Below, piece by piece: positions 1-64,000 of a stretch of 64,000 bases of DNA. How positions within the stretch are numbered: the stretch's first letter is position 1; every line of letters begins with the position of its first letter. The stretch spans positions 3,658,001 to 3,722,000 of the forward strand of contig NZ_LR594659.1 of NCBI RefSeq assembly GCF_901827155.1, given 5' to 3'. The translations under genes and the position numbers were made by a program. This DNA comes from Variovorax sp. PBL-H6. Its GTDB lineage: Bacteria; Pseudomonadota; Gammaproteobacteria; Burkholderiales; Burkholderiaceae_C. Below the pieces are notes generated by a model, which did no database searches, was not told the origin of the DNA, and saw only the letters and a program-made list of their open reading frames with translations.

Positions 1-1105
1 AGAACTCGCCCCCCGGCAGGAACTTCGCCCGATTGCCGGCCAGCGGTGAGCCGAGGGCGCCGATCGAGGAGATCTCCTTGCCCACCGGGTGCACGATCAT
101 GGCCACCGGATCGATCCCGGTCGTGACCTTGATGGCCGTGGGCGCCGTCACGTTCGCCGGCAAGTCGACATAGCCCACGACCTTCATGAACCCGATGCCG
201 CCCTGATTCGGGAAGCCCGGCTTGGAACCATCCATCCAGTCATGCCACCAGTCGTACCAGTCGTCCTTCCTTTGCCAGGTGCGGTTCATCGGCACGCCAC
301 CCAGGGCAATCACGGCGACCTGGCCCTTGAGGGCCACCGTGTCCCAGATCGTCGCCAGTGCGAATTCGGACATCGGCGTGACGGCGAGGGCGGTGGGCAC
401 CTTGCCGGCGGGAAGCCGCACGAAGGCGCGCTGCTGCGCGGTGTACGTGCCGACGGTGTAGATGGTGGCGCCTTCGGTGGGGCTCCCTTGCGTCGCGACC
501 AGCGACATGCGGGTCGAGGGTCCGTCGGCGCCGCCCTCCCCCCGGGTCTCCGCGATCGGCAGACTGGCGGCGCTGTTCGGTGACAGCGCGCCGTGCGAGA
601 AGTAGTCGCGCAGCGCCGGCGGAGACAGGGACCTGTCCTGCCACAGCAGCTGCGGGCGCTGCATCCAGGTCTCGCGGTCCGTGGCCTGCGCCTGGAACCA
701 TGCGACCGAGCCGGCGACGGAGTTAGGCGCGTCCGGCGTCCCGATCGCCACGCCATGCGTGCTTACATAGGGGTTGTCGGCCTTGCTGCTTTCCTTTCCG
801 AGCTGGTAGTGGGTCTTGCAGCCGGGGCTCCCGCCGCAATGCGAAATGGCGCCAAGGTCCTCGCGCAGGGGCAGCGTGGGCACGCCCGATTTCGATGCCG
901 GCGGTCCGAACCGATAGGCCATGCCGGCGTCCTGCCCGAACTTGTACGCCAGGTCGCGGTAGGCGCTCGCCTTGATCTTGCCCGAGGCGTCCACGATGTC
1001 GCCGACAACCGCCGGGGCCTGGCCCTCGGGAGACTCCGACCCGGGCGTCCCGGCATGGGAAAGTCCAGCGAGTGCAACAGCGAGCGAGGCGACGAAAAGC
1101 TTCAT
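1..1105 (-). CDS. Secreted protein of unknown function (3' end outside window)
   Basis: A frame on the minus strand stays open from an ATG at 1105 to the window edge, giving about 368 residues with no stop. The first 18 residues (MKLFVASLAVALAGLSHA) are a clear signal peptide with an AxA-like cleavage site, so the product is probably exported. The mature part is rich in G, S, T and P and contains a Trp-rich stretch (WYDWWHDWMDG) near residue 300. I do not recognise the family and see no catalytic motif. Codon use matches the neighbours. The C-terminus is unknown because the gene runs off the window. Confidence 0.7.
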   Translation of the reverse strand, partial: MKLFVASLAVALAGLSHAGTPGSESPEGQAPAVVGDIVDASGKIKASAYRDLAYKFGQDAGMAYRFGPPASKSGVPTLPLREDLGAISHCGGSPGCKTHYQLGKESSKADNPYVSTHGVAIGTPDAPNSVAGSVAWFQAQATDRETWMQRPQLLWQDRSLSPPALRDYFSHGALSPNSAASLPIAETRGEGGADGPSTRMSLVATQGSPTEGATIYTVGTYTAQQRAFVRLPAGKVPTALAVTPMSEFALATIWDTVALKGQVAVIALGGVPMNRTWQRKDDWYDWWHDWMDGSKPGFPNQGGIGFMKVVGYVDLPANVTAPTAIKVTTGIDPVAMIVHPVGKEISSIGALGSPLAGNRAKFLPGGEF

Positions 1106-1172
1106 GGACGAGCACCTTAAAACAAAAGACCGACTCGAGAGCCGGCCGGGCCTTTGAAGTCGCGATTCCAGC

Positions 1173-1841
1173 TCAGGAAGCCGGCGCAGGACGAACGGGG
1201 CATGAACGCCGCGCCAGCGAACCGGGAGCGCGGCCGTTTTCCTTGCAAGGCTTGCGCTTGATCTTCACCCATTCGCTGGTGCGTACGCCCGGCAGATAGA
1301 TGCTGGAGCGTCGCTTGGCGATGAACGCCTCGGGGCCAGGAAGCTGCGCCGGCTGCTCGAGCAGATGCGCCCCGCCCTTGTCGGAGTACCTCACCACGAA
1401 AATGCCCCAGGGAAGCTCGCGGAACAGTCGCCCAAGGGCGGCCTTGCGCAACATCAGCGGCTGCGTCGTGATGTCCACCCCTCGATCGACGAGAAGATCG
1501 AAAACGCAATAGACAACCGGCTTCGCGCTCAGGTACCAACAGCGGTGGCGGGCGCGTTCCTGCAACGCCTGGAAGTCGCTTCGACCCTCGTCGTCGAGCA
1601 CACACACTTCGCCGTCCGTGACGTAGGGGCCGCTCGCCACGGCCGACAGGCTGTCGCAGAGTTCGGGAAACCACCTGGTCGCGTTGGCGCCGTTGCGCGT
1701 CCGGAGCTGGGCGAGGCCATCGCCGAACGCGGAGGTCACCCGCAAGCCGTGGTATTTGAGCTCATAGATCCAGCCGCGCTCGTGCAGCCCCAAAGAGCGC
1801 TCCGACAGGAGCATGGGCTTGAAATCGTCGAGACGGACCAT
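1173..1841 (-). CDS. Short ATP-dependent DNA-ligase-like adenylation domain protein
   Basis: The 222-residue product resembles the adenylation domain of LigD-type ATP-dependent DNA ligases. Motif I appears as ELKYHGLR near residue 27 with the candidate adenylated lysine. Motif III-like DGE (about 76) and FDLLVDRG (about 113), motif IV-like FIAKRR (about 175) and motif V-like WVKIKR (about 192) follow in the right order. Motif I normally reads KYDG; here Asp is His. Motif IV has EAFIAK where EG(I/V)VAK is usual. The OB-fold domain that follows in functional ligases is absent. It is the last gene of a three-gene minus-strand cluster with two small genes. Ligase activity is doubtful; a diverged or nick-sensing relative is possible. 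Confidence 0.65.
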   Translation of the reverse strand: MVRLDDFKPMLLSERSLGLHERGWIYELKYHGLRVTSAFGDGLAQLRTRNGANATRWFPELCDSLSAVASGPYVTDGEVCVLDDEGRSDFQALQERARHRCWYLSAKPVVYCVFDLLVDRGVDITTQPLMLRKAALGRLFRELPWGIFVVRYSDKGGAHLLEQPAQLPGPEAFIAKRRSSIYLPGVRTSEWVKIKRKPCKENGRAPGSLARRSCPVRPAPAS

Positions 1842-1870
1842 GGCTACGGGCGCGAACGCCGCGAAAGGCC

Positions 1871-2068
1871 TCAGTCGCGCCCGCTCTTTCGTCCCTCCCC
1901 CAGCTTGCCCTCGGACTGCAGGTCCGCGACGGCCATGGCAAACGCGAGCAGTTCGTCGGAAAGCGGCGCGCCCGGCGCCAGGACGCCGACGCGCTCGGCG
2001 AGGGCCTGCAAGACCGCTCGGGGAGACTCGGGGGCAGACGGAACGGGAATGTCGAGGTCTTCAGGCAT
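1871..2068 (-). CDS. Small acidic protein of unknown function
   Basis: A 65-residue product beginning MPEDLDIPVPSAPESP. The start is supported by AAGGAG six bases upstream of the ATG. Residues 18-55 look helical (AVLQALAERVGVLAP, then LLAFAMAVADLQSEGKL). It lies 16 bp after the small membrane protein gene and 29 bp before the ligase-like gene, so the three are probably cotranscribed. No family recognised. Confidence 0.5.
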   Translation of the reverse strand: MPEDLDIPVPSAPESPRAVLQALAERVGVLAPGAPLSDELLAFAMAVADLQSEGKLGEGRKSGRD

Positions 2069-2084
2069 CGCAACTCCTTGTCGG

Positions 2085-2285
2085 CTACTGGGGCGGCGCG
2101 GGCGGCTTCTGCGGCGCCTGCTGAGTGGGCTCCTGCATGACCGGGGAGCGCTCCCGCGATTCGGAGAGCAGGTAGGTCGCCAGCACGGCCAGGACCACCA
2201 GGACGGCCACCATGATCACGCCCCAGCGCAATACGCGCTTGTCGTCCCGATCGTCGCTCTTGGCCTGCGTTTGTCGAATAGCCAT
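2085..2285 (-). CDS. Small single-pass membrane protein
   Basis: A 66-residue product starting MAIRQTQAKSDDRDDKR. The ATG at 2285 has AAGGAA upstream; longer versions of the frame start at weaker sites. One hydrophobic segment at about residues 22-41 (WGVIMVAVLVVLAVLATYLL) follows a charged N-terminus, and the C-terminus is Pro/Gln rich. This suggests a single inner-membrane helix. It appears to be the first gene of the cluster with the two genes below it. No known family. Confidence 0.5.
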   Translation of the reverse strand: MAIRQTQAKSDDRDDKRVLRWGVIMVAVLVVLAVLATYLLSESRERSPVMQEPTQQAPQKPPAPPQ

Positions 2286-2543
2286 GGTCGATTCCTTGCA
2301 TCCAGACGCCAACACTACGCATTGCACTTGCCGCCGCTCCGTCAGACAGGGACGCAGAGCCCTGTACCGAAAAGCCAGCAGAGGGCAGCGAAGCCAGGAC
2401 GCTGTCCTGCGCCTGCACCTGCGCGTCGTCTCCCCGCGCCGGCGCGCACGTCAGTCCTGTTCCCGCACCGCCTCGCGCCTGCGTCCGTCGTCAGCACTTT
2501 CTTGTTGCGCAACACTCCAACTACGGAAAAAAGGAGACAGAGC

Positions 2544-2720
2544 ATGCCCGACGACTTGAGCAACCGCGGCCCGCAGGATCGGTCGCGCATCAACGTCAGC
2601 GAGACGCACGAGCTTCGCTACTGGACGAAGGAGCTGGGCGTCAGCGAGGCGCAGTTGAGGGCGGCAGTTGCCGCCGCAGGCACTTCGGTCGAGGCAGTCC
2701 GCCAATACCTCGGGAAGTAG
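2544..2720 (+). CDS. DUF3606 domain protein
   Basis: A 58-residue protein. After a short polar head, INVSETHELRYWTKELGVSE followed by a helix ending VEAVRQYLGK is the typical DUF3606 pattern, in which a Trp-containing first helix precedes an AVxxxG-type second helix. AAGGAGACAG lies just before the ATG, so the start is secure. These small proteins are common in proteobacteria and have no assigned function. It is followed after 28 bp by another small gene. Confidence 0.7.
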   Translation: MPDDLSNRGPQDRSRINVSETHELRYWTKELGVSEAQLRAAVAAAGTSVEAVRQYLGK

Positions 2721-2748
2721 CAGAAAGATTGGCGGACGTGGAGCAGCC

Positions 2749-2985
2749 ATGTCCAGGAATGTGGTGTTCGTGTATCGGGGCTATCACTTCATCTGCAGCG
2801 CCGAGAAGGAGCGGCCCGGGCAGTTCCGCCCGGTCGTCACCCGCCAGCTCGGATGGCCCAGCGAGAAGCTGGTGCCACTTGTCAACGATGCCGATCTCTG
2901 CCGCACCGAGGCAGAGGCCTTGCGGCATGCCGAGCAGCAGGCCATGCAGTGGGCCGACAGCCGGGCCGAGGTGCACGAATCCTGA
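2749..2985 (+). CDS. Small protein of unknown function
   Basis: A 78-residue product starting MSRNVVFVYRGYHFICSAE. The ATG at 2749 has GGAG at suitable spacing, so I prefer it to the in-frame start further upstream. The sequence looks like a compact alpha/beta fold, with beta-like VVFVYRGYHFICSA and then helices rich in Glu/Ala (EAEALRHAEQQAMQWADS). No family assigned. Probably cotranscribed with the DUF3606 gene. Confidence 0.5.
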   Translation: MSRNVVFVYRGYHFICSAEKERPGQFRPVVTRQLGWPSEKLVPLVNDADLCRTEAEALRHAEQQAMQWADSRAEVHES

Positions 2986-3111
2986 AGCAGCCCTGCGAGG
3001 CTTCCCGCTGCACTGCAGCACACGCAGGTTGGCCGCACGCATTTGCAATTGACTTGCACCGGCAAGGCGCGGTCACACAGAATATTCGCCGCCGCAAGAA
3101 AGGAGACGCTC

Positions 3112-3351
3112 ATGCCGATGGAATTGCTCCGGCACATCGCGCAGCAACCGCTGCCCTACACGGTCTACGCACCGGCCGAGCTCGACAAGCTGCGCGTGCT
3201 GCGCGCCGCCGAGCTCGTCAATGCCTTCATCCCGCCACCGGAGTCGCTGCCCGGCGGGTCCGAGAGCCACAAGCCGGCCCAGGTGCTGGCCATCACGCGC
3301 AAGGGTCACAAGGCCCTGGAAGGGCAGCTGGAGGACGCCACCGACCTCTGA
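3112..3351 (+). CDS. Small protein of unknown function
   Basis: A 79-residue product starting MPMELLRHIAQQPLPYTVY. AAGGAGACGCTC precedes the ATG, which fixes the start. The pattern is helix, strand, helix, then LAITRKGHKALEGQL, which resembles the wing and last helix of small winged-helix-like proteins, although the family is not recognised. It is the last of three small plus-strand genes ahead of the polyol operon promoter. Confidence 0.5.
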   Translation: MPMELLRHIAQQPLPYTVYAPAELDKLRVLRAAELVNAFIPPPESLPGGSESHKPAQVLAITRKGHKALEGQLEDATDL

Positions 3352-3397
3352 GGCCATGGGCCGGCGGTGCATCCCTGGTTGCCCGGATTAGGGAAGT

Positions 3398-3450
3398 CAC
3401 TGAGCAATCAGTGCATTCAAGTATAGAAACCGAAAAATCGAGTACCGATT
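3398..3450 (+). promoter_or_regulatory. Candidate promoter/operator of the polyol operon
   Basis: The 167-bp gap before mtlE holds a perfect inverted repeat CACTGA-GCAA-TCAGTG (3398-3413), a -10-like TATAGA (3422-3427) with no good -35 box, and a second inverted repeat AATCG-N5-CGATT (3436-3450). A weak -35 next to repeats is usual for AraC-activated promoters, and the operon encodes its own AraC regulator. The assignment is inference. Confidence 0.4.
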
Positions 3451-3518
3451 CTGCAAGCCAAGGTCTCCAGAATGGTTGAAGCGACTGCCTCGTCGCCAAA
3501 CCACAAGGAGACATCGAG

Positions 3519-4829
3519 ATGAAGCGTTTTCTGAAGGCGGGATTGGTGCTCGCGCTCACCGGCGCGGGCCTGGCTGCCCATGCCGAGACCGAACTGGTCA
3601 TTGCCACGGTGAACAACGGGCACATGATCGAGATGCAGAAGCTCACGCCGCTGTTCGAGAAGGCCCACCCCGACATCAAGCTCAAGTGGGTCACGCTCGA
3701 GGAAGGCACCTTGCGCCAGCGCGTCACCACCGACATCGCGACCAAGGGCGGCCAGTTCGACGTGATGACGATCGGCATGTACGAGACGCCGATCTGGGCC
3801 AAGAAGGGCTGGCTCAATCCGATCGCCACCGACGCCGCCTACGACGTCGACGACCTGCTGCCGGCCATGCGCAGCGGCCTGTCGGCCGACGGCAAGCTCT
3901 ACGCCGCGCCCTTCTACGGCGAGAGCTCGATGCTGATGTACCGCAAGGACCTGGCCGACAAGGTGGGCTTCAAGATGCCCGACCAACCCACCTGGGCGCA
4001 GGTGAAGGAACTTGCCGGCAAGGTGCACGACCCGAAGGGCGGCGTCTACGGGATGTGCCTGCGCGGCAAGCCGGGCTGGGGCGACAACATGGCCCTCATC
4101 ACCACCATGGTCAACACCAACGGCGGCCAGTGGTTCGACATGAGCTGGAAGCCGCAGATCGACACCAAGCCCTGGAAGGACGCGATCACCTTCTACGTCG
4201 ACCTCATGAAGGCCTACGGCCCGCCCGGCGCGTCGGCCAACAGCTTCAACGAGAACCTGGCGCTCTTCAACGAAGGCAAGTGCGGCATGTGGGTGGACGC
4301 GACCATTGCTGCGTCTTTCGTGAGCGATCCCAAGCAGTCGAAGGTCGCCGACAAGGTGGCCTTCGCGCAGGCACCGACCGCCGTGACGCCCAAGGGCGCC
4401 AACTGGCTGTGGGCCTGGGCGCTGGCGGTCCCGGCCGGCTCGCAGAAGGTCGACGCAGCGCAGACCTTCATCAAGTGGGCGACCTCCAAGGACTACATCA
4501 AGCTCGTGGCCAAGGAACAAGGCTGGAGCGCCGTCCCGACCGGCACACGCAAGTCGACCTATGCGACGCCCGAGTTCATGAAGGCGGCGCGCTTCGCCGA
4601 GGCCGAGAAGAAGGCCATCGACACCGCCAATCCGAACGACAGCACCTTGCCCAAGTCGCCCTATGTCGGCGTGCAATACGCCGCCATTCCCGAGTTCCAG
4701 GCCATCGGGGTCGCGGTGGGCCAGCAGATGAGCGCGGCGCTCTCGGGCAAGACGACCGTCGACCAGGCGCTCAAGACCTCGCAGACGGCGGCAGAGCGCG
4801 AGATGAAGAAAGCCGGGTACTACAAGTGA
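3519..4829 (+). CDS. mtlE: Polyol (mannitol/sorbitol) ABC transporter substrate-binding protein
   Basis: This 436-residue periplasmic binding protein (family 1, SmoE/MtlE type) delivers polyols to the membrane permease. A signal peptide ends near AAHA (residues 1-22). The mature part shows the usual sugar-binding layout, for example QFDVMTIGMYETPIWAKKGW near residue 85 and the hinge-region AAPFYGESSMLMYRKDL. The order mtlE-F-G-K-dehydrogenase-kinases matches the Pseudomonas mtlEFGKDYZ and Rhodobacter smoEFGK operons. The exact substrate (mannitol, sorbitol or arabitol) cannot be read from the sequence. Confidence 0.92.
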   Translation: MKRFLKAGLVLALTGAGLAAHAETELVIATVNNGHMIEMQKLTPLFEKAHPDIKLKWVTLEEGTLRQRVTTDIATKGGQFDVMTIGMYETPIWAKKGWLNPIATDAAYDVDDLLPAMRSGLSADGKLYAAPFYGESSMLMYRKDLADKVGFKMPDQPTWAQVKELAGKVHDPKGGVYGMCLRGKPGWGDNMALITTMVNTNGGQWFDMSWKPQIDTKPWKDAITFYVDLMKAYGPPGASANSFNENLALFNEGKCGMWVDATIAASFVSDPKQSKVADKVAFAQAPTAVTPKGANWLWAWALAVPAGSQKVDAAQTFIKWATSKDYIKLVAKEQGWSAVPTGTRKSTYATPEFMKAARFAEAEKKAIDTANPNDSTLPKSPYVGVQYAAIPEFQAIGVAVGQQMSAALSGKTTVDQALKTSQTAAEREMKKAGYYK

Positions 4830-5815
4830 GCACCCTCATCCCTTCCCCCGTCGGGGAGGGCCGGGCCACAGGCGTGGAACGCGCGGACGGCGTTCCGCCC
4901 CTGCCCGGCTTCTCCCAGCAGAGCGGAAAGAAGAAGAAAAAGGAAAAGACCGCTGCGACCCCGCGCCTTCTGCCGCGCCTGCTGATGGCGCCGGCCGTGC
5001 TCACGCTCTTCCTCTGGATGATCGTGCCGCTGGCAATGACGATCTACTTCTCGTTCGTCAACTACAACCTGATGCAGCCGGGCGACCATCCCTTCGCCCG
5101 CTTCGAGAACTTCGAGTACTTCATCACCGACCCGGACTTCTGGCCGGCGGTCGGGAACACCTTGCTCCTGATCGGCAGCGTGATCGGCTCGACCGTGGTG
5201 CTCGGCGTGCTGCTGGCGCTGCTGGTCAACGAGCCCTTTCCCGGCCGCGGCATCGTGCGCGTGCTGCTGATCTCGCCCTTCTTCGTCATGCCCACGGTCA
5301 ATGCGCTGCTGTGGAAGCACATGATGATGAACCCGATCTACGGCGTGCTCGCCGACCTCTGGCGCTTCTTCGGTGCCGAGCCGGTGGACTGGCTGACCGA
5401 CGTGCCGCTGCTCTCCGTGATCATCATGGTGGCGTGGCAATGGCTGCCCTTCGCCTGCCTGATCTTCATCACCTCGCTGCAGTCGCTGGACCGCGAGCAG
5501 ATGGAAGCCGCCCGCATGGACGGAGCGAGCGCCGTGCAGCGCTTCGGCTACCTCACCATCCCGCACCTCGCCAGGCCCATGGCGGTGGTGATCATGATCG
5601 AGATGATCTTCCTGCTCTCGGTCTTCGCCGAGATCGCGGTCACGACCAACGGCGGGCCGGGCAACGAGAGCACCAATCTCACCTACATGATCTTCAAGCA
5701 GTCGCTGATGAACTTCGACGTCGGCGTCGCCTCGGCCGGCGCGCTGTTCGCGGTGGTCCTCGCCAACATCGTGGCGGCCTTCCTCATCCGCATCATCGGC
5801 AAGAGCCTCGACTGA
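4826..5815 (+). CDS. mtlF: Polyol ABC transporter permease, first subunit
   Basis: A 329-residue inner-membrane permease. The GTG start overlaps the mtlE stop (GTGA), which suggests translational coupling. About six membrane segments begin at residue 54, and the ABC-permease EAA loop is visible as MEAARMDGASAVQRFGYLTI. The first 45 residues are odd: they read through a GC-rich inverted repeat (4841-4860) and a run of five lysines. Homologues, as I remember them, start near the first membrane helix, so the extension may be recent or the true start may lie further in. No ATG exists before residue 53. Confidence 0.88.
   Translation: MSTLIPSPVGEGRATGVERADGVPPLPGFSQQSGKKKKKEKTAATPRLLPRLLMAPAVLTLFLWMIVPLAMTIYFSFVNYNLMQPGDHPFARFENFEYFITDPDFWPAVGNTLLLIGSVIGSTVVLGVLLALLVNEPFPGRGIVRVLLISPFFVMPTVNALLWKHMMMNPIYGVLADLWRFFGAEPVDWLTDVPLLSVIIMVAWQWLPFACLIFITSLQSLDREQMEAARMDGASAVQRFGYLTIPHLARPMAVVIMIEMIFLLSVFAEIAVTTNGGPGNESTNLTYMIFKQSLMNFDVGVASAGALFAVVLANIVAAFLIRIIGKSLD
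4841..4860. repeat. REP-like GC-rich inverted repeat at the 5' end of mtlF
   Basis: The arms CCTTCCCC and GGGGAGGG face each other across CGTC, with seven of eight positions pairing. Repeats of this look are common between genes in Comamonadaceae; here the repeat is read as part of the permease N-terminus (IPSPVGEGRA). Confidence 0.5.
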
Positions 5816-5827
5816 AGGGGAATCGAC

Positions 5828-6652
5828 ATGCAAACCGACAGCGTCCTCCCCCTCGTCCTGCGCACCGCCGGTGCCTGGGCCGTCTCGCTGCTGCTCTTCT
5901 TCCCGCTGGGCTGGCTGGTGCTGACCTCCTTCAAGACCGAGCTGCAGGCCATCCACGTGCCGCCGCTCTTCGTGTTCGAGCCCACGCTGGACAACTTCGC
6001 CGAAGTGCAGCGCCGCAGCGACTACCTGCTGTTCGCGAAGAACTCGCTGATCACCAGCATCGGCTCCACCCTCCTCGGCCTGCTGATCGCCGCGCCGGCG
6101 GCCTATTCGTTCGCCTTCTTTCGCACCCGGCGCACGCGCGACATCCTGATGTGGATGCTCTCCACCAAGATGATGCCGGCCGTGGGCGCGCTGGTGCCGA
6201 TCTACGTGATCGCGCAGACCGCGGGCCTGCTCGACTCGCGCACCGCGCTCGTCATCGTCTTCACGCTGTCGAACCTGCCGATCATGGTGTGGATGCTCTA
6301 CACCGCGTTCAAGGACATCCCGCCGGAGATCCTGGAGGCCGCGCGCATGGACGGCGCCAACCTCTGGACGGAGTTCCGCAACGTCGTGATGCCGCTGTCG
6401 GTCGGCGGGCTCGCCTCCACCGGGCTGCTGTGCCTGGTGCTGAGCTGGAACGAGGCCTTCTGGGCGCTCAATCTCAGCTCGGCCAAGGCCGGCACGCTGG
6501 CCGTGCTGATCGCCTCCTACTCCAGCCCGGAAGGCCTGTTCTGGGCCAAGCTCTCGGCCGCTTCGCTGCTGGCCATCGCGCCCATCGTGGTGTTCGGCTG
6601 GTTCAGCCAGAAGCAGCTCGTGCAGGGCCTGACTTTCGGTGCCGTCAAGTAA
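5828..6652 (+). CDS. mtlG: Polyol ABC transporter permease, second subunit
   Basis: A 274-residue inner-membrane permease of the MalG/SmoG type, starting 12 bp after mtlF with AAGGGG ahead of the ATG. Six membrane helices are predicted. The EAA motif reads LEAARMDGANLWTEFRNVVM, which couples the permease to the ATPase. It forms the translocation channel together with the preceding permease. Confidence 0.92.
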   Translation: MQTDSVLPLVLRTAGAWAVSLLLFFPLGWLVLTSFKTELQAIHVPPLFVFEPTLDNFAEVQRRSDYLLFAKNSLITSIGSTLLGLLIAAPAAYSFAFFRTRRTRDILMWMLSTKMMPAVGALVPIYVIAQTAGLLDSRTALVIVFTLSNLPIMVWMLYTAFKDIPPEILEAARMDGANLWTEFRNVVMPLSVGGLASTGLLCLVLSWNEAFWALNLSSAKAGTLAVLIASYSSPEGLFWAKLSAASLLAIAPIVVFGWFSQKQLVQGLTFGAVK

Positions 6653-6663
6653 AGGACTTCTCC

Positions 6664-7695
6664 ATGGCCTACCTCCAACTCGACAACATCAAGAAGAGCT
6701 TCGGCGACACCCACGTCATCAAGGGCGTGGACCTGCAGATCGACAAAGGCGAGTTCATCGTCTTCGTCGGCCCCTCGGGCTGCGGCAAATCGACGCTGCT
6801 GCGCCTCATCGCCGGACTCGAGCCCATCAGCAGCGGCACCCTGTCGCTCGACGGCCGGGACATCACGCACACGCCGTCGGGCAAGCGCGACCTTGCGATG
6901 GTGTTCCAGAGCTATGCGCTCTACCCGCACATGAGCGTGTTCGACAACATGTCCTTCGCGCTCAAGCTGGCAAAAGTGTCCAAGGATGTGATCAAGACCA
7001 AGGTCGACCACGCCGCCAAGACCCTCAACCTCACACAGTACCTGCACCGCACGCCCAAGGAGCTCTCCGGCGGACAGCGCCAGCGAGTCGCCATCGGCCG
7101 GGCCATCGTGCGTGCGCCCAAGGTCTTCCTGTTCGATGAGCCGCTGTCCAACCTCGACGCAGCGTTGCGCGGCAACACGCGCGTCGAGATCAGCAAGCTG
7201 CACCGGGCGCTCGGCGCCACCAGCATCTACGTGACACACGACCAGGTCGAGGCCATGACGCTGGCCGACCGCGTGGTGGTGCTGCGCGACGGGATGATCG
7301 AGCAGGTCGGCACGCCGATGGAGCTGTACGACCGGCCCGCCAACCAGTTCGTCGCGCAGTTCATCGGCATGCCCTCGATGAACATGGTGCAGGCGCGTGC
7401 GATCCCGAGCTTCGCCGCGCAGGTCAACGGCCGGCTGCCGGCGGATGGCTTCCTCGGCGTGCGGCCGGAAGGCCTGCGCGTGCACCCGGACAGGCAGCAC
7501 GGCGCGCCGGCGCGGGTCGAGCTGGTCGAGGCGCTCGGCGCCGACACGCTGATCCACGTCGACGTCGGCGGCGTGCCGCTGGTGGCGCGGCAGAACGAGC
7601 GCACGCCGCTGCATCCGGGTGACACGGTCGGCGTCGAGCTCGATCCTTCCGTGCTGCATTTCTTCAACCGCGAAGGCCGCACCGTCGCTGCTTGA
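6664..7695 (+). CDS. mtlK: Polyol ABC transporter ATP-binding protein
   Basis: A 343-residue ATPase of the MalK/SmoK family that powers polyol uptake. Walker A GPSGCGKST is at 36-44, the signature LSGGQ at 134-138, Walker B VFLFDEP at 154-160 and the switch histidine in YVTHDQ near 194. A C-terminal TOBE-type regulatory domain (from about 240) is present, as in MalK. The gene starts 11 bp after mtlG, in the same operon. Confidence 0.93.
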   Translation: MAYLQLDNIKKSFGDTHVIKGVDLQIDKGEFIVFVGPSGCGKSTLLRLIAGLEPISSGTLSLDGRDITHTPSGKRDLAMVFQSYALYPHMSVFDNMSFALKLAKVSKDVIKTKVDHAAKTLNLTQYLHRTPKELSGGQRQRVAIGRAIVRAPKVFLFDEPLSNLDAALRGNTRVEISKLHRALGATSIYVTHDQVEAMTLADRVVVLRDGMIEQVGTPMELYDRPANQFVAQFIGMPSMNMVQARAIPSFAAQVNGRLPADGFLGVRPEGLRVHPDRQHGAPARVELVEALGADTLIHVDVGGVPLVARQNERTPLHPGDTVGVELDPSVLHFFNREGRTVAA

Positions 7696-7710
7696 GCCTG
7701 CATTCGCGCC

Positions 7711-9132
7711 ATGTCTGTTCGCCCTCTTTCGGAGTTCGTGATCCTGCATCTCGGACTCGGCTCCTTCCATCGCGCCCACCAGGCGGTTTACCTGCAGCAG
7801 CTGATCGAGGCCGGCGACGCCCGCTGGTCGCTCTCGGGCGCCAACCTTCGGCCCGACATGGCCGAGCTGCTGTCGGCGCTTCGCGCGCAGGACGGCTGCT
7901 ACATGCTCGAGACCGTCTCACCCGCCGGCGACTATCGGTACCAGCGCATCGGCGCCATCCGGGAGGTCCTGGCCTGGGAACCGTCGCTTCGGGAGGTGAT
8001 TGCGCGCGGAGCCGATCCGCGCACGCGCATCGTGTCCTTCACCGTCACCGAGGCAGGCTACTACCTCGACCCGCAGGACTGCCTCGATACACGCGACGCC
8101 GAGCTGGCCGATGACCTCGCGCGGGCGCGGCGCGGCGAGGCCGGCCAGACCATCTACGGCGCGGTCTGCGCGATCCTGCGCGCCCGCAGCGCGAACGCTG
8201 GTGCCGGCCCCCTGACACTGCTCAACTGCGACAACCTGCGCCACAACGGCGAACGCTTCCGCCGGGGGCTGCTGGAATTCATCGAGCAGGCGGGGCTGCC
8301 GGCGCTGGCAGCCTGGGTGCGCGAGAACACCACCTGCCCCAACGCAATGGTCGACCGCATCACGCCGCGCCCGCCGCCCGAGCTGCGCCAGCGCGTGCGC
8401 GAGGCGACCGGCTGGGACGACGCCGCGCCGGTCACCGCCGAGCGCTTCACGCAGTGGGTGATCGAGGACGACTTCATCCAAGGCCGGCCCGACTGGGCGC
8501 GCGTGGGCGTGGAACTGGTCGATTCGGTGGCACCCTACGAAGAAGCGAAGATCCGCATCCTCAACGCCAGCCACAGCTGCATCGCCTGGGCCGGCACGCT
8601 GGTCGGGCTGCAGTACATCCACGAGGGCACGCATACGCCGGCGATCCGGCAAATGGCCTTCGACTACGTGACGCACGATGTGATCCCCTGCCTGAACCGC
8701 GGCGGGCATCCGAGCCCGGTCGACCTGCCCGCGTACCGCGACGTCGTGCTCGAGCGCTTCGGCAATCCGGCCATTCGCGACACCAACCAGCGCGTGGCGA
8801 TGGACGGCTTCTCGAAGATCCCGGGCTTCATCGCCCCGACGGTGCGCGAGCGCCTGGCGCACGGCGAGAGCATCCACAGCGTTGCGATGCTGCCGGCGCT
8901 CTTCCTCGCCTTCCTGCGGCGCTGGCATCAAGGCACCCTCCCCTACACCTACCAGGACCAGGGCATGGACAAAGCAACTGCGCACGCCATCTGCGATGCA
9001 GCCGATCCGGTCGCGGCACTGTGCGCCGACACCGGCCTGTGGGGCGACGCCGCCGGAGACACGCGGCTCGAACAGGCGGTGCGCGAAGCCGGCGCACGCG
9101 TTCGAACACTCATCGAAGGAGCGAGGGCATGA
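7711..9132 (+). CDS. dalD: D-arabinitol 4-dehydrogenase / mannitol dehydrogenase family
   Basis: A 473-residue polyol dehydrogenase of the long-chain mannitol dehydrogenase family. The N-terminal nucleotide-binding motif is HLGLGSFHRAHQ (about 13-24). The catalytic pattern K-x4-N-x2-H occurs as KIRILNASH, giving K280, N285 and H288. The sequence (TLLNCDNLRHNGERF, CPNAMVDRITPR, QWVIEDDF) is closest to DalD proteins of Ralstonia and Klebsiella, which oxidise D-arabinitol to D-xylulose and also accept mannitol. The xylulokinase and fructokinase downstream fit both reactions. Its stop overlaps the smoS start. Confidence 0.88.
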   Translation: MSVRPLSEFVILHLGLGSFHRAHQAVYLQQLIEAGDARWSLSGANLRPDMAELLSALRAQDGCYMLETVSPAGDYRYQRIGAIREVLAWEPSLREVIARGADPRTRIVSFTVTEAGYYLDPQDCLDTRDAELADDLARARRGEAGQTIYGAVCAILRARSANAGAGPLTLLNCDNLRHNGERFRRGLLEFIEQAGLPALAAWVRENTTCPNAMVDRITPRPPPELRQRVREATGWDDAAPVTAERFTQWVIEDDFIQGRPDWARVGVELVDSVAPYEEAKIRILNASHSCIAWAGTLVGLQYIHEGTHTPAIRQMAFDYVTHDVIPCLNRGGHPSPVDLPAYRDVVLERFGNPAIRDTNQRVAMDGFSKIPGFIAPTVRERLAHGESIHSVAMLPALFLAFLRRWHQGTLPYTYQDQGMDKATAHAICDAADPVAALCADTGLWGDAAGDTRLEQAVREAGARVRTLIEGARA

Positions 9133-9917
9133 CAGGGCGCCTCGAACAACGCCACGTGCTTGTGACCGGTGCCGGCGGCGGCATCGGGCTTGCGATCGCC
9201 GAAGCCAGCCTTGCCGAAGGTGCGCGGTGCACGCTCGTGGACCGCGCGCCCGCGCCTCCCGAAGCCGTGCAAAGCCTGCAGCGCAACCTCCCGAACCGGG
9301 TGGCCTACCTGCAGGCCGATGTCGCCGACACCGCATCGCTCGCCCGCCTCCTCGATGCGGCACAGGCGGCCAACGGGCCGGTGCACACGCTGGTCAACAA
9401 CGCCGCCGTCTTCGACATGGCGCCGCTGCTGGAGAGCGACGAAGCCTCTTTCGATCGCTTGTTCGCAGTCAACGTGAAGGGCATGTTCTTCGTGATGCAG
9501 CACGTGCTGCGGCACATGGTCGATGCCGGCACGCCGGGCGCCTCGATCATCAACATGGCCTCGCAGGCCGGCCGGCGGGGCGAGGCGCTGGTGTCGCACT
9601 ACTGCGCGACGAAGGCTGCCGTCATCAGCTACACGCAGAGCGCGGCGCTGGCGATGGCACCGCACGGCATCCGCGTGAACGCCATCGCGCCGGGCGTGGT
9701 CGACACGCCGATGTGGAGCCACGTGGATGCGCTGTTCGCGAAGTACGAAAGCCGCGCGCCGGGCGAGAAGAAGCGCCAGGTCGGCCTGGAGGTGCCGCTC
9801 GGCCGCATGGGCACGCCGGGCGACATCGCCGGCGCCGCCGTGTTCCTGGCCAGCGACGAGGCGCGCTACATCACGGCCCAGACGCTCAACGTCGACGGTG
9901 GTAACGTCATGAGCTGA
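9129..9917 (+). CDS. smoS: Sorbitol (glucitol) dehydrogenase, SDR family
   Basis: A 262-residue short-chain dehydrogenase. The ATG overlaps the dalD stop (ATGA). The NAD-binding glycine motif is TGAGGGIG (13-20), NNAA follows at 90-93, and the catalytic S145, Y158 and K162 are in place. The stretch INMASQAGRRGEALV and the C-terminal LNVDGGNVMS match the Rhodobacter sorbitol dehydrogenase SmoS closely, from memory of that family. It would oxidise D-sorbitol to fructose, which the fructokinase at the operon end phosphorylates. Pseudomonas mtl operons lack this gene; Rhodobacter smo operons have it. Confidence 0.85.
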   Translation: MTGRLEQRHVLVTGAGGGIGLAIAEASLAEGARCTLVDRAPAPPEAVQSLQRNLPNRVAYLQADVADTASLARLLDAAQAANGPVHTLVNNAAVFDMAPLLESDEASFDRLFAVNVKGMFFVMQHVLRHMVDAGTPGASIINMASQAGRRGEALVSHYCATKAAVISYTQSAALAMAPHGIRVNAIAPGVVDTPMWSHVDALFAKYESRAPGEKKRQVGLEVPLGRMGTPGDIAGAAVFLASDEARYITAQTLNVDGGNVMS

Positions 9918-9950
9918 AGGCGTGACTTCCCGTTCAGAGAGAAACCGGCC

Positions 9951-10886
9951 ATGACATCGGTGCGCCACCGCAACCTGCCCCGCCAACGGCAACCCGAACT
10001 CGAGCGCGACATCACGCGCTCGCCGTCGCTGGGCTACGAGGCGCAGGAAGAATCGGGCCTGGTGCGCTGCCTCGCACACGGCTTTCCGAGTCCGCTGGTG
10101 CGCTGGCATTTCCATGAAGAGTACGAGCTGCACCTCATCACGGAGACTTCGGGCAAGGCCTTCATCGGCGACTGGATCGGACCCTTCTTGCCTGGTCACC
10201 TGGTGCTGTGCGGGCCGCGGCTGCCGCACAACTGGATCTCGCTCGACGCACCTGTGGGCGGCGCGGCCGGGCGCGACCGCGTGATCCAGTTCCGGCACGA
10301 GCCCATCGAACGCTCTGCCGCCGAGATTCCCGAACTGCGCGAGGTCATGCTGCTGCTCGAGCGCTCGCGCCATGGCATCGAGTTCTTCGGCATGGCCGAG
10401 CGCGCGCTGGCGCATTGGGACGCAGTCAAGGGCGCACGCGGGTTGCGCCGCTTCGGTCTTTTCTGCGCCTACCTCGCCGACCTGGCGCAATGCACCGACT
10501 ACCGGCTGCTTTCCAACGTGCAGATGCAGGGCGTGGAGGGCGATGCCGGCGTGGACCAGATCAACGTCATCGTCGATCGCATCACCTCCAACCTGGCCGA
10601 GCCGATCGTGATGGCCGACATCGCCACCGAGCTGGGCATGAGCGAGAGCCGCTTCAGCCGGTTCTTCAAGCGCTCGACCGGCAACAGCTTTACCGATTTC
10701 GTGAACCGCGTGCGCATCAACAGCGCCTGCCACCTGCTGATGCAGACCGACCACTACGTGACCGACATCTGCTACCAGGTCGGCTTCAACAACGTCGCCA
10801 ACTTCAACCGCCGCTTCCTGGAGATCAAGGGCATGACGCCGACCGAGTTCCGGCGCCAGAGCGACCACCGCTTCGGCGGCGGCTGA
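9951..10886 (+). CDS. mtlR: AraC-family regulator of the polyol operon
   Basis: A 311-residue regulator. The N-terminal cupin-like sensing domain (residues 25-130) contains WHFHEEYELHLI, and the C-terminal AraC double helix-turn-helix runs from about 205 to 305, with MADIATELGMSESRFSRFFK and ICYQVGFNNVANFNRRF. It sits inside the operon between smoS and the xylulokinase gene, so it is probably cotranscribed with its targets and activates the promoter upstream of mtlE. MtlR-type regulators of this size control mannitol genes in Pseudomonas. Confidence 0.85.
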   Translation: MTSVRHRNLPRQRQPELERDITRSPSLGYEAQEESGLVRCLAHGFPSPLVRWHFHEEYELHLITETSGKAFIGDWIGPFLPGHLVLCGPRLPHNWISLDAPVGGAAGRDRVIQFRHEPIERSAAEIPELREVMLLLERSRHGIEFFGMAERALAHWDAVKGARGLRRFGLFCAYLADLAQCTDYRLLSNVQMQGVEGDAGVDQINVIVDRITSNLAEPIVMADIATELGMSESRFSRFFKRSTGNSFTDFVNRVRINSACHLLMQTDHYVTDICYQVGFNNVANFNRRFLEIKGMTPTEFRRQSDHRFGGG

Positions 10887-10899
10887 AGAGGGCCTGCGC

Positions 10900-12366
10900 T
10901 TGTACCTCGGACTCGATCTCGGCACCTCGGAGCTGAAGGCGCTGCTGCTGGCGCCGGACCACCGCATCGTCGCGCTGGCGCGAGCGCCGCTCACGGTCGA
11001 CCGGCCGGCGCCGGTGTGTTCGGAACAGGCGCCCTCTCAATGGTGGGAGGCACTGCAAACCGTCATGGCCGAGTTGCGGCGCACGCAGGCTGCGGCCTTG
11101 TCGGTCGTGCGCGCCATCGGCCTGTCGGGCCAGATGCACGGTGCCGTGGCGATGGATGCGCAAGACCGCGTGCTGCGCCCCGCCATCCTCTGGAACGACG
11201 GCCGCAGTGCCGCCCAATGCCGCACGCTCGCCGCGCGCGTGCCGCGGCTGGGCGCCATCGCCGGCAATCTCGCAATGCCGGGCTTCACCGCACCCAAGCT
11301 GCTGTGGATGCGCGAGCACGAGCCCGAACTGTTCGCGCGCATCGCCCATGTGCTGCTGCCCAAGGACTGGCTGCGCTTCATGCTGAGCGGCGAGTTCGCG
11401 AGCGACATGTCGGATGCCTCGGGCACGCTGTGGCTGGACGTGGGCGCCCGCGACTGGTCCGACGAACTGCTGGGCGCCTGTGGACTGTCGCGCCTGCAGA
11501 TGCCGCGACTGGTGGAAGGCAGCGCGCCCGCGGGGCGGCTCAAGCCCGAGCTCGCACAACGCTGGGGCATGGCCGCCAGCGTGACCATCGCCGGTGGTGC
11601 CGGCGACAACGCGGCCAGCGCGGTGGGCATGGGGCTGGTGGAAGCGGGACAGGGCTTCGTCTCGCTGGGCACCTCCGGCGTGATCTTCGTCTGCGGGGAG
11701 CGCTTCGAGCCGCGGCCCGAAGCCGCGGTGCATGCCTTCTGTCATGCGTTGCCTGGGCGCTGGCACCAGATGTCGGTGATGCTCTCGGCCTCCAGCGCCG
11801 TGAGCTGGGGCGCGCGCAGCTTCGGCCTCGGCAACGAGGCGGCGCTGCTCGCCGCGGCCGCGTCAGTGGGCGAAGAGGCGCGGCAACGCGCTCCGCTGTT
11901 CCTGCCCTACTTGTCGGGGGAACGCTCTCCGCACAACGATGCCGATGCGCAAGGTGTGCTGTTCGGCCTCACGCATGGGCACGGCCCGGCCGATGTCGCC
12001 TATGCAGTGGTCGAAGGCGTGAGCTTCGGGCTGCGCGACGGCCTCGACACGCTTGCCCGGCCGGCTGGCGATCTGGTGCTGGTCGGCGGCGGCGCGCGCA
12101 GCACCTGGTGGGCGCAACGGCTGGCCGATGTGCTGGACACGCCGCTCGCGATTTGCGAAGGCAGCGAAGCCGGCGGGGCGCTGGGCGCCGCGCGGCTGGC
12201 CTGGCTCTCGGACGGCGGCACGCTCCACGAGGTATGCCGCCGCCCCGTGCTGCGGCAGCGCTTCGAGCCGGCTCGATCGGCGGCGGACCGCCTTCGGGAC
12301 CGGCATGCCCGCTTCAAGGCACTCTACGTCGGCCTGCGCCCACTCTTCGGCGCGAAGGATGAATGA
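10900..12366 (+). CDS. xylB: Xylulokinase, FGGY family
   Basis: A 488-residue sugar kinase that phosphorylates D-xylulose made from arabinitol (mtlY/XylB). The first phosphate-binding loop is YLGLDLGTSELKALL at the N-terminus. GQMHGAV and AILWNDGRS (about 77-105) are FGGY-kinase signatures, and the second domain shows GGAGDNAASAVG and the adenosine motif LVGGGARSTWWAQ. The start codon is TTG at 10900 with AGAGGG upstream; no ATG fits. Confidence 0.9.
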   Translation: MYLGLDLGTSELKALLLAPDHRIVALARAPLTVDRPAPVCSEQAPSQWWEALQTVMAELRRTQAAALSVVRAIGLSGQMHGAVAMDAQDRVLRPAILWNDGRSAAQCRTLAARVPRLGAIAGNLAMPGFTAPKLLWMREHEPELFARIAHVLLPKDWLRFMLSGEFASDMSDASGTLWLDVGARDWSDELLGACGLSRLQMPRLVEGSAPAGRLKPELAQRWGMAASVTIAGGAGDNAASAVGMGLVEAGQGFVSLGTSGVIFVCGERFEPRPEAAVHAFCHALPGRWHQMSVMLSASSAVSWGARSFGLGNEAALLAAAASVGEEARQRAPLFLPYLSGERSPHNDADAQGVLFGLTHGHGPADVAYAVVEGVSFGLRDGLDTLARPAGDLVLVGGGARSTWWAQRLADVLDTPLAICEGSEAGGALGAARLAWLSDGGTLHEVCRRPVLRQRFEPARSAADRLRDRHARFKALYVGLRPLFGAKDE

Positions 12367-12367
12367 C

Positions 12368-13300
12368 ATGTTCGTGGTCTGCGGCGAAGCGTTGATGGAT
12401 GTCTATGTGCTGGGGACGACGCCCACAGGGCTGCAGCTGGATGCGCGCGTCGGCGGGTCGCCGTTCAACGTGGCCGTGGGTTTGTCGCGGCTGGGTCGCC
12501 GGGCGGCGCTGCTCACCGGCCTGTCGCGCGATGCGGCCGGGGAACGGCTGATGCACACGCTGTCTGCGGAACACGTCGACACGCACCTGGTGGTGCGCAG
12601 CGATGCGCCCACCACCCTGAGCGTGGTGAGCGTCGACGCGGCCGGCGTGCCCCACTACGCCTTCTACGGCCAAGGCACCGCAGACCGGGCCATCGACGAT
12701 GACAGCCTGCCCGCCCTGCCGCCGGAAGTCCGGGTGCTGCAATTCGGGTCTTATGCGCTGGTGGTGGAGCCGGTCGGCAGCGCGTTGCGCAGCCTGGCTG
12801 CACGCGAGCACGACCGCTGTTTGGTGGCCTACGACCCCAATGTGCGGCTCAACGTCGAGCCCGACCTGGGGCGCTGGCGCACCACCGTCGAGGCCATGGC
12901 GGCGCTCTCGCACATCGTGAAGGTGAGCGACGAGGACCTGGGCTTGCTCTATCCGGATTCGGCGCCAGCCGAGGTGGCGCGGCGCTGGCTGTCTCTCGGT
13001 GTACGACTTGTCGTGCTCACGCGCGGCGCCCGGGGCAGCGAAGCCTGGACGCCATGCCAGCACGTTGCCGAAGCCGCGGCGCCGGTCGATGTGGTGGACA
13101 CGGTCGGCGCTGGCGACACCTTTCAGGCGGCCCTGTTGACCTGGCTGGATGAAGAGCAGCTTCTGAGCATTGCGGAACTCGAAGCGCTCGATACGCAGCG
13201 GCTCGCGGAACTGCTGCGCTTTGCTGGGCGCGCCGCCGCGATCACCTGCTCGCGCCGCGGTGCCGACATGCCGCGTCGCAAGGAACTCCCGGGCAATTGA
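12368..13300 (+). CDS. mtlZ: Fructokinase, PfkB family
   Basis: A 310-residue carbohydrate kinase that completes the pathway by phosphorylating fructose from mannitol or sorbitol. The first PfkB signature lies around GGSPFNVAVGLSRLGRRAAL (about 28-47). The second, DTVGAGDTFQAALL, carries the catalytic Asp. I chose ATG 12368, one base after the xylB stop, because AAGGA is eight bases upstream; ATG 12359 is an in-frame alternative. It is the last gene of the polyol operon. Confidence 0.9.
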   Translation: MFVVCGEALMDVYVLGTTPTGLQLDARVGGSPFNVAVGLSRLGRRAALLTGLSRDAAGERLMHTLSAEHVDTHLVVRSDAPTTLSVVSVDAAGVPHYAFYGQGTADRAIDDDSLPALPPEVRVLQFGSYALVVEPVGSALRSLAAREHDRCLVAYDPNVRLNVEPDLGRWRTTVEAMAALSHIVKVSDEDLGLLYPDSAPAEVARRWLSLGVRLVVLTRGARGSEAWTPCQHVAEAAAPVDVVDTVGAGDTFQAALLTWLDEEQLLSIAELEALDTQRLAELLRFAGRAAAITCSRRGADMPRRKELPGN

Positions 13301-13328
13301 TTGCTTCGGTTGCGCGCGCCGAAAACCG

Positions 13329-13676
13329 CTACAGGGTCGAGTGATCGGTGGTGAACAGGCACGAATCCACGTCTGACGCCGGCTTGCCCTTGTCACGCCC
13401 GGCAGTGGAGCGCGCCACAGGCGGCTCCGCCTCGCCCTCCCCGATGCCCACCGGCGCAGGCGGCTTGCCGAAAGGCGCCAGGCCCTGGACCACCCGCAGC
13501 GCCGAAGCCCCCTGGATCAGCGCCTCGGAATAGTCGGGCAGGCCCCGCGTCGAGGAATCCACCGGCCGGTAGACCAGGCACTCCTCGGAGTCCGCCTGCA
13601 CAGCCTCCATCAAGATCCAATGAAATTCATTGGGTTCGAGTTCGAGAACGGTCAGGGCAAGGTCACGGAGCGCCAT
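13329..13676 (-). CDS. Protein of unknown function
   Basis: A 115-residue product starting MALRDLALTVLELEPNEFHW. AAGAGG lies upstream of the ATG; a longer frame upstream lacks support. The N-terminal 75 residues look folded, with several Glu/Leu-rich segments, while the C-terminal 40 are Pro, Gly and Ser rich and probably disordered. No family recognised. It lies between the polyol operon, which it faces, and the htrA terminator. Confidence 0.5.
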   Translation of the reverse strand: MALRDLALTVLELEPNEFHWILMEAVQADSEECLVYRPVDSSTRGLPDYSEALIQGASALRVVQGLAPFGKPPAPVGIGEGEAEPPVARSTAGRDKGKPASDVDSCLFTTDHSTL

Positions 13677-13787
13677 GGGGAAACCTCTTGTTTGAATGTC
13701 GCGAATTGTTACAGCCGGTTCATTATCGGCAAAGGTACTTTTGCACGGTGTCTCCTCCACATGAGGGAGACCGGCGCGACATACGTG

Positions 13788-13811
13788 AAAGGCGCCGCAT
13801 TTGCGGCGCCT
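13788..13811 (-). terminator. Rho-independent terminator after htrA
   Basis: The perfect inverted repeat GGCGCCGCAT/TTGCGGCGCC (13791-13810) is followed on the minus strand by TTT. It begins 5 bp beyond the htrA stop. Confidence 0.75.
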
Positions 13812-13815
13812 CCCA

Positions 13816-15273
13816 TCAGCCCAGCCGGACCGGCACGAAGATCCGGTCGCCATCGCGCTGGATCAGGAGCGCGACGGATTTGTCGGCCTTCGCCGCGACC
13901 TCGCGCACCTGCTCCACCGTCTTGGCCGGCGTGCCGTTGATGGCCAGCAGCACGTCGCCGGGCTGCACGCCCGCCATCGCTGCAGGACCACCCGCGTCCT
14001 CGATCAGCAGGCCGGCATCAACGCGCGCCTCCCGCTTCTCCTGCGGCTGCAGGGGACGCAGCGCGAGGCCCAGCTTGCCGTGCCCTGCGGCGGCATCGTT
14101 CTTCGCCACCGCGCTCGTCTTGTCGCTCGCATTGCCGAGCTTGGCGCTGATTTCGTGGTGCTCCCCCTGGCGCCACACGTCCAGCGTGATGCGACTGCCC
14201 GGCTTTTTCTGGCCGATCAGCGCCGGCAGGTCGCCCGAGGCGACGATGGGCTCGCCATCGACCTTGCGGATCACGTCGCCCGAGCGCAGGCCGGCCTCGT
14301 CCGCCGGGCCGCCCTTCTCGACGTTGGACACCAGCGCGCCTTCCGGCTTGTCGAGCTTGAAGGAGTCGGCGAAGGCCTGGTTGACCTCCTGCACCGCCAC
14401 GCCGAGCTTGGCATGGCTGACCTTGCCGGTGGCGACGATCTGGTCCTTGACCTGGATCGCGACATCGATCGGGATCGCGAACGACACACCCTGGTAGCCG
14501 CCGCTGCGGCTGTAGATCTGCGAGTTGATCCCCACCACCTCGCCGCGCGTGTTGAGCAGCGGCCCGCCCGAGTTGCCGGGGTTGATGGCCACGTCGGTCT
14601 GCAGGAAGGGCACGTAGCTGTCGTCGGGCAGCGAGCGGCCCTTGGCGCTCACCACGCCGGCCGTCACGGTGTTCTCGAAGCCGAAGGGCGAGCCGATGGC
14701 GAGCACCCATTCGCCCACCTTGAGGTCCTTGGTACTGCCCAGCTGGAGGGTCGGCAGGTTCCTGGCGTCGATCTTGAGCACGGCGATGTCGGTCTTGGGG
14801 TCCGACCCGAGCACCTTGGCGCGGAACTCGCGGCGGTCCGTGAGCTTGACCGTCACCTCGCTGGCATCCTTCACCACGTGTGCGTTGGTCAGGATGATGC
14901 CGTCTGCGTTGACGATGAAGCCCGAGCCCTGGCCGCGCACGGGGACCTCGCGCTGCTGGCCGCGTTGGCCGAACTGGCCGCCGAAACGACGGAAGAACTC
15001 GAACATCGGGTCGTCCGGGTCCATCCCGGCCACGCCCTCCAACGAGGTCTTGGTGGTGCCGGTCACGCTGATGTTGACCACGGCCGGACCGTCCCGCGAG
15101 GTGATGGTCGAGAAGTCGGGCATGGTGACGAGCGGAGCCGCGGCAGCAGGCGCCACTGCGGGCGCGCCTACGGCGCCGGCACTGGTGTAGGCGCCTGCGC
15201 CGACGGCGCCGATCACCCCGGCGGCCGCCAGCGCCGCAGCAAGGGCACGGGGAGAGTTCATACGGACATTCAT
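13816..15273 (-). CDS. htrA: Do/HtrA family periplasmic serine protease
   Basis: A 485-residue envelope quality-control protease (DegP/MucD type). A hydrophobic N-terminal segment (about 10-30) and an Ala/Pro-rich linker precede a trypsin-like domain with H132 (TNAHVV), D162 (KTDIAVLK) and S235 (NPGNSGGPLL). Two PDZ domains follow, at about 280-370 and 395-485. AAAGGAG supports the ATG at 15273. It lies 70 bp after the histidine-kinase gene in the same orientation, so the two-component system probably controls it directly. Confidence 0.93.
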   Translation of the reverse strand: MNVRMNSPRALAAALAAAGVIGAVGAGAYTSAGAVGAPAVAPAAAAPLVTMPDFSTITSRDGPAVVNISVTGTTKTSLEGVAGMDPDDPMFEFFRRFGGQFGQRGQQREVPVRGQGSGFIVNADGIILTNAHVVKDASEVTVKLTDRREFRAKVLGSDPKTDIAVLKIDARNLPTLQLGSTKDLKVGEWVLAIGSPFGFENTVTAGVVSAKGRSLPDDSYVPFLQTDVAINPGNSGGPLLNTRGEVVGINSQIYSRSGGYQGVSFAIPIDVAIQVKDQIVATGKVSHAKLGVAVQEVNQAFADSFKLDKPEGALVSNVEKGGPADEAGLRSGDVIRKVDGEPIVASGDLPALIGQKKPGSRITLDVWRQGEHHEISAKLGNASDKTSAVAKNDAAAGHGKLGLALRPLQPQEKREARVDAGLLIEDAGGPAAMAGVQPGDVLLAINGTPAKTVEQVREVAAKADKSVALLIQRDGDRIFVPVRLG

Positions 15274-15343
15274 GAGGACTCCTTTCGAGGTGTCAGTGGA
15301 AACACGATGAAAGGAAATGTCGCTCCGTTCGCTTAGGCTCCCC

Positions 15344-16657
15344 TTAAACGGCAGAGGGAAAAAGCAGCCTCACCCTAAGCCCGCCGAGGCTGTCCGAGCG
15401 CCCGATGTCCAGCGTCGCACCATGCTGGTCGGCGATCGACTTCACGATCGCCAGCCCCAGGCCGCTGCCCGACGCCTGCGAGTCGCCCACGCGGTAGAAG
15501 CGGTCGAGCGCGCGCTCGCGCTCCTCGACCGGCAGGCCCGGGCCGCTGTCCTCCACCACCAGTTCGGTGCCACCCGCCTGCTGCGCGATGCGAATGTCGA
15601 CCCGCCCGCCCTCGGGCGTGTACTTGACCGCGTTGTCCAGCAGGTTGCGCAGCAGCGTGCGCAGGGCCTCGGGCCGGCCCTGTACTGGAGCCGCGTGCGC
15701 GCTGGCGATGCCGATGTCGATGCGCCTCGCCTGGGCAGCCGCGATGGCATCGGAGAGCGCGAGCCGCGCGACCTCCTGCAGCTCCACCGCTTCCGGCGGC
15801 GTGCCGGCCGCGGCGCTGGCCTCCTGCCGCGCCAGCGCGAGCATCTGCTCGACCAGCCGCGTCGCCCTGTCGATGCCCGCAGCCAGGCGGCTGGTGGCCA
15901 GCTCGCGCGCTGCGTCGTCGGGTGCCCGCTGCAAGCCCTGCACCTGCAGCTTCAGCGCGGCAAGTGGCGAGCGCAGCTCGTGCGCGGCATCGGCCACGAA
16001 ATGCTTCTGCGCCTCGAAGGCCCGCCGCACGCGATCGAACAGCAGGTTGAGCTCGTGCACCAGCGGGCGGACCTCCTCCGGCAGGCCGCTCTCGCTCACG
16101 GGCGAGAGGTCGTCGGCCTGCCGCGCCGCCACCTGCCCGCGCACCCGCGCCACCGGCGCCAGCGAGTGGCTCACCACCCACCACACGACCAGCATGAGCA
16201 GCGGCGCCGCCAGCGCGATCGGCCCGACCGTGCGCAGCGCCAGCGTGCCGGCCATGTGGCGGCGTGCCGCCATGTCCTGAGCGACCTGGATCACCAGCGA
16301 GCGGGCCTGCAGCGAATAGACCCGGTAGGTGGTGCCGCGCGCCCTGACGTTCGAGAAACCCAGCACCGCCCGCTGCGGCAGCGCGGCCTGCGCAGCCGAT
16401 TCGAAGACGAGCACGCCATCGGCCGTCCATACCTGCACGACGAACTCGAAGTTCTCCTCGCCGTCGCTCAGTCCTCCGACCGCCGCGCTCGGTGGCAGGC
16501 CGGCGCGCAGCGACAGGGCCATCTGCTGCATGTGGTAGTCGAAGATCTCGTCGGCTTCCTTCAGCACCGTGCGATAGGCGACGAAGGCCTGCGTGCCGGC
16601 GGCCAGCAAGATGGCCGCGAGCAGAAAGAGAAGCAGGCGCGCGCGTAAAGACTTCAT
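15344..16657 (-). CDS. Sensor histidine kinase (QseC/PmrB-like)
   Basis: A 437-residue membrane kinase. Transmembrane helices lie at about 8-28 and 143-166 with a periplasmic sensor loop between them. A HAMP-like region precedes the phospho-acceptor motif FVADAAHELRSPL (H226). The ATP-binding boxes are N (NLLDNAVKYTPEGG), G1 (DSGPGLP) and G2 (GSGLGLAIV). The ATG overlaps the response-regulator stop (ATGA). The signal is unknown; the adjacent htrA points to envelope stress. Confidence 0.9.
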   Translation of the reverse strand: MKSLRARLLLFLLAAILLAAGTQAFVAYRTVLKEADEIFDYHMQQMALSLRAGLPPSAAVGGLSDGEENFEFVVQVWTADGVLVFESAAQAALPQRAVLGFSNVRARGTTYRVYSLQARSLVIQVAQDMAARRHMAGTLALRTVGPIALAAPLLMLVVWWVVSHSLAPVARVRGQVAARQADDLSPVSESGLPEEVRPLVHELNLLFDRVRRAFEAQKHFVADAAHELRSPLAALKLQVQGLQRAPDDAARELATSRLAAGIDRATRLVEQMLALARQEASAAAGTPPEAVELQEVARLALSDAIAAAQARRIDIGIASAHAAPVQGRPEALRTLLRNLLDNAVKYTPEGGRVDIRIAQQAGGTELVVEDSGPGLPVEERERALDRFYRVGDSQASGSGLGLAIVKSIADQHGATLDIGRSDSLGGLRVRLLFPSAV

Positions 16658-17313
16658 TCCCTGGGCACCATGTACCCCACCCCCCGCACGTTGCGGATCA
16701 GGTCCGCACCCAGCTTCTTGCGCAGCCCGTGTACATAGACCTCGACCGCGTTGCTGCTGATCTCGTCCTTCCAGCCGTAGAGCTTTTCCTCGAGCTGGGC
16801 GCGCGACAGCACCATGCCGGGCCGGGCGATCAGGGGTTCGAGCACCGCCCATTCGCGCGCCGACAGGACCACCGGCTGGCCGTTGACCGAGACCTCGCGC
16901 GTGCTCGGGTGGATGCTCACGCCCATGTGCTCGTAGACCGGCTCGGCCCGCCCGGAGGCGCGCCGCAGCAAGGCGCGAATGCGCGCCAGCAGCTCGTCGA
17001 GGTCGTAGGGCTTGAGCACGTAGTCGTCGGCGCCGGCATCCAGGCCTTCGATGCGCTGCTGCACCGAGTCGCGCGCGGTGGCGATCAACACCGGCATGCG
17101 CTGCTTGCGGGCACGCAGCGCGCGCAGCACCTCGAGTCCGTCGCGGCGCGGCACGCCGAGGTCGAGCAGTACCAGGTCGTACTGCTGGGTGCGCAGCGCA
17201 GTGTCGGCGGCTTCGCCGTCCTTGACCCAGTCGACCGCGTAGTGCTCGGCCCGCAGCAGGTCCAGCACGGCCTCGCCGATCATCACGTCGTCTTCGAGCA
17301 GCAGCAGTCGCAT
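16654..17313 (-). CDS. OmpR-family response regulator
   Basis: A 219-residue DNA-binding response regulator, QseB/PmrA-like. The receiver domain has acidic residues LEDD near the N-terminus, phospho-acceptor D51 (VLLDLGVP) and lysine K101 (YVLKPYDLDEL). The C-terminal winged helix ends in the conserved HGLRKKLGADLIRNVRGVGY. It is the first gene of an operon with the kinase and probably htrA. Confidence 0.92.
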   Translation of the reverse strand: MRLLLLEDDVMIGEAVLDLLRAEHYAVDWVKDGEAADTALRTQQYDLVLLDLGVPRRDGLEVLRALRARKQRMPVLIATARDSVQQRIEGLDAGADDYVLKPYDLDELLARIRALLRRASGRAEPVYEHMGVSIHPSTREVSVNGQPVVLSAREWAVLEPLIARPGMVLSRAQLEEKLYGWKDEISSNAVEVYVHGLRKKLGADLIRNVRGVGYMVPRE

Positions 17314-17362
17314 GTTGAGAAGTCCGGCAAAGGCTTGTTCGAGATCGTAGCGGCAGCGAAGT

Positions 17363-18133
17363 TCAGAGCAGCGAACGCAGCTCGCGCGCCGCGTCGAACA
17401 ACAGCGGCAGCAGGTCGCGGCGCAGCATCTCTTCCGGGCGTCGGCCGCCGGACAGCACGACGTTGAGCGCTGCCACGGTGCGGCCTTGCATGTTGCGCAA
17501 GGGCACGGCGAGCGCCTGCACGCCCAGCTCGTGTTCCTCGCTGGCGAAGCAATGGTCGTCCTTGCGAACCTGCACGATGCGCTGGCGCAAGAGGCGCGCA
17601 GTGGTGATGGTGTGCGGCGTAAGGCGCGGCAGCAGGCGGCCCTTGAGCCATTGCGAAAGTTGCGCCGGGCTCATCCCGGCCAGCAGCACGCAGCCGGTCG
17701 AGGTCGCGTGCGCAGGCAGGCGCGCGCCCAGGTGCAGCCCGTAGGCGAGCACGCGCGTCGGCGTGCCGTAGGCGCCGCTGCGCGCGACGATGACCACTTC
17801 CTCACCGTCGAGCACCACGGCCGAGAAAGACTCGCCGGTCTGCGCCGCCAGCCGGTTCAGCGTGGGCTGGAGCGTGCGCGGCAAACGCGAGGAGGCCAGG
17901 TAGCTGCCCGAGAAGCGCAGCACCTTCGGCGCCATCCAGAAGTAGCTGCCATCGGTCTCGAGGTAGCCCAGGTGCGCGAGCGTGAGCAGGTGGCGCCGGG
18001 CGGCCGCGCGCGTGAGGCCGGCGCGCTCGGCTGCCAGGGTGGCATTGAGGCGCTGACGCTCGGTGTCGAAGCTCTCGAGCACGGCCATGCCCTTGGCGAT
18101 GCCCTCGATGAAGTCCGGCTTGGCAATGGTCAC
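17363..18133 (-). CDS. pobR: IclR-family regulator of pobA (PobR/PcaR type)
   Basis: A 256-residue IclR-type regulator. The N-terminal winged helix (LNATLAAERAGLTRAAARRH) is followed by an effector domain. FIEGIAKGMAVLESFD and RHLLTLAHLGYLETDG are typical of the PobR/PcaR branch that responds to 4-hydroxybenzoate or related aromatic acids. I chose GTG 18133; a TTG at 18175 would put the start inside the operator palindrome. It is divergent from pobA, 133 bp apart, so it most likely activates pobA. Confidence 0.82.
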   Translation of the reverse strand: MTIAKPDFIEGIAKGMAVLESFDTERQRLNATLAAERAGLTRAAARRHLLTLAHLGYLETDGSYFWMAPKVLRFSGSYLASSRLPRTLQPTLNRLAAQTGESFSAVVLDGEEVVIVARSGAYGTPTRVLAYGLHLGARLPAHATSTGCVLLAGMSPAQLSQWLKGRLLPRLTPHTITTARLLRQRIVQVRKDDHCFASEEHELGVQALAVPLRNMQGRTVAALNVVLSGGRRPEEMLRRDLLPLLFDAARELRSLL

Positions 18134-18152
18134 GGCGGGTCGGCAATACTGA

Positions 18153-19448
<1,296 letters not shown>

Positions 19449-19451
19449 GCG

Positions 19452-21782
19452 TCAGGGTCCAGGCTGCATCAGCTGCCAGATGCGCGCCGGTGTAAGCGGC
19501 ATGTCGAGGCGCGGCGCGAGCCCGGCCATGCCGTTGCGCGCGAAAGCGTCGGCCACCGCATTGACCACCGCGGGCGTGGCGCCGATGGTGCCGAGCTCGC
19601 CTACCCCCTTCACACCCAGCGGGTTGTTCAGACAGGGCGTGCTCTGGTCCATCTCGGTCTTGAACATCGCGGCCGCGATGTCGGCGCGTGGCGCCGCGTA
19701 GTCCATCAGGCTTCCGGTGAGCGGCTGACCGGTCTCGGCGTCGTAGACCACGCGCTCGCACAGCGCCTGTCCGAGGCCTTGCACGGCGCCGCCCTCGAGC
19801 TGGCCGCGCACGATCAGCGGGTTGATCACCCGGCCCACGTCGTTGACGGACGCATACGCCATGACGCCGATCTCGCCCGTTGCCGGATCGATCTCCACTT
19901 CGCAGACGTGGCAGCCGTTCGGCCATGTCGGGCCGGCGACGGCACTGGTGGAGTCGACGAAGATCTGCCGCTCCGGCTGCCGGCCGGCAAGCGCGAACAA
20001 GTCCAGTGCCAGGTCGGTGCCGGCCACCTTGAAGAGCCCCGCCTCGTACTGGACATCTTCCGGCGCCACCTCGAGCTCCTGGGCCGCGAGGGCGCGGGCC
20101 CTGTCGATGGCGCGCTCCGATCCCACGCGCACGGCCGAGCCGCCGGTGAAGATGGAGCGCGAACCGGCGCTGCCGAAGCCGTCACCGCGGTCGGTGTCGC
20201 CCAGCACGATGCGCACCTTCTCGATGGGGAGGCCGAAGGCATCGACGACCAGTTGGGCCAGGGTGGTCGCGATGCCCTGCCCCATCGCGTTGACGGCCGA
20301 GAACACCTCGACGACCCCATCGGCCTGCACCGAGACTGTCACCCGCTCCTCGAACACATTCCCACCGGTCCACTCCAGGAAGGTCGCGATGCCCAGACCG
20401 CGCAAAAGGCCCCGGCGTTCCGAATCGGCTGCGCGCGCGTCGAAACCCTGCCAGTCGGCCAAGGCCAGCGCCTGGTCCATGACCGACTCGAAGCGGCCGG
20501 TGTCGTAGGTTTGCTGCATCGGGTTGGTATAGGGCATCTGCGCCGGCTGGATGAAGTTGCGCCGGCGCAGCTCGATGCGGTCGATGCCGATCTGGCGCGC
20601 GGCCTCGTCCATCAGCCGCTCGATGGTGTAGATCGCCTCGGGACGGCCGGCGCCTCGGTAGGCACCCGTCGGCGCCGTGTTGGTGAGCACCGCCAGGAAG
20701 TGGAAGTCGATGGTCTGGATGTCATAGACACTCGTCTGCACCCACGGGCCGATCAGCAGTTGGATGGCAACGCCGGTGCCGGTGGCGTACGCACCCACGT
20801 TGGCCAAGGTACGGATGCGCAGGGCGAGGATCTTGCCGGTGGCATCGAGCGCGAGCTCGGCGCGGGCCTCGATGTCGCGCCCGTGCGAGCTCGAGACGAA
20901 TTCCTCGCTGCGGTCCGCCACCCACTTCACAGGGCGGCGCAGCTGGTGCGCCGCGAAGGCCACGACGATGTCCTCTGGATAGGCGCCCGTCTTCATCCCG
21001 AAACCGCCGCCCACGTCGCCCACCACCACGCGGACCTGCTCGGCGGCCAGGCCGATGGCGTCGCACACCGAGTTGCGCACGCCCGAGGGCATCTGGGTGC
21101 TCATCCGGAGGGTGAGGCGCCCGGAGTCCGGCTCGGCATGGGCCAGCACCGAGCGAGGCTCGATCGTGAGCGCGACCACCCGCTGGTTGACCACGTCCAG
21201 CGCGACGACGTGGTCGGCGCGTGCGAAGGCGGCGCTGGCCGCCTCGGCGCTGCCGTGGCGCATCTCGGCGGCGATATTGCCAGTTGCTTCGCCCCAGACC
21301 AGCGGCGCGCCCTCCGCCGCGGCGGCCTGCGTGTCCACCACCATCGGGAGCTCCTCGTAGTCGACCATCACGGCTTCGCCGGCGTCGCGCGCCTGTGCCG
21401 CCGTTTCGGCGATCACGGCGGCCACCGGCTCGCCGACGAAGCGAACCGTGTCGATCGCGAGCACATGCCGCGGCGGCGATGCGCAAGCGGCACCGTCGGC
21501 CCGCTTGAAGGCGACGGCGCCCGGGATCGGCTTGACGCCGGCCTGCTGCAGATCGGCGCCCGTCAGCACGCGCAGGACGCCGGGCATCGCTACCGCGGCA
21601 GCGACATCGATGGTCGCCAACCGGGCATGCGGGTACGGGGAACGCACGAAGAACAGATGGGTCTGATGCGGTAACGTGACGTCGTCGGTGTAGCGTCCGG
21701 CGCCGGCCAGGAGGCTCTCGTCCTCGAGCCGCCGTACGGCCTGGCCGCTGCCGAAGCGCATGGGATTCGTTTCTGTTGTCAC
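19452..21782 (-). CDS. Xanthine/aldehyde oxidase-type molybdopterin-binding large subunit
   Basis: A 776-residue protein of the CoxL/XdhB large-subunit family. The N-terminus MRFGSGQAVRRLEDESLLAG begins the family fold. GDVGGGFGMK and PTGAYRGAGRPEA are molybdopterin-contact motifs, and the catalytic glutamate is in KGVGELGTIG near the end. AYRGAGRPE differs from the AYRCSFR loop of true CO dehydrogenases, so the substrate is probably an aldehyde, purine or aromatic heterocycle. I chose GTG 21782 because AAAGAGGA precedes it; ATG 21761 is the alternative. No FAD (CoxM) or FeS (CoxS) subunit lies next to it. It converges on pobA with a 3-bp gap. Confidence 0.87.
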   Translation of the reverse strand: MTTETNPMRFGSGQAVRRLEDESLLAGAGRYTDDVTLPHQTHLFFVRSPYPHARLATIDVAAAVAMPGVLRVLTGADLQQAGVKPIPGAVAFKRADGAACASPPRHVLAIDTVRFVGEPVAAVIAETAAQARDAGEAVMVDYEELPMVVDTQAAAAEGAPLVWGEATGNIAAEMRHGSAEAASAAFARADHVVALDVVNQRVVALTIEPRSVLAHAEPDSGRLTLRMSTQMPSGVRNSVCDAIGLAAEQVRVVVGDVGGGFGMKTGAYPEDIVVAFAAHQLRRPVKWVADRSEEFVSSSHGRDIEARAELALDATGKILALRIRTLANVGAYATGTGVAIQLLIGPWVQTSVYDIQTIDFHFLAVLTNTAPTGAYRGAGRPEAIYTIERLMDEAARQIGIDRIELRRRNFIQPAQMPYTNPMQQTYDTGRFESVMDQALALADWQGFDARAADSERRGLLRGLGIATFLEWTGGNVFEERVTVSVQADGVVEVFSAVNAMGQGIATTLAQLVVDAFGLPIEKVRIVLGDTDRGDGFGSAGSRSIFTGGSAVRVGSERAIDRARALAAQELEVAPEDVQYEAGLFKVAGTDLALDLFALAGRQPERQIFVDSTSAVAGPTWPNGCHVCEVEIDPATGEIGVMAYASVNDVGRVINPLIVRGQLEGGAVQGLGQALCERVVYDAETGQPLTGSLMDYAAPRADIAAAMFKTEMDQSTPCLNNPLGVKGVGELGTIGATPAVVNAVADAFARNGMAGLAPRLDMPLTPARIWQLMQPGP

Positions 21783-21899
21783 CTGGGTCCTCTTTCCGTT
21801 GTACGCGGGCGGCGAATCAAGGGGACGACTATATGAGCACCTGTGCTTTCGCGCTTCCGACGACATCGCGCACTGCCGAAGCCGTGTATACCTCCGACC

Positions 21900-22652
21900 A
21901 TGCAATTGCCCTGGCTCGCCCCCGGTGACCCGCTGCCTGACGCCGCGTTGGCGTGGGGCGAATCCGATCCCGTTCCCGGCTTGCTGGCAGCCGGCGGCGG
22001 GCTCGACGTCGCCAGCCTGCTGCAGGCCTATGCGCACGGCATTTTTCCGTGGTTCAGCGAAGGCCAGCCCATTCTCTGGTGGAGCCCGGACCCGCGCATG
22101 GTGCTGGACGTCGAGCGCTTCAGGCTGCACCGCTCGCTGCGCAAGACGCTGGAGCGCTTCCGCGGTGCCACTGCCTGCGAGATCCGGATCGACCATGGCT
22201 TCGAGACGGTGATCAAGGCCTGCGCGCAGGCCCCGCGCGCCGGCCAGACCGGCACCTGGATCCTGCCCGAGATGGTGCGCGCCTACACGGCGCTGCACCT
22301 GGCCGGGCATGCGCACAGCGTCGAGACCTGGATCAATGGCGAGCTCGCCGGCGGGCTGTACTGCATCGGGATCGGGCGCGCCGTGTTCGGCGAATCGATG
22401 TTCGCGTGGCGGCCCGACGCCTCCAAGATCGCGCTCGCCGCGCTGGTCTCGTTCTGCCGTCGGCACGGCATCGCAATGATCGATTGCCAGCAGAACACCA
22501 GCCACCTGGCCAGCCTGGGCGCCCGGGAGATGCCGCGCGCGCTCTTTCTCTCACACGTGGCGAGGGCTCGTCATCTGGCGGAGCCACAGTGGCGTTTCGA
22601 GCCCGTATACTGGTCCGAACTCCTGCCTGCGCGAACTTCCCTTCCGACGTGA
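21900..22652 (+). CDS. aat: Leucyl/phenylalanyl-tRNA--protein transferase
   Basis: A 250-residue cytoplasmic enzyme that adds Leu or Phe from tRNA to N-terminal Lys/Arg, marking proteins for ClpAP. The family motifs [26 protein letters not shown] and WWSPDPR lie in the first 65 residues, and [18 protein letters not shown] and [14 protein letters not shown] follow. The length is usual for the family. The stop overlaps the bpt start (GTGA), so both N-degron transferases are made together. Confidence 0.95.
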
Positions 22653-23398
22653 CGCACCTCAAGGATCTTCCGCTCCACACGCTGCAGTTCTACGCGACGG
22701 CGCCCTATCCGTGCAGCTACCTGCCGGACCGGCAGGCCCGCTCGCAGGTCGCCACGCCCAGCCACCTGATCCATAACGACGCGTACTCGGACCTGGTGCT
22801 CAGCGGCTTCCGCCGCAGCGGAATGTTTACCTACCGGCCCCATTGCGATGGTTGCAGTGCCTGCGTACCGCTGCGCGTGCTGGCCGGCGCCTTCAAGCCC
22901 AACCGCAGCCAGCGCCGCGCGCAGGCGCGCCATGCCAACCTGCAGGCGCGCGTGCTGAAGCTCTGCTTCGTGCCCGAGCACTACCAGCTCTACCTGCGCT
23001 ACCAGAACGGCCGCCATGCCGGCGGGGGCATGGATCATGACAGCATCGACCAGTACACCCAGTTCCTGCTGCAGAGCCGGGTCAACTCCAGGCTGGTGGA
23101 GTTCCGCGAGACCTGCCCGGACGGCAGCCCGGGCGCGCTGAAGATGGTGTCCATCCTCGACGTGCTGAACGACGGGCTGTCGGCGGTCTACACCTTCTAC
23201 GAGCCCGAGCCGGGTGCGGGCTATGGAAACTACAGCGTGCTGTGGCAGATCGAGCAGGCCCGCCAGCTGGGCCTGGCCCACGTCTATCTCGGCTATTGGA
23301 TCCAGGGCAGCACCAAGATGAATTACAAAGCGCGCTTCGCGCCGCACGAGATTCTGATCGGCGGCCGCTGGCAAGCGCCGGTCGATTTCACCAAGTAA
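22649..23398 (+). CDS. bpt: Aspartate/glutamate leucyltransferase
   Basis: A 249-residue transferase of the bacterial Ate1-like (Bpt) family, which adds Leu to N-terminal Asp or Glu. The conserved N-terminal pattern [16 protein letters not shown] and the Cys-rich [12 protein letters not shown] (about 67-78) are present, as are YTFYEPEP and [21 protein letters not shown] near the end. The start is GTG, overlapping the aat stop. Confidence 0.93.
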
Positions 23399-23431
23399 AA
23401 TCGCAACCGGTTCCCCCCAACCGCGTTGCCC

Positions 23432-24226
23432 ATGAGAAAACCCCAATCAGACATTCCGGCCACGCCGGTCATCCAGGTGATCGAGCGCATGTTCTCGCTG
23501 ATCGACGTGCTCGCCTCCCGTGAAGAAGCCATTTCGCTGAAGGAAATCAGCGAAAAGACGGGCCTGCATCCATCCACCGCCCACCGCATCCTGAACGACC
23601 TGGCTGTCGGGCGTTTCGTCGACCGGCCGGAAGCCGGAAGCTACCGGCTCGGCATGCGTCTGCTGGAGCTGGGCAATCTGGTGAAGGGGCGGCTGAACGT
23701 GCGTGACGCCGCGATGGTGCCGATGCGTGAACTGCACAAGCTGACGCAGCAGCCCGTCAACCTCAGCATGCGCCAGGGCGACGAGATCGTCTACATCGAG
23801 CGTGCCTACAGCGAGCGCTCGGGCATGCAGGTGGTCCGGGCCATCGGTGGTCGGGCGCCGCTGCACCTGACCTCCACAGGAAAGCTCTTCCTGGCCGTGG
23901 ACGAACCGCAGCGCGTGCGCAGCTACGCCACCCGCACGGGCCTTGCCGGCCATACGCGCAACAGCATCACGCAGCTGCCTGCCCTGGAACGGGAGCTATC
24001 GAAGGCGCGCCAGTACGGCATCGCCCGGGACAACGAGGAGCTGGAGCTCGGCGTGCGCTGCATGGCCGCCGGCATCTACGACGATCAAGGAAAACTGGTG
24101 GCCGGCTTGTCGATCTCGGCGCCCGCGGACCGGCTCGACGACGGCTGGCTTCCGAAGCTGCAGGCAACCGCCAACGAGATCTCCAGCGCGCTCGGCTACA
24201 ACGCCGCTACACCGCCTGCTGGCTGA
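23432..24226 (+). CDS. IclR-family transcriptional regulator
   Basis: A 264-residue regulator. The winged helix reads SLKEISEKTGLHPSTAHRIL (about 37-56), and the IclR effector domain carries RGDEIVYIERAYSERSGMQV-like features and GVRCMAAGIYDDQGKLVAGL. The ATG at 23432 is 33 bp after bpt. Its target is not evident from the neighbours; the effector is unknown. Confidence 0.87.
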   Translation: MRKPQSDIPATPVIQVIERMFSLIDVLASREEAISLKEISEKTGLHPSTAHRILNDLAVGRFVDRPEAGSYRLGMRLLELGNLVKGRLNVRDAAMVPMRELHKLTQQPVNLSMRQGDEIVYIERAYSERSGMQVVRAIGGRAPLHLTSTGKLFLAVDEPQRVRSYATRTGLAGHTRNSITQLPALERELSKARQYGIARDNEELELGVRCMAAGIYDDQGKLVAGLSISAPADRLDDGWLPKLQATANEISSALGYNAATPPAG

Positions 24227-24271
24227 AAACAGCCGCTAACGCTGAAGCTTCTGCCGGCAGGAGACGAAGGG

Positions 24272-25462
24272 TCAGCCTGCGATGTGGGCCGTGAGGGACG
24301 GCTGGGGCGTGGCCGATGCCGGATTGATCATGTGATGGTTGGCTTCGACCCAGCGCCGCACGCGCTCTGCATCGGCGATGCGACCGAGCTTGCCGGCAGA
24401 ATCCAGGAACACCATGATCAGCTTGCGGCCGGCTATCCGGGCCTGCATCACCAGGCACTGGCCAGCCTCGGAGATGTAGCCGGTCTTCTGGAGCCCGATG
24501 TCCCAGTCCGGACTCTTGACCAGGCGGTTGGTGGTGTTGTACTGGAGCACGCGGTTGCCGACCTCGACCTGGTACTCGGGCGAGGTCGAGAGCTGGCGCA
24601 CCGTCGCGTCGGCGTAGGCGGCATTGACGAGCAGCGCCAGGTCCTGTGCGCTCGACTGGTTGCTGCTCGAAAGACCGGTAGGCTCGACGTAGCGCGTGTC
24701 CTTCATGCCGAGCATCTTCGCCTTGGCATTCATCACGCTCACAAAGGTCGCCATGCCGCCCGGATAGGTGCGGCCGAGGGCGTGCGCGGCGCGGTTCTCG
24801 CTGGACATCAGCGCCAGGTGCAACATTTCGCCGCGGGGAAGCGTAGTGCCGACGGTCAGCCGCGAGCGGCTCCACTTTTCGGTGTCGACGTCGTCCTGCG
24901 TGATGGTGATCAGTTCGTCGGAAGGCAGATGGGCTTCGCTGATGAGCAGCCCGGTCATGAGCTTGGTGAGTGATGCGATCGGCAGCACGACGTTGTCATT
25001 CTTGCTGAAGAGGACTTCGCGCGTGTCCTGATCGATCACCAGCGCCACGCTGGACCTCAGGTCGAGCGCATCCTCTGTGCTGTGCAGACCGGCGAGCTGG
25101 CCGAAGGACTGCCGCGCCGCGACCTCGGGCACACGCACGATCGAGCGCCGCTGCACGGCCACGACCGTCTTGCCGCCGCGCTTGCGAATCGAAGCCACAA
25201 CATTGCGTCCGCCGCTCACCACCCGATCCGACTGCTCGCCCTTGCTGCTGCGCTTGCTGGAGACCGCACTGCGCTTGGACGCCACGCTGGCCTTGCCGTC
25301 GTCGGCGACCTGCGCCTTCTTGCTGGCCGGCGCCTTCTTGCCGGCCTCGGCCGCAGGCAACAAAAACGCCGTGGCGCAGAGCGCGACGGCGATGAGGCGA
25401 AGGGTGGCAAGAGCGGGAAGAAACCGCTGGCTGGAAACTCGGTAGGAACGGGCTTCGGGCAT
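24272..25462 (-). CDS. pbpG: D-alanyl-D-alanine endopeptidase (PBP7 type)
   Basis: A 396-residue serine-type peptidoglycan peptidase of the S11 family. A signal sequence at about 20-40 ends near PAAEAG. A basic, Lys/Ser-rich linker of about 60 residues follows. The catalytic motifs are SxxK (ASLTKLM), SxN (SSENRA) and KTG (LQKTGYI). It acts in the periplasm on cross-linked peptides. The ATG at 25462 is chosen over a TTG one codon earlier. The long basic linker is unusual compared with the enterobacterial enzyme. Confidence 0.9.
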   Translation of the reverse strand: MPEARSYRVSSQRFLPALATLRLIAVALCATAFLLPAAEAGKKAPASKKAQVADDGKASVASKRSAVSSKRSSKGEQSDRVVSGGRNVVASIRKRGGKTVVAVQRRSIVRVPEVAARQSFGQLAGLHSTEDALDLRSSVALVIDQDTREVLFSKNDNVVLPIASLTKLMTGLLISEAHLPSDELITITQDDVDTEKWSRSRLTVGTTLPRGEMLHLALMSSENRAAHALGRTYPGGMATFVSVMNAKAKMLGMKDTRYVEPTGLSSSNQSSAQDLALLVNAAYADATVRQLSTSPEYQVEVGNRVLQYNTTNRLVKSPDWDIGLQKTGYISEAGQCLVMQARIAGRKLIMVFLDSAGKLGRIADAERVRRWVEANHHMINPASATPQPSLTAHIAG

Positions 25463-25577
25463 CAAAAAACTCCAGCGGCGATTAACAGGTATCGCAGTGT
25501 ATCGAAATCAAAAAAGACACGCAATATCAGTTACTTGCATTCCCTTCTTCATTCAGAACAAAGGATACCTCCAACAA

Positions 25578-27116
25578 CTAACCTTGCGCAGCCACTCTCT
25601 CAGCTTGGCTCTGCAACTTGTTGAGAGCACTCAAATAAGCCTTGGCCGAAGCCACCACGATATCGGGATCCGCACCGACGCCATTGACAACGCGGCCCGC
25701 GTTCTGCAGACGAACCGTGACCTCGCCCTGGCTCTCGGTCGACCCGCTGATCGCATTCACCGAATAGAGCACCATCTCGGCCCCGCTCTTCACGTGGACC
25801 TCGATCGCCTTCAGCGACGCATCGACCGGACCATTGCCATCCGACTCGCTCGTGACTTCCTTGCCAAGCACCGTGAACACGATGCGCGCCTGGGGGCGCT
25901 CGCCGGTTTCGCTGTGCTGCGACAAGGATACAAAACCAAACTGCTCCGCAACGTGCGAATGCTCCTCGGCGCTTACAAGTGCGAGGATGTCTTCGTCAAA
26001 TATTTCGCTTTTTCTGTCGGCGAGTTCCTTGAAGCGGGCGAAGGCGGCGTTGATATCGACCTCGCTCTCCATCGCGACGCCCAGTTCCTGCAGGCGCTGC
26101 TTGAAGGCATTGCGGCCGCTGAGCTTGCCCAGCACGATCTTGTTGGCGGTCCAGCCCACGTCTTCCGCGCGCATGATTTCGTAGGTATCGCGCGCCTTCA
26201 GCACGCCGTCCTGGTGGATGCCGGAAGCATGGGCGAAGGCATTGGCACCCACCACCGCCTTGTTGGGTTGCACCACGAAGCCGGTGGTCTGGCTCACCAT
26301 GCGGCTCGCCGCCACGATATGCCGTGTGTCGATGCCGAGCTCCAGACCGAAATAATCCTTTCGTGTCTTCACCGCCATGACGATTTCCTCGAGCGAGCAG
26401 TTGCCGGCGCGCTCGCCCAGGCCGTTGATGGTGCATTCCACCTGCCGCGCCCCGCCGATCTTCACGCCGGCCAGCGAGTTGGCCACCGCCATCCCGAGGT
26501 CGTTGTGGCAATGCACGGACCAGACCGCCTTGTCGCTGTTCGGGATGCGCTCGCGCAGCGTTTTGATGAAATTGCCGTAGAGCTCGGGAATGGCATAGCC
26601 CACGGTATCCGGCACGTTGATGGTGGTCGCGCCCTCGCTGATCACGGCCTCGAGCACCCGGCACAGGAAGTCGGGGTCGCTGCGGTAGCCGTCCTCCGGG
26701 CTGAACTCGACGTCGCCGATCAGGTTGCGGGCAAAGCGGACTGAAAGCTTCGCCTGCTCGAACACCTCGTCGGGCGTCATGCGCAGCTTCTTCTCCATGT
26801 GCAGCGGCGACGTCGCGATGAAGGTGTGGATGCGGCCGTTGGCCGCTCCCTTCAAGGCCTCGGCGGCGCGCGAGATGTCGCGGTCGTTGGCTCGCGAGAG
26901 CCCGCAGATGGTCGATTCCCTGATCGCACCGGCGATTGCCGCGACGGCCTCGAAATCACCGTTCGAACTGGCCGGGAAACCCGCCTCGATGACGTCGACC
27001 CGCAGGCGCTCGAGCTGGCGCGCGATGCGCAGCTTCTCGTCCTTGGTCATCGAGGCACCGGGCGACTGTTCGCCGTCGCGCAAGGTCGTATCGAAAATAA
27101 TGAGCTTGTCGGCCAT
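25578..27116 (-). CDS. leuA: 2-isopropylmalate synthase (class 1)
   Basis: A 512-residue enzyme that condenses acetyl-CoA and 2-oxoisovalerate, the first step of leucine synthesis. The N-terminus [18 protein letters not shown] carries the HMGL-like signature, the metal-binding [11 protein letters not shown] is near 205, and a C-terminal LeuA regulatory domain (about 390-505) provides leucine feedback. It starts 18 bp after the other leuA and is likely in the same transcript. Two leuA genes of different types in tandem is unusual. Confidence 0.95.
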
Positions 27117-27134
27117 CGCGGATCTCCTTGGTTT

Positions 27135-28838
27135 TCAGGCGGCTTCAACCGCCGATTGTGCGCTGTGGGCGCCCTGCGCTCGCGCCCGCTCGAGGCCCGA
27201 AACGATAGCCTTGAGCGAGGCCGAGACGATGTCGGCGTCCTTGCCGACGCCGAACAGCGTGCGGGTCTCGTCGACCCGGAGCTCGAGGTAGGCGAAGGCT
27301 TGCGCATCGGCGCCGGCGCCGATCGCATGCTGGTGGTAGTCGATCACGCGGATCGAATGCCCGGTGGCTTCGGCCAGCGCGTGGATGAAGGCGTCGATCG
27401 GCCCGTTGCCCTGGCCCTCGATGCGGCGGATCTCGCCGGCCCACGGCAGGTCGGCGCGCAGCACGACCGAAGCGTCGGCGCCCTCGCCCCGCTCCTCGAG
27501 CACGCGATGCTGGGGACCGGCGCCCTCGACGATGCGGTACTCGCGCTCGAACAGCTGCCAGAGGTCCGCCGCCGTGAGCTCCTTGCCGGCAACATCCATC
27601 ACGCGCTGGACCACCTGGCTGAATTCCATCTGCAAGCGGCGCGGCAGCTCGAGCCCATACTCGCTTTCGAGCAGATAGGCGATCCCGCCCTTGCCCGACT
27701 GGCTGTTGACGCGGATCACCGCCTCGTAGCTGCGGCCCACGTCCTTGGGATCGATCGGGAGGTACGGCATCTCCCAGAGGTCGCCGTCCTTGCGGGCCGC
27801 GAAGGCCTTCTTGATCGCGTCCTGGTGCGAGCCCGAGAAGGAGGTGTAGACCAGGTCGCCCGCATAGGGGTGGCGCGGATGCACCGGCAGCTGGTTGCAA
27901 TGCTCCACGGTCGCGCGGATCTCGTCGATGTTCGAGAAGTCCAGCCCGGGCGACACGCCCTGCGTGTACAAATTGAGGGCAACGTTCACGAGGTCGAGGT
28001 TGCCGGTGCGCTCGCCGTTGCCGAACAGGCAGCCTTCGATGCGCTCGGCGCCTGCCATCAAGGCGAACTCGCCGGCGGCAGTACCCGTACCGCGGTCGTT
28101 GTGCGGATGGACGCACAGCACGATCGAATCGCGCCTCGCCAGGTTGCGGTGCATCCACTCGATCATGTCGGCGAAGATGTTCGGCGTGGAGTGCTCCACG
28201 GTCGATGGCAGGTTGACGATGCACTTGCGCCGGGGCGTCGGCGCCCAGACTTCGGTGACCGCATCCACGACGCGCTTGGAGAAGGCCAGGTCGGTGCCGG
28301 AGAACATCTCGGGCGAGTACTGGAACGTCCATTGCGTGGCCGGCTGCTTCGCGGCCAATTCGTTGAACATGCGCGCGTGCGAGGTGGCCAGTTCCACGAT
28401 CTGGTCCTCGTCCATGCCGAGCACCACCCGGCGCATGACGGGCGCCACCGCGTTGTACAGGTGCACGATCGCGCGCGGCGCGCCCTGGAGCGACTCGAAG
28501 GTGCGCTCGATCAAGTGATCGCGCGCCTGCGTCAGCACCTGGATCGTCACGTCGTCGGGAATGCGGTCTTCCTCGATCAGCTTGCGCACGAAGTCGAATT
28601 CGATCTGCGAGGCCGAGGGAAAGCCGACTTCGATTTCCTTGAAGCCGATGGCCACCAGCGTCTCGAACATGCGCATCTTTCGAGCGATGTCCATCGGCTC
28701 CACGAGCGCCTGGTTGCCGTCGCGCAGATCGGTCGACAGCCAGATCGGGGCCTGGGTCAGCACGGCATCGGGCCAGGTGCGGTCCTTGAGGCCAATGGGT
28801 GCGAAGGCGCGGTACTTGCGGTCGGGTTGCTTCAACAT
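27135..28838 (-). CDS. leuA: 2-isopropylmalate synthase (class 2, actinobacterial type)
   Basis: A 567-residue isopropylmalate synthase of the longer LeuA type. The N-terminus [14 protein letters not shown] and [17 protein letters not shown], and the metal motif [12 protein letters not shown] (about 242), define the family; a C-terminal regulatory domain follows. The gene lies behind a leucine leader peptide and terminator (28880-28992), so expression is probably controlled by attenuation. It is the first structural gene of the leuA pair. Confidence 0.95.
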
Positions 28839-28879
28839 CTGGAACTTCTCGCTGTGGTTGGATGGACAACCAGCAACCC

Positions 28880-28916
28880 CAAAACAAACGGCCCGTTGCT
28901 GGTGCGAACGGGCCGT
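28880..28916 (-). terminator. Attenuator terminator of the leuA operon
   Basis: On the minus strand ACGGCCCGTT (28916-28907) and AACGGGCCGT (28897-28888) form a perfect 10-bp stem with a 9-nt loop, followed by TTTGTTTT. It lies between the leader peptide and leuA. ACGGGC in leader codons 13-15 (28955-28950) can pair with GCCCGT of the first arm (28913-28908) as a possible antiterminator. Confidence 0.85.
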
Positions 28917-28938
28917 GTGATGGATTCGCTTGCGCGCT

Positions 28939-28992
28939 CTACCGTCTCCGCCCGTAGGGGATCAGTAGTAGGGCCAGCGAAATCTTGTTCAT
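28939..28992 (-). CDS. leuL: leu leader peptide
   Basis: A 17-codon ORF reading [17 protein letters not shown], stop TAG. Four of its codons are leucine (6, 8, 9, 10), two of them the rare CTA, and the peptide is followed by a strong terminator and then leuA. This is the standard layout of leucine-sensitive transcription attenuation. No strong ribosome-binding site is visible (CGACTTCC upstream). ATG is at 28992-28990. Confidence 0.82.
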
Positions 28993-29020
28993 GGAAGTCG
29001 CGAATGTAGCACAGGCCAAA

Positions 29021-29845
29021 TCACTTGTGCAGCCCGCGCTCGTCGGGTTCGTCGGTCGAGATGCTGATCACGCTCACGGGCTGTCCCTTGGCCTTGCGCC
29101 AGCCGTAGACCACGTAGCCGCTCAACCCGTAGGCCACGAACAAGCCGAACAGCACCGTCGGCGGATGGATGTTGATCACTGCGATGGCCAGCGCGATCAG
29201 CACGATCACGGCGAAGGGCACGCTCTTCTTCACCTGGATGTCCTTGAAGCTGTAGAAAGGTGCGTTCGTCACCATCGTGAGGCCCGCATAGAGCGTGAAG
29301 GCGAAGGTGATCCAGGTGATCTGGTGCCAGGACAGATACAGCACCTCGCCGCCGCGCTTGCCCCACTCGGTCATCAGCCAGATGAAGCCTGCCACCAGCG
29401 CCGCCGCCGCGGGGGAAGGCAGGCCCTGGAACCAGCGCTTGTCGACCACGCCGGTGTTGACGTTGAAGCGCGCCAGCCGCAGCGCGGCGCAGGCGCAGTA
29501 GACGAAGGCCGCAATCCAGCCCCAGCGCCCCAGGCCCTTGAGCGACCATTCGTAGGCGATCAACGCCGGCGCGGCGCCGAAGGACACCATGTCCGACAGC
29601 GAATCCATCTGCTCCCCGAACGCACTCTGCGTGTTGGTCATGCGCGCCACGCGGCCGTCCAGGCTGTCGAGGATCATGGCCGCGAATACGCCGAGTGCCG
29701 CGAGGTCGAAGCGCCCATTCATCGCCATCACGACCGAGTAGAAACCCCCGAACAGCGCCGCCAGTGTGAACAGGTTCGGCAGGATATAGATTCCCTTGCG
29801 GCGCTTGCGCGGCGCGAGGTCTTCGGGGAGCGTGTCGTCATGCAT
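29021..29845 (-). CDS. pssA: CDP-diacylglycerol--serine O-phosphatidyltransferase
   Basis: A 274-residue integral membrane enzyme that makes phosphatidylserine. The CDP-alcohol phosphatidyltransferase signature DG-x2-AR-x8-G-x3-D-x3-D is complete (DGRVAR near 62, then GEQMDSLSD). About eight hydrophobic segments span the rest. Its position between ilvC and leuA is typical of betaproteobacteria. A terminator separates it from ilvC, so it probably has its own promoter in the 88-bp gap. Confidence 0.94.
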   Translation of the reverse strand: MHDDTLPEDLAPRKRRKGIYILPNLFTLAALFGGFYSVVMAMNGRFDLAALGVFAAMILDSLDGRVARMTNTQSAFGEQMDSLSDMVSFGAAPALIAYEWSLKGLGRWGWIAAFVYCACAALRLARFNVNTGVVDKRWFQGLPSPAAAALVAGFIWLMTEWGKRGGEVLYLSWHQITWITFAFTLYAGLTMVTNAPFYSFKDIQVKKSVPFAVIVLIALAIAVINIHPPTVLFGLFVAYGLSGYVVYGWRKAKGQPVSVISISTDEPDERGLHK

Positions 29846-29883
29846 GGATCGGCGCAGTGTAGTTCAGCTGTTCTCGGTGCCTC

Positions 29884-29914
29884 AAAGAAAAGGGCCACCT
29901 CGCGGATGGCCCTT
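29884..29914 (-). terminator. Rho-independent terminator after ilvC
   Basis: On the minus strand AAGGGCCA and TGGCCCTT form a perfect stem with a 9-nt loop, followed by TTCTTT. It lies 20 bp beyond the ilvC stop. Confidence 0.75.
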
Positions 29915-29933
29915 GTCGAGTCGGAAGAACCGA

Positions 29934-31488
<1,555 letters not shown>

Positions 31489-31622
31489 GTCAATACGGGA
31501 CTCCTCTTTTCGCCGCCCTCCCCCGCGCACGGTAATGCGCGGGCTCGACGGACAATAGATTCATCCGCAGTAAAAATATTAAAGAAGGAGCCGGCCCGCT
31601 TCGAAGACCGGCTTGTCGTCCG

Positions 31623-33398
31623 TCACAAATCCTCGGAGCCCAGCAGCATTTCGGTGATACCCATGCCTGCTTTCACCATCGGGAACACGTTCTCGGTGGG
31701 GTCGGTGCGGAAGTCCATGAACACCGTCCGATCCTTCAGCTTGCGCGCCTCGCGCAGTGCGGGCTCCACGTCCTGAGGCCGTTCGATGAGCATGCCCACG
31801 TGGCCGTACGCCTCGGCGAGCTTCACGAAGTTGGGCAGCGCATCCATGTAGCTGTGGCTGTAGCGGCCGGAATATTCGATCTCCTGCCACTGGCGCACCA
31901 TGCCCAGGTAGCGGTTGTTCAAGGAAACAATCTTGATCGGCGTGTTGTACTGCAGGCAGGTGGACAGCTCCTGGATGCACATCTGCACCGAGCCCTCGCC
32001 CGTGACGCAGAACACCTCTGCCTCGGGCTTCGCCAACTTGATGCCCATTGCATAGGGAATGCCCACGCCCATGGTGCCGAGCCCGCCGGAGTTGATCCAG
32101 CGGCGAGGTTCGTCGAAGCGGTAGTACTGCGCCGCCCACATCTGGTGCTGACCCACATCCGAGGTGATGTAGGTGTCGGTGCCCTTGGTCATGTTCCAGA
32201 GCGTCTCGACCACATGCTGCGGCTTGATCACGTCCTTGTTGCCGCGGTCGTACTTGAGGCAGTCCTTGTTGCGCCAGCCCTCGATGGTGTCCCACCAACT
32301 GGCGAGGGCGGCCGAATCGGGCCGGGTGCTGCTTTCCTTGATCATCGAGATCAGTTCGGTCAGCACTTCCTTCACGTCGCCCACGATCGGGATGTCGACC
32401 CTCACCCGCTTCGAGATGCTCGAGGGGTCGATGTCGATGTGGATGATCTTGCGCTCGTTCTGAGCGAAGTGCTTCGGGTTGCCGATCACGCGGTCGTCGA
32501 AACGCGCGCCGACGGCCAGCAGCACGTCGCAGTTCTGCATCGCGTTGTTGGCCTCGATGGTGCCGTGCATGCCCAGCATGCCGAGGAACTTGCGGTCGGA
32601 TGCCGGATAGGCGCCCAGGCCCATCAGCGTGTTCGTGACCGGGTAGCCCAGCATGTCGACCAGTGCCCGGAGCTCGTTCGTCGCATTGCCGAGCAGCACG
32701 CCACCGCCGGTATAGATATAGGGACGCTTGGCCGAGAGCAGCAGTTGCAACGCCTTGCGGATCTGGCCGCCATGGCCCTTGCGCACCGGGTTGTACGAGC
32801 GCATGTCGACCTTGTCGGGATAGCCGCTGTAGCTCACCTTCTTGAAAGACACGTCCTTCGGCACGTCCACCACCACCGGGCCCGGACGCCCGCTGCGCGC
32901 AATGTGGAAGGCCTTCTTCATCGTCATGGCGAGATCCTTGGGATCCTTGACGAGGAAGTTGTGTTTGACGATCGGGCGCGTGATGCCCACGGTGTCGCAT
33001 TCCTGGAAAGCATCCAGGCCGATGGCTGCCGTCGGGACCTGGCCCGAGATGATCACCATGGGGATGCTGTCCATGTAAGCAGTCGCAATACCGGTGACTG
33101 CATTGGTCAGGCCCGGCCCCGAGGTCACGAGTGCCACGCCGACTTCGCCGGTGGCGCGCGCAAAGCCGTCGGCCGCATGCACTGCTGCCTGTTCGTGGCG
33201 CACGAGCACGTGCTGGATGGTGTCCTGCTTGTAGAACGCGTCGTAGATGTAGAGAACCGCGCCGCCCGGATAGCCCCAGACGTACTGGACGCCTTCGGCC
33301 TGCAGTGCCTTGACCAGCACCTCGGCGCCCATGAGTTCTTGTGTTTGGCTGCCGGTAACGGCTGCCGCGGAAGCGAGTTCCGCCTTTGACATTTCCAT
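31623..33398 (-). CDS. ilvB: Acetolactate synthase large subunit
   Basis: A 591-residue thiamine-diphosphate enzyme for the first common step of branched-chain synthesis. The N-terminal YVWGYPGGAVLYIYDAF holds the activating glutamate region, HEQAAVHAADGFARATG is near 80, and the ThDP motif reads GEGSVQM rather than GDGS, a variant I believe is common in betaproteobacteria. AAGG precedes the ATG at 33398. The frame stays open upstream to 33491 (MALASSFDAAS), so a longer form cannot be excluded. Confidence 0.94.
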   Translation of the reverse strand: MEMSKAELASAAAVTGSQTQELMGAEVLVKALQAEGVQYVWGYPGGAVLYIYDAFYKQDTIQHVLVRHEQAAVHAADGFARATGEVGVALVTSGPGLTNAVTGIATAYMDSIPMVIISGQVPTAAIGLDAFQECDTVGITRPIVKHNFLVKDPKDLAMTMKKAFHIARSGRPGPVVVDVPKDVSFKKVSYSGYPDKVDMRSYNPVRKGHGGQIRKALQLLLSAKRPYIYTGGGVLLGNATNELRALVDMLGYPVTNTLMGLGAYPASDRKFLGMLGMHGTIEANNAMQNCDVLLAVGARFDDRVIGNPKHFAQNERKIIHIDIDPSSISKRVRVDIPIVGDVKEVLTELISMIKESSTRPDSAALASWWDTIEGWRNKDCLKYDRGNKDVIKPQHVVETLWNMTKGTDTYITSDVGQHQMWAAQYYRFDEPRRWINSGGLGTMGVGIPYAMGIKLAKPEAEVFCVTGEGSVQMCIQELSTCLQYNTPIKIVSLNNRYLGMVRQWQEIEYSGRYSHSYMDALPNFVKLAEAYGHVGMLIERPQDVEPALREARKLKDRTVFMDFRTDPTENVFPMVKAGMGITEMLLGSEDL

Positions 33399-33679
33399 GA
33401 TCAACCTTTGCGTTTTTTCGGGCACGAAAAACCTTGGGTGCTTCTTCGCAAGCTCTTGTGAAGCCGCGTCGAAACTTGAGGCCAAAGCCATGAGCGGACT
33501 TGTCGTACCGCCGGACCGTGACCCGTTTGCCTTTTGACTTGCAGCGTGGATTATGACATCGGAAAACTGCCGGACGCCGCACGCACGGCTGCAACAGGCG
33601 CGCAGGCATAATCCGCGGCGACAAAAACGCCCTGTCTCCGAGACCACTCCCCACACGGTGCTCACTGCGCCGGACTCGC

Positions 33680-34246
33680 TTGGCCACTGAACAAGAACTC
33701 TCCGATTTCCTGAAAGGCGTCGAACGGCGCGCCTTCAAGCGCACGGTCTACCACGTGCGGGACGAGGAAGCCGCTCTCGATATCGTGCAGGACAGCATGA
33801 TGAAGCTGGCCGAGCACTACGGGGACAAGCCGCCCAACGAAATCCCGCTGCTGTTCCAGCGCATCCTCTCGAACTGCACCCTGGATTGGTTCCGGCGCCA
33901 GAAGACCCGGCGGGCTCTCTTCTCGAACATGAGCGACTTCGAGACCATCGCAGAGGACGGCGAATTCGACTTGCTCGAACATTTCACCGTCAATTCGGAC
34001 ACCCGGGAAAGCGAAAGCGCCGAGGACACCACCCGCCGCGCCCAGATTTTTCACCAGATCGAGGAACAAATTGCCGCTTTGCCGGGTCGTCAACGCGAGG
34101 CCTTTTTGATGCGTTACTGGGAAGAGATGGACGTCGCCGAGACGGCCGCTGCAATGGGATGCTCCGAAGGCAGCGTCAAAACCCACTGTTCGCGCGCCGT
34201 CCACGCCCTGAGCAAGGCACTCAAGGCCAAGGGAATTTCGCTATGA
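33680..34246 (+). CDS. ECF-type sigma-70 family RNA polymerase sigma factor
   Basis: A 188-residue sigma factor. Region 2 (residues 20-80) includes AALDIVQDSMMKLAEHYG and LDWFRRQKTRR. Region 4 (about 135-180) has LPGRQREAFLMRYWEEMDVAETAAAMGC-type residues and VKTHCSRAVHAL as recognition helix. The start is a TTG at 33680, beginning ATEQELSDFLK; no in-frame ATG is available. The DUF3619 gene overlaps its stop and may act as its anti-sigma partner. Confidence 0.88.
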   Translation: MATEQELSDFLKGVERRAFKRTVYHVRDEEAALDIVQDSMMKLAEHYGDKPPNEIPLLFQRILSNCTLDWFRRQKTRRALFSNMSDFETIAEDGEFDLLEHFTVNSDTRESESAEDTTRRAQIFHQIEEQIAALPGRQREAFLMRYWEEMDVAETAAAMGCSEGSVKTHCSRAVHALSKALKAKGISL

Positions 34247-34668
34247 ATACAACGCTTTCGACCTCTGCCGCGACCGAAGAGCAGTTCGGCCGCCTGGTGG
34301 CCGCGCGGCTTTCGGCCGGCGCCCAGGATCTCCCGCACGAGTTCAGCGAGCGCCTGCGCGCCGCACGCACGCAGGCGGTGGCTCGCCGCAAGGTGGTGCG
34401 CGTGCTGCAAACGGCCCCTGCCGTGGTGTCGAATGGCAGTACCGCGGCGTTGGGCGGTGGCTGGTGGACGCGGATCGGCTCGATCGTCCCGCTGATCGCG
34501 CTCGTGGCGGGCCTCATTGTCATCACCACGCTCCAGGAGGACAGCCGGACCAACGAGCTCGCCGAAGTCGATGCAGCGCTGCTGACCGACGACTTGCCGC
34601 CTGCTGCCTATACCGACCCCGGGTTCGCCCAGTTCCTGAAGTCCGAGGGCACCGCCGCCCAGCACTGA
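34243..34668 (+). CDS. DUF3619 family protein (possible anti-sigma factor)
   Basis: A 141-residue protein. The ATG overlaps the sigma-factor stop (ATGA). Residues 1-60 form an acidic/basic helical cytoplasmic region (EEQFGRLVAARLSAG), one transmembrane helix is at about 84-102 (IVPLIALVAGLIVITTL), and a short external tail has TDDLPPAAYTDPGFAQFL, the DUF3619 signature. Topology and coupling to a sigma gene suggest anti-sigma function; this is inference. Confidence 0.82.
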   Translation: MNTTLSTSAATEEQFGRLVAARLSAGAQDLPHEFSERLRAARTQAVARRKVVRVLQTAPAVVSNGSTAALGGGWWTRIGSIVPLIALVAGLIVITTLQEDSRTNELAEVDAALLTDDLPPAAYTDPGFAQFLKSEGTAAQH

Positions 34669-34684
34669 ATCCGCGTCCCTGCAC

Positions 34685-35512
34685 ATGCCACCACGCCCTC
34701 GCTTCCACGCGCCCAGTCCGCTGCGCCGGCTGCTGCCGAGTGCGATAGGGGGTGCGTGCGTGCTTCTGGTGTTCGCCCTCGCAGGCACCGCTGTGGCGCC
34801 CGCGGGCGCCCAGGTCCCGGCTCAAGGTGCAAGCTCTTCAACCTCCTCGGCGGCGTCGAAGCCGGCAACGTCATCCAAGCCCTTGTGGCGGGATCTGAGC
34901 GCTCGCCAGCAGCGGGCCCTGGAGCCGCTCGCGTTGCACTGGAACAGCCTGACCGAGCCCCACAAGCGCAAGTGGCTGGCCCTTTCGCGCAACTACGCCA
35001 AGCTGTCTCCGGCCGAGCAAGAGACCCTGCACAGCCGGATGACCGAGTGGGCCACGCTCAGCAACCAGCAACGCTCGCAGGCTCGCCTCAATTTCGCCGA
35101 CGTGAAGCAGATTCCGGTCGACGAACGCAAGGCCAAGTGGGAGGCCTACCAGGCGCTCAGCGAGGAAGAAAAACGCGAACTGGCCGCGCGTGCCAAGCCT
35201 CGCCCTGGCGCCGCGGTGTCGATTCGGCCGGTTCCGGAACAGAAGTTGGTCGTGCTGCCCACCGGGACGCCTGACGCGCAACACACGCCGCGTATCCAGC
35301 TGGCGCCGCAGATGTCCACGTTGCCGTCCTCTCCTGCACGGCCATCAGCAGTGGGTCCGGCGGTGACACGTGTGGCGGCCCCGACAGCCGGCCCGCCCGT
35401 CGCCGCGGAGGCGCAGGTGCCGGCGCCTTCCGCCCCAGCTGCCCCGGCGGATGCCTCGATCTCGGCCACGTCTCCGGTCCGCACCAGCCAACAGCCGCCT
35501 GCCGCGCCGTGA
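34685..35512 (+). CDS. DUF3106 family exported protein
   Basis: A 275-residue protein with a signal sequence or anchor at about 17-42 (SAIGGACVLLVFALAGTAVA). The DUF3106 core at 65-150 shows repeated WxxLS, RQQRALEPLALHWNSLTE and KWLALSRNYAKLSPAEQE segments. The C-terminal 120 residues are Pro/Ala rich and disordered. The gene follows the DUF3619 gene by 16 bp in the same cluster. The function is unknown; it may be part of the sigma-controlled output. Confidence 0.82.
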   Translation: MPPRPRFHAPSPLRRLLPSAIGGACVLLVFALAGTAVAPAGAQVPAQGASSSTSSAASKPATSSKPLWRDLSARQQRALEPLALHWNSLTEPHKRKWLALSRNYAKLSPAEQETLHSRMTEWATLSNQQRSQARLNFADVKQIPVDERKAKWEAYQALSEEEKRELAARAKPRPGAAVSIRPVPEQKLVVLPTGTPDAQHTPRIQLAPQMSTLPSSPARPSAVGPAVTRVAAPTAGPPVAAEAQVPAPSAPAAPADASISATSPVRTSQQPPAAP

Positions 35513-35524
35513 TACAAGCTGCCG

Positions 35525-36094
35525 ATGCCTTCCAGTTCCTCCGACAGCGCCGGCGCCCGCAGCACGGGCTTTCCTGATCCCTCCGCTTCCGCCATTTCTT
35601 CCGAACTGAGCGCACCCGGCCTGTGGCGGCGCATGGCTTGCTGGCTCTACGAGGGCATGCTGCTGTTCGCCGTGGTGTTCGTTGCGGGCTGGCTGTTCAG
35701 CACGCTGGGTCAGATGCGCGACGCAATGGATTCACGCCGGCACCTGCTGCAGGCGTTCCTGTTCGTCGTGTTCGGCGTCTACTTCGTCTGGTTCTGGTCC
35801 AAGGGGCAGACGCTGGCCATGAAGACCTGGGGGATTCGCGTGGTCGATCGGCTCGGGCGCCCGCTCACGCAAGGGCGCGCGCTGATGCGCTATCTGCTCT
35901 CCTGGATCTGGTTCCTGCCGCCGCTGGCCACCATCGCCCCCTTCAGGCTGGGCGGTGGCGAATCCGCGGTGCTGATCTTCGGCTGGGTGATCGTGTGGGC
36001 GCTACTTTCGCGCTTTCATCCCGAACGCCAGTTCTGGCACGACGCCTGGGCCGGCACCCGCCTGGTCCCCTCCAAACCCTTGAGCCGCAGATGA
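35525..36094 (+). CDS. RDD family membrane protein
   Basis: A 189-residue membrane protein. The RDD signature begins at PGLWRRMACWLYEGMLLF (about 31-48), and KGQTLAMKTWGIRVVDRLGR (about 98) and WHDAWAGTRLV near the end are the other conserved blocks. Three or four transmembrane helices are predicted. RDD proteins have been linked to ion transport, but no substrate can be assigned here. Its stop overlaps the dgkA start. Confidence 0.87.
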   Translation: MPSSSSDSAGARSTGFPDPSASAISSELSAPGLWRRMACWLYEGMLLFAVVFVAGWLFSTLGQMRDAMDSRRHLLQAFLFVVFGVYFVWFWSKGQTLAMKTWGIRVVDRLGRPLTQGRALMRYLLSWIWFLPPLATIAPFRLGGGESAVLIFGWVIVWALLSRFHPERQFWHDAWAGTRLVPSKPLSRR

Positions 36095-36486
36095 GCAGCG
36101 TCAACAACCCTGTCAATCCACAGAAGGCGCGGCGCGGCCTGAGCCGCATCTGGCACGCCACCCTCATCTCCGTCGACGGCTTCCGCGCCGGTTGGAACGA
36201 GGCTGCTTTCCGCCAGGAAGTGCTGTGCGCCGCCGTCTTGGTGCCGGCCGCCTTCTGGCTCGGCCAGACCTGGTTCGAAACTGCGCTCCTCGCGGCGGTG
36301 GTGATACTGGTGATGATCATCGAGCTGCTCAACAGCGGCATCGAGGCGGCTATCGACCGGGTGGGCCCGGAATGGCACTCCTTCTCGAAGAGCGCAAAGG
36401 ACCTGGGCAGCGCCGCGGTGCTGCTGTCCATCCTCCTGTGCTGCGGCATCTGGTTCGCTGCGTTGTGGCATCGCTTCTCCGGCTAG
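36091..36486 (+). CDS. dgkA: Diacylglycerol kinase
   Basis: A 131-residue inner-membrane kinase that recycles diacylglycerol to phosphatidic acid. The family motif IELLNSGIEAAIDRVG (about 89-104) is followed by the characteristic FSKSAKDLGSAAV. Three membrane helices are predicted. The ATG overlaps the RDD stop (ATGA), so the two are translationally coupled. Confidence 0.93.
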   Translation: MSSVNNPVNPQKARRGLSRIWHATLISVDGFRAGWNEAAFRQEVLCAAVLVPAAFWLGQTWFETALLAAVVILVMIIELLNSGIEAAIDRVGPEWHSFSKSAKDLGSAAVLLSILLCCGIWFAALWHRFSG

Positions 36487-36540
36487 CGCGAACTGCTCCG
36501 ATGCAAGCCGCGCGTCATTCGACGGCGGCATGATCGGGAA

Positions 36541-37131
36541 ATGACCCCTTCTTTTTCGATTTGCGTGTATTGCGGTTCGCGTCCGGGCGAGCGGCAGGAA
36601 TTTTCGGCGGCGGCCCAGTCAGTCGGCCGCTGGATCGGCGAACACGGCGGCCAGCTGGTCTACGGCGGCGGCCGCACCGGACTGATGGGCACGGTAGCGG
36701 AAGCGGCGCGCGCCAGCGGCGCACGCGTGGTGGGCATCATCCCGAAGGCGCTGGTCGACAAGGAGCTCGCCAACCCCCTGTGCGACGAGCTGCACGTGGT
36801 CGACACCATGCATGAGCGCAAAGCCATGATGGGGGAGCGTGCCGATGCCTTCATCGCCCTGCCGGGCGGCATCGGCACCTTCGAGGAACTGTTCGAGATC
36901 TGGACTTGGCGCCAACTCGGTTACCACGACAAGCCCGTCGGCATCCTCGACGTGGCGGGCTACTACAGCGGGCTGCTCGGCTTCCTGGCCCACAGCGTGC
37001 GCGAGGGCTTCATGGGCGAATGGCAGATGGGGTTGATCCGGTCGGGAGACAAAGCGCCGGCACTGCTCGAAGCGCTGGTCGAGGAGGCCCGCCGCCATCC
37101 GCGGGGCGACAAGCTCGCCGAGGTGCTGTGA
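36541..37131 (+). CDS. LOG family protein (nucleoside-monophosphate phosphoribohydrolase-like)
   Basis: A 196-residue Rossmann-fold protein of the TIGR00730/LOG family. The signature LPGGIGTFEELFEIWTW (about 103-119) and an upstream YGGGRTGLMGT (about 41-51) bind nucleotide. Plant and fungal-associated members release cytokinin bases from their riboside monophosphates; the bacterial role is less clear. It converges on glnB with a 4-bp gap. Confidence 0.9.
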   Translation: MTPSFSICVYCGSRPGERQEFSAAAQSVGRWIGEHGGQLVYGGGRTGLMGTVAEAARASGARVVGIIPKALVDKELANPLCDELHVVDTMHERKAMMGERADAFIALPGGIGTFEELFEIWTWRQLGYHDKPVGILDVAGYYSGLLGFLAHSVREGFMGEWQMGLIRSGDKAPALLEALVEEARRHPRGDKLAEVL

Positions 37132-37135
37132 CAGC

Positions 37136-37627
<492 letters not shown>

Positions 37628-37704
37628 TCATTCGCCTTTCTCCACTGAAGGCTTGGGAAGGGCACCGCGCGCACCATCGCGGGGGCTGATACGCTCGGCA
37701 GGCC

Positions 37705-38643
37705 ATGCGCTCTGGTTCCTCTCCCACTGGTCTCTTCTCCTCGTTGCTCCCCTGGCTCCACAACCAAGCCTACGTGCTGCTGGTGTTCACCACGCTGATC
37801 TGGGGCGCCAACGCGGTGGCCGCCCGGTTGGCAGTCGGCGAGGTCTCGCCGATGATGCTGACCTTCTCGCGGTGGATCGTCTGCTGCCTGGCGCTCGGCC
37901 TGTGCGCGCGCCGGCAGATCGCACTGCACTGGCGCAGCCTGCTTCCCTCCTGGCGCTTCATCACGGTAATGGGTACGCTGGGCTTCACCGGCTTCAACGC
38001 CCTGTTCTACGCCGCGGCGCACCACACGACGGCCATCAACATCGCGATCATCCAGGGCACCATTCCAGTGCTCGTGCTGCTGGGCAGCCTGCTCTTCTTC
38101 CGCACCCGCGTCGGCGGACTACAGCTGGTAGGCGTGGCGCTCACGCTCGCGGGCATCGTCGTGGTGGCCTCGCGCGGCCATCCCGCGCTGCTGTCCGAGC
38201 TAGGTTTCAACATCGGCGACGTCTGGATGATCGTGGCCAGCATGCTCTACGCCGCCTATGCCCTGGGCCTTCGCCGGCGCCCCGACGTGCCGGCTGTGGT
38301 CTTCTTCGCGGCCAGCGCGGCAGTGGCTTGCCTGGTGTCGGTACCGCTCCTCGTGGCGGAGATCGCCATGGGCGATTTCTTCGTGCCCACGCCCACGGGC
38401 TGGGCACTGGTGCTGTTCGTCGGGCTGCTGCCTTCTTTCGTCTCGCAGATCACCTTCATCCACGCCGTGGGGCTGATCGGTCCCGCGCGCGCGGGGGTTT
38501 TCCTCAATCTGGTGCCGATCTTCGGGCCGCTGCTCGCGGTGCTCGTGCTCGGCGAGGCGCTGTCGCTCTACCACGCGGTAGCGTTGGCCCTGGTGCTCGG
38601 GGGCATCTACATCGCCGAGACGACCGGCCCGCGCGGCCGCTGA
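37705..38643 (+). CDS. EamA/DMT family transporter
   Basis: A 312-residue inner-membrane transporter with ten predicted helices in two EamA repeats. Repeat 1 starts TTLIWGANAVAARLAVGEVSP (about 29) and repeat 2 includes MIVASMLYAAYALGLRRRP. RWIVCCLALG and LNLVPIFGPLLAVLVLGEAL are typical of metabolite exporters in this superfamily. The substrate is unknown. Confidence 0.88.
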   Translation: MRSGSSPTGLFSSLLPWLHNQAYVLLVFTTLIWGANAVAARLAVGEVSPMMLTFSRWIVCCLALGLCARRQIALHWRSLLPSWRFITVMGTLGFTGFNALFYAAAHHTTAINIAIIQGTIPVLVLLGSLLFFRTRVGGLQLVGVALTLAGIVVVASRGHPALLSELGFNIGDVWMIVASMLYAAYALGLRRRPDVPAVVFFAASAAVACLVSVPLLVAEIAMGDFFVPTPTGWALVLFVGLLPSFVSQITFIHAVGLIGPARAGVFLNLVPIFGPLLAVLVLGEALSLYHAVALALVLGGIYIAETTGPRGR

Positions 38644-39176
38644 CGGGAAGCCCTTGACCGACCCCGTCGTCCGCATCCATGGCGCCATCTCCGAGATCGA
38701 CGCCACCGCCTGGGACAGCCTGCTGGCCGCGCAGGACGCGCCCTCTCCCTTCATGCGTCATGCCTACCTGCAAGCCCTGGAGCAAAGCGACAGCGCCTCG
38801 CCCCAGAGCGGTTGGGCGCCGCGCTTTCTGACGGTGTGGCGCGGCCGCAAGCTGGCCGCAGCCTGCCCGATGTACCTCAAGGGCCACTCCTACGGCGAAT
38901 ATGTATTCGACTGGGCCTGGGCCAACGCTTACCAGCAGCATGGGCTGGCCTACTACCCGAAAGCCGTGGTGGCGGTGCCCTTCACTCCGGTTCCCGGAAC
39001 GCGCCTGCTGGCCCGCGACGCCGCCAGCCGCGCCTTGCTGGTGCAGGCGCTGCTCGCCTGGTGCAAGGAGGAAGAACTCTCTTCGCTGCACCTGCTCTTC
39101 GGCGCCGACGAGGACATCGAGGCCTGCGCAGATGCCGGGCTGATGCTGCGGCACACCGTCCAGTTTCACTGGACGA

Positions 39177-39260
39177 ACATAGCCCACGCGCTCGGCACCG
39201 ACGTGTCCTCGCGGTCCCCCGAGGGGGCGCGTTCCGCCTTGGGACGGCCCGGCGGCGGAA
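39177..39260. repeat. REP-like repeat, copy 1
   Basis: An 84-bp unit beginning ACATAGCCCACGC with a hairpin core CCCCCGAGGGGG and ending GGCCCGGCGGCGGAA. It is directly followed by a second, nearly identical copy. The sequence resembles the GC-rich extragenic repeats common in Comamonadaceae. Confidence 0.8.
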
Positions 39261-39342
39261 ACATAGCCCCACGCTCGGCACTGACGTGTCCTCGCTGCCC
39301 CCGAGGGGGCGCGTTCCGCCTTGGGGCGGCCCGGCGGCGGAA
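39261..39342. repeat. REP-like repeat, copy 2
   Basis: An 82-bp unit starting ACATAGCCCCACGC, with the same CCCCCGAGGGGG core and GGCCCGGCGGCGGA end as copy 1. It differs at a few positions and by small length changes. The two copies together interrupt the acyltransferase-like gene. Confidence 0.8.
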
Positions 39343-40108
39343 CGGCCTGGAAGGATTTCGACGCCTTCCTCGCCAGCCTCTCCCACGACAAGCGCAAGAA
39401 GATCCGGCAGGAGCGCCGCAAGGTACACGACGCTGGCGTGCGCTTCCGCTGGTCGCGCGGCGCCGACATCGGCGAAGCCGATTGGGACTTCTTCTACCGC
39501 TGCTACGCCCGAACCTACCGGGAGCACGGCAACCCGCCCTATTTGAAACCCGAGTTCTTCGGCCGCATGGCCGAGGACATGCCCGAGGCCTGGCTGCTGT
39601 TCATCGCGGAGCGCGGCGGCAAGCCCATTGCCAGCAGCCTGATTGCGCTGTCTGCCGACGCCTCGGTTGCCTACGGCCGCTACTGGGGCGCGCTCGAGCG
39701 CGTGGATTGCCTGCACTTCGAGGCCTGTTATTACCAGCCGCTCGCCTGGTGCATCGAGCACGGCGTGCAGCGTTTCGAGGGCGGCGCACAGGGCGAGCAC
39801 AAGATGGCGCGCGCCCTGATGCCGGTGAAGACCACGAGCGCACACTGGCTCGCGCACCCCGCCTTCGCCGACGCGGTGGAGCGCTTTCTCGATCGCGAGG
39901 ACGAGGGCATTGCGAACTACCTCGACCACCTGGGCGAGCGCAGCCCTTTCCGGCACGCCGAGTAGGCCGCCCGCTCAAACGCCCGGGACCGATGCGCTCG
40001 TGAACAAACCCCGAGCTCACGTCCTGGCTCGTCGGGCGTACGCCTTCCGGGCCGTTCGCAGGCGATGAAGGTCCTGCTCAACTTCGACTGAGTTCGAAGA
40101 GTGAAACG

Positions 40109-40639
40109 TCAGCCCTTCTTGAAGTTCGCGATCCCGTCCACGATCTCCTTCTTCGCAGCGTCGATGCCTTCCCAGCCCAGCACCTTCACCCACTTGCCCT
40201 GCTCCAGGTCCTTGTAGTGCTCGAAGAAGTGCGTGATGGCTTTCAGGCGCATCGGATTCACGTCCTCGACCTTCTTCCAGTGGCTGTAGATCGGCAGCAC
40301 CTTGTCGGTGGGCACCGCGAGCACCTTCCCGTCGACGCCGGCCTCGTCTTCCATCATCAGGATGCCGATGGGCCGGCAGGGCACCACCACGCCCGGCACC
40401 AGCGCCCATGGGGTGATGACCAGCACGTCCACCGGATCGCCGTCGCCCGAAAGCGTCTGCGGCACGTAGCCGTAGTTGGTCGGATAGTGCATGGCCGTCG
40501 TCATGAAGCGGTCGACGAAGATCGCGCCCGACTCCTTGTCGACCTCGTACTTGATCGGATCGGCGTTCATCGGGATCTCGATGATGACGTTGAAGGCCTC
40601 GGGGGCGTCTTTGCCGGGGGAAACTTTGCCGAGTGACAT
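40109..40639 (-). CDS. ppa: Inorganic pyrophosphatase (soluble, family I)
   Basis: A 176-residue cytoplasmic enzyme that hydrolyses pyrophosphate. The active-site signature [11 protein letters not shown] (about 65-75) carries the metal-binding aspartates; [17 protein letters not shown] and [15 protein letters not shown] are further family blocks. I chose ATG 40639 ([11 protein letters not shown]). It is divergent from hppA, the membrane pyrophosphatase, across a 253-bp gap. Confidence 0.95.
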
Positions 40640-40892
40640 AGGGCTGTCTTGTAGTGGATAAGTGTTAGAGGGATTCGGACAAACCCGAAGTTTACTTTCC
40701 GTGTCACGCACCGGTCGCACCAAACGAGACTTTTGCCTGTAAATTGGTCCCGTTGGCCAATCGGCCCCGCCTTTTTCAGGCATCGGGGCTTCGAGGAAGC
40801 AACGCGGCGGAAGCACTGACCCGTACGCGTTGCGCACAGGGAAGGTGCTTTCGTCTCCACAAGTCACAACGAACGAATGGAGAAGCAAAGGC

Positions 40893-43055
<2,163 letters not shown>

Positions 43056-43112
43056 GCCTTCTGCAAATGGGCCGGCGCGTCGGAGGCAACTGTCCGCCGG
43101 CGCACGCGGCGC

Positions 43113-43676
43113 TCAGTTCAGGCCGTGGGCCGGCAGTGCGCCCTGGTCTGTGCGCAGCGGCACGCCCTGGAGCGTGTCGAAGTCGGACGGCGACTCCGGT
43201 GGACGCGTCTCTTCCATCTCGTGCAGCGAGGCGACCCAGCGGCCGGCCGCAGAGTCCGCAGGCTCATCGTTGGTGAAGATGCCGTCGCGGATATAGAAAG
43301 TCTCGCCAGCGGGCCGCTCGGTGTGCAACTCGAGCAGGCGCGCGATCGGAAAGGTGTAGGTGACCAACTTCTCCTTGGTCTTGCGATCCTTGCCGCCGCA
43401 ATTGAAGAAGCCCTCGGCGGCGATGACGATGCAGGAGCCGTCGACTTCCGCCTCCGCTTCGCCGCCGAGCCGCCATACCGCGGTGGGCAACCTCACCCGC
43501 ACCTTGTCGATGACGAGGTCGCGCTGGCGGTTGAGCGCCGTGAGCGGCGGGACCAGCGAACGCAATTGCCGCAAGCGCTCGGCAAAGTTGTCGTCAACGG
43601 TGAACTCCACGTGATGCGTGGCGCCACCCGAGCGCTTGACGACCTGCATGACGACATGACGGGCAGGCCGGCTCAT
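43113..43676 (-). CDS. Protein of unknown function
   Basis: A 187-residue cytoplasmic protein starting MSRPARHVVMQVVKRSGGAT. It looks like a compact alpha/beta protein with a central EVDGSCIVIAAEGFFNCGG (about 79-97) containing one Cys. Further on, YTFPIARLLELHTERPAGETFYIRDG suggests a beta-rich second half. No signal peptide or membrane helix. I do not recognise the family. It converges on hppA. Confidence 0.6.
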   Translation of the reverse strand: MSRPARHVVMQVVKRSGGATHHVEFTVDDNFAERLRQLRSLVPPLTALNRQRDLVIDKVRVRLPTAVWRLGGEAEAEVDGSCIVIAAEGFFNCGGKDRKTKEKLVTYTFPIARLLELHTERPAGETFYIRDGIFTNDEPADSAAGRWVASLHEMEETRPPESPSDFDTLQGVPLRTDQGALPAHGLN

Positions 43677-43947
43677 GGCAGTCCGGCCTTTCTGTCAAGG
43701 ACGCGCCCCAACCAATAGCAGCGAATGGTTTTAAGCGGATTCATTTCTTCGACCGTGAATTGGGAACTTTTGTATTGAAGCAAATATTTGCATCAATTGT
43801 TTCCAACTGTAGATCGAATCTCGCGCTTTTGGTAGCCGGTTTGCAGAGTCGAGTGGATTGCTCAACTACATCTCAAACCGTACCGGACCGAAGCTGCCCT
43901 GAGCGCACGAAGCACCTGGCACGGCACTCCTGGATATCAAAAGCGAT

Positions 43948-44187
43948 CTATGCCGCTGCCGACTCTGCCTCGTCCAGCGCCTTGCAGGAAGGCGCGCAGA
44001 CCGTTTGGGACTTGCCCAGGAACTGGCGCGTGCGCATTTGCGACCGCACGCGGTGCTTGCCACAGAGAAAGCAGGACATGGTTGCGCCGCTGAACGAGGC
44101 CGACGCCCGGAAGGGGGATCCGGAAGCCTTGGCCTTGTAGCGCAGGCCATCGGCGACGATGGCAGTCTTGACCTCAGCCTTGGCCAT
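43948..44187 (-). CDS. Small putative zinc-binding protein
   Basis: A 79-residue product (MAKAEVKTAIVADGLRYKAK at the N-terminus). Residues 41-72 contain CFLCGKHR and, after 23 residues, CAPSC, which could bind one zinc ion. The rest is basic. The start is uncertain: ATG 44199 is also in frame. It overlaps the end of the upstream gene by 14 bp and is probably cotranscribed with it. The 270 bp beyond its stop (43677-43947) are lower in GC and hold no convincing gene. Confidence 0.5.
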   Translation of the reverse strand: MAKAEVKTAIVADGLRYKAKASGSPFRASASFSGATMSCFLCGKHRVRSQMRTRQFLGKSQTVCAPSCKALDEAESAAA

Positions 44188-44527
44188 GGGTGGCATCCGG
44201 CTCGGCACGGCGCATGACGCGCTGGATTGCATCCTTGGCCGCCAGCTCCGCAGCGAGCGAGGCGTCCAGGCCGGAGCGGCACAGGCCAGCGTGCTGGTAA
44301 TTGAGGTTCTCGTACACCTCGGCGGCAGCAGGATACGCGTCCAGCAACTTGCCCAGCCCGTCGCCGGGGGCGACGTCGCGGAACTCGTCGACGAGGTGCA
44401 TCACGACCGAGCGGTACTGCTCTGCGCCCACTGGCACGGGGCTGTGCTCGAGCCGCTCGAGGAGCTGGGCCAGCACATGCGTCACCGCCAGGTCGGTCTT
44501 GGGCGCCGGGGATTGGGTAGCGTTCAT
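44174..44527 (-). CDS. Protein of unknown function
   Basis: A 117-residue acidic, mostly helical product starting MNATQSPAPKTDLAVTHVLA. Blocks such as AEQYRSVVMHLVDEFRDVAPG and YPAAAEVYENLNYQHAGLC look conserved and structured, but no family is recognised. A start at 44536 (MPCMNATQ) is possible. Upstream of and overlapping the small zinc-binding gene. Confidence 0.55.
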   Translation of the reverse strand: MNATQSPAPKTDLAVTHVLAQLLERLEHSPVPVGAEQYRSVVMHLVDEFRDVAPGDGLGKLLDAYPAAAEVYENLNYQHAGLCRSGLDASLAAELAAKDAIQRVMRRAEPDATHGQG

Positions 44528-44633
44528 GCAGGGCATTTGGGGCGGGGATGCCGTATTACAAGTGGGCCGCGCACGGTGCAGCCACCGTAGCGGATGCCGC
44601 GCGCGGGCTGGAGCGGACATGGTGCCACAAGGC

Positions 44634-46208
44634 TTACAACAGCATCTCAGGCACGATCGGCGCGATCAACCTGTTGTAGAAGCGCTGGAAGAAGGTCGCC
44701 TCCGGCTCGGCGGTCAGAACAATCTCTTTCTCGCCATCGGTCGTCAGCCATTCGAGCCGGCCAGTGCCCTTGGCCAGCCGCAGGCGGTAGGAGTTCTGGA
44801 CCCGGCTCACGTTGATGACCCGCAGCATCTCGCGTGCCAGCTGCGGGCTGTCGATCAGCATGCCCATTTCGGTGTTCTGCGTGGCCGAGCGCGGGTCGAG
44901 GTTGGCCGAGCCGATCATGACGCGCGACCGGTCGATGGCCGCCGTCTTGGCGTGCAGCCGCCCCAGCGAGCTGCCGAAGGAGCCGAAGCGCACGCTCGCG
45001 GTCGTGCGCTCGGGGCTCAGTTCGTAGAGGTCGGCGCCGGATTTCAGCAGGCGCTCGCGATATCGCATGTAGCCCGTGTGGACCAGCGGCTCGTCGTTGG
45101 CTGCCAGCGAGTTGGTCAGGAGCACGAGCTTGACCTTGCGCCTGCCCAGTTCCTCGAAGGCGGCCATGTCCTTTTCGCCGGGCACCAGGTAGGGTGAGGT
45201 CATCTGCACCTCCTGCTTGGCCTCGAACAGGACGCTCCATATCCGCATCGTGACGCTGGTGGCCAGCGCCTCGTCGGCGGTCATCGTCGCGGGCTTGGTC
45301 GGCGGATCGGCCACGGCATGGGCCACGCCCCACAGCAGGCCCATGCGTCCCTCATCGAGCTCCTCGGAGATCGGGCCGTACCCCAGGATGTCGTTGGGCG
45401 GCAGCACGATCTTCGGCGCCGGCGCGGCCATGCCGACCCATGCATCGAATTCGGCGGTGCCAGGCGTCGTGCCGCCCTGGCCGCGCACGATGTCGGCGAT
45501 GGGCCAGACCTGCTCGCTGTTCCAGTAGGCGTCGAAGATGGCCTCGAGTTGCGGCAGCGCCTTGCCCACCACCACCGCGTCCATGTCGATGAAGTTCTGC
45601 GCCTCGCTCAGCACGAAATACTCGTCGGCGATGTTGCGCCCCCCCACCACCGCCATCACGCCGTCGGCGATGAACAACTTGTTGTGCATCCGGTGGTTGA
45701 GCCGCACGATTTCGCTCGGCGAAGCGGCAAAGCGCGAGAGGAAGCCGTCGCGCCCGCAGCAGAAGGGATTGAACAGCCGCACCTCGACATTGGGGGTCTG
45801 CGACAGCGCCAGCAGCAGGTACTGGCTCTTGGCGGTGTAGAGATCGTCCACCAGGACCCGCACCTTGACGCCACGGGCCGCGGCTTCGCGCAGCGAACGC
45901 ATCAGCAGCCGACCGACGCCGTCGTTCTCGAGCTGGTAGTACTGCACCACGAGGGAGCGCTCGGCCCGCTTCGCGAGCTGGATGCGCGCGTCCAGCGAAT
46001 ACACGCCCAGCGGCATCAGGCGAAAGCCGGAATGCTCGCCTGGCGGCGTGGACGCAGCCACCACCTTGGCCAGCGTGGTCGACGGATCGGCCGGCGTGGC
46101 GAATGCCGCGGGCCGCTCCCGGGCCGGCGGGAGCGAGCCGCAGGCCCCGAGCCCCGCGGCGAGCGCGCAGAGCAGCGTCAGGCGCAGCAGACGGACCCAT
46201 GCGTTCAT
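44634..46208 (-). CDS. Phospholipase D family lipoprotein (cardiolipin-synthase-like)
   Basis: A 524-residue protein with a lipoprotein signal peptide (lipobox LGAC near residue 23). Two HKD motifs are present: HRMHNKLFIADGVMAVVGG (first) and RLHAKTAAIDRSRVMIGS (second), each followed by GS/GGRN-type residues. This is the bipartite active site of PLD/cardiolipin synthase enzymes, here probably facing the periplasm. The ATG at 46208 has GGGGAAAG upstream. It is divergent from the exported peroxiredoxin. The substrate is not known. Confidence 0.87.
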   Translation of the reverse strand: MNAWVRLLRLTLLCALAAGLGACGSLPPARERPAAFATPADPSTTLAKVVAASTPPGEHSGFRLMPLGVYSLDARIQLAKRAERSLVVQYYQLENDGVGRLLMRSLREAAARGVKVRVLVDDLYTAKSQYLLLALSQTPNVEVRLFNPFCCGRDGFLSRFAASPSEIVRLNHRMHNKLFIADGVMAVVGGRNIADEYFVLSEAQNFIDMDAVVVGKALPQLEAIFDAYWNSEQVWPIADIVRGQGGTTPGTAEFDAWVGMAAPAPKIVLPPNDILGYGPISEELDEGRMGLLWGVAHAVADPPTKPATMTADEALATSVTMRIWSVLFEAKQEVQMTSPYLVPGEKDMAAFEELGRRKVKLVLLTNSLAANDEPLVHTGYMRYRERLLKSGADLYELSPERTTASVRFGSFGSSLGRLHAKTAAIDRSRVMIGSANLDPRSATQNTEMGMLIDSPQLAREMLRVINVSRVQNSYRLRLAKGTGRLEWLTTDGEKEIVLTAEPEATFFQRFYNRLIAPIVPEMLL

Positions 46209-46326
46209 GATCTTTCCCCTTTTGGAGTTGTTCCGGATACGGTGCCGCGGGCAAACTGGTTCACTCTGCCGCACAACTGCCGTCCGGGCTCTAGAATTTC
46301 GCGATGCCTCTTCCCGGAGTTACACC

Positions 46327-46881
46327 ATGACCCGACGGATTCTCGCGCGTCTCGCTGCCCTTGGCCTTGCAGGCATCGGTCTTTCTCCCGCCTTCGCGGC
46401 CCTGGACATCGGCGATCCGGTGCCCAAGTTCACCGCAACCGCCGCGCTGGGTGGCAAGACCTTCAACTATTCGCTGTCCGACGCGCTGGCCAAGGGCCCC
46501 GTGGTGGTGTATTTCTTCCCGGCCGCCGGTACCACCGACTGCAACATCGAGGCGCATGCCTTCGCCGAGGCCATGGAACAGTTCGAAGCGGCGGGCGCCA
46601 CTGTCATCGGCGTTTCGGCCGACGACATCGACACACTGAAGGATTTCTCGGTCAAGCAGTGCCAGAGCAAGTTTCCGGTAGCTGCCGACCGATCGAAGAC
46701 AGTGATCGAAGGTTTCGACGCTCTGATGCAGACGCGCCCCGACTTCGCCAACAGGCTGTCCTACGTGGTTGCGCCCAACGGCACGGTCGCCTATTACTAC
46801 CAGAACCTCAACCCGGACAAGCACGTGGAACGCATGCTCAATGCCCTCAAGGCGCTGCCGAAGCAGACCGCCAAACGCTAG
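46327..46881 (+). CDS. Exported peroxiredoxin (BCP/AhpC-TSA family)
   Basis: A 184-residue thiol peroxidase. A signal peptide ends near AFAA (residues 22-25). The peroxidatic cysteine is C72 in FFPAAGTTDCNIEA, and a second cysteine in SVKQCQSKFPVAAD is a candidate resolving residue. Peroxiredoxins with signal peptides defend the periplasm against peroxides; most BCP proteins are cytoplasmic, so the leader is notable. Confidence 0.88.
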   Translation: MTRRILARLAALGLAGIGLSPAFAALDIGDPVPKFTATAALGGKTFNYSLSDALAKGPVVVYFFPAAGTTDCNIEAHAFAEAMEQFEAAGATVIGVSADDIDTLKDFSVKQCQSKFPVAADRSKTVIEGFDALMQTRPDFANRLSYVVAPNGTVAYYYQNLNPDKHVERMLNALKALPKQTAKR

Positions 46882-46929
46882 CTGGCAGTCCTCCGGCGGG
46901 GCGGGCCGCCTTCGCGCACAATTTCAGCC

Positions 46930-48363
46930 ATGCAGCTCCACTACATCGCCAACGAGAACGTCCCCTCCTCCTCCGGCCGCACCCTCCCCGTCCTCGACCC
47001 GTCCGACGGCCAGCCCTTCGACGAGCTGCAGCGGGGCAACGCAGCCGACATCGATGCGGCCGTGCGCGCCGCGCGCGACTGCTTCGAGGGCAACTGGCAG
47101 AAGCTCAGCGCGGCCGAACGCGGCCGGCTGCTCTACAGGCTGTCGCAGAAGATCGCCGAGCACACCGACGAGCTGGCGTTGCTCGAGCAGCGCGACTGCG
47201 GCAAGCCTGTCAAGCAGGCGCGCGCCGATGCGCTGGCGCTGGTGCGCTATTTCGAGTTCTACGCCGGCGCCTGCGACAAGCTGCACGGCGAGACCATCCC
47301 CTACCAGGAGGGCTACAGCGTATTCACCTGGCGCGAGCCGCACGGCGTTACCGGCCACGTCATTCCGTGGAACTACCCGATGCAGATCTTCGGCCGCAGC
47401 GTCGGCGGCGCGCTCGCCGCAGGCAACGTCTGCGTGGTGAAGCCTTCGGAAGACGCCTGCCTGTCGCTGATCCGCGTCGCGCAGCTGGCGGCGGAGGTCG
47501 GCTTCCCGCCCGGCGCCATCAACATCGTGACCGGCTACGGCCACGAGGTAGGCGACGCGCTGGCCCGGCACCCGGGCATCGACCACATCAGCTTCACGGG
47601 CAGTCCCAAGGTCGGCACACTGATCCAGCAGGTCGCGGCCGAACGCCACTGCCCCGTCACGCTGGAGCTGGGCGGCAAGAGCCCGCAGATCATCTTTGCC
47701 GATGCCGACCTGGGCGCGGCCATCCCGGTGCTGATCAACGCCATCGTGCAGAACGCCGGCCAGACCTGCTCGGCCGGCTCGCGGGTGCTGGTCGAGCGCG
47801 AGATCTACGAGCTGTTGCTGGAGCGCCTGGGCCAGGCCTTCGAGGCACTGCGCGTCGGCCCTGCCGCCATGGACCTGGACGTCGGCCCGCTGATCCGCCA
47901 GACCCAGCAGCAGCGCGTCTGGGACTTCCTGTCCGACGCGCAGCACGCCGGAATCCCCATGGTGGCTCAGGGCGTCGTGGTCGACGAGGCGCCCCAGACC
48001 GGCTTCTACCAGGCGCCCACCTTGCTGCGCGACGTCCCGGTGACGCACCGGCTGGCGCAGGAAGAAGTCTTCGGCCCGGTGCTCGCGGCGATGTCCTTCC
48101 GCGACGAAGACGAAGCCGTAGCGCAGGCCAACGCCACCCAGTTCGGCCTCGTTGCCGGCATCTGGACGAAAGACGGCGCGCGCCAGTTCCGCATGGCCAG
48201 ACGCGTGAAGAGCGGCCAGGTCTTCGTCAACAACTACGGAGCCGGTGGTGGCGTGGAGCTCCCCTTTGGCGGCGTCAAGTCCTCCGGCTACGGCCGCGAG
48301 AAGGGCTTCGAGGCACTCTACGGCTTCACCACCCTCAAGACGGTGGCCGTGCGGCACGGCTGA
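46930..48363 (+). CDS. Aldehyde dehydrogenase family protein
   Basis: A 477-residue NAD(P)-dependent dehydrogenase. The catalytic cysteine C280 is in NAGQTCSAGSRV, the general-base E246 in LELGGKSP, and the coenzyme motif IPWNYPMQ is near 145. The sequence is like betaine-aldehyde and gamma-aminobutyraldehyde dehydrogenases, but the substrate cannot be fixed. It starts 48 bp after the peroxiredoxin gene. Confidence 0.9.
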   Translation: MQLHYIANENVPSSSGRTLPVLDPSDGQPFDELQRGNAADIDAAVRAARDCFEGNWQKLSAAERGRLLYRLSQKIAEHTDELALLEQRDCGKPVKQARADALALVRYFEFYAGACDKLHGETIPYQEGYSVFTWREPHGVTGHVIPWNYPMQIFGRSVGGALAAGNVCVVKPSEDACLSLIRVAQLAAEVGFPPGAINIVTGYGHEVGDALARHPGIDHISFTGSPKVGTLIQQVAAERHCPVTLELGGKSPQIIFADADLGAAIPVLINAIVQNAGQTCSAGSRVLVEREIYELLLERLGQAFEALRVGPAAMDLDVGPLIRQTQQQRVWDFLSDAQHAGIPMVAQGVVVDEAPQTGFYQAPTLLRDVPVTHRLAQEEVFGPVLAAMSFRDEDEAVAQANATQFGLVAGIWTKDGARQFRMARRVKSGQVFVNNYGAGGGVELPFGGVKSSGYGREKGFEALYGFTTLKTVAVRHG

Positions 48364-48577
48364 GCATCGGCCCAGCGCGCTATCCAGCAGCATCATCGGC
48401 ACGAAGCCGACCATCAACCTGCCGTCGCGAAGGCCTCGTGGCCTTTGCGGTGGAACTCCAGGATGATCTCGTGGCTGATCACGAAGCGCACCGCCCCCGC
48501 CGCGAAAAGCACAGCGGGAATCGGTCGAAACCGCCAAGGGCGCACGTCGGCAAGGCGCATCACACCTGACGCGCGCA

Positions 48578-51260
48578 TCAAGGGACGCGCGTCGAGCGCC
48601 CAGCCGCATTCCCCGGCCGCGACTTCGCCACCTCGGCAGGCCCCGACCTGCGCCACCATTTCTCGATCTCGACCGTCGCGAAGACCAGGGCCGCGCATGC
48701 AAGGCATATCGCCAGTTCGCCGATGGCCAGCGCTTCGGTGCGAAAGACTTTCTGCAGCGGCGGCAGGTAGACCACCGCCAGTTGAAGCAGGAAGGTTGAG
48801 AGCACGGCGCCGGCCAGCGGCCAGTTGCTGCCCAGCCCTTGCGTGAAGATCGAGTCACTTTCCGAACGGATGGCCAGCACATAGGTCATCTGCGAGAGCG
48901 TCAGAACCGTGAACACCATGGTCTGCCAATGCATCCCCGTCGCCAGGGCCCAGGCCTGGACGCCCAGGCACAACGCGCCGATCAGGAGTCCGACCCACAG
49001 CGCGTGCTGCCAGAGGCCACCGGCGAACAGGCTCTCTCCGGGCGGGCGCGGCGGCCGCTGCATGACGCCGCGTTCAGCCGGTTCGGCAGCGAGTGCCAGT
49101 CCGGGCAGGCCGTCGGTGACCAGGTTCACCCACAGGATATGCAGAGGCAGCAGCGGGATCGGCATCCCCACGAGCGGCGCAAGCACCAGGGTCCAGGTCT
49201 CCGCCGAATTGCCGGTGATGGCGTAGCGGACGAACTTGCGGATGTTGTCGAAGATGCGCCGGCCCTCGCGCACGGCAGCCACGATGCTGGCAAAGTTGTC
49301 GTCCAGCAGAACCAGGCTCGCCGCTTCGCGTGCAACATCGGTCCCGCCGCGGCCCATGGCGACTCCGATGTCGGCCTGCTTGAGCGCCGGCGCGTCGTTG
49401 ACGCCGTCCCCCGTCATCGCGACGAACCGGCCCCGGGACTGCAGCGCGCGCACGATGCGGATCTTCTGGGCCGGGTCGACTCGCGCGTACACGCGCACGT
49501 CGTCAGCCAACCGTTGCAGCGCCAAGTCGTCCAGCGCAGCGAGTTGCGACCCCGTCAGGACCATCGAGCCGGTCTCGGCGATGCCGACTTCCCGCGCGAT
49601 GGCAAGCGCGGTCGCCGGATGGTCGCCGGTGATCATCACGGGCGTGATGCCCGCCGAGCGGCAATCGGCGACGGCGGCCTTCGCCTCGGGTCGCGGCGGG
49701 TACTGCCAGGCCCACGAGGCCCAGCAGGACCAGATCGGTCTCGACCAGCTCCGAGGACTGCCCGCTTGGATCCTGCGTGCACACGCGACGAGCCAGTGCG
49801 AGAACGCGCAGGCCCTGCTCAGCCATCGCCCCCGCCGCGGCGAGTGCCTGAGCAACGTCGAGCGGGTCTTCCTGCTGCCCCGCAGCAACGCGTGTGCAAC
49901 GCGGCACCAACGTCTCAGGCGCTCCCTTGACGACGACGAGCCAGCCCTGGCCATCCCGATGCAAGGTGCTCATCCGCTTGCGTCCGGCGTCGAACGGCCA
50001 TTCGTGCAGACGAGGCTGGGCACGGCGCACCGCTTGGGCGTCGGTCCCGCCGGCCTGGGCCGCTTCGACCAGTGCAGTCTCGGTCGGGTCGCCGACCCAC
50101 GCGCCGCCGGCGTCCGGAGCGGCGTCATTGCACAGCACGGCCGCGTTCCACAGCGCCTGCGGCGTCCCGCCGCCGGGAAACTCGACAACCTGCACCTGCA
50201 TGCGGTTCTGCGTCAGCGTACCGGTCTTGTCCGAGCAGATGACGCTGACCGATCCCAGCGTCTCCACGGAGGGCAGACGCCGCACCAGGGCGTTCACCTT
50301 CACCATCCGGCGGGCACCCAGGGCAAGCAGCACGGTCACGATGGCCGGCAGCGCCTCCGGAATCGCCGCCACCGCAAGGCTGATCGCCGTGAGCGCCATC
50401 AGGAGCAACGGCTCGCCATTGAGCACGCCGATGCCGAAAAGCAGCCCGCAAATGCACAGGACAATGAGGGACAGTCGCATGCCGAAATCAGCCAGGCGCA
50501 GTTGCAGGGGGGTTCTTCGCGCGCCGGTGTCGCGCAACAAGCCGGCGATGCGTCCCAGTTCGGTCCTCGGTCCGGTGGCGACCACCAGGCCTTCCCCGCG
50601 CCCATGGCTGACCAGCGTTCCCTTGAAGGCCATGTTGAGCCGGTCGCCAGTTGGATGCTGGCCCTCCGGAAGGCGGGCGTTGTGCTTCTCCACGCTGACG
50701 GATTCCCCGGTCAGCATGGACTCGTCCACGCGCAATTGCGCCGTCCGATGAAGCCGCAGGTCGGCAGGTACCAGATTGCCCGCCTCCAGAAGCACCACGT
50801 CACCCGGCACCAGGTCGGCCGTGTCGATCGCCTGGGCACAACCATTGCGCCGCACGGTCGCATGAGCCGCGGCCAGCCGCTTCAATGCGTCCAGCGCCCG
50901 TTCCGCGCGCCACTCCTGCGTGAGGCCGACCGCTGCGTTGAGCAGAACGATGACCGCGATGGCGATGGTGTCCGCGAAATCTCCGATGAAGCCGGACAGC
51001 AGCGCTGCCGCAATCAGCACCAAGACCATGAAGTCGCGCAGCTGTTCTAGCAGCCGCCTGGCCCAGCTGCGCGGGACAGCCTCGGGCAACCGGTTCTCCC
51101 CGTAGCGGCCTTGTCGCTGCATCACCTGTTCCGAGGTCAGGCCGAACTGCGGATCGACCTCCAGACTGGCGGCAAGTGCCTCCGCAGAATGCAGGTGCGC
51201 GTCATCGGTCAACAGGCCACGATCGGACCCCGTGACGATCGCGACGGGATCATGGCTCAC
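48578..51260 (-). pseudogene. Cation-transporting P-type ATPase with a +1 frameshift
   Basis: About 890 residues across two frames encode a PacL/SERCA-like type II P-ATPase. The first part has a cation-ATPase N-domain, TGES loop, IPEALPAIVTVLLALGARR (M4), and phosphorylation motif SDKTGTLTQ. It then breaks at about 49701, where the usual GADPPRPE reads with one extra base (GTAC for GAC). The second frame continues with MITGDHPATA, MTGDGVNDAPALKQADIG and the C-terminal membrane helices to 48578. Everything else is intact, so this is a recent mutation or a sequencing error. The GTG start overlaps the universal-stress-protein stop (GTGA). Confidence 0.85.
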
Positions 51261-51757
51261 GCTTCGGCAACGGCAGGCGATGCCGCCGCGAAGCCGCCTT
51301 CCTCATCTTCCGGCTGGCCTCTCACCAGCAGCACGGGAACCGGAGACATGCGCAGCACCTGCTCGGCATCGCTGCCCAGCAGCGCTCGCGCAACGCCATG
51401 ACGCCCGTGCGTGCCGATCACGATGAGCTCGGCCTTCCATGCCTTCGCCTGCTCGACGACCACCTCCGAGACACGGCCGGCGAGCGAGGTGAAGAGGGCG
51501 CTCTCCGCCTCGATCCCGGCTAGGCGCGCGCGCTCCCTCCCCTGTTCGAGGACTTGCCTGCCCGCTATCGCCATCAGTGGAACCACGTCACCGCTGTACG
51601 TGGCGAAAGTCTCGAAGCCGGTCACATACTTCAGCTCGTCCACCACGTGAACAAGCCGCAGCGTCGCGCGTGTCAGCTTGGCTAGATGCAGCGCCTCGTC
51701 CAGGCCTCGCAACGAGGTCGTGCTGCCGTCGATCGGGACAAGGATGCGCTGGTACAT
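51257..51757 (-). CDS. Universal stress protein (UspA family)
   Basis: A 166-residue cytoplasmic protein. The N-terminus YQRILVPIDGSTTSLRGLDE is the standard UspA start, and the ATP-binding motif G-x2-G-x9-GS is present as GTHGRHGVARALLGS. The gene is translationally coupled to the ATPase. An exact FNR/ANR box (51818-51831) lies 61 bp upstream, so low oxygen should induce the pair. Related Usp proteins in other bacteria belong to dormancy or anaerobic-survival regulons. Confidence 0.92.
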   Translation of the reverse strand: MYQRILVPIDGSTTSLRGLDEALHLAKLTRATLRLVHVVDELKYVTGFETFATYSGDVVPLMAIAGRQVLEQGRERARLAGIEAESALFTSLAGRVSEVVVEQAKAWKAELIVIGTHGRHGVARALLGSDAEQVLRMSPVPVLLVRGQPEDEEGGFAAASPAVAEA

Positions 51758-51817
51758 GGCGGGCTCCGGCTGCAGAAGAATTGGCCGCCAGTTTCGCCGT
51801 GCGGGCTCGCGCCGGGC

Positions 51818-51831
51818 TTGATGCACATCAA
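51818..51831 (-). promoter_or_regulatory. FNR/ANR box upstream of the universal stress protein gene
   Basis: TTGATGCACATCAA fits TTGAT-N4-ATCAA exactly and is an inverted repeat. A class II start point about 41 bases downstream would fall near 51783, leaving a 26-base leader. Confidence 0.75.
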
Positions 51832-51902
51832 TCCGAAGGCGCGTGCCGCTGCCTGCTGCCTGCTGACTGCTGCCGCGCAATCTGAACGATGTCCTTGGTT
51901 CA

Positions 51903-51916
51903 TTGATCCAGCGCAA
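51903..51916 (+). promoter_or_regulatory. FNR/ANR-like box upstream of phaC
   Basis: TTGATCCAGCGCAA matches the left half-site exactly and the right half at three of five bases. The same 14-mer occurs at 54641 and 62936. It lies 55 bp upstream of the phaC ATG. Confidence 0.6.
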
Positions 51917-51971
51917 CCGTTCTTTCTCTGCCCTGGCGGAGCATCGGCTCACCAACATTCGAAATTCCAAG

Positions 51972-53696
51972 ATGGATGACAACGTAGACGCCAGGGTGGA
52001 CCGCACGCTGCATGCCCAGCTTGCCGAGCTGACCAAGGGCATTTCCCCCGCGGCGCTGATGCAGGCCTGGTCGGACTGGGCCATTCACGTGGCGGCGCAG
52101 CCCGCGCGCAGCGCGCAGCTGCTGATGGTCCGCCCGCTGATGCAAGCAACGGAAGCCGCGCTACAGGGCTTTGGCTCATTGCCTTCCCATCGTCCTGAGA
52201 CGCCCGATCCGAACGAGGACGATCCTCGCCTCGCCAATCCACTCTGGGATGCATGGCCCTACAGCGTCTACAGGCAGGCGTTCCGTGCCGGCAGCCAGTG
52301 GCTGCGCGAGCTGACCGAAGGTGTGCCGGGCGTCGAGCGCCATCACGAGCAGGTCGTGTCCTTTTCCGCGCGACAGCTGCACGCCATGTGCTCGCCCGCG
52401 AACTCGCCCGTCACGAACCCGCTGGTGTTGCAGAAGACACTCGCCTCCGGCGGCATGAACCTGCTGCAAGGCGGGCGCAACTGGATGGAAGACCTTCAGC
52501 GCAGCCGTGACCACCTGCCGCCCAAGGGCGCAGAGGCCTTCGTGCCCGGACGCGAGGTGGCGCTCACGCCCGGCAAGGTGGTCTTGCGCAATCGGCTGAT
52601 CGAGCTGATCCAGTACGCGCCTGCGACCGCCACCGTTCACCCTGAGCCGGTGCTCATGGTGAGCGCCTGGATCATGAAGTACTACATCCTCGACCTGTCG
52701 CGGCGCAATTCGCTCATTCGCTATCTCGTCGACCAAGGCCACACGGTATTCGTCATCTCGTGGAAGAACCCGGACGCGCAAGACCGAGACCTTGGAATGG
52801 ACGACTACCTCGCGCAGGGGCTGATGGCCAGCATCGACGCCGTCTCAGCCATTACCGGCGATCAGCGCGTGCACGCACTCGGTTATTGCCTGGGCGGGAC
52901 CCTGCTGGCCATCGGGGCGGCAGCCATGGCGCGCGACCATGACGATCGTCTGGCAACGGTCACCCTCTTGGCTGCGCAGACCGATTTCACCGAGCCGGGC
53001 GAGCTCAGCCTCTTCATGGACGAGAGCCAGCTCTGCTTCATCGAAGACATGATGGCCCGACAAGGCTTCCTGAAGGCGGAACAGATGGCGGGCGCTTTCA
53101 ACATACTTCGTGCTGTCGATCGCATCTGGTCGCCCATGGTGCAGAACTACCTGCTCGGCGAGCGTGCGCCGTTCACCGACCTCATGGCGTGGAACGCCGA
53201 CGGCACACGCATGCCCTACCGCATGCATGCGAACTATCTACGCAGCCTGTTCCATGACAACGAACTCGCGCGCGGGCGTTATCGCGTGAATGGGCACCCG
53301 GTCTCGCTGCGCGACATCGAAGTGCCGATCTTCGCCGTGGGAACCTGGACGGACAATGTCGCGCCCTGGCGGTCGGTTTACAAGCTCAACCTGCTTTGCG
53401 ACACGGAGATCTGCTTCGTCCTGACGGACGGCGGCCACAACGGCGGCATCCTCAGCGAGCCCGGCCACGCGCATCGCCACTATCGAATCCTGCAGCGCAC
53501 CGGCGATGCCGCCTACGTGCCGCCCGACACCTACGTGGCGCGCGCCGAGCGGGTCGACGGCTCGTGGTGGCCCGCACTACAGCACTGGCTGGCAGATCAT
53601 TCCGGGCCCCGTCGCAAGGCGCCGCGCATGGGTCATCCACAGCGCGGCTACCCGCCGATCTGCGATGCACCGGGCACATACGTCCTCGCCCGATGA
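51972..53696 (+). CDS. phaC: Polyhydroxyalkanoate synthase
   Basis: A 574-residue PHA synthase that polymerises (R)-3-hydroxyacyl-CoA into storage granules. The lipase-like box GYCLGGT holds the catalytic Cys306; the catalytic Asp is in WTDNVAPW and the His in GGHNGG. The length and the N-terminal domain with NPLWDAWPYSVYRQAF suit class I. The ATG at 51972 is chosen over upstream in-frame starts. It is divergent from the usp gene and close to phaB, and an FNR-like box lies upstream. No thiolase (phaA) is in the window. Confidence 0.93.
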   Translation: MDDNVDARVDRTLHAQLAELTKGISPAALMQAWSDWAIHVAAQPARSAQLLMVRPLMQATEAALQGFGSLPSHRPETPDPNEDDPRLANPLWDAWPYSVYRQAFRAGSQWLRELTEGVPGVERHHEQVVSFSARQLHAMCSPANSPVTNPLVLQKTLASGGMNLLQGGRNWMEDLQRSRDHLPPKGAEAFVPGREVALTPGKVVLRNRLIELIQYAPATATVHPEPVLMVSAWIMKYYILDLSRRNSLIRYLVDQGHTVFVISWKNPDAQDRDLGMDDYLAQGLMASIDAVSAITGDQRVHALGYCLGGTLLAIGAAAMARDHDDRLATVTLLAAQTDFTEPGELSLFMDESQLCFIEDMMARQGFLKAEQMAGAFNILRAVDRIWSPMVQNYLLGERAPFTDLMAWNADGTRMPYRMHANYLRSLFHDNELARGRYRVNGHPVSLRDIEVPIFAVGTWTDNVAPWRSVYKLNLLCDTEICFVLTDGGHNGGILSEPGHAHRHYRILQRTGDAAYVPPDTYVARAERVDGSWWPALQHWLADHSGPRRKAPRMGHPQRGYPPICDAPGTYVLAR

Positions 53697-53815
53697 CACC
53701 CGGACACCATCGCGATGGTCCGGACGAAGAACGATGGACAGCCAGGCACGCGTTGACGAGAATCGACATCCTCGGCGCTTTGTCACTCTGGTGGAATTCC
53801 CGCAAGGAGATCGAG

Positions 53816-54505
53816 ATGGCCAAGGCTCATTTGAACTTCGTCGCGCAGGCGTCACGCCGATTCAAGATGGTGGGCGCAGGAGTCGCATTCGTGTTCTTGA
53901 CGCTTGCGCTAGCGCCATCCGCAGAAGTCCGCGCTCAGGTCTACACCGTGCTCGATACGGCGGGTACCGCGACATCCCGCACGGCATTCAGCGTCTCTGG
54001 TTCCACGGGGCAGTTGATAGGCAGCGCCCAGCTGGTCGGACCGCAGTTCACGCTGACGCAACGATCGGTACTGACCAAGATCGAGGCCTTGGTGAACAAC
54101 TGCGCCGTCATGATCGCGGGCGTTCCCCAATGTCCGAACACGCTGCCGTTCGTGGTGCAGATTCGTCGCTCAATCAATGGCGCGCCTGATCCTCGCCTGC
54201 TGATCGCCGCCGTCCCTCTGACGCATGACAACGACCCACTGACTGTGTCCATGGAAAGCGCCGCGTTGGACGAAGTCCCGCTGGAGCCGGGAACCTACTT
54301 TGCGCTCTTCGCCCCCCAGCAGGAGTCGGATGCCGGCTTTCTGCTGTCCAACGCGAATGGGGGCGCTTATCAGGCCGGCATGACGACTATCGGCATTGTC
54401 ACTTTCAGTGGGAGTTTTGCCGATACAGGTTTCGTGGCCGTGCGGATTGCGGCCAAAGTCGTTCCTCTCCATAAGCACGCAAGTCGCGATCACGAAGATC
54501 GCTGA
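53816..54505 (+). CDS. Exported protein of unknown function
   Basis: A 229-residue product with a signal peptide (residues 1-42, ending near VRAQ). The mature part is beta-rich, with TLTQRSVLTKIEALVNNCAV, LPFVVQIRRS and YFALFAPQQES, which suggests a jelly-roll or PEP-CTERM-like beta sandwich, but no sorting signal is seen at the C-terminus. AAGGAGATCGAG precedes the ATG at 53816. It sits 119 bp after phaC. Family not recognised. Confidence 0.65.
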   Translation: MAKAHLNFVAQASRRFKMVGAGVAFVFLTLALAPSAEVRAQVYTVLDTAGTATSRTAFSVSGSTGQLIGSAQLVGPQFTLTQRSVLTKIEALVNNCAVMIAGVPQCPNTLPFVVQIRRSINGAPDPRLLIAAVPLTHDNDPLTVSMESAALDEVPLEPGTYFALFAPQQESDAGFLLSNANGGAYQAGMTTIGIVTFSGSFADTGFVAVRIAAKVVPLHKHASRDHEDR

Positions 54506-54640
54506 CGAGGGCGCGGCTCCGGTCGGCCCCAAGGGCGGCAGGCATCGCGCGCCGACAAGTCCATCTGGTTGGGCAGCGCCGAGCCATAGGCGCGCTCGTG
54601 CCTTGGAGGCGCTCGCCTGCGCTGACCCGCCTTCGTTCCC

Positions 54641-54654
54641 TTGATCCAGCGCAA
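54641..54654 (+). promoter_or_regulatory. FNR/ANR-like box upstream of the mini-BON/phaB unit
   Basis: TTGATCCAGCGCAA, identical to the boxes at 51903 and 62936. A -10-like TACCTA (54673-54678) is at class II spacing. The box is 101 bp upstream of the remnant ATG. Confidence 0.6.
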
Positions 54655-54755
54655 GGCCCCGGGATGGTTGCGTACCTAAAGTCATGTTGACAGCCGCCGC
54701 AGCACTGGATCATCAGCGCCGAGGCTGACTCCCACCGACTTGCGAAAGGACCCAC

Positions 54756-54866
54756 ATGAAATCCGATGCTCAACTCAGAAGCGACATCGTCGCCGAACTG
54801 ACCTGGGGCCCGGCCATCACACGCGGCGTTGCGCACGTGATCGACAACCTCGTCGTCGAGCCTTGA
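54756..54866 (+). pseudogene. Internal-deletion remnant of a BON-domain gene (36-codon leader ORF)
   Basis: The ORF reads MKSDAQLRSDIVAELTW at its start and [13 protein letters not shown] at its end. These match the first and last residues of the triple-BON protein at 63047 (MKPDAMLRSDIVAEL and GVANVVNNLLVGD), with about 180 residues missing between them and the frame kept. The stop is two bases before the phaB ATG, so the remnant could serve as a leader for phaB. GAAAGGA precedes its ATG. The FNR-like box upstream is the same as at the full-length gene. Confidence 0.75.
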
Positions 54867-54868
54867 GC

Positions 54869-55588
54869 ATGCGCATCGCACTGGTCACCGGCGGCACTGC
54901 TGGAATCGGAGCGGCCGTTGCCGAAGCCCTGCAGGGCGCAGGCTACCGCGTTGCCGCCAACTACGGCACCAACACGGAGGCTGCGCACGCATTCTCCAAA
55001 CGCACGGGCATTCCTGTTTTCGCTTGGAACGTCGCCGATTTCGATGCATGCCGGGATGGTGTCTCCCGCGTGCAGGCGGAGCTCGGACCGGTCGAGGTCC
55101 TTGTCAACAATGCGGGGATCACGCGCGACTCCATGCTGCACAAGATGACCCTGGAGCAATGGCGCGAGGTGCTCGACGTGAACCTGGGTGGGTGCTTCAA
55201 CATGTGCCGCGCCGTGATCGAGGGAATGCGCGAGCGGCGCTTCGGGCGCATCGTCAATGTGGGCTCGGTGAACGGGCTTTCGGGCCAGGCCGGCCAGTGC
55301 AACTACGCGGCGAGCAAGGCCGGGCTCATCGGATTCACCAAGTCGCTTGCGCTCGAAGGTGCCACGCGCAGCATCACTGCCAACGTGGTGGCGCCCGGTT
55401 ATACCGACACCGGCATGGTCGCTGCCGTTGCGCCCGAGGTCCTGGCGCAGATCCTCAAGGCCGTGCCCCTGGGCCGACTGGCCACACCCGACGAGGTGGC
55501 CCGCGCGGTCGTCTTCCTGGCGTCCGACGAGGCTGCCTTCATCACCGGCATCACCTTGTCGATCAACGGCGGCAAGTACATGTCCTGA
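54869..55588 (+). CDS. phaB: Acetoacetyl-CoA reductase
   Basis: A 239-residue short-chain dehydrogenase that makes (R)-3-hydroxybutyryl-CoA for PhaC using NADPH. The motifs are TGGTAGIG (7-14), NNAG (80-83), S133, Y146 and K150, and the C-terminal [10 protein letters not shown] is typical of PhaB. It begins two bases after the mini-BON stop. The nearby phaC uses its product. Confidence 0.9.
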
Positions 55589-55635
55589 GATGCCGCCAAC
55601 CTGCCTGCCCTCTTACTTTTGTCTTCGGAGTTCCC

Positions 55636-56667
55636 GTGCAAACAATGAAAGCAGCCGTTGTCCGCGCTTTTGGACAACCCCTCGAGATTGAAGAAGTGGT
55701 CATCCCCGAGGTGCCGCCGGGCCAGGTGCTGGTCAAGGTTGCGGCATCAGGCGTCTGCCACACCGATCTGCATGCCGCTGACGGCGACTGGCCGGTCAAG
55801 CCGACCCTGCCCTTCATCCCTGGCCATGAGGGCGTCGGCCACGTGGCGGCCGTCGGGTCCGGCGTGAAGGATCTGAAGGAGGGTGACCGCGTGGGCGTGC
55901 CGTGGCTGCACACCGCCTGCGGCCACTGCGAGCACTGCATCACCGGCTGGGAAACGCTGTGCGACCACCAGCAGATGACCGGCTACACCGTCAACGGCGG
56001 CTACGCGGAGTACGTCCTTGCCGATCCCGGATACGTGGGCCATCTTCCGGCGAATGTCGGCTTCACGGAGATCGCGCCGATCCTGTGCGCCGGAGTCACC
56101 GTCTACAAGGGCCTGAAGGTGCTCGACTGCAAGCCGGGTGACTGGGTGGCGATCTCGGGCGTCGGCGGACTGGGCCACCTGGCGGTGCAGTACGCAAAGG
56201 CCATGGGCTTCCACGTCGTCGCGGTCGACATCGACGAAGAAAAACTGCAGCTTGCCAAGGAGGTCGGCGCCGACATGCTTGTCGATGCCTCGAAGCAGGA
56301 CCCGGCACAAGCGGTGCAGAAGGCCCTGCGCGGTGCGCACGGCGTGCTGGTGACGGCGGTGTCCCGCACGGCCTTTGCCCAGGCGGTGGGCATGCTCCAC
56401 AAGCGGGGCACCATGTCGATGGTCGGACTGCCGCCGGGTGACTTCGCGCTGCCGATCTTCGACATGGTGCTCAATGCCAAGACCGTTCGAGGGTCGATCG
56501 TCGGAACCCGCAAGGACCTTCAGGAAGCGCTGGAGTTCGCGGCCGAAGGCAAGGTGCGAACCGTATGCAGCGAAGACCGCCTCGACAACATCAACCAGGT
56601 CTTGGACAGGATGCGCCACGGCCAGATCGAAGGCAGGGTCGTCATGCGCCTGACCGACGAGGCGTAG
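55636..56667 (+). CDS. adhP: Zinc-dependent alcohol dehydrogenase (AdhP type)
   Basis: A 343-residue cytoplasmic medium-chain dehydrogenase. The catalytic zinc ligands are in GVCHTDLH and GHEGVGHV, and the structural zinc uses four cysteines in the stretch CGHCEHC to LC (about 95-112). The NAD-binding motif is [16 protein letters not shown] chose GTG 55636 because GGAG lies five bases upstream; ATG 55645 would leave too long a spacing. Reducing aldehydes to alcohols would regenerate NAD under low oxygen, which fits the island. Confidence 0.9.
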
Positions 56668-56693
56668 CGGCCGGCAGCACACAAGGAACATAA

Positions 56694-57068
56694 ATGAACC
56701 ATCTGAGCGTTACCGATTGCGATGCATTCGCCGAAAGGCTCGAACTCATGAAGCGCAGCGTGCTGGAGGAACTGTACCGCGCCATTGTCATGGACGAGAG
56801 TGCGCGCGAGTCTTGGGATCACGAGGTGCGAAGCCACGCTGACGAAGCCGAAGCTCTCCGGCTCGAAGACCTGCGCGGCGTCGAGGTGGAGATCGACCGC
56901 GCCCGGCTCGAGGATATTCGCCAGGCCCAGCGGCGCATGGCCGAAGGCCGCTACGGCGTCTGCTCCGATTGCGCCGAGAACATCCCGCGCGAAAGGCTGC
57001 TGGCGCAGCCCGCGGCCATCCGCTGCGCCGCTTGCCAAGCCGCTCTCGAGGCTCCGCATCGCCGGTAA
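56694..57068 (+). CDS. DksA/TraR-type C4 zinc-finger protein
   Basis: A 124-residue protein. The zinc finger has C90, C93, C111 and C114 (CSDC and CAAC), preceded by a long charged helix (about 10-85) that should form a coiled-coil-like hairpin. DksA relatives bind RNA polymerase through the secondary channel and adjust transcription with ppGpp. Key acidic tip residues cannot be confirmed here. It follows adhP by 26 bp. Confidence 0.85.
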   Translation: MNHLSVTDCDAFAERLELMKRSVLEELYRAIVMDESARESWDHEVRSHADEAEALRLEDLRGVEVEIDRARLEDIRQAQRRMAEGRYGVCSDCAENIPRERLLAQPAAIRCAACQAALEAPHRR

Positions 57069-57217
57069 AAGATCAATAAGCCGTGGAGCGGCGCGCTGCC
57101 GCCGAAGCGGCAGACCCAGCGATCCAAAAGATCCTGGCCGATATCGGCCATCGACCTCTGCCACGCCAGCTCAACAATTAACGACTCGCCTCTTCTTCGA
57201 GGGACTAACATGTCCAG

Positions 57218-57955
57218 GTGACCGCCCCCACCCACCTCGCCGTCCTTGATGATGAAGTCGAGATCACCACCTTGCTCTCGGGCTATCTGCACGGGCAAGG
57301 ATTCCGTGTCAGTCAGCTGCACGCCGGCCCGGCGCTCCTGGAACTCATGGCGAGCGACCCCCCGGCGCTGGTGCTGCTGGACCTGGGCCTGCCCGGCGAA
57401 GACGGCTTCGCCATCGCCCGCCAGCTGCGCGAGCACTGGCGCTGCGGCCTGGTGATTGTCACCGGCCGCGGGGATGCGGTCGACAAGGTGGTCGGCCTTG
57501 AGGTCGGTGCCGACGACTACGTGACAAAGCCCTTCGATTTGCGCGAACTGGTGGCGCGCATCAAGGCCGTGCTGCGCCGGATGGTCCCTTCGGAGCCTGG
57601 GCAGGCCACCAGGCCGGGCGCCGAAGAGGCGAACCTGCTGCACTTTGCCCGCTGGGAACTTGACACGTCCGCGCGCCGCCTTCTGGACCCGAACCGCAGG
57701 GAGGTGGCGCTCACCACGGGCGAGTTCGACCTGCTCAGCACGCTGGCCACTCACCCGGGCCGGGTGCTGTCGCGCGACTTCCTTCTCGACGCCACTCGAG
57801 GCCGCGACGGCGGGCCCTTCGACCGCACCATCGATGTCCAGATCGGGCGCTTGCGCCGCAAGCTGGAGGACGACTCCAACAATCCGCAGATCATCAAGTC
57901 GGTCCGGGGTGCAGGCTACATCCTGGTTCCCAGGATCGAATCCGGGCGGGCCTGA
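57218..57955 (+). CDS. OmpR-family response regulator without adjacent kinase
   Basis: A 245-residue regulator. The receiver domain has LDDE near residue 11, phospho-acceptor D55 (LVLLDLGLPG) and the conserved KPFDLRELVARI. The winged helix ends in DVQIGRLRRKLEDD and VRGAGYILVP. The start is a GTG at 57218. No histidine kinase lies within several kilobases, so its partner is elsewhere. Confidence 0.9.
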   Translation: MTAPTHLAVLDDEVEITTLLSGYLHGQGFRVSQLHAGPALLELMASDPPALVLLDLGLPGEDGFAIARQLREHWRCGLVIVTGRGDAVDKVVGLEVGADDYVTKPFDLRELVARIKAVLRRMVPSEPGQATRPGAEEANLLHFARWELDTSARRLLDPNRREVALTTGEFDLLSTLATHPGRVLSRDFLLDATRGRDGGPFDRTIDVQIGRLRRKLEDDSNNPQIIKSVRGAGYILVPRIESGRA

Positions 57956-58093
57956 GACATGGCGCTCAGCGTTCTCATCGGGATACCTCCCGTTGACACA
58001 GTGTTTCCCGCCGTATGCACTTCGTTCGCGATACAGACGCGCAGCGCGCCTAGATTGGCGTCATGGCATCACCCGCCTATCCAGGAGACCATG

Positions 58094-58303
58094 ATGAACA
58101 CCTCGCATGCTTCCCACGCCTACGAATTGCGTTTCAACTCCCTCTTCGCGGATCGCCGTTCCTTTTCGTTTCCTTGCGATGCGACCGGCCGCGTCGACAT
58201 GGATTCGCTGAGCGAACGCGCTCTCAACAACTACCTGTATGCGCGCGCGGTGATGGGAATGGAAGTGTCATGGCCGGACGTGCGTGCGAGCGCCCGGCAC
58301 TGA
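58094..58303 (+). CDS. Small protein of unknown function
   Basis: A 69-residue product starting MNTSHASHAYELRFNSLFAD. AGGAG is six bases before the ATG at 58094 (58091 is also in frame). A mixed alpha/beta pattern, FPCDATGRVDMDSLSERALNNYLYARAVMGME, looks conserved but is not assigned to a family. A -35-like TTGACA lies at 57993-57998. It follows the response regulator gene. Confidence 0.6.
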   Translation: MNTSHASHAYELRFNSLFADRRSFSFPCDATGRVDMDSLSERALNNYLYARAVMGMEVSWPDVRASARH

Positions 58304-58379
58304 CAGCAAGCGCCGCCCTCGTGATGTTGCTGCTCGGGGCGAAGAAGACGCTGCTTCGTAAGCGGCAGGGACGTGGATG

Positions 58380-58430
58380 ACTCCCCGCCCCCCGCACAGA
58401 TCCATACGTGCGGCACTACCGCATACGGCG
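58380..58430 (-). other. Possible group II intron-like hairpin remnant
   Basis: On the minus strand GCCGTATGCGG, a short loop and CCGCACGTATGG form an imperfect hairpin followed by ATCTGTGCGGGGGG. This resembles the conserved hairpin that precedes the reverse-transcriptase region of some group II introns. No intron ORF or domain V is seen nearby, so at most a relic remains. Confidence 0.3.
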
Positions 58431-58481
58431 TGTCGCCGATCCGGTGCTCGAGGAATCGCGTGAGCCAGGCCTGGGCGGTGG

Positions 58482-59363
58482 TCATCGCATGCTTGCGGCA
58501 ATTCGCGCAGCGTCCTTCGAAGGAGGCAACCCGAAGGCACGCGCGTATTCCCGGCTGAACTGGGTTGAGCTTTCGTACCCCACCTCATGCGCAACGGAGG
58601 TGACGTTGGCGCCGGCGGAAATCAGCAACGTTCTGGCCTGCAGCAGGCGGGTCTGCTTCTGGTACTGCAAGGGACTGAGGGTCGTTGCCGCCTTGAAGTG
58701 ACGGTGGAACGCCGAGACGCTCATGGCCGCATCTTCGGCGAGTTCCTCCATGCGCAACGGACGCGCAAACTCTTCGCGGATACGTTGGACCACGCGGTTG
58801 ATTCGCGCCAAGGAGGTTTCCGGCGTCGCGATGTCACGCAGCATCCAGCCCATGGGCCCCTGCAGCACTCTGTAGAGGATTTCGCGCTCATAGGCCGGGG
58901 CCAGCGCCGGGATGTCCGCGGGATGGCCCATCAACCGCAGCATCCGGACCCAGGCATCCAGCAACTCCGGAGTCACTGCTGCGACCGAGAAGGCTGATTC
59001 CTGGCCGGCGAAGTCGGCAGTTTCAGGCAAATCGGACAACAAGCTGGCCAGTACAGCGGGCGCCAGGGTCAGACTCACGGCAAGGTACGGGGCACCCGAG
59101 CTGGCGCTGCGCACCACACCCGCCGCCGGGAGCTCGATGGACATCACGAAGTAGGTGGCCGGGTCGTAGTGCAGCGTCTGCCTACCCACGGTCATCGACT
59201 TGCTGCCCTGCAAGATGACGTTGACCATGGGGTCATAGACGGCGGCAAGCTCATGCTCCGGGATGGCCCCCTGCACCATCGCCACACGAGGAATGCCCGT
59301 TTCAGTCCGCTTGTTCTGCGCATGAGCCGCCAAGCTTCGAAGCTCTTTCAACTGTTCTTCCAT
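58482..59363 (-). CDS. AraC-family transcriptional regulator
   Basis: A 293-residue regulator. The N-terminal AraC_N-type domain has PRVAMVQGAIPEHELAAVYDP (about 22-42), and the C-terminal double helix-turn-helix spans about 185-285 with MEELAEDAAMSVSAFHRHFK and VTSVAHEVGYESSTQFSREY. The ATG at 59363 is chosen (MEEQLKEL). It is divergent from the truncated SDR gene. Regulators of this type often control adjacent oxidoreductase genes, so the truncation may have removed its original target. Confidence 0.88.
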   Translation of the reverse strand: MEEQLKELRSLAAHAQNKRTETGIPRVAMVQGAIPEHELAAVYDPMVNVILQGSKSMTVGRQTLHYDPATYFVMSIELPAAGVVRSASSGAPYLAVSLTLAPAVLASLLSDLPETADFAGQESAFSVAAVTPELLDAWVRMLRLMGHPADIPALAPAYEREILYRVLQGPMGWMLRDIATPETSLARINRVVQRIREEFARPLRMEELAEDAAMSVSAFHRHFKAATTLSPLQYQKQTRLLQARTLLISAGANVTSVAHEVGYESSTQFSREYARAFGLPPSKDAARIAASMR

Positions 59364-59498
59364 GGCGCGATTGGACTGCGGCCGGCCCCCCGGCACAAGC
59401 GATGGAGCAGGAATAGGCAGGAACGAGGCAGGAACAGGTGGGCGACGGCGCGCGCAAAAACCTATCGTGGAGGCACTGAAATCCACTGGAGCCATGCA

Positions 59499-59792
59499 AT
59501 GGAAACCGTCGTCATCACCGGAGGCAGCCGAGGCATCGGCGCGAGCGCCGCTATCGAATGCGCTCGTCGTGGACTGGGCGTCATCCTGACCTACAAGCAG
59601 AACCCGAACGCGGCAGAGGGCGTCGTTCGTGGAATCGCCGAGGCCGGCGGCCGCGCCGTAGCGCTTCCTCTCGACGTGGCCGCAATCGGGACCTTTGCTG
59701 CCTTCCGGCAGACCGTGAAAGAGGTGCTCACCTCGAAGTGGAGCGAAGCCCGCCTCGACGGCCTGGTGAACAACGCCGGCTACACGATTTGA
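59499..59792 (+). pseudogene. 5' fragment of an SDR-family dehydrogenase gene
   Basis: The first 97 residues of a short-chain dehydrogenase: the NAD motif TGGSRGIG (7-14) and NNAG at the end are intact, but the gene stops at NNAGYTI, before the catalytic serine, tyrosine and lysine. A complete family member is about 240-250 residues. The stop is followed after 11 bp by the VOC-domain gene. The remainder was probably deleted. Confidence 0.75.
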
Positions 59793-59803
59793 AAGGACCC
59801 CAC

Positions 59804-60205
59804 ATGCTCGACCACCTCTTTCTCACGGTCACCGATGTTGACCGTTCCATGGCGTTCTACGAGCGGGTGCTGCCTGTTCTCGGAATCACCAATCGGCACG
59901 ACTACGACGGCAGGGACGGCCCGCCGGGGCACCCAGACCTGAAAGGATTCGGCGCGCAGGGCCGGATGTTCTTTTGGCTTCGGCAGGGAACGGCGGCGCC
60001 CGACGCTGTACACATCGGCTTGGTTGCCGATTCCGAAGAGATGGTCGAGCAGGCCCATGCTGCTGCTCTGGCGGCCGGCGGGGCCGAGATTCATCCGCCC
60101 GGGGCGCAGCTTCATTACGACCCGCGCTACTACGCGGCGCAGGTCCGGGACCTCGACGGCTACAGCCTCGAGTTTGTCTACAAGAGCTGGCAACACGGAC
60201 GCTGA
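59804..60205 (+). CDS. VOC/glyoxalase superfamily protein
   Basis: A 133-residue protein with the single-domain vicinal-oxygen-chelate fold: HLFLTVTDVDRSMAFYERVL at the N-terminus and VRDLDGYSLEFVYK near the C-terminus are the paired beta-alpha-beta modules. His and Glu of these modules may bind metal. AAAGGA precedes the ATG. It follows the truncated SDR gene and could be coupled to it. The substrate is unknown. Confidence 0.85.
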   Translation: MLDHLFLTVTDVDRSMAFYERVLPVLGITNRHDYDGRDGPPGHPDLKGFGAQGRMFFWLRQGTAAPDAVHIGLVADSEEMVEQAHAAALAAGGAEIHPPGAQLHYDPRYYAAQVRDLDGYSLEFVYKSWQHGR

Positions 60206-60306
60206 GCGATGCCGAAAAAAAAGGATTTCGCTGCGCACGACACGTCGCGGCGCCCCTAACAATCATGACCCGGGCCATTGGCCGCTGGGTGCTGAAAGTG
60301 CAAACG

Positions 60307-60471
60307 ATGAAGAGACTGATGATTTATGGCGCCGCGGGCTACACCGGTGCCATGGTGGCGGAGCATGCAGCCTCTGCCGGACTGGACCTCATCATTGCCG
60401 GTCGTGAACAGAGCCGCAGGGCTCTTGAGGCAAGGGTCGCGACAGACAACGCCTTGGCATCGAGTCGGCTA
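60307..60471 (+). pseudogene. 5' fragment of a saccharopine-dehydrogenase-like (enoyl reductase) gene
   Basis: The frame begins MKRLMIYGAAGYTGAMVAEH and continues LDLIIAGREQ, the Rossmann N-terminus of trans-acting enoyl reductase/saccharopine dehydrogenase-like proteins, which are normally about 350-400 residues. The similarity fades after about 55 residues; the frame then runs on to 60723 without recognisable content, overlapping the next gene. It is a truncated relic. Confidence 0.6.
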
Positions 60472-60499
60472 TCGGAGCCGGCAAAATGGAGGATTGTTG

Positions 60500-61318
60500 A
60501 TGCCGGTCAAGGGCCGGGTCGCGGCAAGGCATACCTTCGCAGTTGTGAAGCCTGCCATCACCTCTTTTCCTCTTCGGGCATCGCGCGGCGATCCGCTGGC
60601 TGCGAACCGAATCTTCGCGACCTTCGCCGCAGCTCGCCAGCTGCGGAAGAATGCGCATGCGGCGCCCGCAGGCCCGCCACTGCGCGGCAAGAATCTGGCC
60701 CTGCTGCTCGGGTCATCGCCTAGTGCAGACGTCGCGGCCCTGCGCAACGCCGCTCAGGCACTCGGAGCACGGGTGGCCGAGCTTCGGTTCACCAGGTCCC
60801 AGTATCCGGTTGCTGGACGCGACGACATCGGCGCGCTGGCGCGCGTGCTGGGACGCCTGTACGACGCCGTCGACTGCGAGGCCCTGGAATCGTCGGCCGC
60901 GCATCGAATCGAGAAGGAGGCCGGCATCCCGGTCTATCAGGGCCTTTGCCAGGACGGGCATCCGGCACGCGTCGTGGCGGACCTGATGACGCTGCACGAC
61001 CTCCGTTCGCCGCCCGGAGCGTCGATCCTGTTTGTCGGCGATCCGGAGACAGCCCGTGCCAGCCACTTCATCTCGGCCGCTCGCGCGACAGGATTCGAGG
61101 TGCTGTTCGATGGCCAGGAAGATCCCATCTCGAAGGACACGACATTCCTGGTAGATGCAAGGCAAGACCCCCACTGGTCACTGCAGGCATCCACCGGCCC
61201 CGTCGACGAGGCCCTGCGTGCGGAGAACCATCGCTGGGTGATGCAAGCCATGCTGCTGCATGGGATCGTCAAGGACTTGAGCGGAGCCGCAGCATCATTC
61301 GAAGGAACCGGGCCTTGA
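60500..61318 (+). CDS. Degenerate ornithine/aspartate carbamoyltransferase-like protein
   Basis: A 272-residue protein. LRGKNLALLLGSS, GALARVLGRLYDAVDCEALESSA and GIPVYQGLCQDGHPARVVADLMTLHDL align with the N-terminal domain of ornithine carbamoyltransferase. The carbamoyl-phosphate loop STRTR is replaced by SPSAD, HPTQ by HPAR, and the ornithine-binding HCLP is missing, so activity is unlikely. GGAGG lies seven bases before the ATG at 60500, which fixes the start. The N-terminal 75 residues are basic and unlike the family. It may be a regulatory or structural relative. Confidence 0.65.
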   Translation: MPVKGRVAARHTFAVVKPAITSFPLRASRGDPLAANRIFATFAAARQLRKNAHAAPAGPPLRGKNLALLLGSSPSADVAALRNAAQALGARVAELRFTRSQYPVAGRDDIGALARVLGRLYDAVDCEALESSAAHRIEKEAGIPVYQGLCQDGHPARVVADLMTLHDLRSPPGASILFVGDPETARASHFISAARATGFEVLFDGQEDPISKDTTFLVDARQDPHWSLQASTGPVDEALRAENHRWVMQAMLLHGIVKDLSGAAASFEGTGP

Positions 61319-61464
61319 CCATTCGCCAACTCGATCGCTTGCTCACAGCGGGCTCGGTCGCCGTGTTCGGCGCCTCGAGCCGCCGCATGGCAAGCGTCGC
61401 TCTCACGGCCTTTGCAGATGCACATTCACCGGTGGCCTCCTTGCCGCAGCCGTTCGGGATTTGA
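61315..61464 (+). pseudogene. 5' fragment of an ADP-forming acyl-CoA synthetase/Pat-like gene
   Basis: The frame from TTG 61315, which overlaps the upstream stop, reads TIRQLDRLLTAGSVAVFGAS. This is the start of the CoA-binding domain of the Pat/acetate-CoA ligase family, proteins of 700-900 residues. The similarity ends after about 25 residues and the frame stops at 61464, inside the FNR box. It is a short relic. Confidence 0.6.
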
Positions 61465-61474
61465 TCTTCATCAA
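61461..61474 (+). promoter_or_regulatory. FNR/ANR box upstream of the Met-rich lipoprotein gene
   Basis: TTGATCTTCATCAA matches the consensus exactly. A -10-like GATACT (61496-61501) is at class II spacing, and the lipoprotein ATG is 46 bp downstream. Confidence 0.75.
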
Positions 61475-61520
61475 ACCCCTGTCGCCTGAGTGTTCGATAC
61501 TGCCGCGAAGGAGTTCGATG

Positions 61521-61907
61521 ATGAAAACCACCCTTCTTGTCGCTGCAACGATTGTGCTCGGGGGCTGTGCATCTCAGTCCACGATGCATCACCCAATGGC
61601 GACGCACGGCCCAGCCGCTCGTTACGACCAACAGATGATGAAGATGCACGAGATGCATCAGAAGATGATGGCCGCGAAGACGCCCGAAGAACGGCAGGCC
61701 CTGATGGCCGAGCACATGCAGGCCATGCAAGGCGGCATGTCGATGATGTGCGAGATGGGCGGCGACGCCACGGGCACGGGCACGGGCATGGGCATGGGCA
61801 TGCAGGCAGGCAGCTCTGCCGACATGGCAAGGCGCTGCATGGACATGAAGGACATGACAACCGAGATGATGCGGGATCGCGAGGCGCCGACACGGCCCGC
61901 CCGGTGA
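61521..61907 (+). CDS. Methionine-rich lipoprotein
   Basis: A 128-residue protein with lipobox LGGC near residue 16 (MKTTLLVAATIVLGGCASQ). The mature part is very rich in Met and His (MHHPMATHG, QQMMKMHEMHQKMMAAK, GTGMGMGMQ), with several MxxM spacings that could bind Cu(I) or similar soft metals. Two cysteines occur in the C-terminal half. GAAGGAG supports ATG 61521; 61518 is also possible. Metal binding is inference. Confidence 0.7.
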   Translation: MKTTLLVAATIVLGGCASQSTMHHPMATHGPAARYDQQMMKMHEMHQKMMAAKTPEERQALMAEHMQAMQGGMSMMCEMGGDATGTGTGMGMGMQAGSSADMARRCMDMKDMTTEMMRDREAPTRPAR

Positions 61908-61959
61908 GGCGGTGGCCCTGCCGGGAAGGAGCGTCCCTCCGCAGACGCCTGCACGGGCG

Positions 61960-62790
61960 TCAATGGGCGACCAGCACCGGCACCGTCATGTGCGCGAGGA
62001 CCTCTCGCGTAACGCCGCCCAGCACCCTCTCGCGCAGACGCGAGTGCCCGTATCCACCCATGACGACGAGATCGGCACCCACGTCCGAGACTCGCGAGAG
62101 CAACGCGTCCGAAGTGTCGATCTCCGTGACATGCTGCTCGACTGTCGCATGCACGCCATGGCGCTGCAGCCAGCGGGTCATCTCCGGAATCAGCAGGTCA
62201 TCTCCCTGGCCCGAAGCCGTGCGCCGGAACGAAACGAGGGTGACCCGGCGCGCATGCGTCAGCAGCGGCAGGGCTTCGCGCATTGCCACGGCGGCGGCGC
62301 GGGAGCCGTCCCATGCCATGAGGACGTTCTGCCCCACCTCCGCGAACTTGCCGGCGTAAGGCACCACGAGCACCGGCCGGCCTGCGTCGAGCATCACCCG
62401 GGACACGAGTCCGCGCACCGGCAGATCAGACTCGCCCGCGCGGTCCTCCTGGCCCACGACGACGAGGTCGCTCGATCGCCCGTGCGCAATGAGCGAGTCG
62501 ATGGTCGTGCCGTCTGTTTCACGAACTTCGTACGATGTCGATCCCACATGGGCCGAGAAGGCGTCACTGATCGCTTGCGCACGTTGCCGCAGGTATCTGG
62601 CGGACTCCGCGATGTAGTCGGTCATGCCCGTGGGAAGCGCATCTGCTGGAACCGTGCCCTCCAGCAAGCCGCTGGGCAGCAGCCCGATCAGATGGGCGCC
62701 CTGCGTCCTGGCGATGCCGTGCGCGACATCGACGCGGGCACTGCACCTGTCGGTATGGTCCAGGTGAACGAGGATGGTCTTGATGTTCAT
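61960..62790 (-). CDS. Two-domain universal stress protein
   Basis: A 276-residue protein with two UspA-type domains. Domain 1 starts MNIKTILVHLDHTDRCSARV but lacks a clear ATP motif. Domain 2 starts near residue 150 (GQNVLMAWDGSRAAAVAMRE) and has GGYGHSRLRERVLGG, which fits G-x2-G-x9-G. An FNR box (62872-62885) lies 81 bp upstream. AGAAGGGAC precedes the ATG at 62790. Likely induced under oxygen limitation. Confidence 0.9.
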   Translation of the reverse strand: MNIKTILVHLDHTDRCSARVDVAHGIARTQGAHLIGLLPSGLLEGTVPADALPTGMTDYIAESARYLRQRAQAISDAFSAHVGSTSYEVRETDGTTIDSLIAHGRSSDLVVVGQEDRAGESDLPVRGLVSRVMLDAGRPVLVVPYAGKFAEVGQNVLMAWDGSRAAAVAMREALPLLTHARRVTLVSFRRTASGQGDDLLIPEMTRWLQRHGVHATVEQHVTEIDTSDALLSRVSDVGADLVVMGGYGHSRLRERVLGGVTREVLAHMTVPVLVAH

Positions 62791-62871
62791 GACTCGATGT
62801 CCCTTCTCGACATGTGCACCCGGCAAGATGGCGCGGTGCAGCGATCTTCGCGGTGAAGGCACCAGACAGCC

Positions 62872-62885
62872 TTGATGTTCATCAA
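62872..62885 (-). promoter_or_regulatory. FNR/ANR box upstream of the two-domain Usp gene
   Basis: TTGATGTTCATCAA matches TTGAT-N4-ATCAA exactly and lies 81 bp upstream of the ATG at 62790. Confidence 0.75.
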
Positions 62886-62935
62886 TGCCGAGGGCGACTT
62901 CTGGAGTCCGGCAGCCTCTTCGATTGCCAGCCCTC

Positions 62936-62949
62936 TTGATCCAGCGCAA
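62936..62949 (+). promoter_or_regulatory. FNR/ANR-like box upstream of the BON-domain gene
   Basis: TTGATCCAGCGCAA, identical to the sites at 51903 and 54641. A -10-like TACAGT (62972-62977) is at class II spacing. It lies 97 bp upstream of the ATG. Confidence 0.65.
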
Positions 62950-63046
62950 GGCGCGGCTTTCCCGTACTTTCTACAGTGAGCCTATCGCCACCGCGCGTCG
63001 GAGCGCGCGATGGCAGTTCACTCCAAACCACCGCCGAGGACAGCTC

Positions 63047-63700
63047 ATGAAACCCGATGCCATGCTGAGAAGCGATATCGTTGCCGAACTGAATTTCGAT
63101 CCAGTCATCACTGCCACCGATGTCGGCGTGATCGTGAAGGACGGCGTGGTCACCCTGACTGGCTACCCGTCGAGCCATGCCGAGAAGCACGCCATCGAGC
63201 GCGCCGTGCAGCGGGTCAAGGGAGTGAAGGCAGTGGCGATAGAAATGCGGGTAAAGCTTCCCTCTGCTCATGAGCGTACCGACGTCGACATCGCCGCGGC
63301 AGCCGAGCACGCCCTCGAGTGGCACGTGCTGGTCCCCGAAGACAAGATCCATCCGATCGTGGAGAAAGGCTGGGTGACGCTCAGGGGCGAGGTCGAATGG
63401 GAGTACCAGCGCAGCGCTGCGGAGGTTGCCGTGCGCGACCTGCTCGGCGTCGCGGGTCTCACGAACCGCGTTGTGGTCAAGCCGAAGTTCACGCCCGCAG
63501 ACATCGAAGAGCGGATTCGGACGGCGCTGGAGCGCCAGGCCGATGACGAGAGCCGTCATATCCACATCTCGGTCATGGGCAGCGATGTGTCCCTGCGCGG
63601 AAAGGTGCATTCCTGGGCCGAACGCAAGGCCGCCCAGGATGCAGCCTGGTCGGCACCTGGAGTGGCCAACGTGGTGAACAATCTGCTGGTGGGAGACTGA
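63047..63700 (+). CDS. Triple BON-domain protein
   Basis: A 217-residue protein with three BON repeats at about 5-70, 78-145 and 150-215. Each shows the pattern VxxGxVTLxG, for example VKDGVVTLTGYP, VEKGWVTLRGEV and MGSDVSLRGKV, with GVxxVxN/xR ends. BON domains bind lipid or envelope components in OsmY-type stress proteins. No signal peptide is evident, so it may be cytoplasmic. GAGGA precedes the ATG. The 5' and 3' ends are duplicated in the remnant at 54756. Confidence 0.9.
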   Translation: MKPDAMLRSDIVAELNFDPVITATDVGVIVKDGVVTLTGYPSSHAEKHAIERAVQRVKGVKAVAIEMRVKLPSAHERTDVDIAAAAEHALEWHVLVPEDKIHPIVEKGWVTLRGEVEWEYQRSAAEVAVRDLLGVAGLTNRVVVKPKFTPADIEERIRTALERQADDESRHIHISVMGSDVSLRGKVHSWAERKAAQDAAWSAPGVANVVNNLLVGD

Positions 63701-64000
63701 CAAGCGCATCGCGGCACGAGCGGCTCAGCGCAGGCAAGTCTCCGCGGCATAGCGGCGCAACATTCGGTGGCTGCGCTGCGAGAACTCCGAGTGCCGCCGG
63801 GCGACGCCGTCGACCTGCCCGCCCAGGTCAAAGCCAGCCTTGTGCTGTTCAGCCGAACTTCACCCGCAAGCGCTCCGTCGGCTGCGGTGCTATTCGCCTC
63901 CGGAACGGCCGTGCGGGTCATGCAGTCTGGACTGAGGCAGCGTGAACTTCCAGCTCCTCAGCAGTGGAGAAAATGAACTTGCCGGGAGCCCGGATCGGGT
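63701..64000. other. Stretch without a recognised gene
   Basis: The last 300 bases follow the BON gene. Several short frames are open on both strands, but none has a convincing start or a known motif. A plus-strand frame reading VAALRELRVPPGDAVD might be a fragment of another gene. Confidence 0.4.

What the first reader, a model, noticed from the sequence alone, without database searches (positions are those of the whole stretch)
51818..62949. Six FNR/ANR-type boxes define a likely low-oxygen regulon across the island
Three sites match TTGAT-N4-ATCAA exactly (51818, 61461, 62872) and three share one identical variant TTGATCCAGCGCAA (51903, 54641, 62936). Each lies upstream of a gene of the same kind of function: two universal stress proteins, phaC, the mini-BON/phaB unit, a Met-rich lipoprotein and the BON protein. 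At 54641 and 62936 a -10-like hexamer is at class II distance. FNR/ANR control of Usp and PHA genes is known in other bacteria; the shared variant with CGCAA as right half is the less usual part.
Basis: partly seen in the sequence, partly recalled or inferred. Interest (0 to 1): 0.8.

Follow-up and report, generated by a model that had tools for sequence, protein, structure and literature searches.

The report
FixK-type low-oxygen regulon in Variovorax
A block of stress-survival genes in a soil bacterium is dotted with matching DNA switches of a known type that normally turn genes on when oxygen runs low, and a likely controlling protein can be named; the switch type is known, the island and its probable controller are new examples.

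Summary
The six boxes are real and at the stated coordinates. They belong to a larger set: 19 intergenic FixK2-consensus boxes over about 34 kb, seven of them in the window. The nearest named relatives are Variovorax. The 'less usual' 14-mer TTGATCCAGCGCAA is printed as a FixK-type box of Bradyrhizobium nosR. In 28 of 30 same-genus BON loci a TTGAT-N4-CGCAA box is kept in one orientation between diverged flanks, with a conserved -10 block 22 bp downstream, the class II distance. An FNR-family regulon is well supported by sequence; response to oxygen is untested. The regulator is probably not FNR/ANR alone. The genome has a four-cysteine FNR, but across 101 genus genomes the BON gene follows a different FNR-like protein without the Fe-S cysteines (43 of 45 BON genomes; FNR in 23 of 45), and 38 genomes have that protein without an FNR ortholog. 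It resembles the FixK2 regulon of Bradyrhizobium and the Burkholderia lxa locus: a new member of a known kind.

The parts
51818..51831 (-). Box TTGATGTGCATCAA for the divergent Usp gene; nAnnnT (GAAACT) at 51795-51790, gap 22
51903..51916 (+). Hybrid box TTGATCCAGCGCAA for phaC; nAnnnT (GAGCAT) at 51939-51944, gap 22; same box and hexamer at the closest same-genus ortholog (L251)
51257..51757 (-). Universal stress protein (PF00582)
51972..53696 (+). phaC, PHA synthase (PF07167, PF12551)
54641..54654 (+). Hybrid box TTGATCCAGCGCAA, with -10 TAAAGT at 54677-54682 (gap 22)
54756..54866 (+). 'mini-BON', 36 codons; first 28 residues match the BON paralogue at C1:3738198 at 17 of 28; probably a BON gene that has lost its middle
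54869..55588 (+). phaB-type acetoacetyl-CoA reductase (TIGR01829 over its cut-off)
55696..56667 (+). Zn-dependent alcohol dehydrogenase, third gene of the BON-reductase-dehydrogenase order seen in V. boronicumulans (called start uncertain)
60497..60510 (+).
60500..61318 (+). OTC-like protein (PF02729 N-domain only); true start probably downstream of the box (inference)
61461..61474 (+). Box TTGATCTTCATCAA, GATACT at 61496-61501 (gap 21)
61518..61907 (+). Met-rich putative lipoprotein (lipobox by eye), no Pfam match
61960..62790 (-). Universal stress protein with two Usp stretches
62872..62885 (-). Box TTGATGAACATCAA for the divergent Usp; nAnnnT (GAAGAT) at 62849-62844 (gap 22)
62936..62949 (+). 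Hybrid box TTGATCCAGCGCAA for the BON gene; -10 TACAGT at 62972-62977 (gap 22); the site with the strongest conservation evidence
63047..63700 (+). BON-domain protein (PF04972, 3 stretches)

Best explanation
The boxes are binding sites of an FNR-family activator. Each sits where a class II activator sits: 21-22 bp between the box and a weak -10, which puts the box centre about 41 bp upstream of the inferred start. They switch on a low-oxygen survival island of Usp, BON, PHA and other stress genes. The likely dedicated activator is an FNR-like protein without the Fe-S cysteines (FixK type), encoded about 660 kb away at C1:3049643-3050374, possibly together with the four-cysteine FNR at C1:3047091-3047807. 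Both carry the E-(T/S)-V-S-R recognition helix expected for TTGAT half-sites. Palindromic and hybrid (TTGAT/CGCAA) boxes are read by the same protein or proteins. Shown: site identity, clustering, position between genes, conservation, spacing, co-occurrence with the regulator gene. Inferred: binding, oxygen as the signal, which regulator acts.
For: Genome-wide clustering with zero controls. 21 of 22 strict boxes in 240 kb not inside called genes. Hexamers with 4 or more matches to TATAAT: 6 at gap 21 and 8 at gap 22 among 38 box-gene pairs, 2 in total at the other 16 gaps. BON: hybrid box in 28 of 30 same-genus loci, exact 14-mer in 25 of 30; box columns 93-100% conserved, most flank columns 30-60%, second conserved block at the -10. 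phaC: a box in 18 of 26 same-genus loci against 0 of 104 coding slices, all 18 with nAnnnT at gap 21 or 22 after one of their boxes (26 of the 30 fetched loci were used). The identical 14-mer precedes an MFS gene and a narG-type nitrate reductase run at C1:3007167, and is printed as a FixK-type box in B. diazoefficiens, axis 40.5 bp from TSS1. BON x FixK-like protein 43/2/27/29; BON x FNR 23/22/18/38. Mean hybrid boxes: FixK-like protein without FNR ortholog 4.3 (n=38), neither 0.5 (n=22).
Against: No expression or binding data. The 101 genomes are related, so the p-values overstate. Two of 45 BON genomes lack the FixK-like protein: G106 (has FNR, 5 boxes) and G107 (fragmented draft). 27 of 70 genomes with the protein have no BON ortholog and 20 of 70 have fewer than 3 boxes. 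FNR also goes with 3 or more boxes (30/25/11/35), and FNR-only genomes (n=9) average 1.7 boxes against 0.33 control, so FNR may read some. In this strain the regulator gene is not in the island. Other Crp-type HTH matches exist in the genome (26 matches to PF13545 in all) and were not tested. 8 of 26 phaC loci show no box within 350 bp, and only 20 of 80 of the wider set have one within 250 bp. Autoregulation of the regulator gene is not supported. FixJ-like proteins match in 101 of 101 genomes, so the upstream signal is unresolved.
Confidence: 0.72

Rival explanations
1. Classical FNR (ANR type, 4Fe-4S) alone controls the island.
For: A bona fide FNR is encoded at C1:3047091-3047807 (NCBIfam Fnr 232.5 bits, cut-off 228), with C-X2-C-X5-C plus a fourth Cys aligned with FNR and a box upstream at 3047859. 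Three window boxes have perfect FNR half-sites. 30 of 41 FNR genomes have 3 or more hybrid boxes.
Against: FNR ortholog (E <= 1e-100) in only 41 of 101 same-genus genomes; 22 of 45 BON genomes lack it. Hybrid boxes persist in 38 genomes that lack it and carry the FixK-like protein (mean 4.3).
Confidence: 0.2
2. Hybrid boxes are read by heterodimers of the FNR and the FixK-like protein, as proposed for Group III promoters of Herbaspirillum seropedicae.
For: Herbaspirillum hybrid half-site promoters and Fnr1-Fnr3 interaction (PMC5934665, abstract and passages). One orientation of the hybrid box in the 28 BON loci that carry it. Both proteins are encoded here.
Against: Hybrid boxes occur in 38 genomes without an FNR ortholog. 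At phaC, hybrid and palindrome-like boxes replace each other between orthologs. The same asymmetric 14-mer is listed for B. diazoefficiens.
Confidence: 0.08
3. The shared 14-mer is only copied DNA (duplicated BON promoters), not a selected site.
For: Three of the five island copies precede BON or mini-BON genes.
Against: Flanks have diverged while the 14 bp stay fixed across 28 loci. The same 14-mer precedes phaC, a Usp-like gene (C1:3729224, assigned by eye) and the nitrate gene run.
Confidence: 0.02

Closest known systems
Bradyrhizobium diazoefficiens FixK2 regulon
   Same: Identical 14-mer TTGATCCAGCGCAA (nosR; oleate hydratase gene); regulated Usp, phaC2, Hsp20, thymidine phosphorylase and MBL-fold genes (passages of PMC5582078, PMC6710368, PMC9104804)
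   Different: The Variovorax protein is only distantly related to FixK2 (PDB 4i2o, 58 bits, against 104 bits for the best FNR chain). Control by FixLJ is not shown here.
Burkholderia cenocepacia low-oxygen-activated (lxa) locus
   Same: About 50-gene low-oxygen locus with six Usps, a heat-shock protein and a BON-domain protein; Anr/FixK-type BCAM0049 suggested as regulator (passages of PMC6127331 and PMC9733578)
   Different: No lxa box is given in the passages I saw; the original paper (Sass 2013) is not held and was not read. Gene order was not compared.
Herbaspirillum seropedicae Fnr1/Fnr3 regulons
   Same: Betaproteobacterial FNR paralogues; direct control of phaC1 and dksA-phaC2-fabI; a hybrid half-site class (abstract and passages of PMC5934665)
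   Different: There the hybrid sites are linked to two Fnr proteins; here hybrid boxes persist in genomes where no FNR ortholog was found.
FNR/ANR regulon (E. coli, Pseudomonas; motif recalled)
   Same: TTGAT-N4-ATCAA boxes at class II spacing; FNR gene present
   Different: Hybrid boxes outnumber perfect palindromes in the island (10 against 3 in C1:3622-3782 kb); many genus genomes with the BON gene lack FNR

Membership tests
FixK2-type regulon | Boxes fit TTG(A/C)-N6-(T/G)CAA | tested here: met
   All six boxes and the seventh fit; consensus, boxes
FixK2-type regulon | Crp/Fnr regulator without N-terminal Fe-S cysteines, with E..SR recognition helix | tested here: met
   No C-X2-C-X5-C in 20 of 20 open frames. 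Cysteine positions of 30 further ortholog segments show no such spacing, but some of these segments lack the first residues. Helix conserved. E..SR as a requirement is recalled
FixK2-type regulon | Box axis near -40.5/-41.5 at class II promoters | tested here: inconclusive
   Spacing to -10 hexamers fits; no mapped transcription starts
FixK2-type regulon | Regulator gene controlled by FixLJ | tested here: inconclusive
   FixJ-like proteins (best about 45%) in all 101 genomes, not discriminating
FNR/ANR regulon | Four-cysteine FNR encoded | tested here: met
FNR/ANR regulon | Island boxes require FNR | tested here: inconclusive
   Not needed for presence across the genus: 38 genomes with FixK-like protein and no FNR ortholog, mean 4.3 boxes; not decided for this strain
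lxa-like low-oxygen locus | Cluster of Usp, BON, Hsp20 and related stress genes | tested here: met
   Usp, BON, beta-CASP and nucleoside phosphorylase; Hsp20 and ClpB assigned by eye
lxa-like low-oxygen locus | Induced by low oxygen | not testable with these tools
   No expression data
Fnr heterodimer sites (Herbaspirillum Group III) | Hybrid sites depend on two different Fnr subunits | tested here: inconclusive
   Hybrid boxes present in 38 genomes lacking the FNR ortholog speak against it, but other paralogues there were not excluded

The most novel reading that the evidence does not exclude
Variovorax carries a patchily distributed hypoxia-survival regulon run by its own controller: an FNR-family protein without the Fe-S cluster, encoded about 1 kb from the BON gene in at least 19 genomes (though 660 kb away here), and acting in strains that lack FNR. 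It may sense redox through a conserved cysteine pair (C95 and C146, 49 of 50 orthologs by position or spacing), and reads a directional hybrid box whose central step is pyrimidine-purine.
Probability: 0.3. Interest if true: 0.6.

Novelty: new member of a known kind. Interest (0 to 1): 0.42.

Why it matters
If true, it extends the FixK2/lxa type of low-oxygen survival regulon to Variovorax, a soil and root genus. It gives a sharply defined promoter logic (14-bp box, 21-22 bp, weak -10), and it names a testable candidate regulator that appears able to serve the island in strains without FNR. That bears on how aerobes survive hypoxia and how such regulons spread between strains.

Tried and rejected
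Rejected: promoter copying as the reason for the shared 14-mer. Not supported: autoregulation of the FixK-like gene. A box lies upstream of 25 of 30 (a looser pattern set) and 20 of 20 of these genes. But the conserved nAnnnT at class II distance points to the divergent OTC-like gene (34 of 45 rows at gap 21, 17 of 45 at gap 22, at most 3 at any other gap tested). Toward the regulator I saw no such conserved block (judged by eye and column counts). Inconclusive: the FixJ search, where every genome matches. Weak: the wide phaC comparison, 20 of 80 diverse loci with a box against 0 of 480 coding slices, probably because paralogues are mixed.

Dropped rows: one search used 26 of the 30 phaC loci fetched (L276-L279 left out: partial or below 50% identity). 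One search used the 30 BON loci fetched, the top of the ranked list, out of 68 genomes with a match. One search used the 30 regulator loci fetched. The 20 stretches were chosen: 19 for having regulator and BON close together, plus G030.

Errors mended: the first Pfam scan of the Met-rich lipoprotein (protein 5) used a wrong frame; repeated correctly, still no match. No annotation came with the pSymA stretch; FixJ and FixK were recognised there by motif and recall.

Literature: none of the six listed papers holds the word Variovorax, but that search asked for 3 of 4 terms; searches likewise combined terms. No paper on this island was found; this speaks only for those searches and the held library, and only listings were seen there.

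Gene calls come from a simple codon-usage script, so start codons are uncertain. The boxes at C1:3041868 and C1:3049495 lie inside called genes, possibly because of overcalled starts. In the 160 kb region, one search also found boxes inside genes (two within the island span, one of which fits the FixK2 consensus; four outside it) and two intergenic ones outside the island.
Full report
What was checked. The six boxes are exact and at the stated coordinates. In the 6.87 Mb genome TTGAT-N4-ATCAA occurs at 11 places with 0 in the backwards control: 3 in the window, 5 in C1:2988-3048 kb, 3 elsewhere. TTGATCCAGCGCAA occurs 6 times, control 0: 5 in C1:3709903-3738114 and 1 at C1:3007167, all on the + strand of the contig. 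The looser TTGAT-N6-CAA gives 74+75 against 13+16 in the control (symmetric sites count twice; listing cut at 4.17 Mb). In the two regions put together from fetched stretches (240 kb), 21 of 22 strict boxes (8 palindromic, 14 hybrid) are not wholly inside called genes. The called coding fraction is 0.81 in C1:3709-3745 kb and 0.92 in C1:2980-3060 kb.

Extent. The island is not bounded by the finding. With the FixK2 consensus, 19 intergenic boxes run from C1:3709818 to 3743862 (window 51818 to about 85860), seven of them in the window. The seventh, at 60497, overlaps the called start of an OTC-like gene. A second cluster at C1:2988-3055 kb holds a narG-type nitrate reductase gene, a COX1-family oxidase subunit, a FixG-like protein, Usps, the FNR gene and the FixK-like gene.

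Promoter anatomy. Among 38 box-gene pairs, hexamers with at least 4 of 6 matches to TATAAT occur 6 times at gap 21 and 8 times at gap 22, and twice in total at the other 16 gaps tested. In the window, 54641, 62936 and 61461 reach 4 of 6; 51818, 51903 and 62872 reach 3 of 6, with A at position 2 and T at position 6. This is the spacing of class II FNR sites (axis near -41.5; established knowledge, recalled). In B. diazoefficiens the box axis lies 40.5 bp from nosR TSS1 (PMC5582078, passages).

Conservation. The BON protein has a match in 68 of 101 same-genus genomes. Of the 30 best loci (30 genomes, this one included), 28 carry TTGAT-N4-CGCAA upstream and 25 the exact 14-mer, each with TTGAT on the far side. 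Of the other two, L188 has a different FNR-like box and L175 none within 260 bp (its match does not begin at a start codon). Aligned on the box, the 14 columns are 93-100% identical, most flank columns 30-60%, and the next conserved block is TTCCTAcAGTG, with the hexamer TAcAGT exactly 22 bp downstream of the box. For phaC, 18 of 26 same-genus loci have a box within 350 bp against 0 of 104 coding slices, and in all 18 one box has nAnnnT at gap 21 or 22. The box letters differ between orthologs (hybrid in some, palindrome-like in others), which suggests that the two forms are interchangeable.

Hybrid box. The exact 14-mer was found in 3 held papers, all on B. diazoefficiens: nosR and an oleate hydratase gene with lower expression in a fixK2 deletion. 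The variant is therefore a known FixK-type box. In this genome 13 of the 14 hybrid boxes in the two regions have a pyrimidine-purine central step (read), perhaps because such a step bends easily; that is inference.

Which regulator. L027 (C1:3047091-3047807) is a true FNR: NCBIfam Fnr 232.5 bits against cut-off 228, cysteines aligned with FNR. L028 (C1:3049643-3050374) scores 123.5 bits, under that cut-off, lacks the N-terminal cysteines and keeps the recognition helix. Over 101 same-genus genomes, TTGATNYRGCGCAA occurs 378 times against 27 in the control (counts summed; 13 of the 378 are in this genome, from which the pattern was drawn). By E-value limits that I chose (FNR 1e-100, FixK-like 1e-90, BON 1e-70), FNR is in 41, the FixK-like protein in 70 and BON in 45 genomes. 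BON with FixK-like protein: 43 of 45; BON with FNR: 23 of 45. Mean boxes: both regulators 5.9 (n=32), FNR only 1.7 (n=9), FixK-like only 4.3 (n=38), neither 0.5 (n=22); control means 0.2-0.34. The genomes are related, so these are associations, not independent trials, and 27 of 70 genomes with the FixK-like protein have no BON ortholog.

The FixK-like protein. In 19 genomes its gene and a BON gene lie within about 1 kb (coordinates); in the window's genome it lies about 660 kb from the island. I chose those 19, plus G030, for fetching; G001 among them also has FNR. None of the 20 open frames has C-X2-C-X5-C. Cysteines at L028 positions 95 and 146 are both kept in 49 of 50 orthologs: 29 of 30, 20 of 20, counted by position and by their 51-residue spacing. 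How it would sense oxygen is open.

The mini-BON. In V. boronicumulans plasmid NZ_CP138497 the order is Crp/Fnr regulator (opposite strand), OTC-like, BON, beta-ketoacyl-ACP reductase (overlapping BON by 4 bp), alcohol dehydrogenase. The window has box, 36-codon mini-BON, phaB, alcohol dehydrogenase. The first 28 residues of the mini-BON match a full BON at 17 of 28. It looks like a BON gene that lost its middle while its promoter and operon remained.

Judgement. A low-oxygen FNR-family regulon is the best reading (shown: sequence, position, conservation, spacing; inferred: binding and oxygen response). The dedicated regulator is probably the FixK-like protein, with FNR possibly contributing. 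It works like the FixK2 regulon and resembles the lxa locus in content; FixLJ control and oxygen induction are untested. New member of a known kind.

Noticed in passing
window 54756-54866: 36-codon remnant of a BON gene, apparently lacking the middle of the protein, at the head of a phaB-adh operon; V. boronicumulans has a full BON gene at that place
   Followed up: partly
window 48578-51260 (- strand): Two overlapping long ORFs in different frames both read as parts of one cation-transporting P-type ATPase; the gene looks frameshifted (assigned by eye)
   Followed up: no
C1:2999844 (L023) and C1:3036044 (L025): Two TTGCGCTAGCGCAA palindromes, the second upstream of an acetyl-CoA synthetase-like gene; possibly sites of another Crp/Fnr-family regulator
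   Followed up: no
L026:12633-15305: Two further Usp genes in the regulator cluster, each behind a TTGATCTGGCGCAA box; a hemerythrin-domain gene follows the first
   Followed up: partly
L054 and plasmid hits H1-H5: Relatives of the island's phaC (L054) and BON gene lie on replicons labelled plasmids in several Variovorax, while here the island is on the 6 Mb contig
   Followed up: partly
L026:10485-12008: 508-aa protein with an AAA_33 domain, encoded directly downstream of the FixK-like regulator gene
   Followed up: no
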